From Erysipelotrichaceae bacterium (GTDB lineage: Bacteria > Bacillota_I > Bacilli_A > Erysipelotrichales > Erysipelotrichaceae), in assembly GCA_017431225.1 (NCBI GenBank), contig JAFRLM010000007.1:124001-188000 (forward strand): DNA of 64,000 nt. The letters are read 5' to 3'. This document shows positions 1 through 64,000 of the stretch, piece by piece; the first letter of the stretch is position 1, and each line of letters opens with the position of its first letter. A program made the translations under genes and the position numbers. The notes under the pieces were generated by a model. The model ran no database searches. It saw only the letters and a list, made by a program, of their open reading frames with translations, and was not told where the DNA came from.

Positions 1-1428
1 GGAAAGGCAGAAGCTTTAAAAGCCACTCAAAAACTGTTCCCGGACTGCGCGGATTGGAATGCTCTTGCTGAAGGAGACTATCTCGATCAGAAAGAGAATG
101 CGCTTAATGTACGTATGCAGGAAGTAGAATCTGCGCTGGTAAAAGCAGAAAAAGATGCTGAACGATATCAGGAACTGCAGGATCAGATCAAAAAGGACAG
201 CGATAAGCAGATCGAACTAATCGGAAAACAGAAGTCGCTATCCACCGGTATTGAGAAAGAGGAAGCTGAATGTAGAACCCGGAAAGAAGAATACGCAAAA
301 CAGCTCTCCGAACTACCTTACGACAGCCGTGAAAAAGCAGTCCAGGAGATCGACAGACTGGATGCAGAGAAGAAAACCCTGTCCGATCAGATCGAAAAGA
401 ACCGTCAGGAAAATGAGGAAGCTCAGAAAGCATATAACACGGTCAGTGGAGCTCTTGTTTCAGAGAAAGACCGCCATCCCAAATGTGAAGAGGATGCCGC
501 AAAAGCGGAAACTATCCTGTTAACTGTATTGAAAGAACAGGGCTACGATTCATTGCTGCAGGCGGAAGCGGCACTGGAAGGTATCGAAGATCCGGAAAAC
601 TGGCTGAAGAAAGAAAAAAAGGCGATCGACGACTATGCGATCGCACTGAGCTCAAAAAGGGAACTGGTTAAGAAACTCCAAGAACAGACAAAGGATTATA
701 AGAAAGAAAATCTGGACAGTATCGATGAAAAGATCACTGCTGCGAGAGAACAGCTTGGGGAAGCTAACCGTGCTCACAACATGTGTGAAAGACTGCTGGA
801 TAATCATCAGAACGTCTTTGACGCTGTGAAAGAGGAAAAAGCAGCTCTGGCGGAAAGTGATGAAGCCTACAACATGCTCAACCGTTTATCTGAACTGGCA
901 GTAGGTTCCAATAGCGAAGGCGGCAAACTCTCCTTTGACCGCTACGTCATGGGAGCTACTTTCCGGGAAGTGATCGAAAAGGCGAATATCCGTCTGGAGA
1001 TCATGTCCGGAGGCCAGTATCAGCTGGTTCACCAGGCAGAAGCATACCGTAAGAACGCGAAGGCCGGTCTGGACATCGAAGTGCTCGATAGAAACACCGG
1101 GATCCAGCGCGCTTCCGGATCCTTGTCCGGAGGGGAATCGTTCATCGTTTCCCTGGCTCTTGCGCTCGGACTCTCAGATGTCGTACAGAGTCACGCCGGC
1201 GGCCAGTCGCTCGACACTCTGTTCATCGACGAAGGTTTCGGAACACTGGACGATGATGTGCTGGATAAAGCGGTACAGGTTCTGAACAGTCTGTCAGATG
1301 ACAACCAGCATCTGGTCGGGATCATTTCCCATGTCAACCGTCTGGAAGAGAGCATCGTTCAGAAGATCGTCGTCAAAAACGGGCAAAAGGGCAGTTCACT
1401 TCGTCTGGAAGGCGTCGAAAACTTCTGA
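1..1428 (+). CDS. sbcC: SbcC-like nuclease subunit, C-terminal part (5' truncated by window)
   Basis: The reading frame is open from the first base, so the gene starts upstream of the window. The visible part begins with a long charged coiled coil (Glu/Lys/Gln-rich, to about base 900) and ends in an ABC-type C-lobe: signature motif SGSLSGGES (about bases 1110-1140), then Walker B and D-loop LFIDEGFGTLDDD (about 1220-1260). This order is that of SbcC/Rad50 SMC-like ATPases, which partner the SbcD nuclease to process DNA ends and hairpins. The zinc-hook CxxC is not in the visible part and should lie in the missing N-terminal half. An in-frame ATG at 115 falls inside the coil and is not the real start. 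A strong hairpin follows the stop. Confidence 0.88.
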   Translation, partial: GKAEALKATQKLFPDCADWNALAEGDYLDQKENALNVRMQEVESALVKAEKDAERYQELQDQIKKDSDKQIELIGKQKSLSTGIEKEEAECRTRKEEYAKQLSELPYDSREKAVQEIDRLDAEKKTLSDQIEKNRQENEEAQKAYNTVSGALVSEKDRHPKCEEDAAKAETILLTVLKEQGYDSLLQAEAALEGIEDPENWLKKEKKAIDDYAIALSSKRELVKKLQEQTKDYKKENLDSIDEKITAAREQLGEANRAHNMCERLLDNHQNVFDAVKEEKAALAESDEAYNMLNRLSELAVGSNSEGGKLSFDRYVMGATFREVIEKANIRLEIMSGGQYQLVHQAEAYRKNAKAGLDIEVLDRNTGIQRASGSLSGGESFIVSLALALGLSDVVQSHAGGQSLDTLFIDEGFGTLDDDVLDKAVQVLNSLSDDNQHLVGIISHVNRLEESIVQKIVVKNGQKGSSLRLEGVENF

Positions 1429-1449
1429 AATACAAACACTTCAAACAAC

Positions 1450-1480
1450 ACAAAAGGATGGGAATGACCCATCCTTTTGT
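1450..1480. terminator. Bidirectional intrinsic terminator between sbcC and the glycosyltransferase gene
   Basis: A perfect 13-bp inverted repeat (1450-1462 with 1468-1480) has a 5-nt loop AATGA. The outer stem is A/T-rich, so both strands present a U-run. It separates two convergent genes. Confidence 0.75.
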
Positions 1481-1507
1481 CTGTTTCAGGAGAAACAGTG
1501 CTCGATG

Positions 1508-2593
1508 TTATTTTGCGAAGATCTTTTTGGAGTACAGATTGTCGTATTTCTTCAGCATCTGCTCAAGGCTGTAATGTTCCAAGATATCCTTGTGCGCCTG
1601 TTCCGTGATCTCTTTGGTCGACTCATCATTGTAGTGGTTGATGGCATTGACGAAAGCGGCAGCGCTGTCGCAGATATAACCGTTTTCACCGTTGTTGATG
1701 ACGTCACGGCTGCCGACGACATTGGAGACGACACAGAGCTTTTTCTGATACATTGCTTCAAGCAGGGCGATCGGAAGACCTTCCCAGAGAGAAGTCAGAA
1801 GGAAGACATCGCATTCCGCCATTTTCTGCAGAGCTTTGTCGTGTTCCAGCCAGCCGGTAAACTCGATGTTCGGAGCTGTCAGTTTCCATTTGTATTCACC
1901 GTCGCCGATCCAGATAAAACGGGTCTCAGGCATCGCTCTGGCGATCTCATTGAAAAGATCCGGGTTCTTCTGACCGTTGATCAGACCGGTCGTAAAGACA
2001 CGGAGCTCGTGCTCCTCCTGTGGGATGTCCTTGATCAGTCTGTCGATCTCGGCGGTATCGATGCCGTTATTGACGTAAGTGGCATTTTCGGTAAAGCCGA
2101 GAGTCTCCGCGAACTCACCTTTGGAACAGGCGACTGTCGTGCAGTTTGGCGTATTGGCAAGTGACTGCTCAGTGTAGCGGAATACGCTTCGGGTCAGACG
2201 GTTACGGTCCTCTGCCAGATAACGGTAACCGTGCGGAGTATAGAACACCGGCACATCAAAGCCTTCAAAAGCTCTCCGTCCGAGTCTGCCGGCATGGAAA
2301 CCGTGCAGATGGACCAGGTCCGGTTTTTCCTGCTCAAAAAGGGAACGCAGTTCGTTGCGTGTCGTGCTGTCCGAGATCGGATTATGGGTGGGATCATAGG
2401 TGCCGATACGGATCAGATGAACATTCTTGTCGAAACGCGCGCGGACGTTGGTGGGAGTGTTGCCATTTGCGACATAGGCAACCGTCATATCGTAGGTATC
2501 GACCAGCCCTGCGGTCAGGTATTGCAGGAAAGTAAAAATACCTCCGCTGAAATTTACCACGACATGCATGATCTTTGGCTTCTGATTATTCAT
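1508..2593 (-). CDS. GT4-type glycosyltransferase (GT-B fold)
   Basis: A 361-residue soluble protein with a group 1 glycosyltransferase layout. The N-terminal acceptor domain starts with a Gly-rich loop (VVNFSGGIFTF). The C-terminal nucleotide-sugar domain has GWLEHDKALQKMAECDVF and the E-x7-E element EGLPIALLE. The closest functional analogues are exopolysaccharide or capsule mannosyl/glucosyl transferases; donor and acceptor cannot be read from sequence. The gene stands alone, between two convergent terminators and its own promoter. The ATG at 2593 is preceded by AAAGGGG about 9 nt upstream on the minus strand. Confidence 0.85.
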   Translation of the reverse strand: MNNQKPKIMHVVVNFSGGIFTFLQYLTAGLVDTYDMTVAYVANGNTPTNVRARFDKNVHLIRIGTYDPTHNPISDSTTRNELRSLFEQEKPDLVHLHGFHAGRLGRRAFEGFDVPVFYTPHGYRYLAEDRNRLTRSVFRYTEQSLANTPNCTTVACSKGEFAETLGFTENATYVNNGIDTAEIDRLIKDIPQEEHELRVFTTGLINGQKNPDLFNEIARAMPETRFIWIGDGEYKWKLTAPNIEFTGWLEHDKALQKMAECDVFLLTSLWEGLPIALLEAMYQKKLCVVSNVVGSRDVINNGENGYICDSAAAFVNAINHYNDESTKEITEQAHKDILEHYSLEQMLKKYDNLYSKKIFAK

Positions 2594-2618
2594 TGTTTTT
2601 AACCCCTTTGTTACTTTT

Positions 2619-2624
2619 ATTGTA
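2619..2624 (-). promoter_or_regulatory. -10 element for the glycosyltransferase gene
   Basis: Read on the minus strand this is TACAAT, 25 nt before the ATG, with AAAGGGG between. No convincing -35 was found. Confidence 0.45.
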
Positions 2625-2704
2625 GCGAAATGTCCGGAAAGTTAACAGTTGTTTTGAGAAAAGCACTATCTTATGAAGAAAATCACAAACCGGTTTCCAA
2701 ATCG

Positions 2705-2713
2705 TGCTAAAAT
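2705..2713 (+). promoter_or_regulatory. Extended -10 promoter of the membrane pyrophosphatase gene
   Basis: TGCTAAAAT is an extended -10 (TGn plus TAAAAT). The leader of about 42 nt carries GAGGGG 8-10 nt before the ATG at 2763. Confidence 0.5.
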
Positions 2714-2762
2714 GTACTTAACAGGGTGCAATCACCAATAGTACGAAAGAGGGGACTATCAT

Positions 2763-4886
2763 ATGGAATTCTGGGCTGCTGTGCTTGCTCTGGCAGTTAT
2801 CGTAATCATCTATGTTTTTGCGTGCTTTGGCCGCATCAGGGGAATGGACGAAGGCACGGATGAAATGAAGGAACTCTCCGGTCTGATCCGGGATGGCGCC
2901 AATACTTTTATGCGTACGGAATTCCGTTCGATCGGCGCGGTCGTCATCGTTCTGGCCATCGTCTTCACGCTTTTCGTTGAAAAGACAAGCGGTCTGACTC
3001 TTCTGCTGGGGGCAGTCATGAGTTCGATCGTCTGTATTCTAGGAATGAAGAGCGCGACTTATGCAAACGTCCGTACCGCCAATGTCGCGAGAAAGACCTT
3101 ATCCGTTGGCGAAACGGTAAAAGTCGCTCTGCTTGGCGGCTCGATCAGCGGACTGGCTGTACAGGCTTTCGGTCTTCTTGGTCTGACCGGGATCCTGCTC
3201 TGTTTCGGAGATATCCAGGCAGATGCGCAGAGTCACGGATTGCTTGCAACGCTGCCCTGCAATCCGTGTATCACACGTATCACAACATATTCATTGGGCT
3301 GTTCAGTCGTTGCGATGTTCAACCGTGTCGCAGGCGGCAACTACACTAAAGCCGCGGATATTTCCGCAGATATCTTAGGCAAGATCCGTCACGATCTTCC
3401 GGAAGATGACTCCCGTGTACCAAACACGATCGCCGACTTCATCGGCGATAATGTTAACGATATCGCCGGTAACTGTTCTGATCTTCTGGAAAGCTTTGTC
3501 GCTACGATCTCAGCTTCTCTGATGATCGCTGTTACGATCTATATTACCAGCGGTGAACAGGTCTCGGCTTCGGCTTACGAAGCAACGCTGCTGTTCCCGA
3601 TCCTGCTTGCAGGAGCCGGTCTGTTTGCCTGCTTCCTGAGTCTCATCCTGGCTTCCCTGCGTAAGAGAATGTCGGATAACCCTAGCAAGGAACTGAATAT
3701 CATGACCTGGATCGCAGCTGCGCTGACTCTGCTTATGGGTCTCGCGATCTGCTATTTCCTGTTCAGCGACAAACAGATGTATGACAGCTTCCGGCTTGAC
3801 TGGATCTCACCGTGGTGTTCCGTCGTCTTCGGTATCCTGAGCGGTATCCTGATCGGCTCGATCACGGAATACTATACGAGTACCGATTTCAAACCGACAC
3901 AGGAACTGGCGAAGATCGCTCACGAGGGTGAAGCCTTCGTTATCACCAAGGGTGATGCGATCGGTTCCCGCAGTTGTCTTTTACCGATCCTTCTGATCGG
4001 TATCTCGCTCTTTGTTTCCGGCCGGATCTGCGGTACCTATGGTATTGCCTTATCGGCTTTAGGAATGCTGTCCTTCGTTGCGGCGACGGTATCAATCGAC
4101 GCGTTCGGTCCGATCGCGGATAATGCGGGCGGTATTGCGGAATCCTGTCATCTGGATCAGAATGTCCGTCTGATCACAGACCGTCTGGATGCCGTAGGAA
4201 ATACGACCGCTGCGATCGGTAAAGGTTTCGCGATCGGCTCTGCCGCGTTCGCGACCGTTTCCCTGATCGTTGCCTATGTTTCCAACTACGCTCACACAGG
4301 AGCTGAACCGGTATTGAATATCGCTTCCTACGTTGTCATCGCCGGCGGTATCATCGGTGGTGCCCTCGTCGAATACTTCAGCGCGCTGCTGACAGACAAT
4401 ACAGTCGATGCGGCAAAACTGATGGCGGATGAAGGCGACAGACAGCTTTCGATCCCGGGTGTCCTGGAAGGCACAGTCAAACCGGACTACAACCGTATGG
4501 TCCGTATGGCTGCCAATACAGCTTTACGGAAAATGATGCTGCCGAGTATTTTGGCGATGCTGATCCCGGTCATCGGCGGTCTGCTTTTCGGTGTCGACTT
4601 CGTCGGCGGCATGCTGGTCGGCGCAACGATCACCGCGATCCCGCGTGCGATCTTCATGGGTAACTCCGGCGGCGCTTTCGATAATGCCAAAAAGTATATC
4701 GAGCGCGGCGCTGTAAGCGGAAGCGAGAAGGGCAGCCCTGCTCATAAAGCGGCAGTAACCGGCGACACAGTCGGCGATACCCGTAAGGACGTAGTCGGTG
4801 TTGCTCTGGATATCTTCATCAAAACAATGAGTACCGTTGCCAACTCTCTGGCTACAGTCTTCACGCATATCACTCTGTTCCGTTAA
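2763..4886 (+). CDS. hppA: Divergent K+-dependent membrane pyrophosphatase (predicted Na+ pump)
   Basis: A 707-residue polytopic protein of the normal M-PPase length, which couples PPi hydrolysis to Na+ and/or H+ export. Family landmarks are LPEDDSR (about residues 212-218), IADFIGDNVNDIAG (about 223-236), GNTTAAIGKG and GDTVGDTRKD near the C-terminus. Ala in GNTTAA (Lys in K+-independent enzymes) points to K+ dependence. Glu in DLLES (about residue 243) is where Na+-pumping members keep their gate Glu. The conserved D-x7-K-x-E motif reads D199-x7-K207-x-R209, so its last acidic residue is replaced. Other usually invariant positions also differ (GNYTKAADIS, VND). This is a divergent clade; activity is likely but not certain. 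Confidence 0.88.
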   Translation: MEFWAAVLALAVIVIIYVFACFGRIRGMDEGTDEMKELSGLIRDGANTFMRTEFRSIGAVVIVLAIVFTLFVEKTSGLTLLLGAVMSSIVCILGMKSATYANVRTANVARKTLSVGETVKVALLGGSISGLAVQAFGLLGLTGILLCFGDIQADAQSHGLLATLPCNPCITRITTYSLGCSVVAMFNRVAGGNYTKAADISADILGKIRHDLPEDDSRVPNTIADFIGDNVNDIAGNCSDLLESFVATISASLMIAVTIYITSGEQVSASAYEATLLFPILLAGAGLFACFLSLILASLRKRMSDNPSKELNIMTWIAAALTLLMGLAICYFLFSDKQMYDSFRLDWISPWCSVVFGILSGILIGSITEYYTSTDFKPTQELAKIAHEGEAFVITKGDAIGSRSCLLPILLIGISLFVSGRICGTYGIALSALGMLSFVAATVSIDAFGPIADNAGGIAESCHLDQNVRLITDRLDAVGNTTAAIGKGFAIGSAAFATVSLIVAYVSNYAHTGAEPVLNIASYVVIAGGIIGGALVEYFSALLTDNTVDAAKLMADEGDRQLSIPGVLEGTVKPDYNRMVRMAANTALRKMMLPSILAMLIPVIGGLLFGVDFVGGMLVGATITAIPRAIFMGNSGGAFDNAKKYIERGAVSGSEKGSPAHKAAVTGDTVGDTRKDVVGVALDIFIKTMSTVANSLATVFTHITLFR

Positions 4887-4907
4887 AATAGATCTTCAAC
4901 AAAAAAC

Positions 4908-4932
4908 GACTCGCTGCATGGCGAGTCTTTTT
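4908..4932. terminator. Intrinsic terminator after hppA
   Basis: Stem GACTCGC (4908-4914) pairs with GCGAGTC (4921-4927) across loop TGCATG and is followed by T5. A-rich sequence upstream makes it bidirectional. It overlaps the stop of the opposite-strand phosphatase at 4931. Confidence 0.8.
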
Positions 4933-5452
4933 AAATGAGTTTCGGGAATTCAATGATCGCTCCGCACTTTATGTGTCCGCAGCCGGTGACGGCGCGGATC
5001 ATCGTTTCGTGCCCGACGACGATCACTTTCGGATGAGCTTCATATTTTCGGAGGACATTCAGGATACGCTTTCGCAATGCTTCCGTTTCCTCCCAGCGGT
5101 CAGCTTCGGAGCTGTGTCTGCCTCCGCTGTTCAGATATGCTTCATAGGCGGCGTCTTCTTCCTCGTCGCTGACTATACGGTAATCTGTATCCGCGACCCA
5201 TTCATGAAGGTCAGTCTCGATAATGATGTCAGCTCCGAGTTTTCGGGAGAGATTAGCGGCGGACTGAACGGCACGTGTATAGGGCGAGCACAGGATCAGA
5301 TCCACACCCTGGAGGCAGGGGTCTTTTGCGGCTTCATCGATCTGCTGGATACCTTTTTCGGATAATGGAGCGAGATTGACGCCGAAACCCTGATAGATCC
5401 CGGTATTCCGTTTTGAATAATCGGTCTTTCCGTGACGTACAAAATAAAACAT
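4931..5452 (-). CDS. Histidine phosphatase superfamily protein (phosphoglycerate mutase-like)
   Basis: A 173-residue protein starting MFYFVRHGKTDYSKRN. RHG is the phospho-accepting His motif. LCSPYTRAVQSA carries the second conserved Arg, and VVGHETMIR the second catalytic His. Family members dephosphorylate sugars, nucleotides or cobalamin precursors; the substrate here is unknown. No clear Shine-Dalgarno or promoter precedes it on the minus strand, and a terminator sits immediately upstream, so it may depend on read-through from the 5487-6443 gene. Confidence 0.85.
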   Translation of the reverse strand: MFYFVRHGKTDYSKRNTGIYQGFGVNLAPLSEKGIQQIDEAAKDPCLQGVDLILCSPYTRAVQSAANLSRKLGADIIIETDLHEWVADTDYRIVSDEEEDAAYEAYLNSGGRHSSEADRWEETEALRKRILNVLRKYEAHPKVIVVGHETMIRAVTGCGHIKCGAIIEFPKLI

Positions 5453-5462
5453 AGCGCTCTAA

Positions 5463-5486
5463 CAAAAAACGACGCTGAGCGTCGTT
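5463..5486 (-). terminator. Intrinsic terminator of the acidic Cys-rich gene
   Basis: On the minus strand AACGACGC pairs with GCGTCGTT (5479-5486 with 5468-5475) around a 3-nt loop, followed by a T-run. It begins right at the stop codon of the upstream minus-strand gene. Confidence 0.75.
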
Positions 5487-6443
5487 TTATTCATCGTCTG
5501 CGAGAACCTTGCGGAGGATCTCCATTCCTTTTTCGGCAAGATCCAGGATCGCTTTCTTTGCTTTGCGGATATCTTCCTGTGTTTCCGGACGATTGTAGTA
5601 ATCATCGAAGCCCTTGCGGACATTCGTGCTGACATCTTTGACCGTTTTGACGACACTCTGTACATCATCGCTCATGAGGAACAGATCGACCGGGGACGGT
5701 TCTTTCTTTTCTTCCGGTTCAGCTTTGAATTCTTTTACAGGCTCTTCTGCCGGGGTCTCTTCTGCGGGAGCTTCTTCTTTACAGCAGCATTCTTCTTTCT
5801 GTTCAGATTCGCCGCAGCAGCATTCAGCCGGCTTTTCCTCTTCGCTTTTGAATTCGCATTCGCATGTTTCCTCGACGAAATCGGTAACTGCGTCCTTGAC
5901 CTCTTCGACAGTATCGTTTACGGTCTCGCAAGCACATTCCGCAGTTTCCTTGACTTCTTCTTTGACTTCCTCGACTTCATCGCGGACTTCTTCAAAGGCT
6001 TCCTTGACGTCTTCGACTGTTTCTTCAACTGCTTCTTCAACGGTCTCTTCCGGAGTCTCTTCAGTCACTTCTTCAGACGGTTTCTCGACCGGGGTCTCTG
6101 CGACCGGTTCAGTCGGTGTTTCCTCAGCCGGAGTTTCTTCTGTTTCCTTCACGGCGTACTCCGCGCCGAAGCTGCGGATACGGTCGATCGTGAAATTGCA
6201 GGCTTCTTCGCAGCGATCGCCGACTCTCTGCAGGAACTCATCGATCTTTTCATCCTGCGCAAGCTCGTTGACGGTCGATTCGATCTTATTGCCGGCATTC
6301 TTAACGACTTCGATGGATTTATTGACTAATTCGTCCAGCTTTTCCTTATCTTCATCGTTCAGCAGCGGACGCTGTTCTGCGGCCGCAAGACGGATTTCAA
6401 GTATCTTTTCATTCATTTTCTGGATTGCTTCTCTAACGTTCAT
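5487..6443 (-). CDS. Acidic, Glu/Val-rich coiled-coil protein with a central cysteine cluster
   Basis: 318 residues, family not recognised. The first ~95 residues are predicted helical (MNVREAIQKMNEKILEIR onward). A long acidic arm of EETP/VEE/EEV repeats follows, then a Cys-rich patch at about residues 175-230 with CACE, CECE, CCCGES and CCCKEE, then a second acidic stretch, and a helical C-terminus (about 250-318). There is no signal peptide or membrane segment, so it is probably cytosolic. Clustered Cys pairs suggest metal binding, but this is inference. The arm resembles those of the proteins at 33167-36319 and 52880-54892. The ATG is preceded by GTAGGAGGT, a strong ribosome binding site. 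Confidence 0.8.
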   Translation of the reverse strand: MNVREAIQKMNEKILEIRLAAAEQRPLLNDEDKEKLDELVNKSIEVVKNAGNKIESTVNELAQDEKIDEFLQRVGDRCEEACNFTIDRIRSFGAEYAVKETEETPAEETPTEPVAETPVEKPSEEVTEETPEETVEEAVEETVEDVKEAFEEVRDEVEEVKEEVKETAECACETVNDTVEEVKDAVTDFVEETCECEFKSEEEKPAECCCGESEQKEECCCKEEAPAEETPAEEPVKEFKAEPEEKKEPSPVDLFLMSDDVQSVVKTVKDVSTNVRKGFDDYYNRPETQEDIRKAKKAILDLAEKGMEILRKVLADDE

Positions 6444-6466
6444 TGGAGTACCTCCTACGTGCTTTC

Positions 6467-6472
6467 ATTATA
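6467..6472 (-). promoter_or_regulatory. -10 element for the acidic Cys-rich gene
   Basis: TATAAT on the minus strand, 23 nt before the ATG at 6443, leaving room for the AGGAGG site. The -35 is weak. Confidence 0.55.
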
Positions 6473-6518
6473 GCTTAATCAGCCAGCCAAAATACTATCT
6501 TTTTTCGACCTTTCATTG

Positions 6519-6524
6519 TAAAAT
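6519..6524 (+). promoter_or_regulatory. -10 element for the 6557 gene
   Basis: TAAAAT with TG directly upstream, divergent from the promoter at 6467. A leader of about 25 nt includes AGGAGG 7 nt before the ATG at 6557. Confidence 0.45.
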
Positions 6525-6556
6525 GATACTGGTTTACTGTATATAGGAGGAACCAA

Positions 6557-7420
6557 ATGGGAGTTTACGAGTTACTGTCCTCGAAAGAGGATGCACGCAA
6601 AGGTTCGCCTTTGTGTGAGTTCAACGGTTTCCTGGAAGATTACCTGGAAACAATCGCCGACGAGGACGAAAATAAAGATGTCCTCTCAGAAGTCTTCGGC
6701 ATCGATAAGGATGTCAAGATCATCGTCAACCTCCGAATGGGTATCTCCAGAGAGTCCATTTCTAATCAGATCATCCGTTATAAAGACATTTTTAAATTGG
6801 AAGACAAGGCCGTTGTAATTCCTTATGTTCTTTATGCAAAAAATGATAAGGAAGAAAAGGCTTTGATCCTTGTAGGCGGTGACTATATTTATGCGAAAGG
6901 CATGTATTATTCACTTACAGAACCAGGCAGCGAATTCCAGAATTCCAAGAATGACATCGTTGCTATGGAGCTCACAGACAAGGACCGCGTTAAGGAGGTC
7001 TATTCGCAGCTATTCACCAAAAGGGCAGGACAGATCCAGCGTGATCTGGACCGCCGTCATTTCAACAACTATGAGGAGAGCTTTGCACACGCATTAGAGT
7101 TATCCGACGGCATCCGCAGTGAGCTGGAAGAAAAGCTCGAAAACACGGAGGAGAAGGAGGAACTGATCCGTTCCTGCATCAGCCGCTGGTTCCTGATCAA
7201 GAAGTTCACATATGTTCAGTACATGGTCGATAAGACGATCCTGAACACGAAGTTCGCCGGAAACGTCAAGGCGCAGCGTAATCAGGCTAAGCAGAACGCT
7301 GACAACATCCGCTTCGTTTCGATCTCCGACATGTGGAGAGGAAAACTGGAAAAGCCGGTTTCCGAAGAGATCCAGCCGGTCGTCGAGGCTCCGGAAAGCG
7401 AAGTTGCCGAAGAGGCTTAA
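6557..7420 (+). CDS. Hypothetical protein, first gene of the AAA+ neighbourhood
   Basis: 287 residues, not recognised. It appears soluble: a mixed alpha/beta N-terminal half (residues 1-150, with VKIIVNLRMGISRESI and ALILVGGDYIYAKGMYY), a charged helical middle (about 155-205, Arg/Glu-rich) and a basic helix around 240-250. The C-terminal tail (last ~25 residues) is acidic and Pro/Val/Glu-rich (PVVEAPESEVAEEA), echoing the Glu-rich proteins elsewhere in the window. AGGAGG sits 7 nt before the ATG. A terminator follows the gene, so its link with the XpaC/AAA+ genes downstream rests on proximity only. Confidence 0.75.
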   Translation: MGVYELLSSKEDARKGSPLCEFNGFLEDYLETIADEDENKDVLSEVFGIDKDVKIIVNLRMGISRESISNQIIRYKDIFKLEDKAVVIPYVLYAKNDKEEKALILVGGDYIYAKGMYYSLTEPGSEFQNSKNDIVAMELTDKDRVKEVYSQLFTKRAGQIQRDLDRRHFNNYEESFAHALELSDGIRSELEEKLENTEEKEELIRSCISRWFLIKKFTYVQYMVDKTILNTKFAGNVKAQRNQAKQNADNIRFVSISDMWRGKLEKPVSEEIQPVVEAPESEVAEEA

Positions 7421-7462
7421 AATCGCCTGTTTATCAGCTCAGACTATCAAAGAATAAGGGAT

Positions 7463-7489
7463 AAGGAAGTGCGTTGTACTTCCTTTTTT
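7463..7489 (+). terminator. Intrinsic terminator directly before the XpaC-like gene
   Basis: AAGGAAGT pairs with ACTTCCTT around a 7-nt loop, with six T in total after ACTTCC. The next promoter's -10 begins 5 nt after the T-run. Confidence 0.75.
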
Positions 7490-7493
7490 CGTG

Positions 7494-7499
7494 TATAAT
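7494..7499 (+). promoter_or_regulatory. -10 TATAAT of a predicted leaderless gene
   Basis: TATAAT with TG immediately upstream ends 7 nt before the ATG at 7507. There is no Shine-Dalgarno. Any -35 would lie within the preceding terminator stem. Confidence 0.6.
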
Positions 7500-7506
7500 T
7501 AGTTAC

Positions 7507-8433
7507 ATGAGAAGAAGAAGTTCAGGGTTTGGGTTTTGGTTGTTCTTTTTTATTCTGCTAAGCAGCGGATTTGAATTGTTCTACGGTCTGTTCGAACTTG
7601 CGATCGTCGGTATCTTCGGATACACGATCTACCAGATCATCAAGAACATCATCCAAAGCAGCCAGCGCAGAAACAACACAAGAACCACAACAACCAACAC
7701 CAAAACAACCAACATGTCCAACAAGGAACGCAATCTTATCGATCAGCGTTTGCGGGAGTATTTCAAAGACCACTACCGTCTGCCGGTCGTGGATAACATC
7801 GCTCTCACTACGCAGAACGGTTCTTTTACTACTGTCGAAAACCTGTACATTTCCTATGGCGAGGAAAACATCCTCTCACTCGAGGAATTCCAGAAATATG
7901 ATCCGGTCCTTTACAATTCCGTCGTGAATCTGCTTCTGGCCTTTGCCAAGCAGAAGGAAGACGTCATGGGTGCCGAAGTCAAGACAAACGAGGTCAAGGC
8001 CGGCAAGAAGCTTTCCGATGCCCAGAAGTATATCGATCAGATCAACCAGCTGAATACAGACATCCCGAACGAGGAGATCTCCAACAGCCTGTTCCAGACC
8101 TGCGCTCTGCTGAAGCAGATCGATCTGTCTGAAAAGGAAAACAAGGAAGCAAAGCTGTCCAAACTGTATGATTACTATCTGCCGATCCTGACCGGTATCC
8201 TCGAGAATTACCGCAATCTGCAGCAGACCGGAACGAATTCCAAGGAATTCAAGGATTCCGAGACACAGCTTATCAAGACGATCATCCTGATCAATGAAGC
8301 TTTGAAGACGATCAATGAATCGCTTCATGAAGAAGACTATATGAACCTTTCCGCGGATATCACGACTCTTCAGTCACTGCTGAAGAAGGACGGTCTCGTA
8401 GAAAGCAATCCTTTCAAGGAGGATGCAAAATGA
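7507..8433 (+). CDS. XpaC-like membrane-anchored protein
   Basis: 308 residues from the ATG at 7507. An upstream in-frame TTG (7474) would put the -10 box inside the coding sequence, so it was not used. Basic MRRRSSGFG is followed by hydrophobic segments (about residues 8-50), then a Thr/Asn-rich linker and a soluble helical region. The C-terminal ~110 residues (YDYYLPILTGILENYRNLQ, NEALKTINESLHEEDYMNL, LLKKDG) match the pattern I know for XpaC/5-bromo-4-chloroindolyl phosphate hydrolysis family proteins, often found beside TelA-type toxic-anion-resistance proteins. No TelA is visible here; instead a small protein and an AAA+ ATPase follow in 4-nt overlaps. Probably membrane-anchored with a cytosolic domain. 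Confidence 0.7.
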   Translation: MRRRSSGFGFWLFFFILLSSGFELFYGLFELAIVGIFGYTIYQIIKNIIQSSQRRNNTRTTTTNTKTTNMSNKERNLIDQRLREYFKDHYRLPVVDNIALTTQNGSFTTVENLYISYGEENILSLEEFQKYDPVLYNSVVNLLLAFAKQKEDVMGAEVKTNEVKAGKKLSDAQKYIDQINQLNTDIPNEEISNSLFQTCALLKQIDLSEKENKEAKLSKLYDYYLPILTGILENYRNLQQTGTNSKEFKDSETQLIKTIILINEALKTINESLHEEDYMNLSADITTLQSLLKKDGLVESNPFKEDAK

Positions 8434-8954
8434 GTCAGAGAAACAAATCAAACGACTTCCTCGACGAAGTCTTTTCGGAACTTGACAAAAACCTTACCAG
8501 CAATGAAAGTCAGGAAGAACTCTTAAAGAGAGTCCTTTCTTACAATTCCGGCAATTCCATTAATTACAGAACAAACTACAATTCCCGGGTCGTCAAAAGA
8601 CCGTCTCTGCCGACCGTCAACCAGATCGGTGAATTCAGCGGACGCTATGACTGCTTCCAGAAACTGCTGATGAACGTGGACTACGGTCCGAATAACTCCA
8701 GCGAGTATGTGGAAGGCCATGCAGAGGCACTCAATAAGTACATGGCACAGGCACAGGCTGCTTCCAAAGACCTTTCGGTCGTAGAAGCGCGTGTCAACGA
8801 AGAGATCACGAAGTATAACCACATCAACCGTGAAAGGATCTTTGTCAAAGGATATTATGACGGCCTGATCTATGTTTACAGAGCATTAAAGAAATCCAAG
8901 GAACTGATCGTTACCAAGATCCAGAACGAGTTACGCAAGGGGTTGAATCTATGA
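8430..8954 (+). CDS. Small hypothetical protein co-translated with the AAA+ protein
   Basis: 174 residues, no recognised domain. The N-terminal 60 residues are Asn/Ser/Arg-rich and likely disordered. From about 65 onward the protein is predicted helical (EYVEGHAEALNKYMAQAQA and VEARVNEEITKYNHINRER), ending in a basic helix. Its start overlaps the stop of the XpaC-like gene by 4 nt and its stop overlaps the AAA+ start by 4 nt (ATGA), so the three are translationally coupled. GGAGG precedes the ATG. It may be an adaptor between the membrane protein and the ATPase, but that is inference from position. Confidence 0.7.
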   Translation: MSQRNKSNDFLDEVFSELDKNLTSNESQEELLKRVLSYNSGNSINYRTNYNSRVVKRPSLPTVNQIGEFSGRYDCFQKLLMNVDYGPNNSSEYVEGHAEALNKYMAQAQAASKDLSVVEARVNEEITKYNHINRERIFVKGYYDGLIYVYRALKKSKELIVTKIQNELRKGLNL

Positions 8955-10951
8955 AAAAAGTCGATAAAGATGAACTGATGAACGAAGTGCTGGGCAAAAA
9001 GCGCCCGTATTCTTCCGTTTATACCGATTCGATGGATATGCTGAAGAGCACCGAGGATGAACTGAACCGTATCATCGCTGAGAACGAAAAGAAGCTGCAG
9101 GAGATGACTGCCCGCAGCAGCTACAGTGAAGATAAGATCAATTCATTGAAAGCGGAGATCGAGAAAGATTTCAACGTCAAGATCGATCTGCCGGAGACAG
9201 TCGTAGTCGGCAAGGATTCCAAAGAAGTCTTTGAAGAGATCGAGAAGGAAATGAACGAGATCTGCATCGGTCAGGAAAAAGCAGTCGATGATATCACTGT
9301 CGCTTTCCGCCGTCCGTTCGTGACCGGTTCCGATCCGAAGAAGATCCGCAACTCCATCCTGCTGATGGGTTCCAACGGTTCCGGCAGACACCTGCTCGTC
9401 GAAACGATGGCAGAACTGCTCAAGAAACACGGTCTCACCGTTTCTTCCGAAGTCATCGCGATCGATATGTCCCGTTACCAGTCTTCCTCTCAGGAAGCGC
9501 TCTTCCTGCAGGATCTCTATGCTGCTCTTCAGGGCAAGAATCCGGTCATCATCTTTGAGAACTTCACGCAGGCAAGCCCGGTCTACAACCGTATGCTGGC
9601 AGACCTTGTCATCAACGGACAGTGCATCCTCAATAAGCGTTATGTCTTTGCGAATAACCAGCTGCAGGAAGCGACTCAGAAACTGACAAAAGAAGCGATC
9701 GATCATCTCGACGGCAACAATAAGACCCTGGTCTTCATCACCGAAGGAAAAGCATCTTCCGTCATGGATGTCTTCGGCAAGAGCTTCGTCGAAACGATCG
9801 TCGATCAGATCAAGACAGTTCCGTATGATGAGGGTTCACTGAAGATCCTCGTTGATAAGATGCTGGATGATCTTTCTCTCAAATGCAAGACCCAGCTTGA
9901 GATCGAGGTGGATGTTGCCCAGAGTTTCAAGGATTATCTCCTTACCTGCTATGAACCGAACGACGGGATCGATTCGATCTCTCCGGTCATCAATAAAGTC
10001 TATGACAACCTGGTCGAACTCGCACTGCGCCAGGACGGCCTTAACAGTCTGGTGCTGATCCATGAGGGAACAGACGTTGTTGCCAAGGATGCGGAACACA
10101 GTTTCCCGCTGAGCATCAAAAACGATTCCGAAGCCGAGAGAGCCGAGATCCAGAAGGAACTCGACGAGATCGTCGGTCTGGATAAAGTCAAGGATTATCT
10201 CCTGAGCCTGGAAAAACAGGTCAAGGTCAACCAGCTGCGTCGTCAGAAGGGACTGAAGACCTACGATGTTTCCAAGCACATGATCTTTACCGGCAACCCG
10301 GGTACCGGTAAAACAACGATCGCCCGTATCATCTCCCGCCTGATGAAGGCGAGCGGGATCCTCAGACAGGGCCAGCTCGTTGAAGTTACCCGTGCGAACC
10401 TGGTCGGTAAATATGTCGGTCATACCGCGCCGCTGACGATGGATGTCATCGAAAGTGCGCTGGGCGGCGTCCTGTTCATCGATGAAGCGTATTCGCTTTA
10501 CCGCGGCAGAGACGATTCCTTCGGACTGGAAGCGATCGATACACTGGTCAAGGGCATGGAAGATCACCGTGAGGACCTGATCGTTATCCTCGCCGGATAC
10601 GATAAGGAAATGCAGGAATTCCTGACTGCCAACACCGGTCTTAAATCCCGTTTTGCGAACATCATCCACTTCGAGGACTACACCGGCGAAGAACTGATGC
10701 TGATCGCCTGCTCGATCGCGAAGGGCAAGGATTACAAGATCGCGGAAGAAGCAAAGCAGCCGCTGCAGAACTACTTCACGCTGATGCAGGCAAGAAAAGA
10801 TGTTACCTCCGGTAACGGCCGTATGGCCAGAAACCTGGTCGAGGACGCGATCCTGCGCCAGTCTGCCCGTCTGCTGAACAATCCGGAAGATGATATCGAT
10901 GTGCTGAAACTGGAAGACTTCGATCTTTCCAATATGACAGAAATGAAATAA
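8951..10951 (+). CDS. Two-module AAA+ protein: degenerate Clp-like module plus active CbxX/SpoVK-type module
   Basis: 666 residues. Residues 1-95 are a charged helix. Residues ~95-330 resemble a Clp-family D2 ATPase (CIGQEKAVDDITVAFRR, ILLMGSNGSGRH, IDMSRYQ), but the Walker A reads GSNGSGRH (140-147) without the Lys, and the Walker B region reads IIFENF (200-205) without the Asp. Residues ~400-660 are a canonical CbxX/CfqX/SpoVK AAA+ domain: IVGLDKVK, Walker A GNPGTGKT (448-455), pore-loop-like NLVGKYVGHT, Walker B VLFIDEAYS (507-515), Arg finger GLKSRF (563-568). The second module should hydrolyse ATP; the first looks structural or regulatory. It is last in the three-gene coupled operon and has AAGGGG before its ATG. 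Confidence 0.85.
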   Translation: MKKVDKDELMNEVLGKKRPYSSVYTDSMDMLKSTEDELNRIIAENEKKLQEMTARSSYSEDKINSLKAEIEKDFNVKIDLPETVVVGKDSKEVFEEIEKEMNEICIGQEKAVDDITVAFRRPFVTGSDPKKIRNSILLMGSNGSGRHLLVETMAELLKKHGLTVSSEVIAIDMSRYQSSSQEALFLQDLYAALQGKNPVIIFENFTQASPVYNRMLADLVINGQCILNKRYVFANNQLQEATQKLTKEAIDHLDGNNKTLVFITEGKASSVMDVFGKSFVETIVDQIKTVPYDEGSLKILVDKMLDDLSLKCKTQLEIEVDVAQSFKDYLLTCYEPNDGIDSISPVINKVYDNLVELALRQDGLNSLVLIHEGTDVVAKDAEHSFPLSIKNDSEAERAEIQKELDEIVGLDKVKDYLLSLEKQVKVNQLRRQKGLKTYDVSKHMIFTGNPGTGKTTIARIISRLMKASGILRQGQLVEVTRANLVGKYVGHTAPLTMDVIESALGGVLFIDEAYSLYRGRDDSFGLEAIDTLVKGMEDHREDLIVILAGYDKEMQEFLTANTGLKSRFANIIHFEDYTGEELMLIACSIAKGKDYKIAEEAKQPLQNYFTLMQARKDVTSGNGRMARNLVEDAILRQSARLLNNPEDDIDVLKLEDFDLSNMTEMK

Positions 10952-10976
10952 AAGAGCCATGCGCTCTTTTATTTTT
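10950..10976 (+). terminator. Intrinsic terminator after the AAA+ gene
   Basis: AAAAGAGC (10950-10957) pairs with GCTCTTTT (10963-10970) across CATGC, followed by ATTTTT. Confidence 0.75.
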
Positions 10977-10987
10977 GCAAAGGATGA

Positions 10988-10993
10988 TAAAAT
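10988..10993 (+). promoter_or_regulatory. -10 TAAAAT of a predicted leaderless gene
   Basis: TAAAAT ends 6 nt before the ATG at 11000. The only purine run (AAAGG) is 1 nt from the ATG, too close for a normal ribosome binding site. Confidence 0.5.
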
Positions 10994-10999
10994 AAAGGT

Positions 11000-11425
11000 A
11001 TGAAAAAGAATGGTTACAGATTAGGATTCTACTATTTTCAGGTCTATGGCTATCTTTATGTATGCGCGTTCTTTGATCTGATGATGATGCTTATCTTTAT
11101 TTCCGGCGGTTTTATGGATATCGATCTGTACATCCCGAGAATGAATATGATCAACTATATCATGGCGGCTTTCCATCTGTTCAAAGCGGTCATGTATATC
11201 GTTATCGCGATCTGGATGCGCGGATTCCGTCAGAATTCGGAAAAGATGCTGATCTGGATCAAGATCGCGAATCTTCTGCTCGGCACCTTCTATGTTCTGG
11301 TCCGTCTCCGCCATACATTTGATGTGGATGTCTATGATGTAATGGCGGTCTTGATCATTACAGGCATTCCGCTTCTCATCAACTATCTCTATTTCAAAAA
11401 ACGCGAGGAACTGTTCTGTAACTAA
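11000..11425 (+). CDS. Small four-helix integral membrane protein of unknown function
   Basis: 141 residues with four predicted membrane segments (about 18-38, 52-72, 82-102, 112-132), joined by short loops with an amphipathic acidic segment around DIDLYIPRMN. Family not recognised. The C-terminal tail is basic/acidic (KKREELFCN). It has its own -10 box just upstream, and the lipoprotein gene starts 12 nt after its stop with a good AAGGAG site, so the two may form an operon with the AlkZ-like gene. Confidence 0.7.
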   Translation: MKKNGYRLGFYYFQVYGYLYVCAFFDLMMMLIFISGGFMDIDLYIPRMNMINYIMAAFHLFKAVMYIVIAIWMRGFRQNSEKMLIWIKIANLLLGTFYVLVRLRHTFDVDVYDVMAVLIITGIPLLINYLYFKKREELFCN

Positions 11426-11436
11426 GGAGTTCGTTT

Positions 11437-12345
11437 ATGAAGAAACTGCTGTTGGTCTTGCTGCTTTTACTGAGTTTTACTGCCTGCACGAAAAACCCGG
11501 AAAATGTTTCCGGGGATCCGACGATAGCTCCTACTGCGACGCCTGCCCCGACAGCGGCGACGCAGACAAGCAACACCGTTAAACCGACCGCTTCACCAAC
11601 GCAGAAACCCAAAGTGCAGTTTGTGGATGAAGCGATAAACCAGATGCGACAGTATATGGCACCGGCAAAGCTCGGTATCATTTATGCCGGAACGCTTTAC
11701 GGTTCCCAAGAGGAGATCGACCAGAAATTCGATTTGATCAGCAAGAATTATCCTTTTCTTCTGAATATGGAAGAGGATCAGATCGTCTATGGCGATATCC
11801 GTGAAGGCGAGCTCTACATGATGCTGATCCTGGTCCCGGAAGAGAACGCGACGCTCTCGCTCAACAGCCTGAAAGACGGTTCGGTCCTGTATCGTGATGA
11901 ATACGGAACCCCGATCGTATTCATCGATACGATCGTTGCGGGTAACCCGACAGCTGAGGCCACTGTCGTCGCCAAAGGAACAGAACCTGTCAGCATCCGT
12001 CCGGCTCTTTCGCTTTATGACGGCAGGATCCGCGAAAATATGAACATGCTGATCCTCGATCTTTCCGATTACGACTGGCTGACGGAGAACGGAGATGTCC
12101 CCTTTTACCAGCAGGCCTGTTTTGACAACATCATGTACCGTGAGGATGTGCAGTCAAAGCTCAATGCCGGCAAGCAGATCCGGCCGCTCTGGGATATGGA
12201 GATCGAAGGTCAGTACTACCTTTGTTTCGGACTGGGTGACGACCCCACCAATTCCGCAAAGATCGACTGTTTCTACTGCTCCCGTCCGGATAGCAACAAA
12301 GTCTACTATTCGGAGAATCTGACAGAATGGACCCTATTGAATTAA
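11437..12345 (+). CDS. Lipoprotein of unknown function
   Basis: 302 residues with a classical lipoprotein signal: MKK, a Leu-rich core and lipobox FTAC with Cys at about residue 17. A Thr/Pro/Ala-rich linker (about 25-60) would span the wall before a folded domain of about 240 residues. Enzyme motifs were not recognised. A start codon follows AAGGAG at good spacing. The coding region ends inside the next gene's start region, implying coupled translation. Confidence 0.75.
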   Translation: MKKLLLVLLLLLSFTACTKNPENVSGDPTIAPTATPAPTAATQTSNTVKPTASPTQKPKVQFVDEAINQMRQYMAPAKLGIIYAGTLYGSQEEIDQKFDLISKNYPFLLNMEEDQIVYGDIREGELYMMLILVPEENATLSLNSLKDGSVLYRDEYGTPIVFIDTIVAGNPTAEATVVAKGTEPVSIRPALSLYDGRIRENMNMLILDLSDYDWLTENGDVPFYQQACFDNIMYREDVQSKLNAGKQIRPLWDMEIEGQYYLCFGLGDDPTNSAKIDCFYCSRPDSNKVYYSENLTEWTLLN

Positions 12346-13067
12346 TGGATAAAACACTTGTATTCCGAAAACCCGAAGATGTGATCAATGCCGTAGAGAC
12401 CTACGGCATTGTGCCGTTTTTCCGCAACCGGATCAGCGGTTTCTCGATCGAGGAACATACGCCCGCAGACCTCTGGTTCACCGAATTCCCGGGACCCTGG
12501 GAATGGAAAGGAGCGATCCTGCGCAGCGGCTGCTATTACGGAAAATTCTTTGAAAACCGGGCGGCCTATATCTCTGCGGAACTCTTTCCGGATTTCGCGA
12601 ACTTCCGCCGTGACGGCTATGACTACGACGCCCGTATGGAAGACGGTCTCGGGGATGAGCAGGATTATGCGATCCTGCAGACCCTGGGCAACTATGAAGG
12701 CATTCTGAGCCGGGCTTTGAAAAAGAAGACGGGCTATTTCGGGAAAGAGGGAAAAAGCGGATTTGAGAGCCGTATTACCCGCCTGCAGATGCAGGGGTAT
12801 GTGACGATCCAGGATTTTGAATACGACCTTGATAAACACGGCAAACCGTACGGCTGGGGCGTTGCCCGCTATACGACTCCGGAGAATTCCCGGGGCGCGG
12901 AATTTACCGAAAAGGTCTATCTCCGCAAACCGGAAGAATCCTATGCGATCCTGTTCAACAAACTGAAGAGTGTTTTCCCGGAAGAAAACGATCAGACGAT
13001 CGACCGCTTTCTGAACTATAAAGACCGGCACCTAAAAAAGGTTCCGGCGGGAAGAATACTGTTATAA
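12327..13067 (+). CDS. AlkZ-related (winged-helix DNA glycosylase-like) protein
   Basis: 246 residues. The pattern PFFRNRISGFSIEEHTP, GPWEWKG, FPDFANFRRDGYD and YGWGVARYTTPE fits small proteins that databases usually label AlkZ-related; this family assignment is from memory. AlkZ enzymes unhook interstrand crosslinks, but whether this short version is catalytic is unclear. Two ATGs are possible: 12327 (19-nt overlap with the lipoprotein gene) and 12345 (TAATG overlap, 240 residues). Neither has a strong Shine-Dalgarno, so translational coupling is likely. Its last codons contain the -10 box of murD. Confidence 0.6.
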   Translation: MDPIELMDKTLVFRKPEDVINAVETYGIVPFFRNRISGFSIEEHTPADLWFTEFPGPWEWKGAILRSGCYYGKFFENRAAYISAELFPDFANFRRDGYDYDARMEDGLGDEQDYAILQTLGNYEGILSRALKKKTGYFGKEGKSGFESRITRLQMQGYVTIQDFEYDLDKHGKPYGWGVARYTTPENSRGAEFTEKVYLRKPEESYAILFNKLKSVFPEENDQTIDRFLNYKDRHLKKVPAGRILL

Positions 13068-13068
13068 T
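13063..13068 (+). promoter_or_regulatory. -10 TATAAT upstream of murD, overlapping the previous stop codon
   Basis: TATAAT includes the TAA stop of the AlkZ-like gene. A start site about 7 nt downstream would leave only a ~10-nt leader carrying AAGGTGA before the ATG at 13086, or would make GTG 13077 nearly leaderless. Confidence 0.5.
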
Positions 13069-13085
13069 AAGACAAGGTGATTTCT

Positions 13086-14420
13086 ATGGAACTGAACGAA
13101 AAGAAAATACTGGTCATCGGAGAAGCCAGAAGCGGTATCGCAGCCCTTAAGCTGCTGTATAAGCTCGGCGCCCGCGATCTGACCTTAACAGAACGTAAAG
13201 ATTTTAAAGAAACAGAGCTGCTCTCGCAGCTTGGTGTCAAATGCGTCCCGCAGACAGACGAGATCTTCAAAGAGAACTGGGATCTCGTGATCAAGAACCC
13301 CGGTGTGCCGCCGGTCAGTCCTTTTATCGTTGATATGAAGAACCGCGGGATCGAAGTGATCACAGAGATCGAACTCGCCTGGCGCTTCATGAAACCGCAG
13401 CATATCTTCGCGATCACCGGCACAAACGGCAAAACGACCACAACGACACTGGCCTATGAATTCCTGAAAAAGACTTATGGCGACAAAGCGCATGTCGGCG
13501 GCAATATCGGAACGCCTCTTTGCGAGATCGTTCTGGATGCCGATCTTCTGAATAACGAGGGACATTATATCGCGCTTGAGATCAGCAACGCGCAGCTGGC
13601 GGATATTGTCGGTTTCCGCGCGGAAGTCTCCGCGATCATGAACCTGACGCCGGATCATATCGACTTCATGGGAAGTCTTGAGAATTACTATCTCTCCAAG
13701 ACCCGCGTATATGAAAACAGCCTTAAAGAGGACGTCTTTGTCGAGAATATCGACGATCCGGTCCTGAAGGAATATCTGAAAAAACGCCCGCTGCCGTGCC
13801 GTAGCCGCAGCATCTCCCTGGAGAAAGAGGCGGATGCCTGGTTTGACGGCGAACGTCTGCTGCTGGACGGCGAAGAACTGGTGAAGCTTGAAGAAGTAAA
13901 ACTTCCAGGCAAGCATAACCTGCAGAATATCCTGGTCGCCGCATCCGGCGCCTATGAGCTCGGTGTGCCGCGTGAGGACTTACGCGCAGTCATCCGCACT
14001 TTTGAAGGTGTCGAGCACCGTATCGAATTCGTCCGTGAGATCGACGGTGTGCGTTATTACAACGATTCCAAGGGAACCAATACCGACGCGACGATCACCG
14101 CGCTGAAATCCTTCGATCACGGTGTGATCCTGCTCGTCGGCGGCTTCGAAAAAGGCCTTCCGATGGATGAAATGAAAAAGTATCTCGGGCCGGTCAAGAA
14201 AGTCATCGGCTATGGCGCTTCCGGCAGACGCATCGCGACGGATCTCGTCGGCGATGCCGCTTCGATCGTCACAGATCTTCCGGAAGCCGTAAATCTCGCG
14301 AAGGAGTTTGCGGAAGCAGGGGACACTGTCCTGCTTTCCCCGACCACATCCTCCTTCGACCAGTATTCTTCCTTTGAGGAAAGAGGACGCCACTTCAAGG
14401 CGATCGTGAATGCCTTATGA
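13086..14420 (+). CDS. murD: UDP-N-acetylmuramoylalanine-D-glutamate ligase
   Basis: 444 residues from the ATG at 13086; AGGTGA lies 6 nt upstream. A GTG at 13077 is also in frame. MurD adds D-Glu to UDP-MurNAc-L-Ala with ATP in the cytoplasm. It has an N-terminal UDP-binding Rossmann domain (LVIGEARSGIAALKLL), the Mur ligase ATP loop ITGTNGKTTTTT (about residues 114-125), and a C-terminal ligase domain with YNDSKGTNTDAT and LSPTTSSFDQY. It is directly followed by the glutamate racemase gene in an ATGA overlap, so the enzyme that uses D-Glu and the one that makes it are co-expressed. Confidence 0.95.
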   Translation: MELNEKKILVIGEARSGIAALKLLYKLGARDLTLTERKDFKETELLSQLGVKCVPQTDEIFKENWDLVIKNPGVPPVSPFIVDMKNRGIEVITEIELAWRFMKPQHIFAITGTNGKTTTTTLAYEFLKKTYGDKAHVGGNIGTPLCEIVLDADLLNNEGHYIALEISNAQLADIVGFRAEVSAIMNLTPDHIDFMGSLENYYLSKTRVYENSLKEDVFVENIDDPVLKEYLKKRPLPCRSRSISLEKEADAWFDGERLLLDGEELVKLEEVKLPGKHNLQNILVAASGAYELGVPREDLRAVIRTFEGVEHRIEFVREIDGVRYYNDSKGTNTDATITALKSFDHGVILLVGGFEKGLPMDEMKKYLGPVKKVIGYGASGRRIATDLVGDAASIVTDLPEAVNLAKEFAEAGDTVLLSPTTSSFDQYSSFEERGRHFKAIVNAL

Positions 14421-15205
14421 GCGAACAGTATATTGGTGTATTCGATTCCGGTGTCGGCGGACTGACCGTCTTTAAAAGCATCATGGAGTCGATGCCTTCG
14501 GAGAATCTGCTGTATTTCGGTGATACAGCCCACGTTCCCTACGGCACTAAATCCGAAAAGCAGATCCGCAAATTCGTTCTGAACGATGTGGCCTTTCTGC
14601 ATCGTTTTCCCTTAAAGGCGATCGTGATCGCCTGCAATACCGCGGATTCGGTCGCCGGACAGCTTCTGCGCGAGACCTATCCCGAAGAGAAGATCTTCGG
14701 TGTCATTGAACCGGCAGCCGCGGAAGCGGTACGCTCGACCGTCAATAAAAAGATCGGGATCATGGCCACAAAGGCGACTGTCGCCTCCAAGGCCTATGAC
14801 CGCGCGATCCTGGCAAAGGATCCGACGATGGATCTCATCTCCGTTCCCTGTCCGCTGCTGGTGCCGCTGGTCGAAAACGGACGTTTTGAAAAAGACGATC
14901 CGGTCGTCCGGATGGTCTTGAGCGAATATCTGGAACCGCTGATCCGCTATGGTGTGGATACGATCGTGCTCGGCTGCACGCATTATCCGCTTTTAAAGGA
15001 AGCGATCCAGTCCCTTGCCCCGGAGATCCATCTGATCTCCTCTTCCGATGCCGCCGCGAAAGTGCTGAAAGAAGCATTCCCGGCAGAAGAGGGGCAGGGC
15101 ATCCGCCGTTACTTTGTCAGTGATGACAGACAGCAGTTCGCGGATAACGCATCCCGCTTTATTCCCGATCTGCAGGGCGAAATCGAACAAGTAACTCTCG
15201 AATAA
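14417..15205 (+). CDS. murI: Glutamate racemase
   Basis: 262 residues, normal length. It converts L-Glu to D-Glu for peptidoglycan. Motifs are IGVFDSGVGGLTVFK at the N-terminus, the first catalytic Cys in IACNTAD (about residue 74) and the second in LGCTHYPLL (about 187), with YFGDTAHVPYG between. The ATG overlaps the murD stop (ATGA) and translation is probably coupled. No promoter of its own is seen. Confidence 0.95.
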   Translation: MSEQYIGVFDSGVGGLTVFKSIMESMPSENLLYFGDTAHVPYGTKSEKQIRKFVLNDVAFLHRFPLKAIVIACNTADSVAGQLLRETYPEEKIFGVIEPAAAEAVRSTVNKKIGIMATKATVASKAYDRAILAKDPTMDLISVPCPLLVPLVENGRFEKDDPVVRMVLSEYLEPLIRYGVDTIVLGCTHYPLLKEAIQSLAPEIHLISSSDAAAKVLKEAFPAEEGQGIRRYFVSDDRQQFADNASRFIPDLQGEIEQVTLE

Positions 15206-15207
15206 GA

Positions 15208-15213
15208 TATAAT
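15208..15213 (+). promoter_or_regulatory. -10 TATAAT for the DUF362 gene
   Basis: TATAAT three bases after the murI stop, 27 nt before the ATG at 15241. AAAGGAG lies between them. This is an ordinary leadered promoter, unlike the leaderless set. Confidence 0.55.
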
Positions 15214-15240
15214 AGGATAGTCTAGAAAAGGAGTTTGTAT

Positions 15241-16251
15241 ATGTCAGAAATCAAAGCAGCAACCGACGGCAATGTATACGTACCGGCCGAAAAACGTACC
15301 GGCAACGAATCGATCGTTTATTTTACAAGAGATATCTCCCCGGAAGGCATCATGAAAGCGTATGAGAAAGTCTGTGCCAACATGACCGGCAAAGTCGCGA
15401 TCAAGCTTCATACCGGTGAAAAGAACGGTCCGAACTTCACCCCGGCAAGCTGGGTCAAGAAAGTCATGGAGAATGAACCGACCCTGAAGGACGCGACGAT
15501 CGTCGAAACGAATACCTTCTATGCCGGTGACCGCTACACGACCGAAGAACATCGTGAAACGTTGAAAGTCAACGGCTGGGATTTCTGTCCGGTCGATATC
15601 ATGGATGAGGAAGGAACAGTCGATCTTCCGGTCGAAGGCGGCAAATGGTTCGACCACATGACCCATGGTTCCCATATGACCCAGTACGATTCCCTGTTCG
15701 TGCTGACCCACTTCAAGGGCCATACGATGGGCGGCTTCGGCGGCTCCAACAAGAACATCGGTATCGGCTGCGCTGACGGCCGTATCGGTAAAGGTATGAT
15801 CCACGCCAAGGACGGCGATGACTGGGGCGTCAACAAGGAAGAACTGATGGAGAAGATCACCGAGTCCACCAAGGCAACGATCGACTTCTTCGGAAAGAAC
15901 GTTACCTATGTCAACGTCATGCGCAACATGTCCGTTTCCTGTGACTGCGAAGGTGTTCAGGCCGCACCGGTCGTTACCCCGAACGTCGGCATCCTGGCTT
16001 CCACAGATATCTGCGCGATCGATACCGCCTGTGTTGACCTCATTCAGGCGATGACTGAGGAACAGCATCACGATCTCTGGCAGAGAATGGAGAGCCGTCA
16101 CGGTTTCCGCCAGCTCAGCTACATGAAAGAGCTTGGCATGGGCAATGACCGCTATATCCTCATCGATCTCGATAACGGCGAAGTCCGTCTCACGCCGAAA
16201 GAGGCAGTCAAGGATGTCGTTCCCTTCAAACTGATCAACCGCATGAAATAA
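15241..16251 (+). CDS. DUF362 domain protein
   Basis: 336 residues from ATG 15241; AAAGGAG is about 9 nt upstream. A TTG at 15235 is in frame but less likely. DUF362 hallmarks are VAIKLHTGEKNGPNFTP, VETNTFYAGDRY, HFKGHTMGGFGGSNKNIGIG and the later DICAIDTACVDLI. Many DUF362 proteins carry ferredoxin-type Fe-S domains; no CxxCxxC ferredoxin cluster is visible here, only scattered Cys (SVSCDCEGVQ). The reaction is unknown. It has its own promoter and terminator, so it is probably a single-gene unit. Confidence 0.85.
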   Translation: MSEIKAATDGNVYVPAEKRTGNESIVYFTRDISPEGIMKAYEKVCANMTGKVAIKLHTGEKNGPNFTPASWVKKVMENEPTLKDATIVETNTFYAGDRYTTEEHRETLKVNGWDFCPVDIMDEEGTVDLPVEGGKWFDHMTHGSHMTQYDSLFVLTHFKGHTMGGFGGSNKNIGIGCADGRIGKGMIHAKDGDDWGVNKEELMEKITESTKATIDFFGKNVTYVNVMRNMSVSCDCEGVQAAPVVTPNVGILASTDICAIDTACVDLIQAMTEEQHHDLWQRMESRHGFRQLSYMKELGMGNDRYILIDLDNGEVRLTPKEAVKDVVPFKLINRMK

Positions 16252-16254
16252 AGC

Positions 16255-16283
16255 CTTCCGCCGGTTTTCCGACGGAAGTTTTT
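16255..16283 (+). terminator. Intrinsic terminator after the DUF362 gene
   Basis: CTTCCG-C-CGG pairs with CCG-A-CGGAAG (one mismatch) over a TTTT loop, then T5. Confidence 0.8.
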
Positions 16284-16313
16284 ATCCGGACACTCGCGTC
16301 CACGAGGTGCAAG

Positions 16314-16802
16314 ATGAAAAGATACGTAACTATATTATCTATCATGCTGATGATGCTGACGCTTTTTGCCTGCAGAGGTTTTGGGACAGAGGAAGGAGAG
16401 ATCCGCATGGATGGTTTCAAAGAGTTTTATTACACCTACGAGAACATCAACTATAATGCGAAATACCAGCGTTACTACTTCTATGAAAAAGACGGAAAGC
16501 ATATGTTTTTCCATGACCGCCGTGAAGTTATCGACGATTACGGACCGGCGGGCGAAGCGGACCGCAACCGTTTCGGCGAATTTGAGCTGACGGAGGAGGA
16601 ATGGCAGCAATTCGCATCCTTCCTGCAGAAAGGCACGGTCCGCAACCGTCAGGAACATACTGAGAGCGGCGACAGCGGTCCCTGGATGTTTCTTTACCGG
16701 GAGGGGAAGGACCCGAAAGGACAGGAATTCGAATTTGATTCCTACAGCACTCTGAAAGAATTCGAACAGTTCTGCGACACACTGGCAGACACGGAAAGAT
16801 AG
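16314..16802 (+). CDS. Small lipoprotein of unknown function
   Basis: 162 residues. Signal peptide MKRYVTILSIMLMMLTLFAC ends in a lipobox with Cys at residue 20. The mature part is about 140 residues, rich in aromatic and charged residues (EFYYTYENINYNAKYQRYYF), of unknown fold. GAGGTG lies 7 nt before the ATG. A hairpin downstream probably ends the transcript. Confidence 0.7.
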   Translation: MKRYVTILSIMLMMLTLFACRGFGTEEGEIRMDGFKEFYYTYENINYNAKYQRYYFYEKDGKHMFFHDRREVIDDYGPAGEADRNRFGEFELTEEEWQQFASFLQKGTVRNRQEHTESGDSGPWMFLYREGKDPKGQEFEFDSYSTLKEFEQFCDTLADTER

Positions 16803-16834
16803 CATCCTATTTATCTATACTCTTAAGAATCACA

Positions 16835-16870
16835 GTCCGGACCTGCAAAGCAGAGGCACGGGCTTTTATT
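16835..16870 (+). terminator. Probable terminator after the small lipoprotein gene
   Basis: GTCCG pairs with CGGGC (one G.T), with an inner CCTGC/GCAG-GG stem around an AAA loop, followed by TTTTATT. Confidence 0.5.
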
Positions 16871-16960
16871 ATCTAATGCGATCGCCTGAGCATTCTGACA
16901 GGAATGAACAGCGGATACGGTTATAATTGTATAAAATCGATTACAATAAGTGGACAGTAT

Positions 16961-18382
16961 ATGTTGAAGTTCAAACCGTTTTCTCCGCAGGCACTCCTTG
17001 AAGCGCTTCCCTATATCAGACAGAATCCGTCTTTATGCAGTGATCTGACTGCCGGCTATTTGATTATGTGGCAGGAGGGCATGAATGTCTTTTTCTGTGT
17101 CCGCGATGAAACGTTTGTCATTCGCCAGGACATCGGGGTGCAGCCGGCATTCAGCTATCCTCTCGGGAAGGATCCGGAGGGAATGATCGATGAACTGCTC
17201 CGCTATACCGAAGAGCAGCATCTGCCGCTGCGCTTTTTCGCGGTCGACGAAGAAATTCTCAATAAGGTCAAAAGCGACAGCCGGTTAAATCCGTCAAAGT
17301 ATGCGTTTGACCGCCGCTGGAGCGATTATATCTATTCATTCGAGGAGGCAATGACCTTCCGGGGAAAGAAATACAGCGGTCAGCGCAATCATATCAATAA
17401 TTTCAAAAAACTGTACGGGGAGCCCGTCATCCGTGCTCTTCGTGAAGAAGACCATCCGGCAGTCGAAGAGATGCTGAGGGAATATGAGGCGGAACATCCG
17501 GATGCACTGGCACTGGAGCGTTTCGAAGTCGAACGGACGAAGGAATTGCTTTCTGTGTCCGCGCAGTTTGAAATGTTTGTTACCGGCTTGTTTATCGAAG
17601 AAAAGCTTGCCGCTTTCAGTATCGGCGAAGTAATAGGAGATATGCTGGTGATCCACGTGGAAAAAGCGCTGCGCCGCTACCGGGGGATCTACCCGGCATT
17701 GTATTCCGGTTTTGTCCGTTTTGTCTGCGATAGCCTCGGTCATCCTCTGAAATATGTGAACCGGGAAGATGATTCCGGTGATCCGGGACTGCGTACCTCG
17801 AAGATGCAGTACCAGCCGCTCATGTTGAAACATAAGTATCTCGTGCATGTCGCTACCCCGGCTTTACGGGCTGTTCAGCCCCTGACTCTTGAAGAAAACG
17901 GCATCTTTCTGACGGAATTCCGGGAAAGCGACAAAGCCGCCTATCTGCGGCTGAATACGGATATCGAAAACAACCGTTTCTGGGGTTATGACTACCGTGA
18001 GGATCTCTATCTTCCTTCCCCGCCAAGCGAGGAAGCTTTCTATGATTCTGTAGTTTACGATATGCAGGCCGGGGATTCCCTGAACCTGGCGGTCCGGCTT
18101 TCTGAAAACGGTGAAATGATCGGGGAAGCGGTCCTATGGAATTTCACTCCGGATTCGGCGGAGCTCGGTCTGCGCCTGTTTCCGGAATACCACGGAAAAG
18201 GACTGGGGAGATCCGCATTCAGGATGGCATCCGGTTATGCCGTGGATGTTTTAAAGCTTGTAGTACGTGCGCGCTGCTACCGGGAGAACGCTCTTTCCCG
18301 CAGAATGATTACAAGCTGCGGCTTTACTCCTTCAGCGCAGGACGAAACCTTCGACTGGTTTGAGCTGCCGGTGCGCAAATAA
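16961..18382 (+). CDS. DUF2156 (LPG synthase C-terminal-like) domain fused to a GNAT acetyltransferase
   Basis: 473 residues from ATG 16961 (MLKFKPFSPQ); an in-frame ATG at 16904 has no better support. Residues ~1-295 match the soluble DUF2156 domain found at the C-terminus of aminoacyl-phosphatidylglycerol synthases (Arg/Lys-rich RGKKYSGQRNHINNFKK, EMLREYEAEHP), without the membrane part. Residues ~305-473 are a RimJ/RimL-type GNAT domain (MIGEAVLWNFTP, LFPEYHGKGLGRSAF, RCYRENALSRRM). Both halves have GNAT folds, so this is effectively a triple GNAT-like protein. Substrates are unknown. No Shine-Dalgarno precedes the ATG. A perfect terminator follows. Confidence 0.8.
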   Translation: MLKFKPFSPQALLEALPYIRQNPSLCSDLTAGYLIMWQEGMNVFFCVRDETFVIRQDIGVQPAFSYPLGKDPEGMIDELLRYTEEQHLPLRFFAVDEEILNKVKSDSRLNPSKYAFDRRWSDYIYSFEEAMTFRGKKYSGQRNHINNFKKLYGEPVIRALREEDHPAVEEMLREYEAEHPDALALERFEVERTKELLSVSAQFEMFVTGLFIEEKLAAFSIGEVIGDMLVIHVEKALRRYRGIYPALYSGFVRFVCDSLGHPLKYVNREDDSGDPGLRTSKMQYQPLMLKHKYLVHVATPALRAVQPLTLEENGIFLTEFRESDKAAYLRLNTDIENNRFWGYDYREDLYLPSPPSEEAFYDSVVYDMQAGDSLNLAVRLSENGEMIGEAVLWNFTPDSAELGLRLFPEYHGKGLGRSAFRMASGYAVDVLKLVVRARCYRENALSRRMITSCGFTPSAQDETFDWFELPVRK

Positions 18383-18390
18383 GAGAAACT

Positions 18391-18417
18391 AAAAATGAGT
18401 TTGAAACTCATTTTTTT
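18391..18417 (+). terminator. Intrinsic terminator after the DUF2156-GNAT gene
   Basis: AAAAATGAGTT pairs with AACTCATTTTT, with additional T residues after it. It precedes the IS left flank. Confidence 0.8.
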
Positions 18418-18536
18418 GTGTCATCATCTATTCTTCCTCGTCTCATCTTTGCGGTGTTTATCAGCAACATAGATGTTGTCTGCTCTTTGATGTGCGGAAT
18501 ACTTATCAGGATTTGTTAGGAAACTAAGCGGGAATC

Positions 18537-18557
18537 CTCGGTTATTTAATTGCCGAG
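18537..18557 (+). repeat. Left-end subterminal hairpin of the IS
   Basis: CTCGG pairs with CCGAG, with an internal T.G, one mismatch and three A-T pairs around the loop. TnpA-type transposases recognise such single-stranded hairpins. Confidence 0.6.
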
Positions 18558-18625
18558 ATGAAAGCACACCTTAAAGAATCTTTTGGTTCTTTTCGTCATT
18601 CCGGCACATATATAAACATAGAAAA

Positions 18626-18634
18626 TGATATACT
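18626..18634 (+). promoter_or_regulatory. Extended -10 of tnpA (predicted leaderless)
   Basis: TGATATACT (TGn plus TATACT) ends 6 nt before the ATG at 18641. There is no Shine-Dalgarno. Confidence 0.5.
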
Positions 18635-18640
18635 ATGTGT

Positions 18641-19051
18641 ATGAAAGAATACCTCGTTCATTACAGGACTTCTGTATGTAATATCAATTATCATATGGTA
18701 TGGTCTGTCAAATATCGCAGAAAGATCCTGTCTCCTGAGATCGAAACGTATCTGAAAAGCCTTGTGCAGGAAATCGCTGAGGATAAAGGATTTACTGTTC
18801 ATCTGTTTGAATGCAGTGAAGGCGATCATATACATTGTTTTGTATCGGGACCTCCAAAGCTTTCCATAACAGCTATCATAAAATATCTGAAAGGTATTAC
18901 CGGCAGAAAGCTGTTTGAACAGTTTCCTGAAATCAAACAGAAGTTATGGAAGGGACAGTTGTGGAATCACTCTTATTATGTGGAAACGATCGGCTCCGTT
19001 TCAGAAGAAAATATCCGGCGCTATATTGAACATCAGTCGAAAGCTTATTGA
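18641..19051 (+). CDS. tnpA: IS200/IS605 HUH Y1 transposase TnpA
   Basis: 136 residues from ATG 18641; the ATG at 18635 directly abuts the -10 box and is less likely. The HUH metal motif is HIH in EGDHIHCFV. The catalytic Tyr is in the C-terminal helix ENIRRYIEHQ. Also present are VWSVKYRRKIL and GQLWNHSYYVETIG, typical of the family. It cuts and joins single-stranded ends in peel-and-paste transposition. Full length, with no frameshift. The tnpB gene starts 18 nt downstream. Confidence 0.92.
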   Translation: MKEYLVHYRTSVCNINYHMVWSVKYRRKILSPEIETYLKSLVQEIAEDKGFTVHLFECSEGDHIHCFVSGPPKLSITAIIKYLKGITGRKLFEQFPEIKQKLWKGQLWNHSYYVETIGSVSEENIRRYIEHQSKAY

Positions 19052-19069
19052 GAAGGGATATGAATTGAA

Positions 19070-20323
19070 GTGCTGCTGAGCCGCAAGACAGTTATAAAAC
19101 TCAACGAAAATCAGTCCAATATTCTTGGACATCTTTGTTATGCGGCATATAAGCTTTGGAACGTGTGTAATTACGAGAGGAAGAATTACCGGGAACTGGG
19201 GCAAAAGAAGCGCCCTGACTGGTACTGCCAGAAGAAAGCTCATAAAGATGACCTTTGGTTCAAATCTCTTCCTTCCCAGACAGCACAGGAAGTATGCAAA
19301 AAGCTGGATAAGGCATGGAAAAGTTACCACGTTCTTCTGAAAACAGGCGGAATCAAAAACCCGAATCCGCCCGGGTTTAAACAGGCACCGATGGAAATCA
19401 CCTATATGCAGAACGGGATCGTACACACGAAAAAAGACAAGAAGGTGCGGCTTAGCCTCCCCGGGAAACTGAAGAAATACATGCGCGCAGAATATGGTAT
19501 CGAAGACAATTACCTTTATCTGGAAAATCAGATTTTCCAGGATACAGATACCATCAAGCAGATCAAAGTGTATCCTCCGGAAAACGGGAAAGCTAAGGTG
19601 ATCGTGATCTATGAAGCGAAGTGTCCTTTGCCCATGGAGGGAAACGGCCATTATCTGTCCGTTGATCTCGGACTGCATAACCTTTTCGCTTGTTACGACA
19701 GTGACGGGAAGACATTCATTGCGGGACGGAAATATCTGAATATCTGTTACCGGTATGACAAAGAGATCGCACGGATACAGGCGCAATGGAGTAAGATCCA
19801 GTCTGCAAAAGGTATCGAATACCCAAAATCATCTGCGCATTTGAGAAAGATCTACCGGAAGAAGTATAACTGTATCAATGATTACCTCCACAAGGTCACC
19901 AGAATGATTGCGGAATACTGCAGGGAAAAAGGTATTTCTGCGGTTGTGATCGGCGATATCCGAAACATTTGTAAAACAGGCGATCTTGGACACGTGGTAA
20001 ACCAGAAGCTTCATAGTCTTCCCTATTCCAGAATCTATGAGATGCTGTCCTACAAGCTTGCACTGTACGGTATTCAAATGGTCAAAGAGAAAGAAACATA
20101 TACCAGTCAGTGCAGTCCGTATGCGCCTTCTGTAAGCAGAACGTATGCGGATAAAAAGAAGCGCGTAAAACGCGGTTTGTATAAAGAGGGAAAGGATGTA
20201 TTCAACGCAGATGCGGTAGGAGCCTTCAATATCCTGAGGAAGTATCTGGCAGAAAACGAAAAAGAAACCGAGATTCCGGTGAAGGGAATATCCGATCCCA
20301 TTGTAATCAAAGCAGCTGTATAG
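19070..20323 (+). CDS. tnpB: TnpB RNA-guided nuclease (variant with relocated RuvC-II acid and no zinc finger)
   Basis: 417 residues from GTG 19070; AGAAGGGA lies about 11 nt upstream. RuvC-I is YLSVDLGLHNLFA (Asp). RuvC-III is FNADAVGAFNIL (Asp). The RuvC-II strand reads VVIGDIRNI where the usual form is IED, so the classical Glu is absent; a Glu in KEKETYTSQC is the likely substitute, as known for a TnpB subgroup. The usual four-Cys zinc finger is reduced to one Cys (QCSPYAPSVS). TnpB proteins cut DNA guided by an omega RNA from the element's right end, favouring retention of the element. Confidence 0.88.
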   Translation: MLLSRKTVIKLNENQSNILGHLCYAAYKLWNVCNYERKNYRELGQKKRPDWYCQKKAHKDDLWFKSLPSQTAQEVCKKLDKAWKSYHVLLKTGGIKNPNPPGFKQAPMEITYMQNGIVHTKKDKKVRLSLPGKLKKYMRAEYGIEDNYLYLENQIFQDTDTIKQIKVYPPENGKAKVIVIYEAKCPLPMEGNGHYLSVDLGLHNLFACYDSDGKTFIAGRKYLNICYRYDKEIARIQAQWSKIQSAKGIEYPKSSAHLRKIYRKKYNCINDYLHKVTRMIAEYCREKGISAVVIGDIRNICKTGDLGHVVNQKLHSLPYSRIYEMLSYKLALYGIQMVKEKETYTSQCSPYAPSVSRTYADKKKRVKRGLYKEGKDVFNADAVGAFNILRKYLAENEKETEIPVKGISDPIVIKAAV

Positions 20324-20422
20324 TCTTTTCAATAAGACAGCAGTAAAGGTGTCATGGACGCACCCAGGAGCTGCACGGCCATTGGCTGTGTCAACCTGAT
20401 GCCCGGTAATTCAATTGCCGGG
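20260..20422 (+). ncRNA. Possible omega (reRNA) region at the right end of the IS
   Basis: By analogy with other IS605-type elements, the guide RNA scaffold comes from the tnpB 3' end and right end. The interval contains the tnpB 3' end and the 20402-20422 hairpin. The guide would start just after the true right end. Boundaries are inferred. Confidence 0.3.
20402..20422 (+). repeat. Right-end subterminal hairpin of the IS
   Basis: CCCGG pairs with CCGGG, extended by T.G and A-T pairs over a short loop. It shares AATTGCCG with the left-end hairpin. Confidence 0.65.
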
Positions 20423-20564
20423 TAGTTCACAATAAGGAAAACAGAGAAAGAGTTCTTTTCTGAATATAAAAAATGTGACCGCACACTTCTTTTTCCTGTC
20501 TGTTAGGGTGAGAAGGGTAAAGCCGTCAGAACTCTTCTCTCCCGCGGAGGAACAACAGGCAGAA

Positions 20565-21125
20565 ATGGAAGATTACGAGATCGTTGAGCTGTACTGGCAG
20601 CGCAGCGAGAATGCAATCAGGGAAAGTGACAGAAAATACGGAAGGTATTGTTTTAAGATCGCCCAGAATATCTTGTTTGACCGTTCCGACAGCGAGGAAT
20701 GTGTGAATGACACCTGGCTCAGAGCCTGGGAATCCATGCCTCCAAACCGTCCGGAAAGACTCGGAGCATATCTCGGGCGTATCACCCGCAATCTGGCGCT
20801 GAATCTCTACGAGAAGCTGACGGCGGAAAAACGGGGAGCCGGTGAGACGCCGGTCGTACTTGACGAGCTCAGCGAAGTGATCGGAAAGGAATCAGATGTT
20901 GAGGCAAACGTTGACCTGACACTTTTAAAGGATACGATCAACGATTTCCTGCGGCAGCTGGATAAGGAGACCCGTATCATCTTCGTACAGCGTTATTACT
21001 ATATGGCGACTGTCAAAGAGATCGCCGCCAATTTGCATCTGTCCGACAGCAAGGTCAAGATGACGCTGCTGCGGACCCGTGAAAAACTGCGCGTCTGGCT
21101 GCAGGAGGAGGGCTACGAGATATGA
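20565..21125 (+). CDS. ECF-like sigma-70 family RNA polymerase sigma factor
   Basis: 186 residues from ATG 20565, where the region-2 helix begins (EDYEIVELYWQRSENAI). The frame is open back to 20475, but that extension looks non-coding and Arg/Phe-rich. Region 2 has FDRSDSEECVNDTWLRAWE (core binding) and GAYLGRITRNLALNLYEK. Region 4 is a helix-turn-helix (KEIAANLHLSDSKVKMTLLRTREKL). GGAGG lies about 14 nt upstream. It overlaps the next gene, a membrane protein, by 4 nt, so that neighbour is the likely anti-sigma factor. Confidence 0.88.
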   Translation: MEDYEIVELYWQRSENAIRESDRKYGRYCFKIAQNILFDRSDSEECVNDTWLRAWESMPPNRPERLGAYLGRITRNLALNLYEKLTAEKRGAGETPVVLDELSEVIGKESDVEANVDLTLLKDTINDFLRQLDKETRIIFVQRYYYMATVKEIAANLHLSDSKVKMTLLRTREKLRVWLQEEGYEI

Positions 21126-21733
21126 AGAATACAGATCTCCTGAAAGCGATGAACGGGATCGATGAACAGTTCCTGCTTGAAGCGGATCCCTATCAGAAGA
21201 AGGTACGCCGTTCCTTTACCTTTAAGCGCAGCTGGAAGCTCGTTTCCGCTTTCGCGGTCCTGCTGCTTGCCGTCGGCATCTTCTATCCTCTCTACAACAG
21301 GCCTGTCTTCAACAATTTCGCCTCGGATTCAGCACCGAGTGCTGCCAACGATGTGATGGAGGAAAAAGCGGTCACGGAGGAAGAGATGCAAGAGCTCTTT
21401 GCGGAACTTCCGGAAACGATCGCCGGCAGCAGTCTTTCCGAAAGCTATATCCGGGATGAGCACAGCTCAGCTGCCGGTTACTGTGACAGTGAAGGCAGGG
21501 AAACGTTCCTTGTCCTGCGCCAAGATATCCCGTTCACGTATCCGTCCGTGATGCCGTCTTCCGATAACGGAAGGGAAATGCAGGACGCGCTGCCGTATAC
21601 AACAGTCATCGAAAACAGCGACGGCTGCTCTGTCTACTGGGAGAAAGACGGATTCTACTATTGTCTTGAGATCCGCGGCAGTGAAAACTGCAGTGCTGAT
21701 ATCATTGCGGAAGCGGTCGGTTCGATCCGCTGA
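21122..21733 (+). CDS. Single-pass membrane protein, probable anti-sigma factor
   Basis: 203 residues. A basic cytosolic N-terminus (about 1-38, KKVRRSFTFKRSWK) is followed by one membrane helix (about 38-58, FAVLLLAVGIFYPLY) and an outside domain of about 145 residues. There is no recognisable zinc anti-sigma HxxxCxxC motif. Its role is inferred from gene order: it overlaps the sigma gene by ATGA and precedes a DUF4349 lipoprotein, a common sigma/anti-sigma/DUF4349 arrangement in Bacillota. Confidence 0.7.
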   Translation: MKNTDLLKAMNGIDEQFLLEADPYQKKVRRSFTFKRSWKLVSAFAVLLLAVGIFYPLYNRPVFNNFASDSAPSAANDVMEEKAVTEEEMQELFAELPETIAGSSLSESYIRDEHSSAAGYCDSEGRETFLVLRQDIPFTYPSVMPSSDNGREMQDALPYTTVIENSDGCSVYWEKDGFYYCLEIRGSENCSADIIAEAVGSIR

Positions 21734-21746
21734 GGAGAATAAGAAA

Positions 21747-22625
21747 ATGAAAAAGATCTTGCTTGCATTATGTCTCTTCGTCGTGCTTCTGACAGGGTGT
21801 TCCTCGAAAAGCGGGACGAACCACTATACCGGCTCCTACGCTGTTACAAGCGAGGAAGCGAAAGGGGATTACGCGGAAGCTGAACAGGCGCCGCAGGCTT
21901 CAAACAGCGGCATCTCCCTGGAACAGAGCGACACCGAGAAACTCGTCTATACCGGCTGGATGTCGGTCGAGACGAAGGATATGGACAGTTTCCTCAAGGA
22001 ATTTGCGGAGCTGGTCAGACAGTATCAGGGCATCACCCAGAACATGACCGAAAACAATTACGGCAACCGCCGCAATCTGTCACTGACCCTGCGCGTCCCC
22101 GCGAAGGATTTTGAGAGTTTCATCGAAGCGCTGCGCAGCGGTTCCGGTTCGATCACCAACATCCATACGAACGTCGAGAACATCACCCGCCGCTACAATG
22201 ATAACGAGATCGAGATCGAAGCTCTGGAGACCCAGCACGCGCGTCTTCTTGAACTCATGGCGCAGGCTGAGGATCTCAGCGATATCATCCTGATCGAAGA
22301 GAAACTGACAGATGTGGAGACCCGTCTGAATATCCTGAAATCCTACCGCTCGGAGATGGACGAAGATGTCGCCTACAGCACGATCGATATCGAGATCAGT
22401 GAGGTAAAGACCTATACCCGCACATCCTTCGGACAGCGCCTGAAAGAGGCGTTTGAGAAATCCTGGATCGACTTCGCGGACGGCATGGGCAACTTCTTCA
22501 TCGGTCTTGTCTATTATCTGCCGGTGATCCTGCTTCTGGTGGTTCTCTGTCTGATCCTGCGCAAGCCGGTGGGAAAGCTCTTCGGCAAGCTCCGCCGGGG
22601 CCGGAAAAAGGAAACAACCGAGTAA
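21747..22625 (+). CDS. DUF4349 lipoprotein
   Basis: 292 residues from ATG 21747; GAGGAG lies about 9 nt upstream and the frame is open 81 nt further back. The lipoprotein signal MKKILLALCLFVVLLTGC has Cys at residue 18. Residues ~75-240 fit DUF4349 (KLVYTGWMSVETKDMDSFLK, LRVPAKDFESFIEAL, a coiled coil EIEIEALETQHARLLELM, and VAYSTIDIEI). A C-terminal membrane helix (about 255-278) is followed by a basic tail (LFGKLRRGRKK). The function of DUF4349 is unknown. Probable output or sensor of the sigma operon. Confidence 0.85.
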   Translation: MKKILLALCLFVVLLTGCSSKSGTNHYTGSYAVTSEEAKGDYAEAEQAPQASNSGISLEQSDTEKLVYTGWMSVETKDMDSFLKEFAELVRQYQGITQNMTENNYGNRRNLSLTLRVPAKDFESFIEALRSGSGSITNIHTNVENITRRYNDNEIEIEALETQHARLLELMAQAEDLSDIILIEEKLTDVETRLNILKSYRSEMDEDVAYSTIDIEISEVKTYTRTSFGQRLKEAFEKSWIDFADGMGNFFIGLVYYLPVILLLVVLCLILRKPVGKLFGKLRRGRKKETTE

Positions 22626-22652
22626 AGGAAGATATATCGCATTGCTTGAAAG

Positions 22653-22677
22653 CTTAACACGTCTGTGTTAAGTTTTT
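22653..22677 (+). terminator. Intrinsic terminator of the sigma operon
   Basis: CTTAACAC pairs with GTGTTAAG over loop GTCT, followed by T5. Confidence 0.82.
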
Positions 22678-22703
22678 CTTATTGAAAAGGCAGGGTGCGA
22701 GCC

Positions 22704-23270
22704 ATGAAAATAGCAGTATACTGCGGATCTTCCGCAGGCAATAAATCAGTATTCACAGAACGTGCCGGACAGCTCGGCAGAAAGATGGCCGAAAACGGAC
22801 ATACGCTCGTCTACGGCGGTTCCAAGACCGGCATGATGGGCGCGATCGCCGACGCGGTGCTTGCGAATCAAGGAAAGGTCATCGGTGTGGTCCCGGATGT
22901 ACCGGTCATCAAGGAACGGACACATCCCGGTCTTACGGAATGCATCTATACGGATACGATGGCGGAACGCAAGAGCCGCATGATCGACCTCGCGGACGCT
23001 TTTATCGCCATGCCCGGCGGTATCGGAACACTGGATGAGATCACCGAAGTCATCTCGCTTTCCAGCCTCGGCATCGTCAGCGGAGCGATCGTCTTCCTCA
23101 ATACTGAAGGCTATTATGACGGTGTAAAGGAACTGCTGAAGAATGTTGTCTTCAACGGCTACGGCCGTCCGGAATACTTTGAACGTATCCTTTTCTCCGA
23201 TGATCCGCAGGAGATCGTTGAATTCATCGAACGCTGCGGAAGCGTGAAGGAACAGGAGGAAAAAGAATGA
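22704..23270 (+). CDS. LOG family protein (nucleoside 5'-monophosphate phosphoribohydrolase-like)
   Basis: 188 residues from ATG 22704; GCAGGGTG precedes it. A GTG at 22695 is in frame. Motifs VYGGSKTGMMGAIA and PGGIGTLDEITE define the LOG/TIGR00730 family, formerly called lysine decarboxylase-like. Members release free base from nucleoside monophosphates; the bacterial role is uncertain. The stop overlaps the next gene's start by 4 nt, linking it with the MazG-like nucleotide pyrophosphatase and suggesting nucleotide clean-up. Confidence 0.88.
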   Translation: MKIAVYCGSSAGNKSVFTERAGQLGRKMAENGHTLVYGGSKTGMMGAIADAVLANQGKVIGVVPDVPVIKERTHPGLTECIYTDTMAERKSRMIDLADAFIAMPGGIGTLDEITEVISLSSLGIVSGAIVFLNTEGYYDGVKELLKNVVFNGYGRPEYFERILFSDDPQEIVEFIERCGSVKEQEEKE

Positions 23271-23605
23271 TCTCGGAAGAAACCGTCAGAAAGATCTTGC
23301 AGTTCACGGAAGACCGTGACTGGGATCAGTTCCATTCGCCGGAAAACCTCGCGAAATCGGTTGCGATCGAAGCCGGGGAACTGTTGGAATGTTTTCAGTG
23401 GAGCGGTGAATACGATCCGGAGCACACAGCCGAAGAGCTGGCGGATGTGATGAACTACTGTATCCAGCTGGCGGATAAGCTCGGACTCGATATGGATCAG
23501 ATCCTGCTGGATAAACTGGAAAAGAATGCGAAAAAATACCCGGTCGAAAAAGCGAAGGGCAGCAATCGGAAATATACAGAACTGGACAGGGAGGAAGAAA
23601 GATGA
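23267..23605 (+). CDS. MazG-like nucleotide pyrophosphohydrolase
   Basis: 112 residues. The all-alpha NTP-PPase pattern is clear: AIEAGELLECFQW and EELADVMNYCIQLAD supply the E-x2-E and E-x2-D metal ligands. This small type (RS21-C6/dCTPase-like) cleaves non-canonical or excess dNTPs to dNMP and PPi. The ATG overlaps the LOG stop, and its own stop overlaps the amidohydrolase start, giving a tight three-gene operon. Confidence 0.88.
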   Translation: MISEETVRKILQFTEDRDWDQFHSPENLAKSVAIEAGELLECFQWSGEYDPEHTAEELADVMNYCIQLADKLGLDMDQILLDKLEKNAKKYPVEKAKGSNRKYTELDREEER

Positions 23606-25209
23606 GAACGCTCTATTACAACGGCAACATCTATACAGGCGAAGGCAGCGCGACCGCGTTCATCGTCGAGGACGACCGTTTTGCGGAAGTCGGAAACGAA
23701 GAACTTCAGAACAACGCATATGACGCGAAAGTCGATCTGCAGGGACGTTTCGTCTCGGCTGCTTTCAATGATTCCCATATGCATCTCCTGGGTTACGGCA
23801 GTTCCCTGAAGATGGCGGATCTCGCCAAACACACTTCTTCTTTAAAAGGCATGCTGGACTATCTGCGCGAATACATCGATTCCCTCGAACTGCGTCCGGG
23901 ACAGTGGATCCGCGGCCGCGGCTGGAACCAGGACTATTTTGCGGACGTGAAGCGTATGCCCGACCGTCATGACCTGGATTCGCTTTCCACGGAATACCCG
24001 ATCGTGATCACCCGCAGCTGCGGTCACAGCTGTGTCGCCAACAGCAAGGCTCTCGAGATCGCCGGCATCACTGCCGAAACAAAAGCGCCGATCGGCGGCG
24101 ACATCGGACGGGAAGCAAACGGTGAACCGGATGGCCGGCTTTACGACAACGCGATCGATGAACTGCTCGATCCCTTCATTCCGCTTCCGGACAAGGAAGA
24201 GATCAAGGATATGATCCGTCTTGCCTGCAAGGCGCTGAACTCTTTCGGTGTCACCAGTTCCCAGACCGATGACTACTGCGTTTTCCGCGAAGTTCCTTTT
24301 GAAACGGTAAATGCCGCCTACAAGGAACTTGAGGAAAGCGGAGAGCTGACTGTCCGTGTCTATGAGCAGAGCAATTTCACGACGCTTGAGGAGCTGACCC
24401 GCTTCGTGGAAGCAGGAAACGTTACCGGCACCGGCAGCGACTGCTTCAAGATCGGCCCGCTGAAAATGCTGGGCGACGGATCTTTAGGGGCGCGCACCGC
24501 GCATCTCACCCGACCCTATGCCGATGATCCTTCAACATCCGGATTCTCGCTGTTCACAAGAGAACATATGAACGCGATGGTCAGCTACGCCAACGCGCAC
24601 AATATGCAGATCGCGATCCACGCGATCGGTGACGCCTGCCTTGATCAGGTCCTGGACGCGATCGATCTGGCCTTACAGGAAAACCCGCGTGAAGACCACC
24701 GTCACGGCATCGTTCACTGCCAGATCTCCCGCGCTGATCAGCTGAAGCGTATCGAGGAGTTGAAACTGCATGTCTACGCGCAGTCGATCTTCATTGACTA
24801 CGACAACCACATCGTTGAAAAGCGTGTCGGCAAGGAGCTCGCTTCCACGAGCTACTGTTGGAAGACACTTATGAAGAACGGTGTCTGCGTTTCCAACGGC
24901 TCTGACTGTCCGGTCGAACTGCCGGATGTTCTCGAAGGTATCGAATGCGCAGTCACCCGTACTTCTCTCGACGGCACCGGTCCGTATCTCCCGGAAGAAG
25001 CCTTCACCGTAAAAGAGGCGCTTGATTCCTTTACCGTCAACGCTGCCAGAGGCAGTTTTGAGGAAGACCGCAAGGGAAAGATCAAGACCGGTTACCAGGC
25101 GGATTTCACCGTCCTGGCGGAAGATCCCTTTGCTGTCGATCCGCGTCACATCCACGCGATCAAGGTCTGCGAGACCTGGTTCGCCGGTAAGAAAGTCTTT
25201 CAGGCGTAA
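23602..25209 (+). CDS. YtcJ-like amidohydrolase family protein
   Basis: 535 residues, the typical length of YtcJ-type metal-dependent hydrolases. N-terminal beta-sandwich, then metal motif FNDSHMHLLGYG (H-x-H), WIRGRGWNQD, GDGSLGARTAHL, AIHAIGDACLDQVLDA, IVHCQIS, and SNGSDCPVE with the metal Asp. The C-terminal sandwich ends in GKIKTGYQADFTVLAEDPF. The substrate is not predictable. It ends the LOG-MazG operon and converges on the MATE gene. Confidence 0.88.
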   Translation: MRTLYYNGNIYTGEGSATAFIVEDDRFAEVGNEELQNNAYDAKVDLQGRFVSAAFNDSHMHLLGYGSSLKMADLAKHTSSLKGMLDYLREYIDSLELRPGQWIRGRGWNQDYFADVKRMPDRHDLDSLSTEYPIVITRSCGHSCVANSKALEIAGITAETKAPIGGDIGREANGEPDGRLYDNAIDELLDPFIPLPDKEEIKDMIRLACKALNSFGVTSSQTDDYCVFREVPFETVNAAYKELEESGELTVRVYEQSNFTTLEELTRFVEAGNVTGTGSDCFKIGPLKMLGDGSLGARTAHLTRPYADDPSTSGFSLFTREHMNAMVSYANAHNMQIAIHAIGDACLDQVLDAIDLALQENPREDHRHGIVHCQISRADQLKRIEELKLHVYAQSIFIDYDNHIVEKRVGKELASTSYCWKTLMKNGVCVSNGSDCPVELPDVLEGIECAVTRTSLDGTGPYLPEEAFTVKEALDSFTVNAARGSFEEDRKGKIKTGYQADFTVLAEDPFAVDPRHIHAIKVCETWFAGKKVFQA

Positions 25210-25214
25210 CAAAT

Positions 25215-25238
25215 AAAAAAAACGGATCAGCGATCCGT
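25215..25238 (-). terminator. Terminator of the MATE gene, containing its stop codon
   Basis: On the minus strand ACGGATC pairs with GATCCGT around GCT, then eight T. The MATE TGA stop lies inside the hairpin. A-rich sequence on the other side may let it serve the amidohydrolase gene too. Confidence 0.75.
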
Positions 25239-26606
25239 CTGGTTCAGGCTTCCTGCTTCGGCGGGAAGCTTTTTGTATATCGTGAAGTACATCGTTAGGA
25301 AGCAGGCCAGTCCGCCGACGATATTGGAGATCGGTTCCGCCAGGAAGACACCGTTGACCCCGAACCCGAGACCGGGCAGAAGCAGCGTCAGTGGCACAAC
25401 GATGATGATTTTTCGCAGAAGCGAGAAGAAGATCGCCTGGGGCGCCCGCTTCAAAGAGGTGAAGGCAGCCTGGCCACCAAGCTGGAAGGTCATAAAGAAG
25501 AAACCGGCAAAATAGATGCGGATCGCTGCTGCGCCCGGTGCTGTCAGAGAAGCATCATCGGTAAAGATCGCGATGAAGAATTCCGGGAACAGCATGACTG
25601 CCGCCAAAGCGACAGTGGTATAGATCCCCATGATCAGGGTCGTGAAACGGATGCTCTGACGGATTCGTTCCGGTTTGCCGGCGCCGTAGTTGAAACTCAT
25701 GACCGGCTGGGAAGCGCTGGAGATCGCGGAAGCCGGCAGCTGGAAGATCTCACGGATCGAGTTGATGATCGTGATGACACCGACATAGAGATCGCCGCCG
25801 TAGTTGCGCAGCATGACGTTGCAGAGGATCTGCACGAGGGCGGAAGTGCCCTGCATGATGAAGCCGGTGACGCCGAGCGGGATCATCTGTCTGAGACAGG
25901 AGAAGTCGGGGACCATGTTTTCCCTGCGCAGTCTGTAGGGTGCGTCTGCCTTTAAGAAGAAATAAAGCGCGTAGAGCGCAGAGGCTGTCTGCGAGATGAC
26001 GGTCGCGATGGCCGCGCCGCGAACACCCATGTTTAAGCCGTAGATGAACAGCGGGTCAAGAACGATATTGAGCACCGCGCCCAGAAAGATCGTCATCATG
26101 CCGTAGCGGGAGTAGCCGGAAGCGTTGATGAAACCGTTCAGGCCGGTCGCCAGCATCGAACCGGTGATGCCGAAGATGTAATAACGCAGATATTCGTTCG
26201 CGTAAAAGTAGGAGGAGTCGCTCGCCCCGAAGAGATACAGGATCGGCTTGCGCCAGAACCAGGCGACAAAGAACAGCACGACCGAGGTATACACCAGCAT
26301 GCCGCAGACCTGACCCAGGTAGTGCTCAGCCTTTTTCGTATCCTCCTGCCCGCGGGCGATCGCGAAGATCGGGGTACCGCCGTAGGCAAAAAGACTGGTG
26401 AAAGCCATGATCAGAGTGGTGATCGGGAAGGAGAGACCGACGCCGGTCAGAGCCAGGGAACCGATCTCCGGCAGGTGGCCGATATAGATGCGGTCGATGA
26501 CGTTATATAAAAGATGGACCAGCTGTGCCAGCATCAGTGGAAGGGACTGGGAAAGGATCACCTTCGGGATGCTGCCGCTGCCGAAATCGTTCTGTTTTTT
26601 ACTCAT
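25227..26606 (-). CDS. MATE family multidrug efflux transporter
   Basis: 459 residues from ATG 26606 (MSKKQNDFGSGS); an upstream in-frame ATG at 26624 would lie before the -10 box. Twelve membrane segments; the start KVILSQSLPLMLAQLVHLLYNVIDRIYIGHLP is typical of the NorM/DinF-like branch, with GASDSSYFYANEYLRYY and PASAISSASQPVMSFNYGAG. Members export cationic drugs using Na+ or H+ gradients. It is divergent from the GntR-ABC operon. It has no Shine-Dalgarno and a -10 box only 7 nt before the ATG. Confidence 0.88.
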   Translation of the reverse strand: MSKKQNDFGSGSIPKVILSQSLPLMLAQLVHLLYNVIDRIYIGHLPEIGSLALTGVGLSFPITTLIMAFTSLFAYGGTPIFAIARGQEDTKKAEHYLGQVCGMLVYTSVVLFFVAWFWRKPILYLFGASDSSYFYANEYLRYYIFGITGSMLATGLNGFINASGYSRYGMMTIFLGAVLNIVLDPLFIYGLNMGVRGAAIATVISQTASALYALYFFLKADAPYRLRRENMVPDFSCLRQMIPLGVTGFIMQGTSALVQILCNVMLRNYGGDLYVGVITIINSIREIFQLPASAISSASQPVMSFNYGAGKPERIRQSIRFTTLIMGIYTTVALAAVMLFPEFFIAIFTDDASLTAPGAAAIRIYFAGFFFMTFQLGGQAAFTSLKRAPQAIFFSLLRKIIIVVPLTLLLPGLGFGVNGVFLAEPISNIVGGLACFLTMYFTIYKKLPAEAGSLNQTDR

Positions 26607-26613
26607 GAACACC

Positions 26614-26619
26614 ATTTTA
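26614..26619 (-). promoter_or_regulatory. -10 TAAAAT of the MATE gene (predicted leaderless)
   Basis: On the minus strand TAAAAT, with TG directly upstream, ends 7 nt before the ATG at 26606. Confidence 0.5.
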
Positions 26620-26693
26620 CACAAAAACGATCCGGAGCGAGAAAAAAAGACCGGCAGTTTATAAAAACCGGAAAGCAGTCGGTGTGTAGCAGC

Positions 26694-26716
26694 GATCTAT
26701 CCGTGTGTTATAGATC
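26694..26716. repeat. Inverted repeat upstream of the GntR operon promoter
   Basis: GATCTAT (26694-26700) and ATAGATC (26710-26716) are perfect arms with a 9-nt spacer, ending 3 nt before the -35. It could be a second regulator site for either divergent gene. Confidence 0.6.
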
Positions 26717-26719
26717 CTG

Positions 26720-26751
26720 TTGACAACAGTTATATACTGTTATACACTGTT
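26720..26751 (+). promoter_or_regulatory. GntR operon promoter with embedded operator
   Basis: TTGACA (26720-26725), 17-nt spacer, TACACT (26743-26748) is a near-consensus sigma-A promoter. The inverted repeat AACAGT-TATAT-ACTGTT (26725-26741) fills the spacer, and a third ACTGTT copy lies at 26746-26751, over the -10. This is where an autoregulatory YtrA-type repressor would block RNA polymerase. Confidence 0.75.
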
Positions 26752-26764
26752 TGTGAGGTAAAAA

Positions 26765-27136
26765 ATGCGCATTATACTCAACAACAACTCAATGATCCCG
26801 ATCTACGAACAGCTCGTTTCCCAGATCAAAAATGAGATCATCTCCGGTAAACTCGCGGAAGGGGAAGTTTTGCCCTCTGTCCGCAGCATGGCTGCTGACC
26901 TTAAGATCAGTGCCCTTACCGTTAAAAAAGCCTACGACTATCTCGAAGCGGAGAATTTCGTCACGACGGTGCACGGCAAGGGAACTTTTGTGAACGCGGC
27001 GGACCGCCAGCTCGCGGTTGAAGCGAGAAGGAAAGCAGTGGAGGATGAGCTCGGCAAAGCGGTCGAAAAAGCGAAGGCCGCGGGAATGAGCAGGGAAGAG
27101 ATCCGGGACATGCTGGATATCCTTTTGGAGGAATAA
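26765..27136 (+). CDS. YtrA-type GntR family transcriptional regulator
   Basis: 123 residues. An N-terminal winged helix-turn-helix (PIYEQLVSQIKNEIISGKL, VLPSVRSMAADLKISALTVKKAYDYLE) is followed by a short helical dimerisation tail (about residues 80-123) instead of a ligand-binding domain. That layout is the YtrA subfamily, which usually represses its own ABC transporter operon. GTGAGG precedes the ATG. The ABC ATPase gene begins 5 nt after the stop. Confidence 0.92.
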   Translation: MRIILNNNSMIPIYEQLVSQIKNEIISGKLAEGEVLPSVRSMAADLKISALTVKKAYDYLEAENFVTTVHGKGTFVNAADRQLAVEARRKAVEDELGKAVEKAKAAGMSREEIRDMLDILLEE

Positions 27137-27140
27137 AACT

Positions 27141-27989
27141 ATGATTGAGATCGCAGATCTTGTCAAAAAATATAAGGACTTTGAACTGAATGTCTCACTG
27201 AGCATACCGGAAGGGCGGATCAGCGGACTGATCGGCAAAAACGGTGCCGGCAAAAGCACCACGATCAAGGCGATCTTGGGTCTGATCCGGAAAGACGGCG
27301 GCAGCGTAAAGGTCTTCGGAAAAGATCCCCGCAAACTGACCGGCGAGGAAAAACAGAAGATCGGCGTCGCTTTGGCGGAGTCCGGTTTCAGCGGCTATCT
27401 GAATGCGGATGTTGTCGCTAAGATCCTGAAAAATATGTATGCGCGTTTTGATGAAGCACTTTTCCGGAAGCGCTGCGATGAGTTCCGCCTGCCGCTCAAC
27501 AAACCGATCCGGGAATTCTCGACCGGAATGAAAGCGAAGCTGCGCGTGCTGACAGCGCTGTCTGTCAATGCCGAGCTGCTGGTCCTGGATGAACCGACAG
27601 CCGGTCTTGATGTGGAAGCCCGCAATGAGATCCTGGATATGCTGCGGAAATATATGGAGGAACGGCCGGAGACTTCGGTCCTGATCTCCTCGCATATCTC
27701 GAGTGACCTCGAAAACCTCTGTGATGATGTTTATCTGATCGATGGCGGAAAACTGATCCTGCACGAGGATACGGATGTCATACTCTCGCAGTACGCTGTT
27801 TTGAAATGCGACGAGGAGACATATCCGATGCTGGATCAGAACTATCTGCTGAAAACGGTAAAGGAGAAATTCGGCTACCGTTGTCTGACAAAAGAAAAGC
27901 AGTTCTTTCAGGAGAACTATCCCGGTCTCGTCATTGAACGCGCCGGGATCGATGATCTGATCCTGATGCTGACAGGAGGAAAGAAGTAG
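27141..27989 (+). CDS. ABC transporter ATP-binding protein of the GntR operon
   Basis: 282 residues. Walker A GKNGAGKST (about 32-40), a signature region reading FSTGMKAKLRVL (ABC signature variant), Walker B LLVLDEPTAGLD, and the switch His in SSHISSD. A C-terminal extension of ~80 residues is typical of the YtrB/BcrA-like branch. It pairs with the downstream permease. Such exporters often respond to cell-wall-active peptides or antibiotics; the inducer here is unknown. GGAGG precedes the ATG. Confidence 0.9.
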   Translation: MIEIADLVKKYKDFELNVSLSIPEGRISGLIGKNGAGKSTTIKAILGLIRKDGGSVKVFGKDPRKLTGEEKQKIGVALAESGFSGYLNADVVAKILKNMYARFDEALFRKRCDEFRLPLNKPIREFSTGMKAKLRVLTALSVNAELLVLDEPTAGLDVEARNEILDMLRKYMEERPETSVLISSHISSDLENLCDDVYLIDGGKLILHEDTDVILSQYAVLKCDEETYPMLDQNYLLKTVKEKFGYRCLTKEKQFFQENYPGLVIERAGIDDLILMLTGGKK

Positions 27990-27990
27990 T

Positions 27991-28644
27991 ATGAAAGGCC
28001 TTTTTATCAAAGATTTCTTTCTGGCTTTCCGCAACAGCCGCAGTCTTCTGATCTTTACGTTCATTTGCCTGGTAATGAGTCTGTCCATGGACCCGGTGTT
28101 TGGCGTCGGTTACGGTATCCTGCTGATGGGGACCCTCGCCCTCGGGACGCTGACCTATGATGAATACGATAACGGATTTCCGTTTCTGATGTCTCTGCCG
28201 ATCAATGCCAGGACCTATATCCGGGAAAAATTCCTGTTCTGTTTCCTGGCGGAGATGATCGGTGCGGCAGCCGGCGTGCTGTTCTCACTTCTGGCCTCTC
28301 TCATCCGCAAACAGCCGATCGTTCTGGAAGACTATCTGTCATTTGCTGCAGGTATGCTGCCGGCGTTGTACCTGATGCAGTCGCTGATGATCGCTTTGCA
28401 GCTGAAGTTCGGCGCGGAAAAGAGCCGTCTGGTGATGATGATCGTATACGGAGGTTTTGCCGGTATCGCGATCTTTGTGGGATCCATGAAGGACCAGCTC
28501 CTTCCGAAACTATCCGGAACGATCGCGTTCCTGCAGGGACAGCCGGCTTTGCTTCTTTTGGGCACGTTGCTGCTGATCTTCCTTCTTCTGGTAGGACTGC
28601 TCTACATAGTATCTGTAAAGATCATGGAAAACAAGGAATTTTAA
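27991..28644 (+). CDS. ABC-2 type membrane permease (ABC transporter)
   Basis: 217 residues with six predicted membrane helices and the short loop YDEYDNGFPFLMSLPINARTYIREK between helices 2 and 3, as in ABC-2 permeases whose ATPase is encoded next door. AGGAGG lies about 12 nt before the ATG; spacing to the ATPase gene is 1 nt. It forms a dimeric exporter with the 27141 gene product. Confidence 0.85.
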   Translation: MKGLFIKDFFLAFRNSRSLLIFTFICLVMSLSMDPVFGVGYGILLMGTLALGTLTYDEYDNGFPFLMSLPINARTYIREKFLFCFLAEMIGAAAGVLFSLLASLIRKQPIVLEDYLSFAAGMLPALYLMQSLMIALQLKFGAEKSRLVMMIVYGGFAGIAIFVGSMKDQLLPKLSGTIAFLQGQPALLLLGTLLLIFLLLVGLLYIVSVKIMENKEF

Positions 28645-28664
28645 AAGAGCCCTCGGGCTCTTTT
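28643..28664. terminator. Bidirectional terminator between the ABC operon and the NAD operon
   Basis: AAAAGAGCC pairs with GGCTCTTTT over CTCG. It serves the convergent permease and nadD genes and overlaps the nadD stop at 28663. Confidence 0.85.
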
Positions 28665-29217
28665 ATTCTGCTTGCAGTTTTTTCAGATAGCGCCAGACCC
28701 GGTTGTCCAGCATGCTGCGCACTTCCTCATAGTTTTCCAGATGTTCGCGGATGTAGGAACTCGAAACGGCCATCTCCTTCAGTAAAAGGATGTGATAATC
28801 GCTTTTGTTCAGTTCCGCCATTTCCTTCCTGATATCGATGCCGTTCCGGCGGACCAAAAGGAAGGGGTATTTCAGAAGCTCTTTATAATTCTTCCATTCA
28901 TCGAAGCGGGGCAGATTATCCGCTCCCAGAACGAGCTGAAGCTCATCGTCCGGATAGCGTTTTCTGAGTTCCCGCATCAGCTGATAGGTGTAGGGAAGCT
29001 CGTTTGCTTCTTCCTCGACAACGATCCCATCTTTTTCGAAGATCTTCAACATGGCGATCCGGTCCTTCAGAGGCAGAAGATCCTGCTTATCCCAGTAGTT
29101 GCCGGTCGGCACGATCAGGACCCGGTCGGTGATCTCTTTTTGCAGAAGGTAACGCGCGATCCTGATATGGCCCTTGTGGACGGGGTTGAAGCTTCCCGGA
29201 TAGACCGCTATGCGCAT
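28663..29217 (-). CDS. nadD: Nicotinate-nucleotide adenylyltransferase
   Basis: 184 residues. The nucleotidyltransferase signature is AVYPGSFNPVHKGHIRIA (the H-x-G-H variant), and the C-terminal SSSYIREHL corresponds to the ISSTxIR motif. It makes deamido-NAD from nicotinate mononucleotide and ATP. It is last in the pncA-pncB-nadE-nadD operon and overlaps nadE by 10 nt. Confidence 0.93.
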   Translation of the reverse strand: MRIAVYPGSFNPVHKGHIRIARYLLQKEITDRVLIVPTGNYWDKQDLLPLKDRIAMLKIFEKDGIVVEEEANELPYTYQLMRELRKRYPDDELQLVLGADNLPRFDEWKNYKELLKYPFLLVRRNGIDIRKEMAELNKSDYHILLLKEMAVSSSYIREHLENYEEVRSMLDNRVWRYLKKLQAE

Positions 29218-29960
29218 CGCTGATATACCGGGATGTGGAATTTGTGGGCAGCGCCGGCGTGCAGCTTCTCGATCCGTTTGGACGCTTCCTCGCTGACCGG
29301 TTCGCCGTTCATATAAGCCGCGATCTCACGGTAAGTCACACCGAGCTTATCCTCGTCGGTCTGGTTGCTGAGGTCATCGTTCGGCGTTTTATACAGGACT
29401 TTCGGCGGTACCTCAAGTTCCTCGCCGATACGGATGACTTCCTCAACGGTATAGTCGTTTAAGACGCCGATATCATAGGTGGAGTCGCCGCCTTTGGTGA
29501 AATAGCCGACATACAGCTCGCATTTGTTGCTGGTGCCGGCGACAAGATAGGTGCCGCCTTTCATCGCCGAATACCAGGCTGCGACATAATAATTCGTCGC
29601 CATGCGCAGACGCGGCTTCAGATTGATCTCGCTGTTGACGAGATCATTTTCATCTGCGCCGAGTTTGGTGATCTCATTCTCAAACGCGTCGAAACTGGCA
29701 GTCAGATCGATATTGATCAGCTCAAAGCCGTACTTTTCGGCGACTAATTTCGCGTCATCCGCGCAGCTTTCCGGGCTGTGGCAGGGCATGGTGATACCAA
29801 CGACATTTTCCTTGCCCAGCGCTTTGACGAAGAGGGCAGCGACAACACCGGAGTCCTTACCGCCGCTGATCCCCAGGACAACGCCTTTCAGATGGCATTT
29901 TTCATAGTAATCACGGATGAAGGCAACGATGCCTTCGACTTCTTTTTTCGGATCAAACAT
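29208..29960 (-). CDS. nadE: NAD+ synthase, ammonia-dependent type
   Basis: 250 residues, i.e. only the synthetase domain without a glutaminase part. The PP-loop is GISGGKDSGVVAALF, followed by TMPCHSPESCADD, VAGTSNKCELYVGYFTKGGD and VLYKTPNDDLSNQTDEDKLG. It amidates deamido-NAD to NAD using free ammonia, the last step of the pathway encoded in this operon. Overlaps both neighbours. Confidence 0.95.
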   Translation of the reverse strand: MFDPKKEVEGIVAFIRDYYEKCHLKGVVLGISGGKDSGVVAALFVKALGKENVVGITMPCHSPESCADDAKLVAEKYGFELINIDLTASFDAFENEITKLGADENDLVNSEINLKPRLRMATNYYVAAWYSAMKGGTYLVAGTSNKCELYVGYFTKGGDSTYDIGVLNDYTVEEVIRIGEELEVPPKVLYKTPNDDLSNQTDEDKLGVTYREIAAYMNGEPVSEEASKRIEKLHAGAAHKFHIPVYQRCA

Positions 29961-31398
29961 TTGTCTTACCTGCCTCTCTGATCATTTTCTGTTTCAGGGC
30001 GATGTAGCGGTCAGTGCCGTCTACATAGTATTCATGCGGATTCACGATCCTTCGTACTTCCGGATAGAGCTTTTCGATCTCGGCCAGGCAGTAACGCATT
30101 CTCTCTTCGCTGCTAGGCAGCGTATAGACGAGCCTGCCGTCTTTGAAGATCGTTTCCTGCAGCGGTTTCAGCTCATAGTTGCGGATGACCGAGAATTTAT
30201 CGAAGTGGGTGAGGGAGGTTATCTGCATATTATCTTCCGGCAGGACTTCGTCCTTTTCGCAGACGATGTCCGCCATCGCGTACCCGCTCTCCTTATCGAA
30301 AGCGCGGTATAGGTTCTTGAAGGATGGATTGACGATCTTGATCACGTCATTGCTGAGCTTGATCTTGGGGATGACTTTTCCGTCTTCGATGATCGCGACT
30401 TCCTTATAGACACAGCCCATGCGTCCTTCCGGTTTGGAGATATTGTCGCCGACACCGAGGGAATCGAAGTAGGCACCCTGCAGGCGCAGGGAGAGGATGA
30501 CTTCCGCGTTCAATGAATTGGACAGACAGATCGTCGCGTTCGGGAAGCCGGCGTCGTCCAGCATCTTTCTCGCCTTCTTGGAAAGATAAGCCAGGTCGCC
30601 GGAGTCGATACGGATACCGATGTGGTCGAGCGGCATGCCTAATTCGCGCATCGTTTCAAATGTCCTGATCGCATTCGGCACACCGGAACGCAGGGTATCG
30701 AAAGTATCGACCAGCAGGAGACAGTTGTTCGGGTAGCATTTCGCGAAAGCCAGGAAAGCGTCGTACTCATTGTCAAAGGCTTCGACGAAACTGTGTGCCA
30801 TCGTTCCCAGCGCTTTTGTTCCTTCCGCCTTGCCGGCAAGGACATTCGAGGTGCCGCTGCAGCCGGCCATCAGCGCGTAGATGGAAGCGTCGAGCGCTGC
30901 CTCCGGACCGTCTGCCCGGCGGGCACCGAATTCCATGACTTTCACGTTCTCCGGAGTAGCGTCAAGGATGCGTCTGGCAGCTGTGGCGTGTTCCATCGGG
31001 CCGTTTATCATGGAAAGGATCGCTGTCTCCACGATCTGGGCTTCGATGATCGGAGCTTCAATCGTGATCAGCGGTTCGTTCGGGAAGACCGGTGTTCCGT
31101 CCGGGATCGCGTATACATTTCCGTTGAAATGGAAGTCTTTGAGCTTTTCGAGAAGTCCTTCGCTGAGACCGAGCGAACGCAGATAATCGATATCCTTTTC
31201 TTTGAACTCGATATTCTGCAGATAATCGATGACCTTATCGAGTCCTGCCATGACCGCATAGCCGCCGTTATTCGGGGTCTTGCGGAAATAGACATCGAAG
31301 ACTGCCCGCAGATCCTGCATGCCGCTGCGCAGATAGGCATCAGCCATCATGAATTCATAAGCATCGGATAAAAGGGAATAGTTGCGCGCGTTTTTCAT
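29953..31398 (-). CDS. pncB: Nicotinate phosphoribosyltransferase
   Basis: 481 residues. Typical family features are SLLSDAYEFMMADAYLRSG at the N-terminus, FGARRADGPEAALDASIYA, GTMAHSFVEAF, LLVDTFDTLRSG and GIRIDSGDLAYLSKKAR. It converts nicotinic acid and PRPP to nicotinate mononucleotide. It lies between pncA (1 nt away) and nadE (8-nt overlap). Confidence 0.95.
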   Translation of the reverse strand: MKNARNYSLLSDAYEFMMADAYLRSGMQDLRAVFDVYFRKTPNNGGYAVMAGLDKVIDYLQNIEFKEKDIDYLRSLGLSEGLLEKLKDFHFNGNVYAIPDGTPVFPNEPLITIEAPIIEAQIVETAILSMINGPMEHATAARRILDATPENVKVMEFGARRADGPEAALDASIYALMAGCSGTSNVLAGKAEGTKALGTMAHSFVEAFDNEYDAFLAFAKCYPNNCLLLVDTFDTLRSGVPNAIRTFETMRELGMPLDHIGIRIDSGDLAYLSKKARKMLDDAGFPNATICLSNSLNAEVILSLRLQGAYFDSLGVGDNISKPEGRMGCVYKEVAIIEDGKVIPKIKLSNDVIKIVNPSFKNLYRAFDKESGYAMADIVCEKDEVLPEDNMQITSLTHFDKFSVIRNYELKPLQETIFKDGRLVYTLPSSEERMRYCLAEIEKLYPEVRRIVNPHEYYVDGTDRYIALKQKMIREAGKTNV

Positions 31399-31968
31399 TT
31401 ACAGTTCCTCCGTTGAGACACCGGACAGTTCCATCAGCCGGTTCGCCATCTCGTTGTATTCCGCCCGCGGATGCGCCGGGGCATTGTAGGTCTCGGTCAG
31501 GTTTTTTGGTGCCCGGACCGTGACTTTGCGGTTGTTCTGATCGAAGTAATTGGTCAGCGGCATCGCCAGATTCATGACACAGATGTCTGTGCAGCAGCCG
31601 CCGATGATAACTTCCTCAAGTGATGTCATCGCGTCGATATCTTCCAGGAAGCCGGGCGCGAAGACCGCGCTGGTGGAGTTTTTCTCATAATCCAGAGAAT
31701 CAGAAGCGTATTCCTTCAGCTCATCGACCAGCTCGCTTTCGCTCGTTCCGGCAACACAATGCACCGGGAACTTGCGGAATTCCGCTGCGTCTTCCGGATG
31801 ACAGTCACGGATGAATGCCAGGCCGTCACAGCGTGAACTTTCGATACAGTTCCGGATCGCCGGCAGGATCTCAGCGATCCCGGGGTCAGCCATGTTGCCT
31901 TCCCGGATAAAGCCGTTGACCATGTCGACGATGACCAGCAGTTTCTTGATCTCTTCTTTTTTCTTCAT
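31399..31968 (-). CDS. pncA: Nicotinamidase-like cysteine hydrolase (isochorismatase fold)
   Basis: 189 residues. Catalytic Asp in LVIVDMVNGF, Lys-containing strand YEKNSTSAVF, cis-peptide and catalytic Cys in VIIGGCCTDICVMN. It hydrolyses nicotinamide to nicotinate, and its position heading pncB-nadE-nadD supports the nicotinamidase role over other isochorismatase-like reactions. GGAGGAAA precedes the ATG. A possible -10 (TATGAT) lies at 31989-31994 on the minus strand. Confidence 0.88.
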   Translation of the reverse strand: MKKKEEIKKLLVIVDMVNGFIREGNMADPGIAEILPAIRNCIESSRCDGLAFIRDCHPEDAAEFRKFPVHCVAGTSESELVDELKEYASDSLDYEKNSTSAVFAPGFLEDIDAMTSLEEVIIGGCCTDICVMNLAMPLTNYFDQNNRKVTVRAPKNLTETYNAPAHPRAEYNEMANRLMELSGVSTEEL

Positions 31969-32012
31969 TTGGAATTTCCTCCTTCTTTATCATATATATG
32001 AGATCTCCGGAA

Positions 32013-32038
32013 GAAAAAATTCCCCCTATCGAAGGAAT
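32013..32038 (-). terminator. Weak terminator after the PfkB kinase gene
   Basis: On the minus strand ATTCC pairs with GGAAT, followed by a T-run (A-run on the plus strand at 32014-32019). The stem is only 5-6 bp, so read-through into pncA is possible. Confidence 0.35.
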
Positions 32039-32039
32039 C

Positions 32040-32921
32040 TTATTCTTTTCCGGAGCTGTCGCTCATTACGACTTTCGCGCTTACTTCATTTGCATGCCGA
32101 ACGGCTTCTTCCAAAGTTTCCCCTTTGGCCCTGCAGGCGAGGATCGCCGCGCAGTGGGCATCGCCGGCTCCTGTCGAGTTCTTCTGTTTGACCGGCTTGA
32201 CCGGATAAACACGCAGATTTCCGTTTTCGCAGGAAACCACTTCTCTGGCACCGTCGGTAATGACAACGTCGCAGTTATAGCGCGCGTTGAGTTTCCTTGC
32301 CGCTTCGCGGGCATTCTCCGCCGGATCATTCAGCTTTTCAAGATAGGCGAGAGCCTCCCTGCGGTTGAGATGCAGCAGTGAGCAGGCACTCATCGTCTCC
32401 TCGTTTTTGGCGACCGGGATCTCGCAGATCCTTCCGCCCGGGGCATAACAAATATATCTTTCCGTATTCTTTTTCAGGAAATCGATGATGTATTTTCCGC
32501 TTTCCTCCTCGACTTCCAGTCCGCAGACATAGATCAGGTCATACGGAGCGGGATCGAGCTCATTGAACCATTCTTCCTTAAAATGGTATTCCGCGCCATG
32601 AACGCTCATGAAGGTGCGGTTTCCTTCCTTATCGATCAGACAGTAGCAGCATCCGTTCTCCTCGTCACTGCGCAGGCAGGGCTGCGCTTTCGCGGAAGCG
32701 GTTTCCTTCAGGATGAAGTCGCCGTAAATGCCTTTGCCTACCGGTGAGAACAGAGTGCAGGGAACGCCGAGATCCGCGATCACGGAAGCGACATTAAAGG
32801 CACATCCGCCCAGAGTCATTTTCTGGTAATGGATGTTGACATCCTCTTCCAGCGTCGGGAGCTGATCGAGATGAATATGAATATCAGCAACGGTGGAACC
32901 GATAACTAAGATCTTTTTCAC
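32040..32921 (-). CDS. PfkB family carbohydrate kinase
   Basis: 293 residues from GTG 32921 (first residues then KKILVIGSTVADIHI). The frame is open to 33104, but that part covers the promoter and is Lys/Arg/Phe-rich non-family sequence. PfkB features: LGGCAFNVASVIADLG (substrate side) and KNSTGAGDAHCAAIL (anion hole and catalytic Asp). It phosphorylates a sugar, nucleoside or pseudouridine-like substrate; the specificity is unclear. The Shine-Dalgarno is weak (ACAGG). Overlap of the upstream frame with the -10 box supports the internal start. Confidence 0.85.
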   Translation of the reverse strand: MKKILVIGSTVADIHIHLDQLPTLEEDVNIHYQKMTLGGCAFNVASVIADLGVPCTLFSPVGKGIYGDFILKETASAKAQPCLRSDEENGCCYCLIDKEGNRTFMSVHGAEYHFKEEWFNELDPAPYDLIYVCGLEVEEESGKYIIDFLKKNTERYICYAPGGRICEIPVAKNEETMSACSLLHLNRREALAYLEKLNDPAENAREAARKLNARYNCDVVITDGAREVVSCENGNLRVYPVKPVKQKNSTGAGDAHCAAILACRAKGETLEEAVRHANEVSAKVVMSDSSGKE

Positions 32922-32948
32922 ATTGATACCTGTCTTTCTTTCTCTAAC

Positions 32949-32954
32949 ATTATA
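32949..32954 (-). promoter_or_regulatory. -10 TATAAT of the PfkB gene
   Basis: TATAAT on the minus strand, 27 nt before GTG 32921. The region 32955-33134 up to the divergent promoter is AT-rich, and I see no gene in it. Confidence 0.5.
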
Positions 32955-33134
32955 AAACATATTGATAAAAAATAAAGATATTTCACAAACTTTTTTTCGG
33001 CCGATGTCCCGCCGGAGCTGTTTCAACTTATTTATATAGGGACATTCTTTTTCTTTGTGAGCAGAAGCGGATCTGGAAACAGCAGAGAAATGCCTGAAAA
33101 TCAAGTAATATTTTTATTTTGAAAGCTATTTTGA

Positions 33135-33140
33135 TATAAT
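33135..33140 (+). promoter_or_regulatory. -10 TATAAT of the Glu-rich repeat protein gene
   Basis: TATAAT 26 nt before ATG 33167, with ACGGAGG (33151-33157) between. Confidence 0.6.
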
Positions 33141-33166
33141 TTGATTACTAACGGAGGTTTTTTGTC

Positions 33167-36100
33167 ATGGCTAAATTATCGAGAACACAGAAGTATGCGG
33201 AACTGAGAAACCGTCTGGAAAACGACCATGAGGTCGATCTGAATACGGCTCATCTCAGCGAGTACGGAAACAAGCTGAACGATCTTCAGCAGAAGATCAC
33301 CGAAGAGGCAAAAGACAATTTAACGGGACTGGGCGAAAAAGTCGAAGACAAGGTCGAAAAAGTCGAAGACAAGGTCGAAAAAGTTAAAGAAACAGTTGAA
33401 GAAAAGCTCGAAGAACTTGAAGAAGGGCTGACCGAAAAGTACAATTTCGTCATTCAGGAGCTGACAGGAGATGTCGATGACTACACCTCAACTTTCGAGA
33501 TCCCGCTTGCGGATATTGCGAAAGAATTAGACTCCGATAAAGCAGATGACAAAGCCAATGAAGCAGTTGAAGAAACCACCGAAGACGTCAAGAAACTCTC
33601 CGATGATGTAATTAATCTTTTCAATTTCGATGAAAAGCCTGTCACAGAAGAACCGGAAAAGATCGTGAGCGAAGTTGTCGAAGTCGCTGAGCCGGTCGTT
33701 GAAAACGTTCCGGAAGTCGTTGAAGAAGTCGCTGAAACAGTAGCGGAACCGGTCGAGGAAGTTGCAGAGACTGTTGAAGAAGTCGCAGAACCAGTTGTTG
33801 AAACTGTTGTTGAAGCAGCTCCGGAAGTTGTTGAAGAAGTTACTGAACCTGTAGCAGAAACTGTCGAAGAAGTTGCAGAGACTGTCGCTGAACCGGTCGT
33901 TGAAGAAGTTGCTGAGACTGTAGAAGAACCGGCAACAGAACCCGAAACACAGGTAGATGAGATCATTCCGGAAAGAGCGGAAGATATCATCCTTGAATGG
34001 ACTGCTGAACGCGAAGGAAAAGCAGAAAAAGCTGAAGAACCGGTCGAAGAAGAACCGGAAAGCCGCTTTGTATTCCCGTGGGATGTAAGAGAAGAACCTG
34101 AAGAGACCCCGGCAGAAGAACCGGCTGAAACCGTTGAAGAACCTGTTGAGACACCGGTAGAAAATGAACCGTTCATCTTCCCGTGGGACAGAAAGAACGA
34201 GACAGAAGAGACCGTTACCGAACCGGTAACTGAGCCCGTTGAAGAACCGGTCGTTGAAGAAGTGACCGAAGTAACCGAGCCGGTCGCCGAGACGGTCGAA
34301 GAAGTCGCTGAACCAGTCGTTGAAGCTGCTCCGGAAGTTGTTGAAGAAGTAACCGAGCCTGTAGCTGAAACAGTTGAAGAAGTTGCTGAGACTGTTGAAG
34401 AGCCGGTTGTTGAAGAAGTCGCGGAACCTGTTGTTGAAGCAGTTGAGGAACCGATCGAGATCATCGTTCCGGAAGTCCAGGAAACTGTTGAAGAACCGGT
34501 TGCTGAACCAGTCGTTGAAACTGTTCCGGAAGTTGTCGAAGAACCGGTCGTCGAAGAACCAGCCGTAGAGACTGTTCCGGAAGTCGTTGAGGAAGTAACT
34601 GAACCAGTCGTTGAGACGGTCGAAGAAGTTGTTGAAGCAGCTCCGGAAGTTGCTGAAGAAGTAACCGAGCCTGTAGCTGAAACAGTTGAAGAAGTTGCTG
34701 AGACTGTTGAAGAGCCGGTTGTTGAAGAAGTCGCGGAACCTGTTGTTGAAAAGGTTGCTGAACCGGAAATCGGAAGCGACAGCACATATCTCTTCCCGTG
34801 GGAGATCGAACAGCCTGCTGAAGAACCGGCCGTAGAGACTGTTCCGGAAGTTGTCGAGGAAGTAACTGAACCGGTCGTTGAGACTGTCGAAGAAGTTGCA
34901 GAGCCTGTTGTTGAAGCAGCTCCGGAAGTTGTAGAAGAAGTTACTGAGCCTGTAGCTGAGACAGTTGAAGAAGTAGTCGAGACTGTCAAAGAGCCGGTCG
35001 TTGAAGAAGTTGTTGAAACCGTTGAAGAACCGGTCGTCGAAGAAGTCACAGAGCCTGTTGTCGAAAAGGTTGAAGAACCGGAGATCGACGCAGAGCCGAC
35101 AAAGATCTTCAATCCATTCTATTTTGCTGAAAAACCGCAGCCGGTCGCTGAACCTGCTGAAGAACCGGTCGTAGAGACTGTTCCGGAAGTTGTTGAGGAA
35201 GTAGCTGAACCAGTCGTTGAGACGGTCGAAGAAGTTGCTGAGCCTGTCGTAGAAACAGTCAAAGAAGTCGCCGAGACTGTCACAGAGCCAGTCGTCGAAG
35301 AAGTTGCAGAACCTGTTGTTGAAGCAGTTCCGGAAGTTGCTGAAGAAGTCACAGAGCCTGTAGTTGAGACAGTTGAAGAAGTCGTCGAACCGATCGCTGA
35401 AACGATCGAGGTCGCTGAACCTGTTGTCGAAACACCGGCTGAACCGGAAGCAGAACCGGTTGACTTCCTGAAAGAAACACTGAACGAAGTAACCGAGTAC
35501 AACAAAGCACAGGGACTCGTTACTGCGGACGAAGTTCCGAATACGATCCTTGATGAGATCAGAGGAATCCATCATGAAGAACCGGTCGTTGAGCCGGTCA
35601 AGGAAGTTGTTCCGGAACCGGTCGAAGAAACAGTTGAACCGGTCGCTGAACCGGTCGTAGAGGCCGTTCCGGAAGTCGTTGAGAAAGCTACTGAACCGGA
35701 AGCAGAAAAGAACGAAAAGGAATTCAACGATACTCTGACACTTCAGATCCACAACATCATGGCTGCTCTTGAAGCCGGTGAAGAAAAAGAAGAAGCGCCG
35801 GCAGCGGAAGTCAAGGATGAAACGAAAGATACTCATCGTTCCGAGATCGAACGCATGATGGGCATCTCCGGAACCTACAGCAAGACTTCTCTCGCAAGCG
35901 AGATCGAAAGACTGATGGGTGAATTCCAGACGGAAGAGAACCCGGTAGTTCAGCCGGAAAAGACTTTCGAGCCGGAAGAAGCTGAAGACAGCACCCGCGT
36001 ATTCGCTGCGGCGGAGCCGCAGGGAGATACGATCGAGCACCCGGTCCTGGCAAAGAAACTCGAAGAACCGGAGCCGGAAGAGGAAGTTGTCGAAGAGACC

Positions 36101-36319
36101 GCCGAGATCGTTGAACCGACAAGCGAATTACTTAATGAAACGAAGCCGTTCATTATCGAAAAAACCAAAACGAATACTGTTATCGAAGACGAAGATGACG
36201 ATGAAGAACCTGCTCCAAGCAAGTTGCTGAACATCATTCTGATCGTGCTTACGATCGCACTGATCGCTGTTCTCGGAGTTGTGATCTACGGCTTATTGAA
36301 AACAGAAGGTATTATCTGA
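33167..36319 (+). CDS. Giant acidic Glu/Val/Pro repeat protein with C-terminal membrane anchor
   Basis: 1050 residues, no known family. Residues 1-100 are a charged coiled coil with the repeat KVEDKVEKVEDKVEK. Residues ~165-900 are dominated by degenerate EPVVEEV/ETVEEVAE/APEVVEEV units with very few aromatics. The short motif FPW[D/E] recurs three times (nt 34072, 34178, 34793), each after an aliphatic/aromatic pair, with a drifted copy near 35105. Two SEIERxMG motifs lie at nt 35840 and 35897. A single membrane helix (about residues 1022-1043, LNIILIVLTIALIAVLGVV) leaves a short tail. There is no signal peptide, so it is probably tail-anchored with a long acidic cytosolic arm. A scaffold or tether role is inference. 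Confidence 0.85.
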   Translation: MAKLSRTQKYAELRNRLENDHEVDLNTAHLSEYGNKLNDLQQKITEEAKDNLTGLGEKVEDKVEKVEDKVEKVKETVEEKLEELEEGLTEKYNFVIQELTGDVDDYTSTFEIPLADIAKELDSDKADDKANEAVEETTEDVKKLSDDVINLFNFDEKPVTEEPEKIVSEVVEVAEPVVENVPEVVEEVAETVAEPVEEVAETVEEVAEPVVETVVEAAPEVVEEVTEPVAETVEEVAETVAEPVVEEVAETVEEPATEPETQVDEIIPERAEDIILEWTAEREGKAEKAEEPVEEEPESRFVFPWDVREEPEETPAEEPAETVEEPVETPVENEPFIFPWDRKNETEETVTEPVTEPVEEPVVEEVTEVTEPVAETVEEVAEPVVEAAPEVVEEVTEPVAETVEEVAETVEEPVVEEVAEPVVEAVEEPIEIIVPEVQETVEEPVAEPVVETVPEVVEEPVVEEPAVETVPEVVEEVTEPVVETVEEVVEAAPEVAEEVTEPVAETVEEVAETVEEPVVEEVAEPVVEKVAEPEIGSDSTYLFPWEIEQPAEEPAVETVPEVVEEVTEPVVETVEEVAEPVVEAAPEVVEEVTEPVAETVEEVVETVKEPVVEEVVETVEEPVVEEVTEPVVEKVEEPEIDAEPTKIFNPFYFAEKPQPVAEPAEEPVVETVPEVVEEVAEPVVETVEEVAEPVVETVKEVAETVTEPVVEEVAEPVVEAVPEVAEEVTEPVVETVEEVVEPIAETIEVAEPVVETPAEPEAEPVDFLKETLNEVTEYNKAQGLVTADEVPNTILDEIRGIHHEEPVVEPVKEVVPEPVEETVEPVAEPVVEAVPEVVEKATEPEAEKNEKEFNDTLTLQIHNIMAALEAGEEKEEAPAAEVKDETKDTHRSEIERMMGISGTYSKTSLASEIERLMGEFQTEENPVVQPEKTFEPEEAEDSTRVFAAAEPQGDTIEHPVLAKKLEEPEPEEEVVEETAEIVEPTSELLNETKPFIIEKTKTNTVIEDEDDDEEPAPSKLLNIILIVLTIALIAVLGVVIYGLLKTEGII
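33660..35480 (+). repeat. Degenerate in-frame coding repeat (Glu/Val/Pro)
   Basis: Many tandem and interspersed copies of GAA-GAA-GTT-GCT-GAA-like units encode EEVAE, EPVVE and ETVEE. Near-identical blocks recur around 34310-34440 and 34640-34750, suggesting internal duplication and slippage or recombination-prone DNA. Confidence 0.8.
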
Positions 36320-36324
36320 TAAAA

Positions 36325-36352
36325 AAGAAAGGCAGGTTCCTGCCTTCTTTTT
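36325..36352 (+). terminator. Intrinsic terminator after the giant acidic gene
   Basis: AAGAAAGGCAGG pairs with CCTGCCTTCTT (one bulged A), then T-run. Confidence 0.8.
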
Positions 36353-36369
36353 AAGTTATGGGGAAAAAT

Positions 36370-37041
36370 ATGAAAAAGATCAACATTGCAATTGACGGCC
36401 CGAGCGCCGCAGGAAAAAGCAGCGTAGCCGAAAGACTCGCTGCAGAACTGAATTATACACACCTTGACACCGGTTCGATGTACCGGGCAGTGGCGTATTA
36501 TGTTCAGTCCAAAAAGATCGCTTTAGACGACGAAGAAAAGATCGTTGATCTTTTGCGTAAGACCCGTATCGCGGTCGAACCGGACGGAACGATCGAGATC
36601 GGTGAGCTCCGTCTCAAAGAGGAACTCTACGGAAACGAGATCTCCCTCGCCGCATCCGACGTATCAAAGCTCAAAGGTGTCAGAGCCCGTCTGGTCGAGA
36701 TCCAGCAGGAGATCGCGGAGGAAAAGGGCTATATCCTTGATGGCCGCGATATCGGTACGGTCGTTCTTCCGCATGCGGAAGTCAAGATCTATCTGACCGC
36801 ATCCGCGGAAGCCAGAGCGCAGCGCAGAACGAAACAGAATCTTGAGAAGGGCATCGAAGCGGATTACGAACAGATCCTCAGTGAGATCATTGCCAGAGAT
36901 TATCAGGATACACATCGTGAACATTCGCCGCTGATGCAGGCCGAGGACGCGATCCTGGTCGACAGCTCGGATCTTGATCTTGATGAAGTGATCGAAAAGA
37001 TCGTTTCGATCATTGAAGAGAGGTTGCAGCAGGATGATTGA
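36370..37041 (+). CDS. cmk: Cytidylate kinase
   Basis: 223 residues from ATG 36370; an ATG at 36358 is in frame, but the GGGG it contains serves as ribosome binding site for 36370. Features are [17 protein letters not shown] (P-loop), [34 protein letters not shown], and the usual CMP-binding insert. It phosphorylates CMP/dCMP. The end overlaps der by 8 nt; cmk-der-gpsA form an operon, a combination often seen in Bacillota. Confidence 0.95.
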
Positions 37042-38347
37042 TGGAACAATTGCGATCGTAGGAAGACCGAATGTTGGTAAATCAACGATCTTCAACAGAA
37101 TGCTGGAGGAAAGACTCGCGATCGTCGAAGATACCCCGGGCGTGACCAGGGACAGGATCTACGGTGACTGCGAATGGCTCTCCAAGACCTACCGGGTGAT
37201 CGATACCGGTGGTATCCAGCTGGAAGATCAGCCTTTCCAGAAAGAGATCCGCATGCAGGTCGATATCGCGATCGAAGAAGCGGATGTGCTTGTTTTTGTC
37301 GTTAACGGAAATGACGGTATCACCAAAGACGACGAGTTTGTCGCTTCTTTGCTCCGCAACAGCCGGAAAAACGTTATCCTTGCGGTCAATAAGATCGACA
37401 ATACCGAAAAGATCGCGAATATCTATGAATTCTACAAGCTCGGATTCTCGGATCCGATCCCGGTCTCCGGTGTCCACGGCATCGGTATCGGTGATCTTCT
37501 GGATCAGTGCGTCGCGCTGATGCCGGAGAAAAAGATCGAGGAAGAAAACGGAAGCATCCATTTTGCGGTGATCGGACGTCCGAACGTCGGCAAGAGCTCC
37601 CTTACCAATGCTTTCCTGAAACAGGACCGTGTCATCGTTTCCGATATCAGCGGAACGACCAGAGACGCGATCGATACACCTTTCACAGTTGACGGTCAGA
37701 GCTATGTCGTTGTCGATACAGCCGGTATCCGCAAAAGAGGAAAGGTATACGAAAACATCGAGAAGTATTCTGTTCTCCGTTCCAAGAACGCGATCGACCG
37801 AAGCGATGTTGTCCTGGTCGTTTTAGACGGCGGTACCGGGATCATCGAACAGGATAAGCATGTTGCTGGACTGGCGCATGAGGCGCTCAAGGGCGTGATC
37901 ATCGTTTACAATAAATGGGATCTGGTTGAGAAAGATGACAAGACGATGTCAAAGATCACCAAGAAGATCCGTGATGAATTCAAATATCTGGATTATGCTC
38001 CGATCGCCTTCGTTTCCGCGAAGAATCAGGCGCGTATCCAGACGATCCTGCCGCTGATCAAGCAGGTCTATGACAATACAAAACTGCGTATCCCGACAAA
38101 CGTTTTAAACGAAGTCATCTACGATGCGCAGCTGAACAATCCTCCGAAAGCGCACAACGGCCGCAAACTGAAGATCTACTATGCTTCCCAGGTGCAGACC
38201 GCGCCGTGCGTGATCGTTCTGTTCGTCAACGATCCGGAGCTGTTCCATTTCTCCTATGAGCGCTATCTTGAAAATCAGCTTCGCGAGGCGTTTGGCTTTG
38301 AAGGTGTGCCGATCAAGATCCTCGCCAGACAGAAGGAGTCATCATGA
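37034..38347 (+). CDS. der: Ribosome biogenesis GTPase Der (EngA)
   Basis: 437 residues from ATG 37034, normal length. Two tandem G domains: [14 protein letters not shown] with DTPGVTRD and NKID, then [14 protein letters not shown] with [20 protein letters not shown] and NKWD. The C-terminal KH-like domain includes [20 protein letters not shown]. It acts in 50S subunit assembly. An open frame 21 nt upstream (37013) lies inside cmk and was not used. The gene end overlaps gpsA. Confidence 0.96.
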
Positions 38348-39339
38348 AAATAGCCGTCATCGGTTCCGGTTCCTGGGGCACTGCCTTGGCGCAGGTTCTT
38401 GCGGATAACGGACACGAAGTCGTTCTCAAAGGCAGGAATCCTGCCGAAGCAGCGGATATCAATCTGTATCACCGCAACAGCAAGTTTTTCGGGAATACAG
38501 AGATCAGCCATCGTCTTACGGCTTCTACGAGCTATGATGTCGTAAAAGACGCGGAAGTCTGTGTTCTTTCCGTTCCGGTCGCCGCTATCTCCGCCACCGC
38601 GGCAGAAGTGGCTGCCTGCCTGGAAAAGCCGGCGATCATCATAAACGTCGCAAAAGGTTTTGATCCCGCGACGAAAGACAGAATGTCGCTGACGATCCGC
38701 CGACAGATGGGAGATAAGGCATCTGAAGTCGTTTCCCTGATCGGACCCAGCCACGCGGAAGAGGTGATCATCCGTCTTCTGACCAGCGTCAACGCTGTCT
38801 GCGAAGACGAGGAAGCTGCCCGCACTGTGCAGGAACTTTTCGCGAATTCCTATTTCCGGGTCTACCGGAATACAGATGTCCTCGGTGCCGAGATCGCCGC
38901 TGCCTTAAAAAACATCATGGCGATCGCGTCGGGTATCCTGACCGGTCTGAACCAGGGCGATAACGCGCGTGCCGCTCTGATGACCCGCGGTCTGCATGAG
39001 ATCACCCGCTATGGACTGCATTTCGGTGGCAAGCAGGAGACTTTCCTCGGCCTGAATGGTGTCGGCGATCTGATCGTTACCTGTTCCTCGGTCCATTCCC
39101 GTAACTATCAGGCCGGACTGGCGATCGGCAAAGCGGATGACGCTGCCGAATTCCTGAAGAACAATACTAAAACGACCGAGGGTATCGCTACCACAAAGGT
39201 CGTTTACGAAAAGGCGAAAGAAGAAGGGATCGATATGCCGATCACGGAAGCGGTCTATCAGGTCCTTTATGAATTAAAAAAGCCTTCCGAGGTCATCGGA
39301 GGCTTAATGAGCCGTTCTCTGAAATCTGAGATAGATTAA
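38344..39339 (+). CDS. gpsA: NAD(P)H-dependent glycerol-3-phosphate dehydrogenase
   Basis: 331 residues. N-terminal [31 protein letters not shown], the active-site region [17 protein letters not shown] and [10 protein letters not shown]. It makes sn-glycerol-3-phosphate for phospholipids. AGGAG precedes the ATG, which overlaps the der stop. Its stop codon overlaps the degV stop on the other strand within TTAA. Confidence 0.95.
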
Positions 39340-40202
39340 CGGTCGGTCCCCCAGAAGGTGAACGCGATCATTCCCGGTCCGGTATGTGAACCGATGACCG
39401 GTCCGATAAAGGTATAGTGGATATCTGTTTCCGGGAACTCCGCTTTAACGAGTTCACCGAGCTGATGGGCACGTTCCAGATCGTCACCGTGACCGATAAC
39501 GAGATAGTTACCCAGCTCAGGACGATAGCTCTGGCGCATGTGACGCATCTGTGCCTCCATGGCATGTTTGCGGCCGCGCGCTTTTTCTTTTACTTCAAGC
39601 TTTCCATCGTGGTCGACGGTAAGCATCGGTTTGATCTGCAGGGCCGTGCCGACAACAGCGGCTGCGGCAGAAACACGGCCGCCGCGCTTGAGATGTTCGA
39701 ATTCGTCTACCGTGAACCAGTGCGCGACCTTGTATTTGCGGTCTTCGATCCAGGCAACGATCTCTTCGAGGCTGAGGCCTTCCTTCTGCTTTTCCAGCGC
39801 CTGTTCGATCAGGATGCCGAGACCGATGGAAGCGCAGGCGGAATCAAGCACATAGAGCTGACGATCCGGATATTTGCCGGCGAGTTCTTCTTTTGCCAGA
39901 ACGGCGTTGCGGTAGCAGCCGGACAGACCGGATGTGAGGCCGAGATAAATGACATCGATCCCTTTGCTGAGATACTTTTCAAATTCCTGTGCGTAAATAT
40001 AAGGATTGATCGCGGAAGTGGAAGCGAATTTTCCGTTCTTCAGCATTGCGTAGAAATCTTCGATCTTCAGATCTCCACCCGGACCGTATTTATAACTATC
40101 ATCACCGACAATGACATCCATGGGGATGACATCGAGAGCCGGTAATCCATCTAACATTTCAGCAGAATAATCCGCAGTTGCATCTGTGATTATCTGATAC
40201 AT
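39336..40202 (-). CDS. DegV family fatty-acid-binding protein
   Basis: 288 residues. N-terminal IITDATADYSAEML, central GLTSGLSGCYRNAVLAKEE and VLDSACASIGLGI, and C-terminal FIGPVIGSHTGPGMIAF are diagnostic. DegV/FakB proteins bind fatty acids for the FakA kinase that feeds phospholipid synthesis. A GGGGG site precedes the ATG on the minus strand. Convergent with gpsA, with no room for a terminator between them. Confidence 0.92.
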   Translation of the reverse strand: MYQIITDATADYSAEMLDGLPALDVIPMDVIVGDDSYKYGPGGDLKIEDFYAMLKNGKFASTSAINPYIYAQEFEKYLSKGIDVIYLGLTSGLSGCYRNAVLAKEELAGKYPDRQLYVLDSACASIGLGILIEQALEKQKEGLSLEEIVAWIEDRKYKVAHWFTVDEFEHLKRGGRVSAAAAVVGTALQIKPMLTVDHDGKLEVKEKARGRKHAMEAQMRHMRQSYRPELGNYLVIGHGDDLERAHQLGELVKAEFPETDIHYTFIGPVIGSHTGPGMIAFTFWGTDR

Positions 40203-40301
40203 AATATACCCCCTGGTCTAAACACTTATCTATTATTGCCGAAACCGTATCAAAACACAAGTTTTTAGCATAAATAGAGCATTTTTGCACACTTTCTCTT
40301 C

Positions 40302-40331
40302 TTGCAATAGCACCTCTGCTTGTGTTAAGAT
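40302..40331 (+). promoter_or_regulatory. Promoter of the rpsF-ssb-rpsR operon
   Basis: TTGCAA (40302-40307), 18-nt spacer, TAAGAT (40326-40331). It gives a leader of about 62 nt. Confidence 0.6.
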
Positions 40332-40350
40332 ATTCAAGCGAATAGAAATA

Positions 40351-40386
40351 TTCCTTGTCTTATTCATGCAATAAGACCGTTAGGCC
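40351..40386 (+). promoter_or_regulatory. Probable S6:S18 autoregulatory leader motif
   Basis: A perfect 8-bp hairpin GTCTTATT/AATAAGAC (40357-40377) is followed by CCG and then AGG, which can pair with the upstream CCT (40353-40355). A CCG next to a hairpin in a short outer stem is the described S6:S18 binding motif in rpsF leaders. It ends just before the ribosome binding site. Confidence 0.5.
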
Positions 40387-40400
40387 AGAAGGAGGTAAAC

Positions 40401-40700
40401 ATGAACCAATACGAGACGATGTATATTCTCAAGCCGACGCTGGAGGATGCAGAACGCGCTGCTCTGATCGAAGAGTTCCACGCAATTGTTCCTGCACACG
40501 GCGGTACGATTGACAATGTCGACGAATGGGGCATCCGTGATTTCGCATACGAGATCGATGGCATGACCAAGGGTTACTACGTTGTCGTTACATTCACCGC
40601 TAACAACGATGGCTTGAACGAAATGAACCGACTCATGGGAATCAATTCCAATGTTGTCCGTTCTATGACCATCAACTTAGCCGAAAAGAAAGGCAAATAA
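40401..40700 (+). CDS. rpsF: 30S ribosomal protein S6
   Basis: 99 residues, normal length. MNQYETMYILKPTLEDAER, the central WGIRDFAYEIDGMTKGYYVVV and MNRLMGINSNVVRSM are typical of S6. AGAAGGAGG lies 7 nt before the ATG. It heads the conserved rpsF-ssb-rpsR operon. Confidence 0.97.
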   Translation: MNQYETMYILKPTLEDAERAALIEEFHAIVPAHGGTIDNVDEWGIRDFAYEIDGMTKGYYVVVTFTANNDGLNEMNRLMGINSNVVRSMTINLAEKKGK

Positions 40701-40701
40701 G

Positions 40702-41184
40702 ATGATCAACAGTGTAGTGCTTGTCGGGAGACTGACAAGAGACGTCGAACTGAGAAAGACCAGAACAAATCTTTCTGTTGCGACATTTACACTCGCGTGT
40801 GACCGCCGTTTCAGCAAGAACCAGGGCGACGGCTCCAACCAGACAGCTGACTTCATCAGCTGTGTTGCCTGGAGACAGTCCGCTGATTTCCTTGCTCAGT
40901 ATGGCAAAAAGGGAAATATCGTAGCAGTTGAAGGCCGTATCTCGACCAGAAGCTATGACGGTCAGGACGGCAAAAAAGTCTATGTGACAGAAGTCACCTG
41001 TGACAACGTCCAGTTACTGTCCCGTTCCGAACGCAGTGAAGCTCCGGCTCCGGTTCAGAACAACAACAACAACTACAATACTTTCACCCCGTCTTCGGAA
41101 CCGGCTTTCATGAATGACGTGAACGACGATTTCGATAACACACCTTCACTTGATATCTCAAGTGATGATCTACCATTCTATTGA
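40702..41184 (+). CDS. ssb: Single-stranded DNA-binding protein
   Basis: 160 residues. An OB-fold (MINSVVLVGRLTRDVELRK, FISCVAWRQSADFLAQYGKKG, VEGRISTRSYDGQDGKKVYV) is followed by an Asn-rich linker and the acidic partner-binding tip SSDDLPFY. One nt separates it from rpsF. The tip ends PFY, one residue beyond the common PF. Confidence 0.96.
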   Translation: MINSVVLVGRLTRDVELRKTRTNLSVATFTLACDRRFSKNQGDGSNQTADFISCVAWRQSADFLAQYGKKGNIVAVEGRISTRSYDGQDGKKVYVTEVTCDNVQLLSRSERSEAPAPVQNNNNNYNTFTPSSEPAFMNDVNDDFDNTPSLDISSDDLPFY

Positions 41185-41202
41185 TAGAAAGGAATAAGGA
41201 AA

Positions 41203-41433
41203 ATGGCATTTCGTAAGAGAAGAGTAGGATTCCGCAAGGTTTGCTACTTCACAAAGAATAAGATCGAATACATCGACTACAAGGATGTTGAACTGTTGAA
41301 GCGCTTCATCTCTCCGAACGGAAAGATCACACCGCGCCGTGTAACCGGCACCAGCGCTAAATATCAGCGTATGCTGTCAACAGCGATCAAACGTGCTCGT
41401 CAGATGGCATTACTGCCGTACGTAGCAGACTAG
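41203..41433 (+). CDS. rpsR: 30S ribosomal protein S18
   Basis: 76 residues: [22 protein letters not shown] and [15 protein letters not shown] are hallmark S18 sequences. AAGGAATAAGG precedes the ATG. A strong terminator follows. Confidence 0.97.
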
Positions 41434-41442
41434 TCGCAAACG

Positions 41443-41477
41443 AAAAAATCCTGCAGGGAAACCTGCAGGATTTTTTT
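41443..41477 (+). terminator. Strong intrinsic terminator of the rpsF operon
   Basis: A perfect 15-bp stem (41443-41457 with 41462-41476) has a GAAA tetraloop and ends in T7. It can act in both directions. Confidence 0.92.
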
Positions 41478-41482
41478 AATCG

Positions 41483-41499
41483 TTTTTTTTTTTTTTTTT
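41483..41499. repeat. 17-base T homopolymer
   Basis: T17 ends one base before the AEC transporter stop codon complement (41501). Confidence 0.9.
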
Positions 41500-41500
41500 A

Positions 41501-42418
41501 TCAGAGGACAGCGTTCAGCAGGGTGACCCAGCCGGGCAACAAAAACAGCGAGAGCAGTGTAGAGAAGACCACGCAGTTCGCCGCGAATTCGGCGTTGCAG
41601 TTGTACTGGTCGGCGAAGACGGAGGCTGTTGAGCCAGCCGGCATGGCGGCCATAACGACCGCGATCGAAGTGACGAGCGGATCGACACCCAGCAGAACAC
41701 AGGGGATCAGGGTCAGAACCGGGATCAGCAGAAGACGCACGAAGGCATATGCCAGATTATATTTGGACAGCAGGTGACCGAACCCGGACTCGCCGAGGAT
41801 CATACCGATAAAGACCATCGCCATCGGCGAAGCGCAGCGGCCGAGGCTGGCGAGCACATCGTTGATCGGGCCTAACGGCGGGTTGAACAGCATTTTCAGC
41901 ACACCGAGCATGACCGCGATCAGGCAGGGATTGGTAAAGATCGTCTTGATGATCGCCTTGAAACTTTTGCCTCCGCTGAAATAACCGGCGCCGAAGGAAA
42001 AAGCGATCATTCTTGCAGGAACCAGAAAGATCTGGGTAATGATCAGTCCCATCGGACCGTAAACTCCCTCGCTTACCGCGTTTCCGAGGAAACCGGCATT
42101 GGAGCAGATCGTACCGTACTTCAGTGTCGGCTGGACGTTTTTCTCAGCCCAGTTCCAGGCGAAAAGATTAAAGATGATGCCTCCGATCTCGATCAGCAGG
42201 GAAATAATGAAGATCTGGATGAACTGGCCCAGGAGCGTGGAGTTCATTTCCATATTGAAAGAGTTGATGATTGAGCAGGGAAGCAGGACATTCATGATCA
42301 GTTTGGAAAGGACGGAGCGATCCTTGGGCTTCAGGACTTTGAAACGGCATAAAGCGTAACCGACCGCGATCTCCGCGAACATCAGAAACTGCAGTGTGAA
42401 TAGTTTTCCGAACCCCAT
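41501..42418 (-). CDS. AEC (auxin efflux carrier) family transporter
   Basis: 305 residues with about ten membrane segments. The pattern QFLMFAEIAVGYALCRFKVL, LSKLIMNVLLPCSIINSF and the C-terminal AAMPAGSTASVFADQYNCNAE are typical of bacterial AEC carriers, which move malate, lactate or similar anions or amino acids. GAGGG precedes the ATG. A single-gene unit, divergent from the DUF2232 gene. Confidence 0.88.
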   Translation of the reverse strand: MGFGKLFTLQFLMFAEIAVGYALCRFKVLKPKDRSVLSKLIMNVLLPCSIINSFNMEMNSTLLGQFIQIFIISLLIEIGGIIFNLFAWNWAEKNVQPTLKYGTICSNAGFLGNAVSEGVYGPMGLIITQIFLVPARMIAFSFGAGYFSGGKSFKAIIKTIFTNPCLIAVMLGVLKMLFNPPLGPINDVLASLGRCASPMAMVFIGMILGESGFGHLLSKYNLAYAFVRLLLIPVLTLIPCVLLGVDPLVTSIAVVMAAMPAGSTASVFADQYNCNAEFAANCVVFSTLLSLFLLPGWVTLLNAVL

Positions 42419-42528
42419 AAATCAATCCCTCGATCCTCAGTATAACGGCTCTATTCTATCATCTATGCAGAAAAAGGGGAGGAAAAAGACGGAGAAAGTG
42501 AAAACTGTTTTTAGAATGTGCGATAATG

Positions 42529-42534
42529 TATAAT
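42529..42534 (+). promoter_or_regulatory. -10 TATAAT of a predicted leaderless gene
   Basis: TATAAT, with TG directly upstream, ends 6 nt before ATG 42541. No Shine-Dalgarno is present. Confidence 0.6.
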
Positions 42535-42540
42535 AAATTT

Positions 42541-43479
42541 ATGAATTCTACGCGCAAGATTACTTACGGCGCGATGCTGCTGGCGATCCTGGGTGCTATC
42601 ATGGCGCTGGATCGTTACGTATTCGCGATGGCAGTGGATGAGCTGATCTTTCTGCTGCAGGCCGTGATCATTATCCTATATGCATGCAAATACAGCTGGA
42701 AGGACGGACTGTATCTCAGTTTCGGCGTAGCTGTTCTTACTTTCCTCTTCGGCGGTCTGATGAGCTATCTCTACTGTCCGCTGGCGATCGTCGCCGGCCT
42801 GGTCTACAGCTACGGCGTCATCAAAGACTGGAGCCGGGGAAAGCTCCTGCTGATAACGGTCGTCCTTTTCGTCATCAGCGAGTTCGTCCTGACGATGCTT
42901 ATCATCCCGCTGTTCGGACAGTCCGTCGAACAGCTTTATGCAGAGATGCAGGCAGTGATGGAAGCCTCCCTCGCAAATCTGCCGCAGGGCTATCTGCCGG
43001 AGAACTTCATTTCCGCATTGCTTCCGATCGTTTATGCATTGTCGATCGTTCTGATGGGCGCCATGGAAGCGCTCCTGGTCCATCTCATGACGATCGTGCT
43101 GCTGCAGCGTTTCCACATCCGCGAGGTCAAGGTGAGACCGCTGTCGGATCTGAAGATCCATCCGGTCATCGGATATGTTCTTTTCGCGCCGCTCGTCATT
43201 TCGATGTTCTTTAACCGTGGGAACACGGAGATGGACAATACAGCTGTCATCCTGACGACGCTGGCGATGATCGGCGCTGTGTCTCTGTACATTCTCGGGA
43301 TCGTCTTCATCAGTCTTTACGGACGTCTCGTCCTGCACCGGAATCTTGTCTTTATTGCTGTGCTTCTCAGTTTGTTCGTACCGATCTTCATGCTCGTCGT
43401 GATCCTGATCGGTTTCTTATACGCTTCCGGACCACTCCAGAGGCTGCTTGAAAGGAGAGTCAATGATCATGAAAAATGA
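42541..43479 (+). CDS. DUF2232 (YybS-like) membrane protein
   Basis: 312 residues from ATG 42541; an in-frame ATG at 42526 lies before the -10 box. About eight membrane segments, beginning STRKITYGAMLLAILGAIMA. The position directly before gdpP and rplI matches the yybS-gdpP-rplI-dnaB order of Bacillus-type genomes, which supports the assignment. Function unknown. It overlaps the gdpP start by 17 nt. Confidence 0.82.
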   Translation: MNSTRKITYGAMLLAILGAIMALDRYVFAMAVDELIFLLQAVIIILYACKYSWKDGLYLSFGVAVLTFLFGGLMSYLYCPLAIVAGLVYSYGVIKDWSRGKLLLITVVLFVISEFVLTMLIIPLFGQSVEQLYAEMQAVMEASLANLPQGYLPENFISALLPIVYALSIVLMGAMEALLVHLMTIVLLQRFHIREVKVRPLSDLKIHPVIGYVLFAPLVISMFFNRGNTEMDNTAVILTTLAMIGAVSLYILGIVFISLYGRLVLHRNLVFIAVLLSLFVPIFMLVVILIGFLYASGPLQRLLERRVNDHEK

Positions 43480-45442
43480 TCGTCGTTTAAAATTGATCAT
43501 GGCTGCGGGGATCCTGCTCATTGGTCTGGTGATGCTCGCATTGAATTACATCTTCAAAATGGAGCTGTGGTTTGCGCTTCTGATCTATCTGCTCATGATC
43601 GTGCTGATGCTGGCAGTTGTTCTTTATATCGATGCCAGCCGTCAGGAGATGCGCAAAGACATCGAAGACAATCTGGACGAAGGAATGCGGGACACGCTCG
43701 AAGATGCCGGCGTCGGCATCCTTGTCTATAACGACAATTACGAGATCACCTGGATGTCCTCGCTTCTCATCGAGAGATCGATGAACCACGTCGGCGAAAA
43801 GATCTTCAACTGGCTGCCGGAGATCCAGAACCTGATCGACGGAAGCACCGATGAGGAACTCATCGTGATCAACGAGGAAAAGTACAACGTTACCAAGAAG
43901 AAGAACGCGAACGTCCTTTCCTTCCGCGATATCTCCAAAGAATACGACCTGAGCAAGCAATACAGTCAGGAAGCGACTGTGCTCGGTCTTCTGAACTTCG
44001 ATAATTATGACGACGTTTCCGAACTGGAAGACGATCTGGCGTATTTCAATACGAACATCCGTCCTCTGGTCTACGAATATTTCAAGGAACACAATCTCGT
44101 TTACAAGACACTGCGCAATAACCGCGTGATGCTCGTTCTGGATGAGCAGCATTTCGCGGAGCTCGTCGCTGACCGTTTCTCGATCCTGCAGACCGTGAAG
44201 CGCGAAGCAAAGAAGGGCGATACCGAGATGACGCTTTCCATGGCGTTTGCCCGCGGCAGTTCCGATCTGCAGGAACTTGATCAGATGGCTACATCGCTTC
44301 TGGAGATCGCGCAGACCCGCGGCGGCGACCAGGTCGTTGCCCGCAAGGTCAATGAGGAAGCCGTTTTCTATGGCGGTTCAAGCGAGGCGAAGGGCCGCCG
44401 CTCCAACGTCCGCGCCCGGGTAATCGCGAATACACTGAAGAATCTGCTCGAAGAATCCAGCAACGTGATCATTCTCGGACACAACGAAGCCGATTCAGAC
44501 TGCATTGGTTCGGCTTTATGCATGTCTTTGATCGCCAGGACATATGTGGACGATGTCGTGATCGTCGCCAAGAGCGGCGGCGTAGAACCGACTGTCGCGG
44601 CAGTCCTGAAAGAACACCAGAAGGAATTTGAGGAACGCCACCGCTTCGTCACCGAGACAGAAGCGATCAACCGGCTGAAGAACGATTCCCTGGTGATCAT
44701 GGTCGACCATCATATGGCCGCCCAGTCCAACGGTATGATGCTGTTAAAGGACGCGAAGAGAGTCGTGATCATTGACCACCACCGCCGTCGTGCGGATCTT
44801 GATACCAAACCGCTTCTGGCTTATATCGAAGTAAGCGCGTCTTCGGCCTGTGAAGTCTGTGCCGAATTCCTGCCTTACCTTCTGAAGCGCAGTGTACCGA
44901 ACGCGCTGGAAGCAGATATGATGTATTTCGGTATCCTGATCGATACCCACCGCTTCCGTGTCAGAGCAGGGGAACGCACCTTCAATATCGCGGCAACGCT
45001 CCGTCAGTATGGCGCGGATCCCGCGGTCGTGGAGGAATGGAACCGCAAGTCCTTTGATACGATGAAAAAGATCACAAAGATCATTAACCAGGCAAAACAG
45101 CTTCAGGAAAATGTCGTGATCGCGGCAATGGATGATAATGAGATCTATTCACGCACTGTGATCTCACAGGCGTGTGACGATATGTTGGGAACCAAAGAGA
45201 TCGCTGCCGGCTTCGTGATCGCGCATACATCGGAAGATGAGATGGCGATCTCCGCCCGCAGTGACGGCTCGATCAATGTTCAGCTGATCATGGAGAAGAT
45301 GCATGGCGGCGGACATCTGACCGGCGCCGGTGTCCAGCGTAAAGAAGGAACGATCGACAGCTTAAGGGAAGAACTTGAAGCTGCGGTCAGGAGTTATTTA
45401 ACAGAGGAGAAGAGTGAAGATGAAAGTTATATTGTTAGCTGA
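43463..45442 (+). CDS. gdpP: Cyclic-di-AMP phosphodiesterase GdpP
   Basis: 659 residues from ATG 43463 (MIMKNDRRLK), with AAAGGAG at 43450-43456; a TTG at 43448 is in frame but lies before the Shine-Dalgarno. Two membrane helices (about residues 8-55), a PAS-like domain, a degenerate GGDEF domain, then DHH (ILGHNEADSDCIGS, VDHHMAAQ, IIDHHRRRAD) and DHHA1 (MHGGGHLTGAGVQ). It hydrolyses c-di-AMP at the membrane, affecting osmolyte and wall homeostasis. Overlaps rplI by 23 nt. Confidence 0.95.
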   Translation: MIMKNDRRLKLIMAAGILLIGLVMLALNYIFKMELWFALLIYLLMIVLMLAVVLYIDASRQEMRKDIEDNLDEGMRDTLEDAGVGILVYNDNYEITWMSSLLIERSMNHVGEKIFNWLPEIQNLIDGSTDEELIVINEEKYNVTKKKNANVLSFRDISKEYDLSKQYSQEATVLGLLNFDNYDDVSELEDDLAYFNTNIRPLVYEYFKEHNLVYKTLRNNRVMLVLDEQHFAELVADRFSILQTVKREAKKGDTEMTLSMAFARGSSDLQELDQMATSLLEIAQTRGGDQVVARKVNEEAVFYGGSSEAKGRRSNVRARVIANTLKNLLEESSNVIILGHNEADSDCIGSALCMSLIARTYVDDVVIVAKSGGVEPTVAAVLKEHQKEFEERHRFVTETEAINRLKNDSLVIMVDHHMAAQSNGMMLLKDAKRVVIIDHHRRRADLDTKPLLAYIEVSASSACEVCAEFLPYLLKRSVPNALEADMMYFGILIDTHRFRVRAGERTFNIAATLRQYGADPAVVEEWNRKSFDTMKKITKIINQAKQLQENVVIAAMDDNEIYSRTVISQACDDMLGTKEIAAGFVIAHTSEDEMAISARSDGSINVQLIMEKMHGGGHLTGAGVQRKEGTIDSLREELEAAVRSYLTEEKSEDESYIVS

Positions 45443-45863
45443 TGTAAAAAAAGTTGGTAAAAAAGGCGAACTCGTCGAAGTATCCGACGGCTACGGACGT
45501 AATTTTCTGATCCGTCAGGGCCTGGCGGTCGCCGCCAGCGCAAAAAGCCTGGATGTTCTGAAAGAAGAAAACCGTCAGGAAGCGGAGAAACAGGCAGAAC
45601 TGAAGAAGGAAGCCGAAGCTTTAAAGGCCGAACTCGAAAAGACGGAGATCGTCTTCCGGGTCAAGGCAAAAGGAGGCAAGGTCTCCAACTCTGTTTCCAC
45701 GAAAAAGATCGAGGAAGAACTTGCCAAGAGGGGCTATAAGATCGATAAGCGGAAGATCCTTGATTCCGCACCTTTAAGCAGTCTCGGCTACAACATCGTC
45801 AGAGTCGAACTCTACAAAGATGTCATCGCCTCTTTCAAAGTCAAACTTGAGGAGGAGATCTGA
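45420..45863 (+). CDS. rplI: 50S ribosomal protein L9
   Basis: 147 residues from ATG 45420; GAGGAG is 10-15 nt upstream. A GTG at 45414 is in frame. N-terminal MKVILLADVKKVGKKGELVEVSDGYGRNFL is the L9 signature, followed by the long helix and C-terminal domain. Its stop overlaps the dnaB ATG (TGATG). Confidence 0.96.
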   Translation: MKVILLADVKKVGKKGELVEVSDGYGRNFLIRQGLAVAASAKSLDVLKEENRQEAEKQAELKKEAEALKAELEKTEIVFRVKAKGGKVSNSVSTKKIEEELAKRGYKIDKRKILDSAPLSSLGYNIVRVELYKDVIASFKVKLEEEI

Positions 45864-47209
45864 TGGCAACTGAACTGCCTTACAGCATTGAAGCGGAGGA
45901 ATCTCTGCTCGGCAATATCATGCTGTATGACGACACGATGCAGCGCGTGCTTGACGGCGGTATCACCGCGAATGATTTTTATCTGGATAAGCACCGTCGT
46001 ATTTTCAGTGTCATGCGCAGTATGTACGAAGCCAAAGAAAAGATCGACAGTGTTTCTCTGTCCAGCCGTCTGAAAGACTATGATATTCTCGACAATATCG
46101 GCGGCTATGATTATATTCTGCGTCTGAGCAGCGCGACGATCTCGAGCTCCCATACAAAAGAATATATCCGTATCATTCATGACAAATCCCTGCTGCGTCA
46201 GGTCATTCAGGCCGGAAACAAGATCGTTGAAGACGCTTCCGGCGGCGTAGCGGAGATCGGGGAACTTCTGGACGGCGCGGAAAGGACTTTCCGCAATCTT
46301 TCCCGTTCCCGTTCCGTTTCCGACTTTACCAAGGCAAGCGAACTTCTGGATAAGAACCTCGCCCGGATCCATACGATCCAGGACAGTAAGGATTCCGTGA
46401 CCGGTGTCCGCACATCTTTCAGCGCGCTCGACAAGATCACCAACGGTTTCCAGAAAGGTGACCTGATCATCCTGGCTGCCCGTCCGAGTATGGGTAAGAC
46501 CGCGCTGGCGCTGAATTTCGCGAAGAACGCTTCCCAGCTCGCGCTTGGCGCGATCGCGATCTTCTCGGTGGAAATGCCGGCAGATCAGCTGACGATGCGT
46601 ATGCTGTCCTCGGAGAGCCACGTTGACTCGCAGAAGCTCCGTACCGGACAGCTGAGCGATGAAGACTGGAGCGCAGTCAACCGCGCTGCGCAGAATCTGA
46701 AGAGCCGCAAGATCTACATCGACGACACATCCAATATCAAGGTATCGGACATCTCGGCAAAATGCCGCAAGCTGGCCGACGAGAATGAGCATGGTATTTC
46801 CCTGATCCTGATCGACTACATTCAGCTGATCCAGGGAGACAAGAACAGCGAAAGCCGTCAGCAGGAGATCTCCGAGATCTCAAGAAGCCTGAAAGCACTG
46901 GCCCGTGACCTGGAGACCCCGGTCATCGCGCTGTCGCAGCTTTCCCGAAGCGTTGAAAAACGTGAAGAGAAAAAGCCGATGCTTTCCGACCTTCGTGAAT
47001 CCGGAGCCCTGGAACAGGACGCGGACGTCGTTCTGTTCATCTACCGTGAAAACTACTATAAACGTGATGAAGAAAACGCCAACGATGAACGCGAAGACGT
47101 CGAACTGACGATCGCGAAACACCGTAACGGTCCGACCGGTCTTGTCCATCTGGCGTTCGACCGCAACATTTCCTCGTTCTACAGCGTTGCGAACAGAGAG
47201 GGAGAATGA
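45863..47209 (+). CDS. dnaB: Replicative DNA helicase
   Basis: 448 residues. An N-terminal helical domain (YSIEAEESLLGNIML) and a RecA-like motor with Walker A AARPSMGKTALAL, Walker B LILIDYIQLI and LSQLSRSVEKREEKKPMLSDLRESGALEQDAD. Hexameric helicase of the replication fork. GAGGAGGAG precedes the ATG. The M23 peptidase gene overlaps its stop. Confidence 0.97.
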   Translation: MATELPYSIEAEESLLGNIMLYDDTMQRVLDGGITANDFYLDKHRRIFSVMRSMYEAKEKIDSVSLSSRLKDYDILDNIGGYDYILRLSSATISSSHTKEYIRIIHDKSLLRQVIQAGNKIVEDASGGVAEIGELLDGAERTFRNLSRSRSVSDFTKASELLDKNLARIHTIQDSKDSVTGVRTSFSALDKITNGFQKGDLIILAARPSMGKTALALNFAKNASQLALGAIAIFSVEMPADQLTMRMLSSESHVDSQKLRTGQLSDEDWSAVNRAAQNLKSRKIYIDDTSNIKVSDISAKCRKLADENEHGISLILIDYIQLIQGDKNSESRQQEISEISRSLKALARDLETPVIALSQLSRSVEKREEKKPMLSDLRESGALEQDADVVLFIYRENYYKRDEENANDEREDVELTIAKHRNGPTGLVHLAFDRNISSFYSVANREGE

Positions 47210-48732
47210 AAAAGATCATCCTGATCGGATTGTGTCTGGTCCTTTCGTTCCTGCTGGCCTATTACGGACCGACGCTAACGAAAGAAAAACAGCACGTTCC
47301 GGAAACAGTTCTGGCAAATGAAAAATCGCTGCTGCAGCAGCAGGTCTTTTCGTACAGCGAGGAACCGATGAGCGTCTATAAGCTCTACAACGGACAGGAT
47401 CTGGTCGCTGTGGTCACAGACTACGACGCGCTCCAGGAAAGGATCGCGAAAGAATACGAAGAGAACTACGCTGCTGAGTATCCGGGTACTTCTCTGGGTC
47501 TGGGAGGAGAGCTGTTCTTCGTAAAGGAGAACGTCTCTTACCGGGTAGAGGACATCGATGATCAGATCTTTGATTATCTGCTTAAGGACAATCATCTCGG
47601 TGTTACGGTGACAGCGATCGAGCTGTCCACCAAAAGCGGTACATACGATGTTATCTATGTAAAGAACATCGATGATTTCTATGCCGCCAGAGACCGTTTC
47701 CTGAAGAACTTCGTTTCCGAAGAGGCGCTTACGCGCTTCCGCAACCGTGAAGCCGCGGAAGAACTGACGGATTACGGCACGATCGAGACCGGTGTCCGTA
47801 TCCAGGAAACGATCACGACCCAGAAAGCGGTCGCTTCACGTGATCAGATCTTCAACGATACAGCTACGATCTATGAATATCTCTGCTACGGCCGCGAGAC
47901 CCAGAGAGAATACTATACCGTAAAAGAAGGAGACACCCTTGCCGGTGTCGGTTCCTATTACCACGATATGTCGCCGCGCCAGCTGATGCTGATCAACCCG
48001 GATATCATTACCAACGTCGATCAGATCCTGGAGCCCGGCATGAGCATCAATGTCGCGTATTACACATCCCCGCTGACCGTCGTCGTCACCAAAGAACGTC
48101 TGTCGCAGGAGGTCATCTATCCGGATACTCCGGAATATATCGAAGATCCGAATATCTTCGTCGGCACCGAAGAAGTGATCACCGAAGAAGTCAACGGACT
48201 GAAGAACGTTTTGCGTGAGGAGACCTGGATCAACGGGGTCCTGCAGCCGCATGAGGATATCCGTTCTTCCGTAGTCACCCTTGAACCGGTGCGTGCCGTG
48301 ATCCGTGTCGGCACGAAGCCGCTGCCGAAGGTCGGTACCGGGCGCTTTATCTGGCCGATCGACAACCCGATCATCACCTGCGCGGTCGGCTGTTACTACG
48401 GACATATGGGCACAGACGTACAGAACATGTATGACCGTTACGGTCCGGTATATGCCGCCGATAACGGAACCGTCATTCAGAAGGGCTTCAACGGCATCTC
48501 CGGTAACTATCTCGTCATCGACCACAACAACGGATTTACGACGTACTACGGTCACTTCAATGTACCGCCTTATGTCGAGATCGGTGATACCGTACAGCGT
48601 GGCCAGGTTATCGGTCAGATCGGTATGACCGGACTCGCGACCGGTCCGCATGTCCATTTCGAGATCCGTGACGGAAGCACAACGAACGCCTGCGAATTCA
48701 TGGATTGTCATTCGATACCCTGGGCGTATTAG
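47206..48732 (+). CDS. Membrane-anchored LysM-G5-M23 peptidoglycan endopeptidase
   Basis: 508 residues. An N-terminal anchor (KKIILIGLCLVLSFLLAYYG), a ~200-residue region, a LysM domain (YYTVKEGDTLAGVGSYY to LEPGMSINV, about 236-285), a G5 domain (about 290-365, with VITEEVNGLKNV and RVGTK) and an M23 domain (GRFIWPIDNP to the end). Zn ligands are in YGHMGTD and GPHVHFEIRDG. It cuts peptide crosslinks on the cell surface. Its start overlaps the dnaB stop. Confidence 0.92.
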   Translation: MKKIILIGLCLVLSFLLAYYGPTLTKEKQHVPETVLANEKSLLQQQVFSYSEEPMSVYKLYNGQDLVAVVTDYDALQERIAKEYEENYAAEYPGTSLGLGGELFFVKENVSYRVEDIDDQIFDYLLKDNHLGVTVTAIELSTKSGTYDVIYVKNIDDFYAARDRFLKNFVSEEALTRFRNREAAEELTDYGTIETGVRIQETITTQKAVASRDQIFNDTATIYEYLCYGRETQREYYTVKEGDTLAGVGSYYHDMSPRQLMLINPDIITNVDQILEPGMSINVAYYTSPLTVVVTKERLSQEVIYPDTPEYIEDPNIFVGTEEVITEEVNGLKNVLREETWINGVLQPHEDIRSSVVTLEPVRAVIRVGTKPLPKVGTGRFIWPIDNPIITCAVGCYYGHMGTDVQNMYDRYGPVYAADNGTVIQKGFNGISGNYLVIDHNNGFTTYYGHFNVPPYVEIGDTVQRGQVIGQIGMTGLATGPHVHFEIRDGSTTNACEFMDCHSIPWAY

Positions 48733-48741
48733 GAGGTTTTT

Positions 48742-49806
48742 ATGAAACTTCAGCGTTTATTACTGGTCCTGATCGCGATCCTGTTTGTCTGGAACGTTGT
48801 TCTGACGAGCCAGCTCAACAAGGAACCGGCTGTCAGCGAAGAGACGATCATCAATAATGTCGTCAACGGTTTTTCGACAGATCTTACAAAGGTCGCCGAA
48901 GAACGGGCGCCGGCGATCGTGACTGTTGAAAGCGGCGGAACGCTTTCAACGGCGCTTTTCTATCGCTCTGAGAATGGAAAGAGCTATTTTCTGACGACTT
49001 ATCACACCCTGTCCGCAGACAGTATCACACTGCGTCTGGAAAACGGACTGGTTTCCGAAGCTGCGATCAAGGGCTTTGATGTTTTCTCTGATATCTGCAT
49101 GCTCGAGGCAGAGATCCCTTATGAGATCGCTGAAGTGCCTTTCGGGAATGCCGAACTGCTTCAGAAGGGCGAATTCCTGCTTACTTTCGGCGCGCCGCGC
49201 GTTGTCGACTACAGTCCTGGCGTTTCGCTGGCGATGGTCTCCAATAAAAAAACGACCGTCAACAACCTGCTGAACTACAAGGATAACGAACTGACGTACT
49301 ACATCGATCTGATCCAGATGTCCTCGATCCTGACTGCCGGTTATTCCGGCGGGCCGGTCTTCAATATGAATGGTGAGCTGGTCGGTATGAACTGCTTCAC
49401 TCTGCGCAGCAGCGACGGTACGAGTTTCGCGCTTCCGGTCAATGAGATCAGTCTGATCGCGGAGAAGCTGCTCAGAAATGAGCCCGCAAATAAGACGATG
49501 TTCGGTGTCCGCGGTAAACCGGTAGCCAATATGCACAATTATGAGAAAGCCTCGCTCGCGATCGAGCTGACCCAGATCGAAGGCTATTATATCGAGAACC
49601 TTCATTCCGATTCTCTCGGACTCCATGCCGGACTCCAGCCGGGAGATATTCTTCTGAGCGTCAACGGCGAAAAGATCAACAGCGAGAGCGACCTGCTGAG
49701 AGCACAGTACAGCGGGCTCGGAGAATACGACCTTCAGGTCAACCGCAAGGGTGAAGCGCTCGCGCTTCATCTCAGTATCGAAAACGGGAGTGAACCGGCC
49801 GAATGA
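48742..49806 (+). CDS. HtrA-like membrane-anchored serine protease with PDZ domain
   Basis: 354 residues. An N-terminal anchor (LLLVLIAILFVWNVVLT), then a trypsin-like domain with His88 (TTYHTL), Asp117 (FSDICM) and Ser202 (TAGYSGGPVF). A PDZ domain occupies about 255-345 (LGLHAGLQPGDILLSVNGEKI). The triad is complete, so it should be active in envelope quality control. AGGAGG precedes the ATG. Positions relative to rlmH match the htrA-rlmH pair known from walRK loci, although walRK itself is not here. Confidence 0.9.
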   Translation: MKLQRLLLVLIAILFVWNVVLTSQLNKEPAVSEETIINNVVNGFSTDLTKVAEERAPAIVTVESGGTLSTALFYRSENGKSYFLTTYHTLSADSITLRLENGLVSEAAIKGFDVFSDICMLEAEIPYEIAEVPFGNAELLQKGEFLLTFGAPRVVDYSPGVSLAMVSNKKTTVNNLLNYKDNELTYYIDLIQMSSILTAGYSGGPVFNMNGELVGMNCFTLRSSDGTSFALPVNEISLIAEKLLRNEPANKTMFGVRGKPVANMHNYEKASLAIELTQIEGYYIENLHSDSLGLHAGLQPGDILLSVNGEKINSESDLLRAQYSGLGEYDLQVNRKGEALALHLSIENGSEPAE

Positions 49807-50267
49807 TCCGCGTTCTCTGTGTCGGCAAAGTCAAGGACGGCCCTCTGAAACAGCTGATCGATGATTACAGCAAACGGATAAACGGCTATCATAAATTCCG
49901 TATCGATGAAGTCAGGGATGAGCCGATCTATCTGAATACATCGGCGGAGGCGATCCTGAACAAAGAAGGGGAACGCCTTCTGCAGAACATCCATGATGAC
50001 GAATGTGTGATCCTGCTCGACCTGCGGGGCAAGGAGTATGATTCTCCCTCATTCGCCGCGGAAATGGACAAATGGATCTCCGCCAAAGGGAAGCTCTGCT
50101 TCGTGATCGGCGGTTCCTTAGGGCTGAGTGAAGACGTCCGCAAACGTGCGGATCACGCCTGGAAACTGTCGGATCTGACCTTTTTGCACCAGATGACAAG
50201 ATTGATCGTTTCAGAACAGATTTACCGTGCTTTCAAGATCCTCCACAACGAGAATTATCACAAGTAA
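49803..50267 (+). CDS. rlmH: 23S rRNA (pseudouridine1915-N3) methyltransferase RlmH
   Basis: 154 residues, normal for this SPOUT enzyme. IRVLCVGKVKDGPLKQLIDDY, LDLRGKEYDSPSFA, CFVIGGSLGLSEDV and the C-terminal HQMTRLIVSEQIYRAFKI with HNENYHK are diagnostic. It modifies helix 69 of 23S rRNA. It overlaps the HtrA-like gene by 4 nt. Confidence 0.96.
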   Translation: MIRVLCVGKVKDGPLKQLIDDYSKRINGYHKFRIDEVRDEPIYLNTSAEAILNKEGERLLQNIHDDECVILLDLRGKEYDSPSFAAEMDKWISAKGKLCFVIGGSLGLSEDVRKRADHAWKLSDLTFLHQMTRLIVSEQIYRAFKILHNENYHK

Positions 50268-50272
50268 TTTCC

Positions 50273-50301
50273 TTGAAATAACAACTTTATAAAGATAGAA
50301 T
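50273..50301 (+). promoter_or_regulatory. Promoter of ptsH
   Basis: TTGAAA (50273-50278), a 17-nt spacer and TAGAAT (50296-50301); a ~17-nt leader carries AAAGGAGGAG. Confidence 0.8.
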
Positions 50302-50325
50302 AATAGCGTAAAGGAGGAGACAGCC

Positions 50326-50592
50326 ATGACAGAATTAAAAACCGTTGTCATCGATTCCGTAGGCCTTCATGCCCGCCCGGCAACGATTTCCGTAAATATT
50401 GCGAACCGCTTCAAATCGCAAGTGAGCATCACCTATGATGGCCACACCGTCAATATGAAGTCTATCCTGGGTGTCATGTCCTTGGGGATCCCCAGTCAGG
50501 CGGAGATTACGATCACCTGCGAGGGCGAAGACGAAGAAGTCGCGATCGAATCAATCAAGAATATTTTACAAGAGCAAAACGTGATCGAATGA
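50326..50592 (+). CDS. ptsH: Phosphocarrier protein HPr
   Basis: 88 residues. SVGLHARPAT contains the His phosphorylated by enzyme I; MKSILGVMSLG contains the regulatory Ser used by HprK. The HprK gene lies at 61874 in the same window, so carbon-catabolite signalling of the Bacillota type is expected. It stands as a single gene with its own promoter and terminator; ptsI is not next to it. Confidence 0.96.
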   Translation: MTELKTVVIDSVGLHARPATISVNIANRFKSQVSITYDGHTVNMKSILGVMSLGIPSQAEITITCEGEDEEVAIESIKNILQEQNVIE

Positions 50593-50606
50593 TCCGGCTC
50601 TTTTTT
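50570..50606 (+). terminator. Intrinsic terminator overlapping the 3' end of ptsH
   Basis: AAGAGC (50570-50575) pairs with GCTCTT (50597-50602), with an inner GATC/GATC stem, then T-run. The stop codon is inside the hairpin. Confidence 0.75.
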
Positions 50607-50629
50607 ATTTACACTTAGGGAGGAAAACC

Positions 50630-52315
50630 ATGAATACACAGGAACGTATCGCCTATTGGCAGAATCATCCGGACCTTGATCCGGCTCTCAGAGAAGAACT
50701 GATGAATCTGACCGATCAGCAGAAGGAAGACGCCTTCTACAAGGATGTCAAATTCGAAACTGCCGGTATGCGCGGTCTGATGGGAGTGGGACCAAACAGA
50801 CTGAACATCCACACTGTCCGCAAGGCAACACAGGGTCTCGCAAACTGGCTGAAGAAAAACGGCAAGGAACAGCCGAGCTGCGTCATCGCATATGATAACC
50901 GTTATAATTCCAAGGAATTCGCATACGACAGTGCTAAAATGCTCGCGAGCAGCGGTGTTAAGACATATGTATTTGACAGCCTTCGTCCGACTCCGGAACT
51001 GAGCTTCGCTGTCCGTTACCTGCATTGCGATGCCGGTATCATGATCACCGCGAGCCATAACCCGAAAGAATACAACGGCTACAAGGTCTACGACGAGAAC
51101 GGCTGCCAGCTGATCCCGCCGCTTGCACAGCAGGTCATCGACGAGATCGATCTGCTCCCGGATATGCTTGCGCTGAAATCGGCCGTCGGCATGGACAATG
51201 AACTGATCCAGATCGTTAACACAGAAGTTGACGAAGCTTACTATAAAGAGGTCCTCGCCATCACGATGCGCAAGGATCTAAACAAGGATTTCCGTATCGC
51301 CTATTCTCCGGAACACGGCGCATCCTACGTTCCGGTCAAGACCTGTCTGACCAGAGCCGGCTATGATGTTCACGAAGTTGAAAGCCAGAAAGATCCGAAC
51401 CCGGCTTTCGCGAATACGAAATCTCCGAACCCGGAAGTCGAAGCAGCTTATGAAGGCGTTCTCGCTCTCGCGAAAGAGATCGACGCGGAACTGCTGCTCG
51501 TCTGCGACCCGGATGGCGACCGCATGGGCGTCGGTGTCAAACATAATGGCAAATACATCCTGCTGAACGGCAACCAGACCGGTGCTGTTCTGATGGAATA
51601 CATCCTGATGACTCTGAAAGAACTCGGCAAGATGCCGGCTCATCCGACTGTCTACAACACGATCGTTACCAGCGATATCGGCAAGGCTGTCGCGGAAAGC
51701 TACGGCGCAGAGTGCATCCAGACACTCACCGGCTTCAAATACATCGGCGATCAGGTCAAACGCGCTGAGATCAGCGGCGATCACGATTATGTCTTCGGTT
51801 ATGAGGAATCCTACGGTTCACTCGTTAAACCGTTCGTCCGTGATAAGGACGCTACCCAGGCATGTCTGATGCTGGCGGAAGCATGCGCTTACTACCGTTC
51901 CCAGGGCAAGACTCTGTATGATGTCGTCTTCGATATCTTTGCCCGCGTCGGCGCATACGCTGACAAGCAGATCAATATCTCCCTGCCGGGTGCTGACGGC
52001 GCCAGAAAGCTGCAGCAGCTGATGGGCGGTCTGCGTGAAACAGATCTGAAGGAACTTGGCGGTGTCAAGGTCGTCCGCAAGGAAGACTACAAGCTCCGCA
52101 AGGCATATGACGCGGAAGGTGAACATGATCTTCTCGGTCACGACATCTCCGATGTCCTGAAGTATTTCCTGGAAGACGGTTCCTATGTCTGTGTACGTCC
52201 GAGCGGAACAGAGCCGAAATGCAAGATCTATCTGTCCACCAAGGCAGACACATACGAAGAAGCGCTGGCAAAGATCGAGAAGTACGGCAAGGCAGCCTCG
52301 GTCTATCTCCAGTAA
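50630..52315 (+). CDS. Alpha-D-phosphohexomutase (phosphoglucomutase/phosphomannomutase)
   Basis: 561 residues. Active-site Ser loop MITASHNPKEYNGYKVY, Mg loop CDPDGDRMGV, sugar loop GYEESYGSLV and the phosphate-binding RPSGTEPKCKIY. The length and the N-terminal AYWQNHPDLDP extension match Bacillota PgcA-type enzymes, which interconvert glucose-1-P and glucose-6-P for polysaccharide and glycolipid synthesis. GGGAGGAAA precedes the ATG. Confidence 0.93.
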   Translation: MNTQERIAYWQNHPDLDPALREELMNLTDQQKEDAFYKDVKFETAGMRGLMGVGPNRLNIHTVRKATQGLANWLKKNGKEQPSCVIAYDNRYNSKEFAYDSAKMLASSGVKTYVFDSLRPTPELSFAVRYLHCDAGIMITASHNPKEYNGYKVYDENGCQLIPPLAQQVIDEIDLLPDMLALKSAVGMDNELIQIVNTEVDEAYYKEVLAITMRKDLNKDFRIAYSPEHGASYVPVKTCLTRAGYDVHEVESQKDPNPAFANTKSPNPEVEAAYEGVLALAKEIDAELLLVCDPDGDRMGVGVKHNGKYILLNGNQTGAVLMEYILMTLKELGKMPAHPTVYNTIVTSDIGKAVAESYGAECIQTLTGFKYIGDQVKRAEISGDHDYVFGYEESYGSLVKPFVRDKDATQACLMLAEACAYYRSQGKTLYDVVFDIFARVGAYADKQINISLPGADGARKLQQLMGGLRETDLKELGGVKVVRKEDYKLRKAYDAEGEHDLLGHDISDVLKYFLEDGSYVCVRPSGTEPKCKIYLSTKADTYEEALAKIEKYGKAASVYLQ

Positions 52316-52890
52316 TGACGTATCGTTATACGCACGAACTACCTAAATTAAGAGAGGAAGGCTTGTCCTTCCTTTTGAAATATTGCCGGGAACACGATGT
52401 CAGACGGCTTTTGGAGCTCGGGACCGCGGAAGCGAATACTTCGATCGCGCTGGCCCGGGCGTTTCCGGAGATGCAGGTAGATACGATCGAACGCGATCCG
52501 GCGATGATCGAAAAAGCGAAGCAGCATATCGCGGAAGCAGGCCTGGAAGACCGGATCCGTCTTTTCGAGGAGGATATCGCCGTTTTTGACGGAGAGGGGA
52601 AGTACGATCTGATCTTCGTCGATGCCGGGAAAGCGCACAATGACGATTATTTCCGGATGTTCCGTGACCGCCTCAGCGAGCGGGGCGCTTTCTTTTTCGA
52701 CAACATGGTCTTCCATAATATGATCTATGATCCGGACGCGATCGAGAACCGTTCGACCAGGCAGATGGTCCGCAAAATCGTTCGTTTTCGGGAAGAAATC
52801 ACTTGTGAAAAAGATTTCACTGCAACGTTTTATGATAAAATAGGAGATGGTATCCTAATCGTAAGCAGGAGGAATGAATATGAAAGTTAA
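52315..52890 (+). CDS. SAM-dependent O-methyltransferase family protein (TrmR/YrrM-like)
   Basis: 191 residues from ATG 52315, overlapping the previous stop (TAATG). The frame is open further upstream inside the mutase gene, but family similarity starts at HELPKLREEG. The SAM motif is LLELGTAEANTSIALA, then DTIERDPAMIEKAK, DLIFVDAGKAHNDDYF and GAFFFDNMVFH, as in O-methyltransferase family 3. Close Bacillota members methylate wobble hydroxyuridine in tRNA; that role is possible. It overlaps the following gene. Confidence 0.85.
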   Translation: MTYRYTHELPKLREEGLSFLLKYCREHDVRRLLELGTAEANTSIALARAFPEMQVDTIERDPAMIEKAKQHIAEAGLEDRIRLFEEDIAVFDGEGKYDLIFVDAGKAHNDDYFRMFRDRLSERGAFFFDNMVFHNMIYDPDAIENRSTRQMVRKIVRFREEITCEKDFTATFYDKIGDGILIVSRRNEYES

Positions 52891-54892
52891 GAATCTCGTC
52901 TTGTTTGGATTTGTTCTGTCGGCATTGTCTTATCTGAATGATCAGGCAAAAAATGAAGATAATAATGATTTTGATTTTTTAAATAACCTCGAAGATGTTG
53001 ACCTGGACAAAATCCGCAAGGAATTCGGTGACGGACTCGAGAACGTTGTTGGTGAATTCGGTGATGTCGTTTCCTCGATCGTTAAGATCGGTTCGGAAGC
53101 ATTTGACCGTTATCTGCAGAACTACGAAGACGGCGGTGAAGAAACGCTGAAAAAGATCAAAAAAGCCATAGATGAGACTCAGCCGGAACAGGACGAAGAG
53201 GTCCCGCTGCGTTCTTTCTTCGAAGAGAAGGAACCAGACAGCTGGGCTGTCGACCTTGATTCCTTCCTGCGCGGAAGCGATGAGGTCGAGAACAACGTTC
53301 TGACCGATCTCAATGAGCTTCTGAATGAACTGGGTGAGACTCCTGCGGAAGTCGAGAAGACAGAGGAAGATTACCTGCGTGAGATCGAAAAAGCCGTTGG
53401 CGCACAGCAGCCCGAAAACGAAACTGTCGAAGAAACAAACGATGGACCGCTGATGCCGGAAATGTCCGATGCGGAAAGCGACGAGATCGATGCTTTATTC
53501 TCCGAGATCATCGCCGGCGAAAAAGAAGCCGAGACCGAGAAAGGGATCCGGATCATGGATGGCTTCGAAGGTCTTGAAGAACCGGCCGTAGAAGAACCTG
53601 CCGTTGAAGAACCTGTTGTTGAAGAACCGGCAGTCGAGACGGAACCGGAAGAACCCGTCCGGGAAGAACCGGAAACAGTCGAACCTGTTGAGGAACCTGA
53701 AGAAGAGCCGATCGTAGAACCTGAGGTCGAAGACCTGATCCTGGATGAACCGGAAGTTCCGGCAGAAGAACCTGTCCAGGAAGAGCCGGAAGTCACTGAA
53801 CCTGTTGAAGAGCCCGCTCAGGAACCGGAAGAGATCCCGGTCGAGACAGAACCGGAAGAACCGCAGCCGGAGACCGAAGAACCGGAAGTGGAAGAACTGG
53901 TAACTGAAACTCTTGAACCGGTTCAGGAAGAAGTAAAAGAACTGACCAGATCGGAAGCAATCATCGAAGAAGCGAACCGTTATGTACATGACCTGGTAGC
54001 TGACCTCGAAGAAGAGCTTTCCATGCTGGAGGAAGAATACCGCAAAGAGACCGCTGCTCCTGTCGAGCGGGTCGTAGAAGAACCGGCCGTTGAAGAGCCT
54101 GTTGTTGAAGAACCTGTTGTTGAAGAACCGGCAGTCGAGACGGAACTGGAAGAACCTGTCCAGGAAGAACCGGAAACAGTCGAACCTGTTGAAGAACCCG
54201 CTGAAGAACCGGTTGAAGAACCTGCTGAAGAGCCGGTTGAAGAACCGACAGAAGTCGTCGAAGAACCCGAGACCGAAGAGCCGATCGTAGAAGAACCGGA
54301 AGTTCCGGCAGAAGAACCTGTCCAGGAAGAGCCGGAAGTCACTGAGCCTGTTGAAGAACCGGCACAGGAACCGGAAGAGATCCCGGTTGAGACTGAACCG
54401 GAGGAAGAACAGCCGGTCGTGATCGAACCTGCTGAAGAGATCGTCAAAGAAGCTCCGACAGAGGAGAAAACAGAGGAAGAACCGGAAGACCGTATCGAGA
54501 TCAAGATCGAGGAAGCTCCCAAATACCAGGAAGAAGATATCTACGCGAAGATCAATGACCTCTATCCATATCTCTCTCTTGGCTTCATCCGTTCCGTTTA
54601 CGAACTGAAAGAAGTGATCGCGGAAGAATATCCGCTTGATAAGGAAGTCATCGTCCTGCATCGCATCCGCTTTGCATCGGTAGATGATCTCCGCCAGTTC
54701 GTTGAGATCGTATCGAATCACGGCTATAACGTGAACGTCGATGAGAATCAGTGTATCGTCGATATCTTCAAGCAGTACCGGAATACCGACGGTCGCATCC
54801 TTACAAATATCTTTGAGATCGCAAACCAGGCAAGACTGCTGCGCGGTCAGTATGAAGGCTATCGTATTGATGTAGTCAATGAGGAGGACTAA
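52880..54892 (+). CDS. Acidic Glu/Pro/Val repeat protein with N-terminal anchor and conserved C-terminal domain
   Basis: 670 residues from ATG 52880: AGGAGG at 52867-52872 is 7 nt away, whereas the ATG at 52874 is only 1 nt away. An N-terminal hydrophobic segment (KNLVLFGFVLSALSYL) may anchor it. Residues ~30-220 are acidic and helical. Residues ~225-350 and ~390-540 are EEPVEEP-type repeats, interrupted by a helix (EAIIEEANRYVHDLVADLEE). The last ~120 residues (YAKINDLYPYLSLGFIRS, VIVLHRIRFASVDDLRQFVE) look like a compact domain I do not recognise. Coupled with the next gene. Confidence 0.82.
   Translation: MKVKNLVLFGFVLSALSYLNDQAKNEDNNDFDFLNNLEDVDLDKIRKEFGDGLENVVGEFGDVVSSIVKIGSEAFDRYLQNYEDGGEETLKKIKKAIDETQPEQDEEVPLRSFFEEKEPDSWAVDLDSFLRGSDEVENNVLTDLNELLNELGETPAEVEKTEEDYLREIEKAVGAQQPENETVEETNDGPLMPEMSDAESDEIDALFSEIIAGEKEAETEKGIRIMDGFEGLEEPAVEEPAVEEPVVEEPAVETEPEEPVREEPETVEPVEEPEEEPIVEPEVEDLILDEPEVPAEEPVQEEPEVTEPVEEPAQEPEEIPVETEPEEPQPETEEPEVEELVTETLEPVQEEVKELTRSEAIIEEANRYVHDLVADLEEELSMLEEEYRKETAAPVERVVEEPAVEEPVVEEPVVEEPAVETELEEPVQEEPETVEPVEEPAEEPVEEPAEEPVEEPTEVVEEPETEEPIVEEPEVPAEEPVQEEPEVTEPVEEPAQEPEEIPVETEPEEEQPVVIEPAEEIVKEAPTEEKTEEEPEDRIEIKIEEAPKYQEEDIYAKINDLYPYLSLGFIRSVYELKEVIAEEYPLDKEVIVLHRIRFASVDDLRQFVEIVSNHGYNVNVDENQCIVDIFKQYRNTDGRILTNIFEIANQARLLRGQYEGYRIDVVNEED
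54882..54887 (+). promoter_or_regulatory. Ribosome binding site that selects a TTG start
   Basis: AGGAGG lies inside the end of the upstream gene, 9 nt before TTG 54897. The in-frame ATG at 54879 precedes it and has no ribosome binding site. Confidence 0.7.
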
Positions 54893-54896
54893 GAAG

Positions 54897-55751
54897 TTGC
54901 TGCCAGAAGAAAATGAAAGTTTCGAGATCCCGTCTTTCGTAGAAGCGAAAGACGATGTTGACATACCGGCATTCCGCACAAAGGATACGGGAGTAAAAGT
55001 TGACTCCAGGGAAAACGAGTACCGCCATCGTCATGCTGCCAACAATATCTCCAGCCACCTCGCAGAAACTGTTTCCGAACCGGAAGAAACGGTCGAGGAA
55101 CCGATCGTTGAGGAAGAACCCGTAGAGGAAGAACCGGCTCCGGCTCCGGCTCCGGTAAAGGTAAAGACCGCACCGCGCAGAGCACCGGTCGAACCTGAAC
55201 CGAAAAAGACGGTCAGGACCCGTAAAAGAAAGGTTTCCCCGGTCGTCATGGTACTTGCTCTGATCGCGCTCATCATGGCGCTGGTCGCGCTTGTGCTCGG
55301 AACGATCTCGCTGTTTAACCATAACGCTCCGGAACCGACACCGATCGTTACCACGACCCCGACACCGGTCCCGAGCGCAACCCCGACACCGTCCGCTACA
55401 ACGGATCCGGCAACATCTGCATCTCCGGATACGACGGCATCTCCGGATACAACGGCATCTACTGAGCCGACAGCTACTCCGGCAGCAGAGACCGGAACGG
55501 TCATCGGCAGATACAGACTGCTGACAACGATGAACGTCCGTACCGGTCCGTCAACGGATAACCCGAAAGTCGATCCTTCCGCGATCCCGTCCAAATACGC
55601 GGATAACACAGATGGTTCGATGATGGTCAAGGGCACCGTGATCGATGTCTATGAACTCAACGAATCCGGCGGAGTCGTCTGGGGCAGGATCGGGGATAAA
55701 GCCTGGATCTGTCTTGAAGACAATACAGCTCTTTACGCAGAAGAACAGTAA
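54897..55751 (+). CDS. Acidic membrane protein with extracellular SH3-like domain
   Basis: About 284 residues from TTG 54897, chosen from the AGGAGG spacing; ATG 54879 would add six residues. An acidic N-terminal arm (to about residue 85, EETVEEPIVEEEPVEEEP) and a basic stretch (RTRKRKVSP) precede one membrane helix (about 115-140). A Thr/Pro/Ser-rich linker (TTTPTPVPSATPTPS and onward) leads to a C-terminal SH3b-like domain (MNVRTGPSTDNPKV, VWGRIGDKAWICL). Topology: acidic arm in the cytosol, wall-spanning linker, wall-binding SH3 outside. It pairs with the 52880 gene. Confidence 0.82.
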   Translation: MLPEENESFEIPSFVEAKDDVDIPAFRTKDTGVKVDSRENEYRHRHAANNISSHLAETVSEPEETVEEPIVEEEPVEEEPAPAPAPVKVKTAPRRAPVEPEPKKTVRTRKRKVSPVVMVLALIALIMALVALVLGTISLFNHNAPEPTPIVTTTPTPVPSATPTPSATTDPATSASPDTTASPDTTASTEPTATPAAETGTVIGRYRLLTTMNVRTGPSTDNPKVDPSAIPSKYADNTDGSMMVKGTVIDVYELNESGGVVWGRIGDKAWICLEDNTALYAEEQ

Positions 55752-55762
55752 AATCACAAAGC

Positions 55763-55786
55763 AAGTCGTGCTGCAAAGCACGACTT
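55763..55786 (+). terminator. Hairpin after the SH3 gene, probable terminator
   Basis: AAGTCGTGCT pairs with AGCACGACTT over a GCAA loop. The following T-run is weak. Confidence 0.6.
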
Positions 55787-55820
55787 TCAAATTGCTATAG
55801 CTATACTTGATGGGGATGGT

Positions 55821-55826
55821 TATAAT
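55821..55826 (+). promoter_or_regulatory. -10 TATAAT of ecfA1 (predicted leaderless)
   Basis: TATAAT ends 6 nt before ATG 55833. AGAAGA between them is too close to act as a ribosome binding site. Confidence 0.6.
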
Positions 55827-55832
55827 AGAAGA

Positions 55833-56657
55833 ATGAATGCGATCGAAGTAAAAAATCTCAGCTATGCGTATGATTCGCAGAAGAATGCTCTGCAGGGAGT
55901 ATCCTTTAATGTTGAAAAAGGCTCATATACAACGATCATCGGTCATAACGGATCCGGAAAAAGCACTCTTGCCAAGCTGATCGTCGGTTTACTGGAGCCG
56001 AAAAGCGGCGAGATCTATATCGAAGGATTAAAGATGGAAGAGAAGAACCTTCCGCAGATCCGGAACAAGATCGGTATCGTATTCCAGAATCCTGACAACC
56101 AGTTCATCGGTTCCACCGTCCGTGACGATATCGCTTTCGGACTGGAGAATCATAAAGTCCCGACCAGTCAGATGGACAGCATCATCGAGCAGTACGCAAC
56201 GCTCGTCCGCATGCAGGATTTTCTCAACAGTGAACCGGAACACCTTTCCGGCGGTCAGAAACAGAGAGTCGCCATCGCCGGCGTTCTGGCGATGAAACCG
56301 GACATCATCGTTTTTGACGAAGCAACGAGTATGCTCGATCCGGCCGGCAAGGAAGAACTCAAACGGATGATCCGTTCCTTCCACGGGAACGAGGATCTAA
56401 CGATCATCTCGATCACCCACGACATTGAAGAAGCGTGCTTCAGCGACGAATGCATCGTTTTAAACGAAGGCAAGATCGTCCTTGAAGGCAAGCCGGAAGT
56501 CGTATTTGAAAAAGCCGATCTGATGCGTAAGATCGGTCTTGATATTCCTTTCTCTTATTACGTCAAAAATCTGTTCAAAGCCAGAGGCATCAAGGTGCAC
56601 GGGGATACGGCAGAAGAGATCGCGGAGGAACTATGGCAATCACATTCAAAAAATTAA
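55833..56657 (+). CDS. ecfA1: ECF transporter ATPase EcfA1
   Basis: 274 residues. Walker A GHNGSGKSTLA, Q-loop VFQNPDNQFIGSTV, signature LSGGQKQRVAIAG, Walker B IIVFDEATSMLDP, switch His ITHDIEEA. With EcfA2 and EcfT it powers vitamin uptake through separate S-components; no S-component gene is in this window. It heads a tightly packed operon. Confidence 0.95.
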   Translation: MNAIEVKNLSYAYDSQKNALQGVSFNVEKGSYTTIIGHNGSGKSTLAKLIVGLLEPKSGEIYIEGLKMEEKNLPQIRNKIGIVFQNPDNQFIGSTVRDDIAFGLENHKVPTSQMDSIIEQYATLVRMQDFLNSEPEHLSGGQKQRVAIAGVLAMKPDIIVFDEATSMLDPAGKEELKRMIRSFHGNEDLTIISITHDIEEACFSDECIVLNEGKIVLEGKPEVVFEKADLMRKIGLDIPFSYYVKNLFKARGIKVHGDTAEEIAEELWQSHSKN

Positions 56658-57487
56658 ATCATACGTATTCTCCGGATATGCCTTATTCCTTCCATGCCCT
56701 GAAGGATATCGATCTGGAGATCGAAGAAAAGAAGATCACAGCCATCATCGGTCATACCGGCAGTGGTAAATCGACCCTGGTGCAGCATATGAACGCGCTC
56801 CTTTTACCGACGAGCGGCGAAGTCGAGGTCGCCGGTTTTAGTGTGACTGCGGATAAGAAACCAAAAAATCTGAAGCAGCTGCGGCAGAAAGTCGGGCTTG
56901 TTTTCCAGTTCAGTGAATATCAGCTCTTCGAGGAGACGATCCTGAAAGACGTTTCCTTCGGCCCGAAAAACTTCGGTGTATCGGAAGAAGAGGCGGTCAA
57001 ACGCGCCCGCGCCGCCCTGAAAGTCGTCGGCCTGGACGCTTCCTATGAGGAACGTTCCCCGCTCGATCTTTCCGGCGGTCAGAAACGAAGAGTCGCGATC
57101 GCCGGGATCCTGGCAATGGACCCGGAGATCATTGTTCTTGATGAACCGACAGCCGGTCTTGACCCGCACGGTTCCCGAGAGATGATCAAGCTTTTCTCTG
57201 CCCTGAATAAAGAGCAGGGGAAGACCATCATCCTGATCAGCCATGACAACGAGATCGTTTACCGCTACGCGGATAATACGGTCATCCTGAACAAGGGAGA
57301 AGTATCCTACAGCGGACCGACAAAGGAACTGTTTGAAAACGATGAACTCGTTGAGAAGTTTAATCTGGTGCTCCCGCAGCTCCTGGAGCTTAAGAGCCAG
57401 CTGCAGAAAAAAGGCTTCTCCCTGAAGAAACACTACGATGATCTTGAAGCGCTGGTCAAAGACGTGGCGAAAGAGGTGAAAAGATGA
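56633..57487 (+). CDS. ecfA2: ECF transporter ATPase EcfA2
   Basis: 284 residues. Walker A GHTGSGKSTLVQHMN, VFQFSEYQLFEETI, signature LSGGQKRRVAIAG, Walker B IIVLDEPTAGLDP, ISHDNEI. The VFQFSEYQLFE Q-loop is typical of EcfA2. Starts inside ecfA1 (25-nt overlap) with GGAGG upstream. Confidence 0.95.
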   Translation: MAITFKKLNHTYSPDMPYSFHALKDIDLEIEEKKITAIIGHTGSGKSTLVQHMNALLLPTSGEVEVAGFSVTADKKPKNLKQLRQKVGLVFQFSEYQLFEETILKDVSFGPKNFGVSEEEAVKRARAALKVVGLDASYEERSPLDLSGGQKRRVAIAGILAMDPEIIVLDEPTAGLDPHGSREMIKLFSALNKEQGKTIILISHDNEIVYRYADNTVILNKGEVSYSGPTKELFENDELVEKFNLVLPQLLELKSQLQKKGFSLKKHYDDLEALVKDVAKEVKR

Positions 57488-58284
57488 GTAACCTTGTTTT
57501 CGGCAAATATATCCCGATCGACAGCGTTCTGCACCGCTGTGATCCGCGCGCGAAGATCGTTTCGCTTTTCCTGCTTCTGATCGCGATCTTCCTTCCGTCC
57601 GGATGGTATGGTTTCGCGCTCATCGCGGCCTTCCTTCTGATCGGACTTATGATCGCAAAGCTGCGCATCAGCATGGTCTTAAAAGCTTTCAAGCCGATGC
57701 TTTTCATGATGGCCTTCCTTCTGATCATCAACATTTTCAGCGTGAAGACCGGAGATCTCTGGTTCTCCTGGAAGTTCATCAATATCTACAGCGATGCTGT
57801 ACTGAATACTTTGTACATCGTTGTCCGTCTGCTGCTGATGGTCACCCTGACTACACTGCTGACAGCGACGACAAAACCGCTCGAACTGACTCTGGGTCTT
57901 GAACAGCTGATGAAGCCGCTGGCGAAACTGCATGTCCCGACTCACGAGATCGCGATGATGATCTCGATCGCGCTGCGCTTTATCCCGACGATCATCGAGG
58001 AGACCGAGCGCATCATGAACGCGCAGAAGAGCCGCGGCGTTGATTTTGACGAGGGATCGCTGAAAGAGAAGATCAGCGCGATCCTTTCCCTGATCGTTCC
58101 GCTTTTCTCGGTCGCTTTCCAGAGAGCGGATGATCTGGCGAATGCCATGGAAGCGCGCGGCTATGTTCCGGGCGCCGAAAGAACAAGATACAAAGAATTG
58201 AAATATCACAACCGGGATCATGTCCTGCGGATCCTGTCACTGCTCGTGCTGGCCGGAGTGATCGTTCTGGCTTTCGTGATATGA
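57484..58284 (+). CDS. ecfT: ECF transporter transmembrane protein EcfT
   Basis: 266 residues with membrane segments at about 25-65, 70-90, 105-130 and 245-265. The coupling helices carry the two signature triplets (QKSRGVDF and AMEARGY) that contact the ATPases. HEIAMMISIALRFIPTIIEE is family-typical. Overlaps ecfA2 by ATGA. Confidence 0.95.
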   Translation: MSNLVFGKYIPIDSVLHRCDPRAKIVSLFLLLIAIFLPSGWYGFALIAAFLLIGLMIAKLRISMVLKAFKPMLFMMAFLLIINIFSVKTGDLWFSWKFINIYSDAVLNTLYIVVRLLLMVTLTTLLTATTKPLELTLGLEQLMKPLAKLHVPTHEIAMMISIALRFIPTIIEETERIMNAQKSRGVDFDEGSLKEKISAILSLIVPLFSVAFQRADDLANAMEARGYVPGAERTRYKELKYHNRDHVLRILSLLVLAGVIVLAFVI

Positions 58285-59063
58285 GATATAAAGTCACACT
58301 GGCTTACGTCGGCACTGCCTATGCCGGTTTTCAGAGTCAGATCAACGGACGTACGATCCAGGATGAGATCGAGCGTGCGCTGCTGACGATCTTCCGCAAG
58401 CCGGTGCGTATCGTTTCTGCTTCCAGAACTGACCAGGGCGTCCATGCCTACGGTCAGGTCTTTCATTTTGACGCGGCGGAAAAAGATCCCCGCAAACTGA
58501 AATACAGTCTGAACGGTCTGTTGCCGGATGATATCCATATCAATGCCGTGGAACCTGTCAGCGGGGAATTTCACGCCCGCTACCAGGTAAAGGCGAAGAC
58601 CTATGCCTATCTGATCAACAACGGCGAACGGGATGTCTTTTATGAGAAAAGAGCGTTTCAGTGCCGTTATGATCTTGATTATGCCAAGATGGAAGAGTGC
58701 TGCCGGCTGTTTGTCGGTACGCACGATTTCGGTTCCTTCAATACCTCGACCTATGAGGAACATCCCGATCAAGTGCGGACGATCTATGTCTGCAGACTGG
58801 TCCGCCGCGGCGACCGTCTCGTTCTGCTGTTCAAAGGCAGCGGTTTCCTGCGCCATATGGTGCGGATCATGACCGGTATGATCTTTGAAGTCGGCAGAGG
58901 CAAGAAGACTGTTGCGGAAGTCCGGGAATTCCTGGAACATCCCTGCAAATCCAAGCGGCGCTACAACATCGATCCCAGCGGACTGTATCTGCTGAAGATC
59001 GACTATATGAACGAAGAAGACTATCAGCTGAAAAAGGAAAGATACATATATGGAGAGAGATAA
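58281..59063 (+). CDS. truA: tRNA pseudouridine(38-40) synthase
   Basis: 260 residues. Catalytic Asp in ASRTDQGVHAYGQVFHF; YSLNGLLPDDIHI, FHARYQVKAKTYAYLI and GSGFLRHMVRIMTG are typical. It follows ecfT with an ATGA overlap, the common ecfA1-ecfA2-ecfT-truA order of Bacillota. Confidence 0.96.
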   Translation: MRYKVTLAYVGTAYAGFQSQINGRTIQDEIERALLTIFRKPVRIVSASRTDQGVHAYGQVFHFDAAEKDPRKLKYSLNGLLPDDIHINAVEPVSGEFHARYQVKAKTYAYLINNGERDVFYEKRAFQCRYDLDYAKMEECCRLFVGTHDFGSFNTSTYEEHPDQVRTIYVCRLVRRGDRLVLLFKGSGFLRHMVRIMTGMIFEVGRGKKTVAEVREFLEHPCKSKRRYNIDPSGLYLLKIDYMNEEDYQLKKERYIYGER

Positions 59064-61881
59064 GATCATTATCCGCGGAGCCCGCGAGAACAATCTGAAG
59101 AATGTGGACATCGATCTGCCGCGCAATCGTTTTATCGTTATGACGGGTCTTTCCGGTTCCGGCAAGACCTCTCTGGCTTTTGATACTCTATACGCGGAAG
59201 GACAGCGGCGCTATGTTGAATCGCTTTCCTCCTACGCCCGTCAGTTTCTGGGTGGCGTCGATAAGCCGGATGTCGATCTGATCGAAGGTCTTTCCCCGTC
59301 GATCGCGATCGACCAGAAGACCACCAACAACAACCCCCGTTCCACCGTCGGCACGATCACTGAGATCTACGATTTCCTGCGTCTGCTTTTTGCCCGCACG
59401 GGTGACGCGTACTGCCCGAATCATCACCAGAAGATCGAGGCGATGACGGTGCAGGAAATGGTTTCCCGGATCGCGGAATTCCCGGAAGGGAGCCGTCTCG
59501 AGATCATTGCCAACGCCGTCGTGAACCGCAAGGGAACGTTTAAGGATTATTTTGAAAAACTGAAGAAGGAAGGCTATCTGCGTGTTTACGTGGATGGTCA
59601 GCTCTATATGATCGAGGAAGTTCCGGAGCTTGAGAAAAACAAGCGTCACACGATCGAAGTCGTCGTTGACCGTCTTGTGAAACGTGACGGGATCGAGACC
59701 CGTCTCAGCGACTCTCTGGAGCTTGCCCTCAAACTGACAGAAGGGACCTGCATCGTCAAGCGCGGAGAGGAGAGGACATTGTTCTCCTCCAATTTCGCCT
59801 GCCCGATCTGCGGATTCACCGTTCCCAAACTGGAACCGCGGCTGTTCAGTTTCAACTCGCCTTTAGGCGCCTGCCCGAACTGCAAGGGTCTGGGCATTAC
59901 GATGGAGGTCGGGATCGATTCCCTGATCCCGAATCCGGAGCTCAGCATCGCCCAGGGCGGTATCCGTTATTTCAAGAACACCGTCGGCACTGAGAACCTT
60001 GAATGGCAGAACTTTGCCGCGCTGCTCGATCATTACAACATCGATCTGCATAAGCCGCTGAAGGATTTCAGCAAGGACGAGATGGACATCATCCTTTACG
60101 GTTCGCGTGTCCCGATCGCCTATGAGATCACCAGCAGCGGCGGTATCCATTATCAGAAGAATACGATCATCGAGGGAGTCAAGACGCTGATCGAACGCCG
60201 TTATGACGAGACGACTTCCGCGATGTCCAAGGAATACTATCAGAGCTACATGGTCGAATCCGTCTGCCGTGAATGCCACGGCGCCCGTCTGAACGAGAAG
60301 GTGCTCAGCGTCCGCGTCGGCGATAAGAACATCCACGAGTTCACGGAGCTGTCGATCGAGAAGGCAGCGGATTGGATCGACCACCTTAAGCTTTCCCCGA
60401 TGAAGGCGGAGATCGCCCGGCTGCTTCTCGAAGAACTCCGCTCAAGGCTCGGTTTCCTGAATGATGTCGGTCTGGATTACCTGACACTGAACCGCAATGC
60501 CGGCACTCTGTCCGGCGGCGAGGCACAGCGTATCCGTCTCGCGACTCAGATCGGTTCGATGCTGACAGGCGTCATTTATGTCCTTGATGAGCCGTCGATC
60601 GGTCTGCATCAGAAAGACAACCGGAAACTGATCGATACATTAAAGCGCATGCGCGATCTCGGCAATACCGTGATCGTTGTCGAACACGATATGGAAACGA
60701 TGCTGGAAAGCGATTTCCTCGTCGATATCGGCCCCGGAGCCGGTAAAGAGGGCGGCCGCGTCGTTGCCGCCGGAACACCGCAGGAAGTCATGGCGAATCC
60801 CAAAAGTATCACCGGACTCTATCTCTCCGGCAAAAAGGAGATCCCGGTCCCGGAAAAGCGCAGAAAGGGCAATGGCAAGAGCCTGAAAATCATCGGCGCT
60901 GTTGAAAACAACCTGAAGAACATCGATGTGGAATTCCCGCTCGGAAAATTCATCTGTGTTTCCGGTGTCTCCGGTTCCGGTAAATCCACACTGGTCAATG
61001 AGATCCTGACCAAGGGCGTCCAGCAGTCGCTCAACCGGGTCCGGATCGTTCCCGGAAAGCATAAGAAGATCACTGGGCTTGAGAATATCGATAAGGTCGT
61101 CTCGATCTCACAGGATCCGATCGGCCGCACGCCGCGAAGCAACCCGGCTACCTATACCGGTGTTTTCGATGACATCCGCGATCTTTACGCGATGACTCCG
61201 GATGCCAAGGAACGCGGTTACGATAAGGGACGCTTCTCCTTCAACGTCGCCGGCGGCCGCTGTGAAGCCTGCCAGGGTGACGGCGTGAAACGTATCTCCA
61301 TGCTGTTCGTGCCGGATGTCTACGTTGAATGTGAAGCCTGCCGCGGCAGAAGATACAACAACGAAACACTGGCAGTCAAATACAAAGGCAAGAGCATCTA
61401 TGATGTGCTGAAGATGAGTGTCAAGGAAGCGCTGGAATTCTTCCGCAATGTTCCCAAGATCCGTCATAAACTGCAGATCCTTTACGATGTAGGTCTTTCC
61501 TATATCGAACTCGGTCAGAGCGCGACAACGCTCTCCGGCGGCGAGGCGCAGCGTGTCAAGCTTGCTTCCGAACTGCAGAAAAAGCCGACCGGCAAAACAC
61601 TGTTCGTCCTTGATGAACCGACGACCGGTCTGCATACGGATGACGTTGCCAAGCTGATCACGATCATCGACCGCATCGTCGACAACGGCGATACTGTCCT
61701 GGTGATCGAACATAATCTGGATGTCCTGAAGTGTGCTGACCATATCATCGATCTCGGACCGGATGGCGGTGACCGCGGCGGTACGATCGTTGTTACCGGC
61801 ACACCGGAAGAAGTTGCCGCATCGGACAAGGGGTATACCTCGAAATATGTCCGTCTGGCCCTGGGAGGTTATCATGGGTAA
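59050..61881 (+). CDS. uvrA: Excinuclease ABC subunit A
   Basis: 943 residues, full length. Two ABC modules (GLSGSGKTSLAFDTLYAEG and GVSGSGKSTLVNEIL), two signatures (LSGGEAQRIRLA, LSGGEAQRVKLA) and zinc-finger Cys pairs (CPICGF with CPNCKG; CEACQGDG with CEACRGRRY). Scans DNA for bulky lesions with UvrB. AAAGGAAAG precedes the ATG, which overlaps truA. uvrB is not seen in the window. Confidence 0.97.
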   Translation: MERDKIIIRGARENNLKNVDIDLPRNRFIVMTGLSGSGKTSLAFDTLYAEGQRRYVESLSSYARQFLGGVDKPDVDLIEGLSPSIAIDQKTTNNNPRSTVGTITEIYDFLRLLFARTGDAYCPNHHQKIEAMTVQEMVSRIAEFPEGSRLEIIANAVVNRKGTFKDYFEKLKKEGYLRVYVDGQLYMIEEVPELEKNKRHTIEVVVDRLVKRDGIETRLSDSLELALKLTEGTCIVKRGEERTLFSSNFACPICGFTVPKLEPRLFSFNSPLGACPNCKGLGITMEVGIDSLIPNPELSIAQGGIRYFKNTVGTENLEWQNFAALLDHYNIDLHKPLKDFSKDEMDIILYGSRVPIAYEITSSGGIHYQKNTIIEGVKTLIERRYDETTSAMSKEYYQSYMVESVCRECHGARLNEKVLSVRVGDKNIHEFTELSIEKAADWIDHLKLSPMKAEIARLLLEELRSRLGFLNDVGLDYLTLNRNAGTLSGGEAQRIRLATQIGSMLTGVIYVLDEPSIGLHQKDNRKLIDTLKRMRDLGNTVIVVEHDMETMLESDFLVDIGPGAGKEGGRVVAAGTPQEVMANPKSITGLYLSGKKEIPVPEKRRKGNGKSLKIIGAVENNLKNIDVEFPLGKFICVSGVSGSGKSTLVNEILTKGVQQSLNRVRIVPGKHKKITGLENIDKVVSISQDPIGRTPRSNPATYTGVFDDIRDLYAMTPDAKERGYDKGRFSFNVAGGRCEACQGDGVKRISMLFVPDVYVECEACRGRRYNNETLAVKYKGKSIYDVLKMSVKEALEFFRNVPKIRHKLQILYDVGLSYIELGQSATTLSGGEAQRVKLASELQKKPTGKTLFVLDEPTTGLHTDDVAKLITIIDRIVDNGDTVLVIEHNLDVLKCADHIIDLGPDGGDRGGTIVVTGTPEEVAASDKGYTSKYVRLALGGYHG

Positions 61882-62833
61882 AAACGAAGAACTCAGCAAA
61901 CGCGTATACGTATCGGAACTGAAAGAGTATTTTCATCTGAAACAGATCACCGGCGACGCGGAGAGTCTGAAACGCTGGATCATCGCGCCGGACGTTAACC
62001 GTCCCGGCCTGGAACTTGCCGGCTATATCGATACGACCGATCTGAAGCGTGTCGTCATCATCGGCAATAAGGAATGTGGTCTGCTCAATACGATGGACTA
62101 CGCGACCCAGAAGGCGCGTTTCGAATTCATCACCGATTCCTATACACCGTGCATCATCATGAGCAACGGCAACAAAACACCGGCCGCGCTGGAAGAGATC
62201 GCCAAAGCCAGGAATTTCCCGGTCTTTGAGACGGACTGGCAGACCTACATGGCGGTGCAGAACGTCGTTGCCTATCTGAGCCGCAAACTGGCTCCCGACA
62301 CCAGTATGCACGGCGTCATGCTGAACATTTACGGAAAGGGCGTTCTTCTGACCGGAAAGAGCGGGATCGGTAAATCCGAACTGGCGCTGGAATTAATACG
62401 CCGCGGTCATTTCTTCGTATCGGATGACCGTGTTGAGATCTCCCGTGTGCAGAACGATCTGTTCTGCAGCGCTCCGGATATCCTGAAGGGGATGCTGGAG
62501 ATCCGCGGTGTCGGCATCATCGATGTCAATATGATGTTCGGCGCCTCAACGCTTCTTGAAAGCTGCAATCTGGATCTGATCATCCATTTGGAGGAATACG
62601 GTGAGACCCACGAAAATAACCGTCTTAGCTATTCGCATGGAAAGATCGAGATCCTCGGCCTGCAGCGCCCGGTGATCGATATCCCGATCACTCCCGGCCG
62701 TCAGCTGAGCGTCATCATCGAAACGGCTGTCTCCAATTTCCGGCTAATGGAAAAGGGGATCAACAGCACGGAAGATTTCAAGCAGCGGGTACTTAAAGTG
62801 ATCACCGAAAAGAATAAAGGAGCCGGCGTATGA
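61874..62833 (+). CDS. hprK: HPr kinase/phosphorylase
   Basis: 319 residues from ATG 61874, with GGGAGG 7 nt upstream; a longer open frame from 61733 lies in uvrA. Walker A LLTGKSGIGKSELALELI, then VSDDRVEI, MLEIRGVGIIDV and the C-terminal IDIPITPGRQLSVIIE. It phosphorylates HPr Ser46 and reverses this by phosphorolysis, which releases PPi. It is followed by lgt fused to a HAD phosphatase, recalling the B. subtilis hprK-lgt-ppaX locus. Confidence 0.96.
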   Translation: MGKNEELSKRVYVSELKEYFHLKQITGDAESLKRWIIAPDVNRPGLELAGYIDTTDLKRVVIIGNKECGLLNTMDYATQKARFEFITDSYTPCIIMSNGNKTPAALEEIAKARNFPVFETDWQTYMAVQNVVAYLSRKLAPDTSMHGVMLNIYGKGVLLTGKSGIGKSELALELIRRGHFFVSDDRVEISRVQNDLFCSAPDILKGMLEIRGVGIIDVNMMFGASTLLESCNLDLIIHLEEYGETHENNRLSYSHGKIEILGLQRPVIDIPITPGRQLSVIIETAVSNFRLMEKGINSTEDFKQRVLKVITEKNKGAGV

Positions 62834-64000
62834 GCTTTTTTCCGACAGATAAGACCTTTCTGAAGATCGGGCCTTTCTCGATCCAGTGGTACGCTGTGCT
62901 GATCCTGAGCGGCGCCTATCTGGCTTACCGTCTCTCGCAGCGCAACGCCCGCCGTTCACATTACCCGTCCGATATCCTGGGCGATTACTTCGTCTATGTT
63001 TTATGGTGCGGTATCATCGGCGCCCGTCTGTGGTACTGTGTTTTCTATGATTTCAATTACTATTTTTCGAACCCGCTTAACATCTTAAAAGTCTACGAAG
63101 GCGGACTTGCGATCCACGGCGGACTGATCGCCGGAGTTCTGTTCACGCTCTGGTACTGCAAACGCAAGAATCTTTCTTTCCTGAAGATGGCGGATATGAT
63201 CATGCCGAATGTGCTTCTGGCACAGGCGATCGGCCGCTGGGGCAACTTTGTCAACCAGGAAGCTCACGGCGGAGTCGTCGACGCTTCCTATTACGACGGG
63301 ATCCTTTCCTTCCTGAAGGAACGCATGTGTATCGACGGCGTTTACTATGAACCGATGTTTTTCTACGAAAGCATCTTGTGCATCCTCGGTTTCTGCCTGA
63401 TCACCTTCCTGCTGAAGCCCCGTCAGAACAAGCGCGGAGACCTTTTCTGGGCGTATCTGATGTGGTACGGACTGATCCGCTTCTTTATTGAGATGAAGCG
63501 CACCGACGCGCTCATGATCTTCGGCCTGAAGACAGCGCAGCTGACCTCGCTTGCCGGGATCGCGATCGGCGTCTGCGGCTATATCGGACTTTTCGACCGT
63601 TTCTTCCCGAAACGCAAACCGACGATTCTGTTTGATTTTGACGGAACGCTGGTCGACACCAAAAGAGCGATCCGTGATTCCTATGAGCAGGTATTGATCA
63701 ATAACGGCCGGCAGGACCTGTATACGGAAGAGTTCAAAAACGAGATCATCGGTCCCTCGCTCCAGCATATTTTCAAGAAGTATTTTCCGGAGCGCGACAG
63801 CGAGGAACTGATCGCCGAATACCGGAAATACAACGATGAATTCCTGAAGACCGAGGCGGATCTGATGCCCGGCGGCAGGGAACTTCTGGAAGCGCTGAAG
63901 AAAGACGGCTATAACGTCGGCATCGTTTCGGTCCGTGCCCACCGTTCGATCAAGCTGATCAACGAGATCCTCAAGATCGGCGATCTCAGCGGTGACCAGA
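62830..64000 (+). CDS. lgt: Lgt prolipoprotein diacylglyceryl transferase fused to HAD phosphatase (PpaX-like), 3' truncated by window
   Basis: 390 residues are visible, one uninterrupted frame to the window end. Residues 1-258 are Lgt: seven membrane segments, GGLAIHGGLIAGV (catalytic His region) and the signature GRWGNFVNQEAHGG. Directly after RFFPKRKP comes a HAD domain: motif I TILFDFDGTLVDT (about 263-275), cap helices, and motif II region GIVSVRAH. Lgt attaches diacylglycerol to lipoprotein Cys. PpaX hydrolyses the PPi made by HprK phosphorylase, so the fused HAD is probably PpaX with its domain on the cytosolic side. ATGA overlap with hprK. Confidence 0.88.
   Translation, partial: MSFFPTDKTFLKIGPFSIQWYAVLILSGAYLAYRLSQRNARRSHYPSDILGDYFVYVLWCGIIGARLWYCVFYDFNYYFSNPLNILKVYEGGLAIHGGLIAGVLFTLWYCKRKNLSFLKMADMIMPNVLLAQAIGRWGNFVNQEAHGGVVDASYYDGILSFLKERMCIDGVYYEPMFFYESILCILGFCLITFLLKPRQNKRGDLFWAYLMWYGLIRFFIEMKRTDALMIFGLKTAQLTSLAGIAIGVCGYIGLFDRFFPKRKPTILFDFDGTLVDTKRAIRDSYEQVLINNGRQDLYTEEFKNEIIGPSLQHIFKKYFPERDSEELIAEYRKYNDEFLKTEADLMPGGRELLEALKKDGYNVGIVSVRAHRSIKLINEILKIGDLSGDQ

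Follow-up and report, generated by a model that had tools for sequence, protein, structure and literature searches.

A TelA-linked operon of Erysipelotrichaceae joins a membrane protein with an XpaC-like domain and a small helical protein to a AAA+ protein with a conserved pseudo-ATPase module

The window, a 64,000-nt stretch of DNA from an Erysipelotrichaceae bacterium, carries three co-directional genes on the forward strand, here called X, S and A. X (7507..8433) encodes a membrane-anchored protein of 308 residues with an XpaC-like domain, S (8430..8954) a small soluble helical protein of 174 residues from no known family, and A (8951..10951) a protein of 666 residues with two AAA+ modules. 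As reported in a preliminary description of this DNA, successive genes overlap by 4 nt, each time through an ATGA stop/start, at 8430-8433 between X and S and at 8951-8954 between S and A. A good Shine-Dalgarno sequence, AAGGAGG, lies 5′ of S, and none was found before the start codon of X. There, a TATAAT (7494..7499, forward strand) ends 7 nt upstream of the ATG, a geometry from which the X mRNA is possibly leaderless. This layout recurs at 59 of 85 X starts, most of the window's clade among them; the scan behind this count was loose, and a few of its hits are due to chance. It is mainly absent from the clades in which X is linked to the TelA gene, where ordinary leaders mostly precede X. 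5′ of X, a terminator-like hairpin leads into a T run (7463..7485, forward strand), and a second hairpin with a T run spans the stop codon of A (10946..10974, assigned to no strand) and likely marks the end of the unit. By these two hairpins X-S-A appears to be a separate unit, although the scan over-reports (12 sites found versus 5.9 expected in shuffles), so that any single terminator-like site is weak evidence.

Upstream of X on the forward strand is UP (6557..7420), which encodes a conserved protein of 287 residues and unknown function and matches no Pfam family in a profile search. UP is an optional companion present in a subset of loci; across all fetched loci its homologues (17/17) lie upstream of X, at most four genes away and on the same strand. 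An acidic YtxH-like protein is encoded divergently (5487..6443, reverse strand; PF12732, E = 1.5e-4, below the cut-off), and its homologues adjoin X or UP in the relatives' loci L044 and L047-L052. The genes murD and murI lie 2 kb downstream of X-S-A.

X opens with hydrophobic segments at about residues 7-46, followed by a cytoplasmic linker domain and an XpaC-like domain at residues 155-285. The membrane segments proposed earlier are borne out by hydropathy, which gives a transmembrane-like N-terminal segment in all 36 homologues tested. Taken alone, the match of the window's X to the XpaC family (PF10112, E = 3.6e-6) is marginal, since its 27.5 bits fall under the curated gathering cut-off of 29.8. 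PF10112 is also matched by 24 of 30 relatives at E ≤ 0.01, the best at 9.9e-11, and the XpaC relationship first suggested for X thus has significant profile hits behind it. X is the sole PF10112 protein found in its genome, an assembly that is 86% complete. Among 95 genomes of the family, 46 contain a match to the X profile, and long X was counted in 39.

S occurs in 34 of these 95 genomes, all of which carry X, making X-S the tightest pair of the operon. Its most conserved stretch reads YxxGHxEALxKY...GYxDGL, and AlphaFold2 predicts an all-helical protein (pLDDT 81.5). No significant fold match emerged from Foldseek (best E = 0.28) or from VIA, where the best Z of 6.3 is no higher than helical models commonly reach without being related. 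In sequence, S shows a weak TPR-like match to a designed CTPR (E = 0.007).

The N-terminal module of A (9203..10099, forward strand; residues ~85-383) is an Hsp100-D2-like pseudo-ATPase. It matches Hsp104, ClpC and ClpB profiles at E values of about 1e-16 to 1e-15 (3.5e-16 for Hsp104), and its predicted fold aligns with ClpA D2 at a VIA Z of 24.9 (rmsd 2.8, 266 aligned), which agrees with the ClpB D2 likeness first noted for it. The module shares fold and landmark order with the D2 modules of the Hsp100 proteins ClpA, ClpB and ClpC. Unlike these, it lacks the Walker A Lys-Thr pair, the catalytic Glu, the pore loop and an Arg finger at the expected place, and it precedes an active AAA module instead of following one, its partner D1 being missing. 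The degenerate Walker A, GSNGSGRH (9368..9391, forward strand; residues 140-147), conforms to the pattern GxxGxG[R/K]H that marks the family. Across 104 aligned two-module relatives, some of them from duplicate records, the positions of the Walker A Lys and Thr are occupied by RH in 76, KH in 16, RY in five, KR in three, RR in two, and KS and KT in one each. The degenerate Walker B, VIIFENF (9545..9565, forward strand; residues 199-205), is without the catalytic Glu, as are all 104 relatives. The Clp-like module with GSNGSGRH and IIFENF was therefore rightly called dead. In the profile alignment with Hsp104, one aligned block stops at profile position 185 and the next starts at 204, the corresponding Hsp104 positions being 642 and 674, which leaves the segment of the D2 pore loop about 13 residues shorter; no GYVG pore loop is present between Walker A and Walker B in the window's sequence, and the Hsp100 box F..xFxxRxD has another residue in place of its Arg. 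Judged by its degenerate Walker A and missing catalytic Glu, the module should not hydrolyse ATP, and the near-fixed GxxGxG[R/K]H suggests that it is retained for a purpose and is not simply in decay. A non-hydrolysing tier is likewise paired with an active one in Pex1/Pex6 and in certain other type II AAA+ proteins. Pex1/Pex6 is among the fold matches of A, and by analogy A may share this division of labour; the two differ in AAA subfamilies, order and membrane partner, and we find no evidence that their two-tier arrangements are homologous.

The C-terminal module (10127..10930, forward strand; residues ~393-660) comprises a CbbX/SpoVK-type AAA domain and an AAA_lid_6 (PF17866, E = 1.9e-14). 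It matches TIGR02881 (SpoVK, 9.3e-92), TIGR03922 (EccA, 2.3e-75) and TIGR02880 (CbbX, 1.5e-72), and its predicted fold resembles CbbX (3syl) with a VIA Z of 25.8 at 40-42% identity. All 104 two-module relatives keep KT in Walker A and DE in Walker B here, so the module is intact, as the preliminary description had it. The SpoVK-CbbX-EccA clade has a conserved sensor-1 Tyr within a GY signature, according to PMC10659427, and in A this signature (G549 Y550) is invariant among 24 aligned relatives. N561 is also invariant; K565 stands four residues on and the invariant Arg is R567, which makes the spacing from N561 to the Arg finger ambiguous, as the finger could be at the K565 or the R567 position. 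The second arginine finger, at sensor 2, corresponds to R624 and R627, both invariant within GNGRxxRN, and the Y-x-G pore loop is conserved. The C-terminal module thus resembles SpoVK, CbbX and EccA in subfamily, fold, GY sensor 1, Asn before the Arg finger, sensor-2 Arg and Y-x-G loop.

A differs from these proteins in scoring under all three equivalog cut-offs (306.7 versus 422.95 bits for TIGR02881, 244.3 versus 459.25 for TIGR02880 and 254.3 versus 466.65 for TIGR03922), and in sitting in an operon with X and S and, in relatives, with TelA. It also differs at its N terminus, where SpoVK has a short alpha/beta domain, EccA TPRs and other members a beta-prism, while A has an Hsp100-D2-like pseudo-AAA module. 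This is a new type of N-terminal module for the clade. The diverse N-terminal domains of the clade are thought to recruit the client, as set out in PMC10659427. In the model of A the two modules are poorly placed relative to each other (pTM 0.49).

The closest two-module relative of A in a scan of named genomes is from the MAG contig JAUNQE010000003.1, with an N-terminal module 98% identical. A phylum sample of 245 genomes yielded 13 matches, every one of them within the window's family. Further two-module proteins occur in Gemmiger, Faecalibacterium, Fournierella, other Oscillospiraceae and a few Lachnospiraceae, where the N-terminal module is 26-32% identical; outside Erysipelotrichaceae the protein sits without X and S. 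TelA is encoded in 12 of the 12 genomes behind the tested loci lacking X, most of them outside the family, a co-occurrence that may simply reflect a high base rate of TelA there.

We surveyed gene neighbourhoods in the 95 Erysipelotrichaceae genomes, counting TelA by strong matches. The tally came to 34 genomes with S, 38 with A, 39 with long X and 46 with TelA. TelA accompanies A in 38 of 38 genomes versus 8 of the 57 others (Fisher p 5e-19), and S in 34 of 34 versus 12 of the 61 others (Fisher p 6e-16), both tests treating related genomes as independent. Of the 39 genomes that encode long X, 38 carry TelA, and in 16 the two genes are adjacent. Where X and A both occur (34 genomes), they adjoin in 30, and 30 of the 34 genomes with S also encode A, so that the three genes do co-occur elsewhere, as the original reading of the locus required. 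The conservation of the degenerate motif in 104 relatives and the adjacency of X and A show that what was seen at this locus is not a product of chance. The parts are not strictly interdependent, since A went undetected in five genomes with long X, and four genomes with A are without long X; X-S is also found without an adjacent A. In some genomes A lies apart, adjoining thioredoxin and Hsp20-like genes.

In 20 of the 38 A-bearing genomes TelA is encoded next to A on the same strand, and the usual gene order is X-S-A-TelA or X-S-A-XpaC-TelA, the latter with a short, classical XpaC (loci L039, L055, L057, L058 and L061, and others). Genes for a LemA-like protein and a TPM-domain protein sometimes follow TelA. 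In the window itself no TelA gene was found next to X; in this lineage it lies elsewhere, beside parB, and the single TelA of this genome is on another contig (G000:C10). The preliminary description had taken the AAA+ protein to stand in place of TelA as the partner of the XpaC-like protein. This does not hold, since every A-bearing genome of the family that was examined, this one included, encodes TelA, and the contrast seen in the window is a local arrangement of proteins that share one module in relatives.

XpaC and TelA are associated with envelope stress. In B. subtilis, xpaC-yaaN(telA) belongs to the core sigma-W regulon (PMC3498285), xpaC is upregulated in an E. faecium liaR mutant (PMC10269926), and a Listeria telA mutant is nisin-sensitive, as cited in PMC12791056. 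Bacillus xpaC-yaaN(telA) and Listeria lmo1966-lmo1967 resemble the present system in combining an XpaC-domain membrane protein with TelA and in this stress link (PMC3498285 and PMC12791056). As described there, these operons include neither a AAA+ protein nor an S-like gene, and X is longer than their XpaC, its membrane segments being separated from its XpaC domain by a linker domain. Our literature search, of partial coverage, found no description that joins SpoVK with TelA or a AAA+ protein with XpaC and TelA, and an earlier one may exist.

From the phyletic coupling and gene order, we give an even chance to the view that X-S-A serves these gut Erysipelotrichaceae as a dedicated, narrow-target chaperone arm of their XpaC/TelA envelope-stress system, which would assign this bacterium's operon a role in envelope stress. 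On this view X would anchor the machine on the cytoplasmic face of the membrane, carrying the XpaC domain, with S as a small adaptor accompanying it, and A would be tethered to the membrane through X/S. A would form a two-tier ring, presumably a hexamer. Its N-terminal tier, a descendant of Hsp100 D2 predicted to have lost ATP hydrolysis, would act in recognition, assembly or sensing, in a recruiting or regulatory capacity, and its C-terminal CbbX/SpoVK-type tier would hydrolyse ATP and pull briefly on a specific client by means of its conserved Y-x-G pore loop. The client, most likely TelA itself or a complex of XpaC and TelA at the membrane, would be remodelled, neither degraded nor disaggregated, and the machine may thereby activate, assemble or reset the XpaC/TelA machinery. 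A bolder version can be proposed only more tentatively: a membrane-anchored two-tier AAA+ machine not described before, in which a pseudo-ATPase Clp ring, marked by GxxGxG[R/K]H, serves as sensor or client-docking tier on a CbbX-type motor, with the XpaC/TelA complex as client.

The client could instead be an enzyme of envelope biosynthesis, handled as SpoVK handles MurG, with X and S recruiting A to the membrane and the link to TelA reflecting a shared stress regulon. According to PMC10659427, MurG is a target that SpoVK activates and EccA1 has a link to mycolic-acid synthesis, and co-transcription in a stress regulon would likewise cluster the genes. The recurrent neighbour is TelA, however, and not a biosynthetic enzyme; among the first 31 loci surveyed, murD and murI are both beside A only in L044, the closest relative. 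We consider this account unlikely. Somewhat less probable still is an arrangement in which X-S is the functional effector, X forming an XpaC-like membrane scaffold whose polymer A assembles or disassembles as a regulator. The tightness of the X-S pair and the loci where it lacks an adjacent A would fit such a scheme, but there is no evidence that X polymerises, and A accompanies S in most genomes.

That A works as an unfoldase or disaggregase of general scope, tethered to the membrane, strikes us as improbable. No disaggregase is known within the SpoVK-CbbX-EccA clade. The Hsp100 D2 ancestry of the N-terminal module speaks for such an activity, and the Hsp20 and thioredoxin neighbours of A in one genus and a half-CIRCE-like TTAGCACTC 5′ of X in 12 relatives hint at proteostasis. 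Yet the N-terminal module is without the Walker A Lys-Thr pair, the catalytic Glu and the D2 pore-loop segment, and the window's operon has no CIRCE site. Members of the clade are moreover dedicated, narrow-target chaperones tied to envelope and secretion and without protease partners, CbbX acting on Rubisco, SpoVK on MurG and EccA in type VII secretion, in the account given by PMC10659427. The membrane-tethered remodelling or disaggregating machine first imagined for this locus thus keeps its membrane-linked remodelling, a reasonable idea; its disaggregation finds no support. Control through CIRCE was rejected, as sites with at most two mismatches occur in all eight genomes searched, none at the operon, and TTAGCACTC is only a half-site. 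A sporulation role like that of SpoVK was set aside on the TIGR02881 score below its cut-off and the presence of a single A-like protein in the genome. Anti-phage defence was dismissed, PADLOC giving only generic AAA matches for A (IetA, 1.7e-11, to the C-terminal module), while X drew no match there and S a single marginal one, and phage profiles matched neither X nor S.

The strong conservation of a dead Clp domain across Erysipelotrichaceae and Oscillospiraceae suggests a specific, non-catalytic role for it. Both TelA and XpaC occur widely among Firmicutes and have been linked to tolerance of envelope-active agents, nisin among them. If X-S-A is indeed the chaperone arm of the XpaC/TelA system, it would supply a motor to a stress system whose mechanism is itself poorly understood. 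A AAA+ chaperone tightly coupled to TelA, and belonging to a clade in which every characterised member has a dedicated client or one narrow context, would offer a direct, testable handle on that system, namely to find the client.

The hexamer TATAAT lies 7–10 nt 5′ of the start codon of X, the gene for a membrane-anchored XpaC-domain protein, and no Shine–Dalgarno sequence precedes this start (window 7494–7507; also L046, L048, L051, L090, and L104–L118, among other surveyed loci). Judged from this sequence layout, the X mRNA is probably leaderless when translated. The arrangement is kept across the clade of the window and is mostly missing in clades where TelA, the XpaC partner, is encoded downstream in the operon. 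Directly 5′ of the −10 box of X, 12 relatives (L098, L100, L102–L108, L112, L113, and L120) carry TTAGCACTC, an exact half of CIRCE, the HrcA heat-shock operator, and near-complete CIRCE sites occur at other places in the same genomes. This element is absent from the window operon. Further upstream, UP (6557–7420) encodes a conserved 287-aa protein with no Pfam match, and all 17 of the homologues found sit directly 5′ of X.

The two-module AAA+ gene also occurs in other surroundings. In Gemmiger (L161 and L164), the gene preceding it encodes a secreted or membrane protein with a Cys-rich, Gly-rich C-terminal tail, CACACAGGGRAGCS; the one piece of this protein that was tested matched no Pfam family. 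In one genus (L191, L194, and L195), the AAA+ gene is separate from X and its small helical partner S and adjoins a thioredoxin gene, with two Hsp20-like genes also adjoining it in L191.

Elsewhere, the window encodes an IS605 OrfB/TnpB-type protein with a Cas12f-like TNB domain (19070–20323) and an extremely acidic, 1050-aa repeat protein (33167–36319) with EEVAETVEEPV-type repeats and a single C-terminal transmembrane segment, whose ZorA, phasin, and YtxH profile matches look like coiled-coil or low-complexity hits. The whole window gave no Rfam matches.

In several relatives (L055, L058, and L075), the genes that come after XpaC–TelA encode a LemA-like protein and a membrane protein with a TPM domain, which are possibly extra parts of the XpaC/TelA module.
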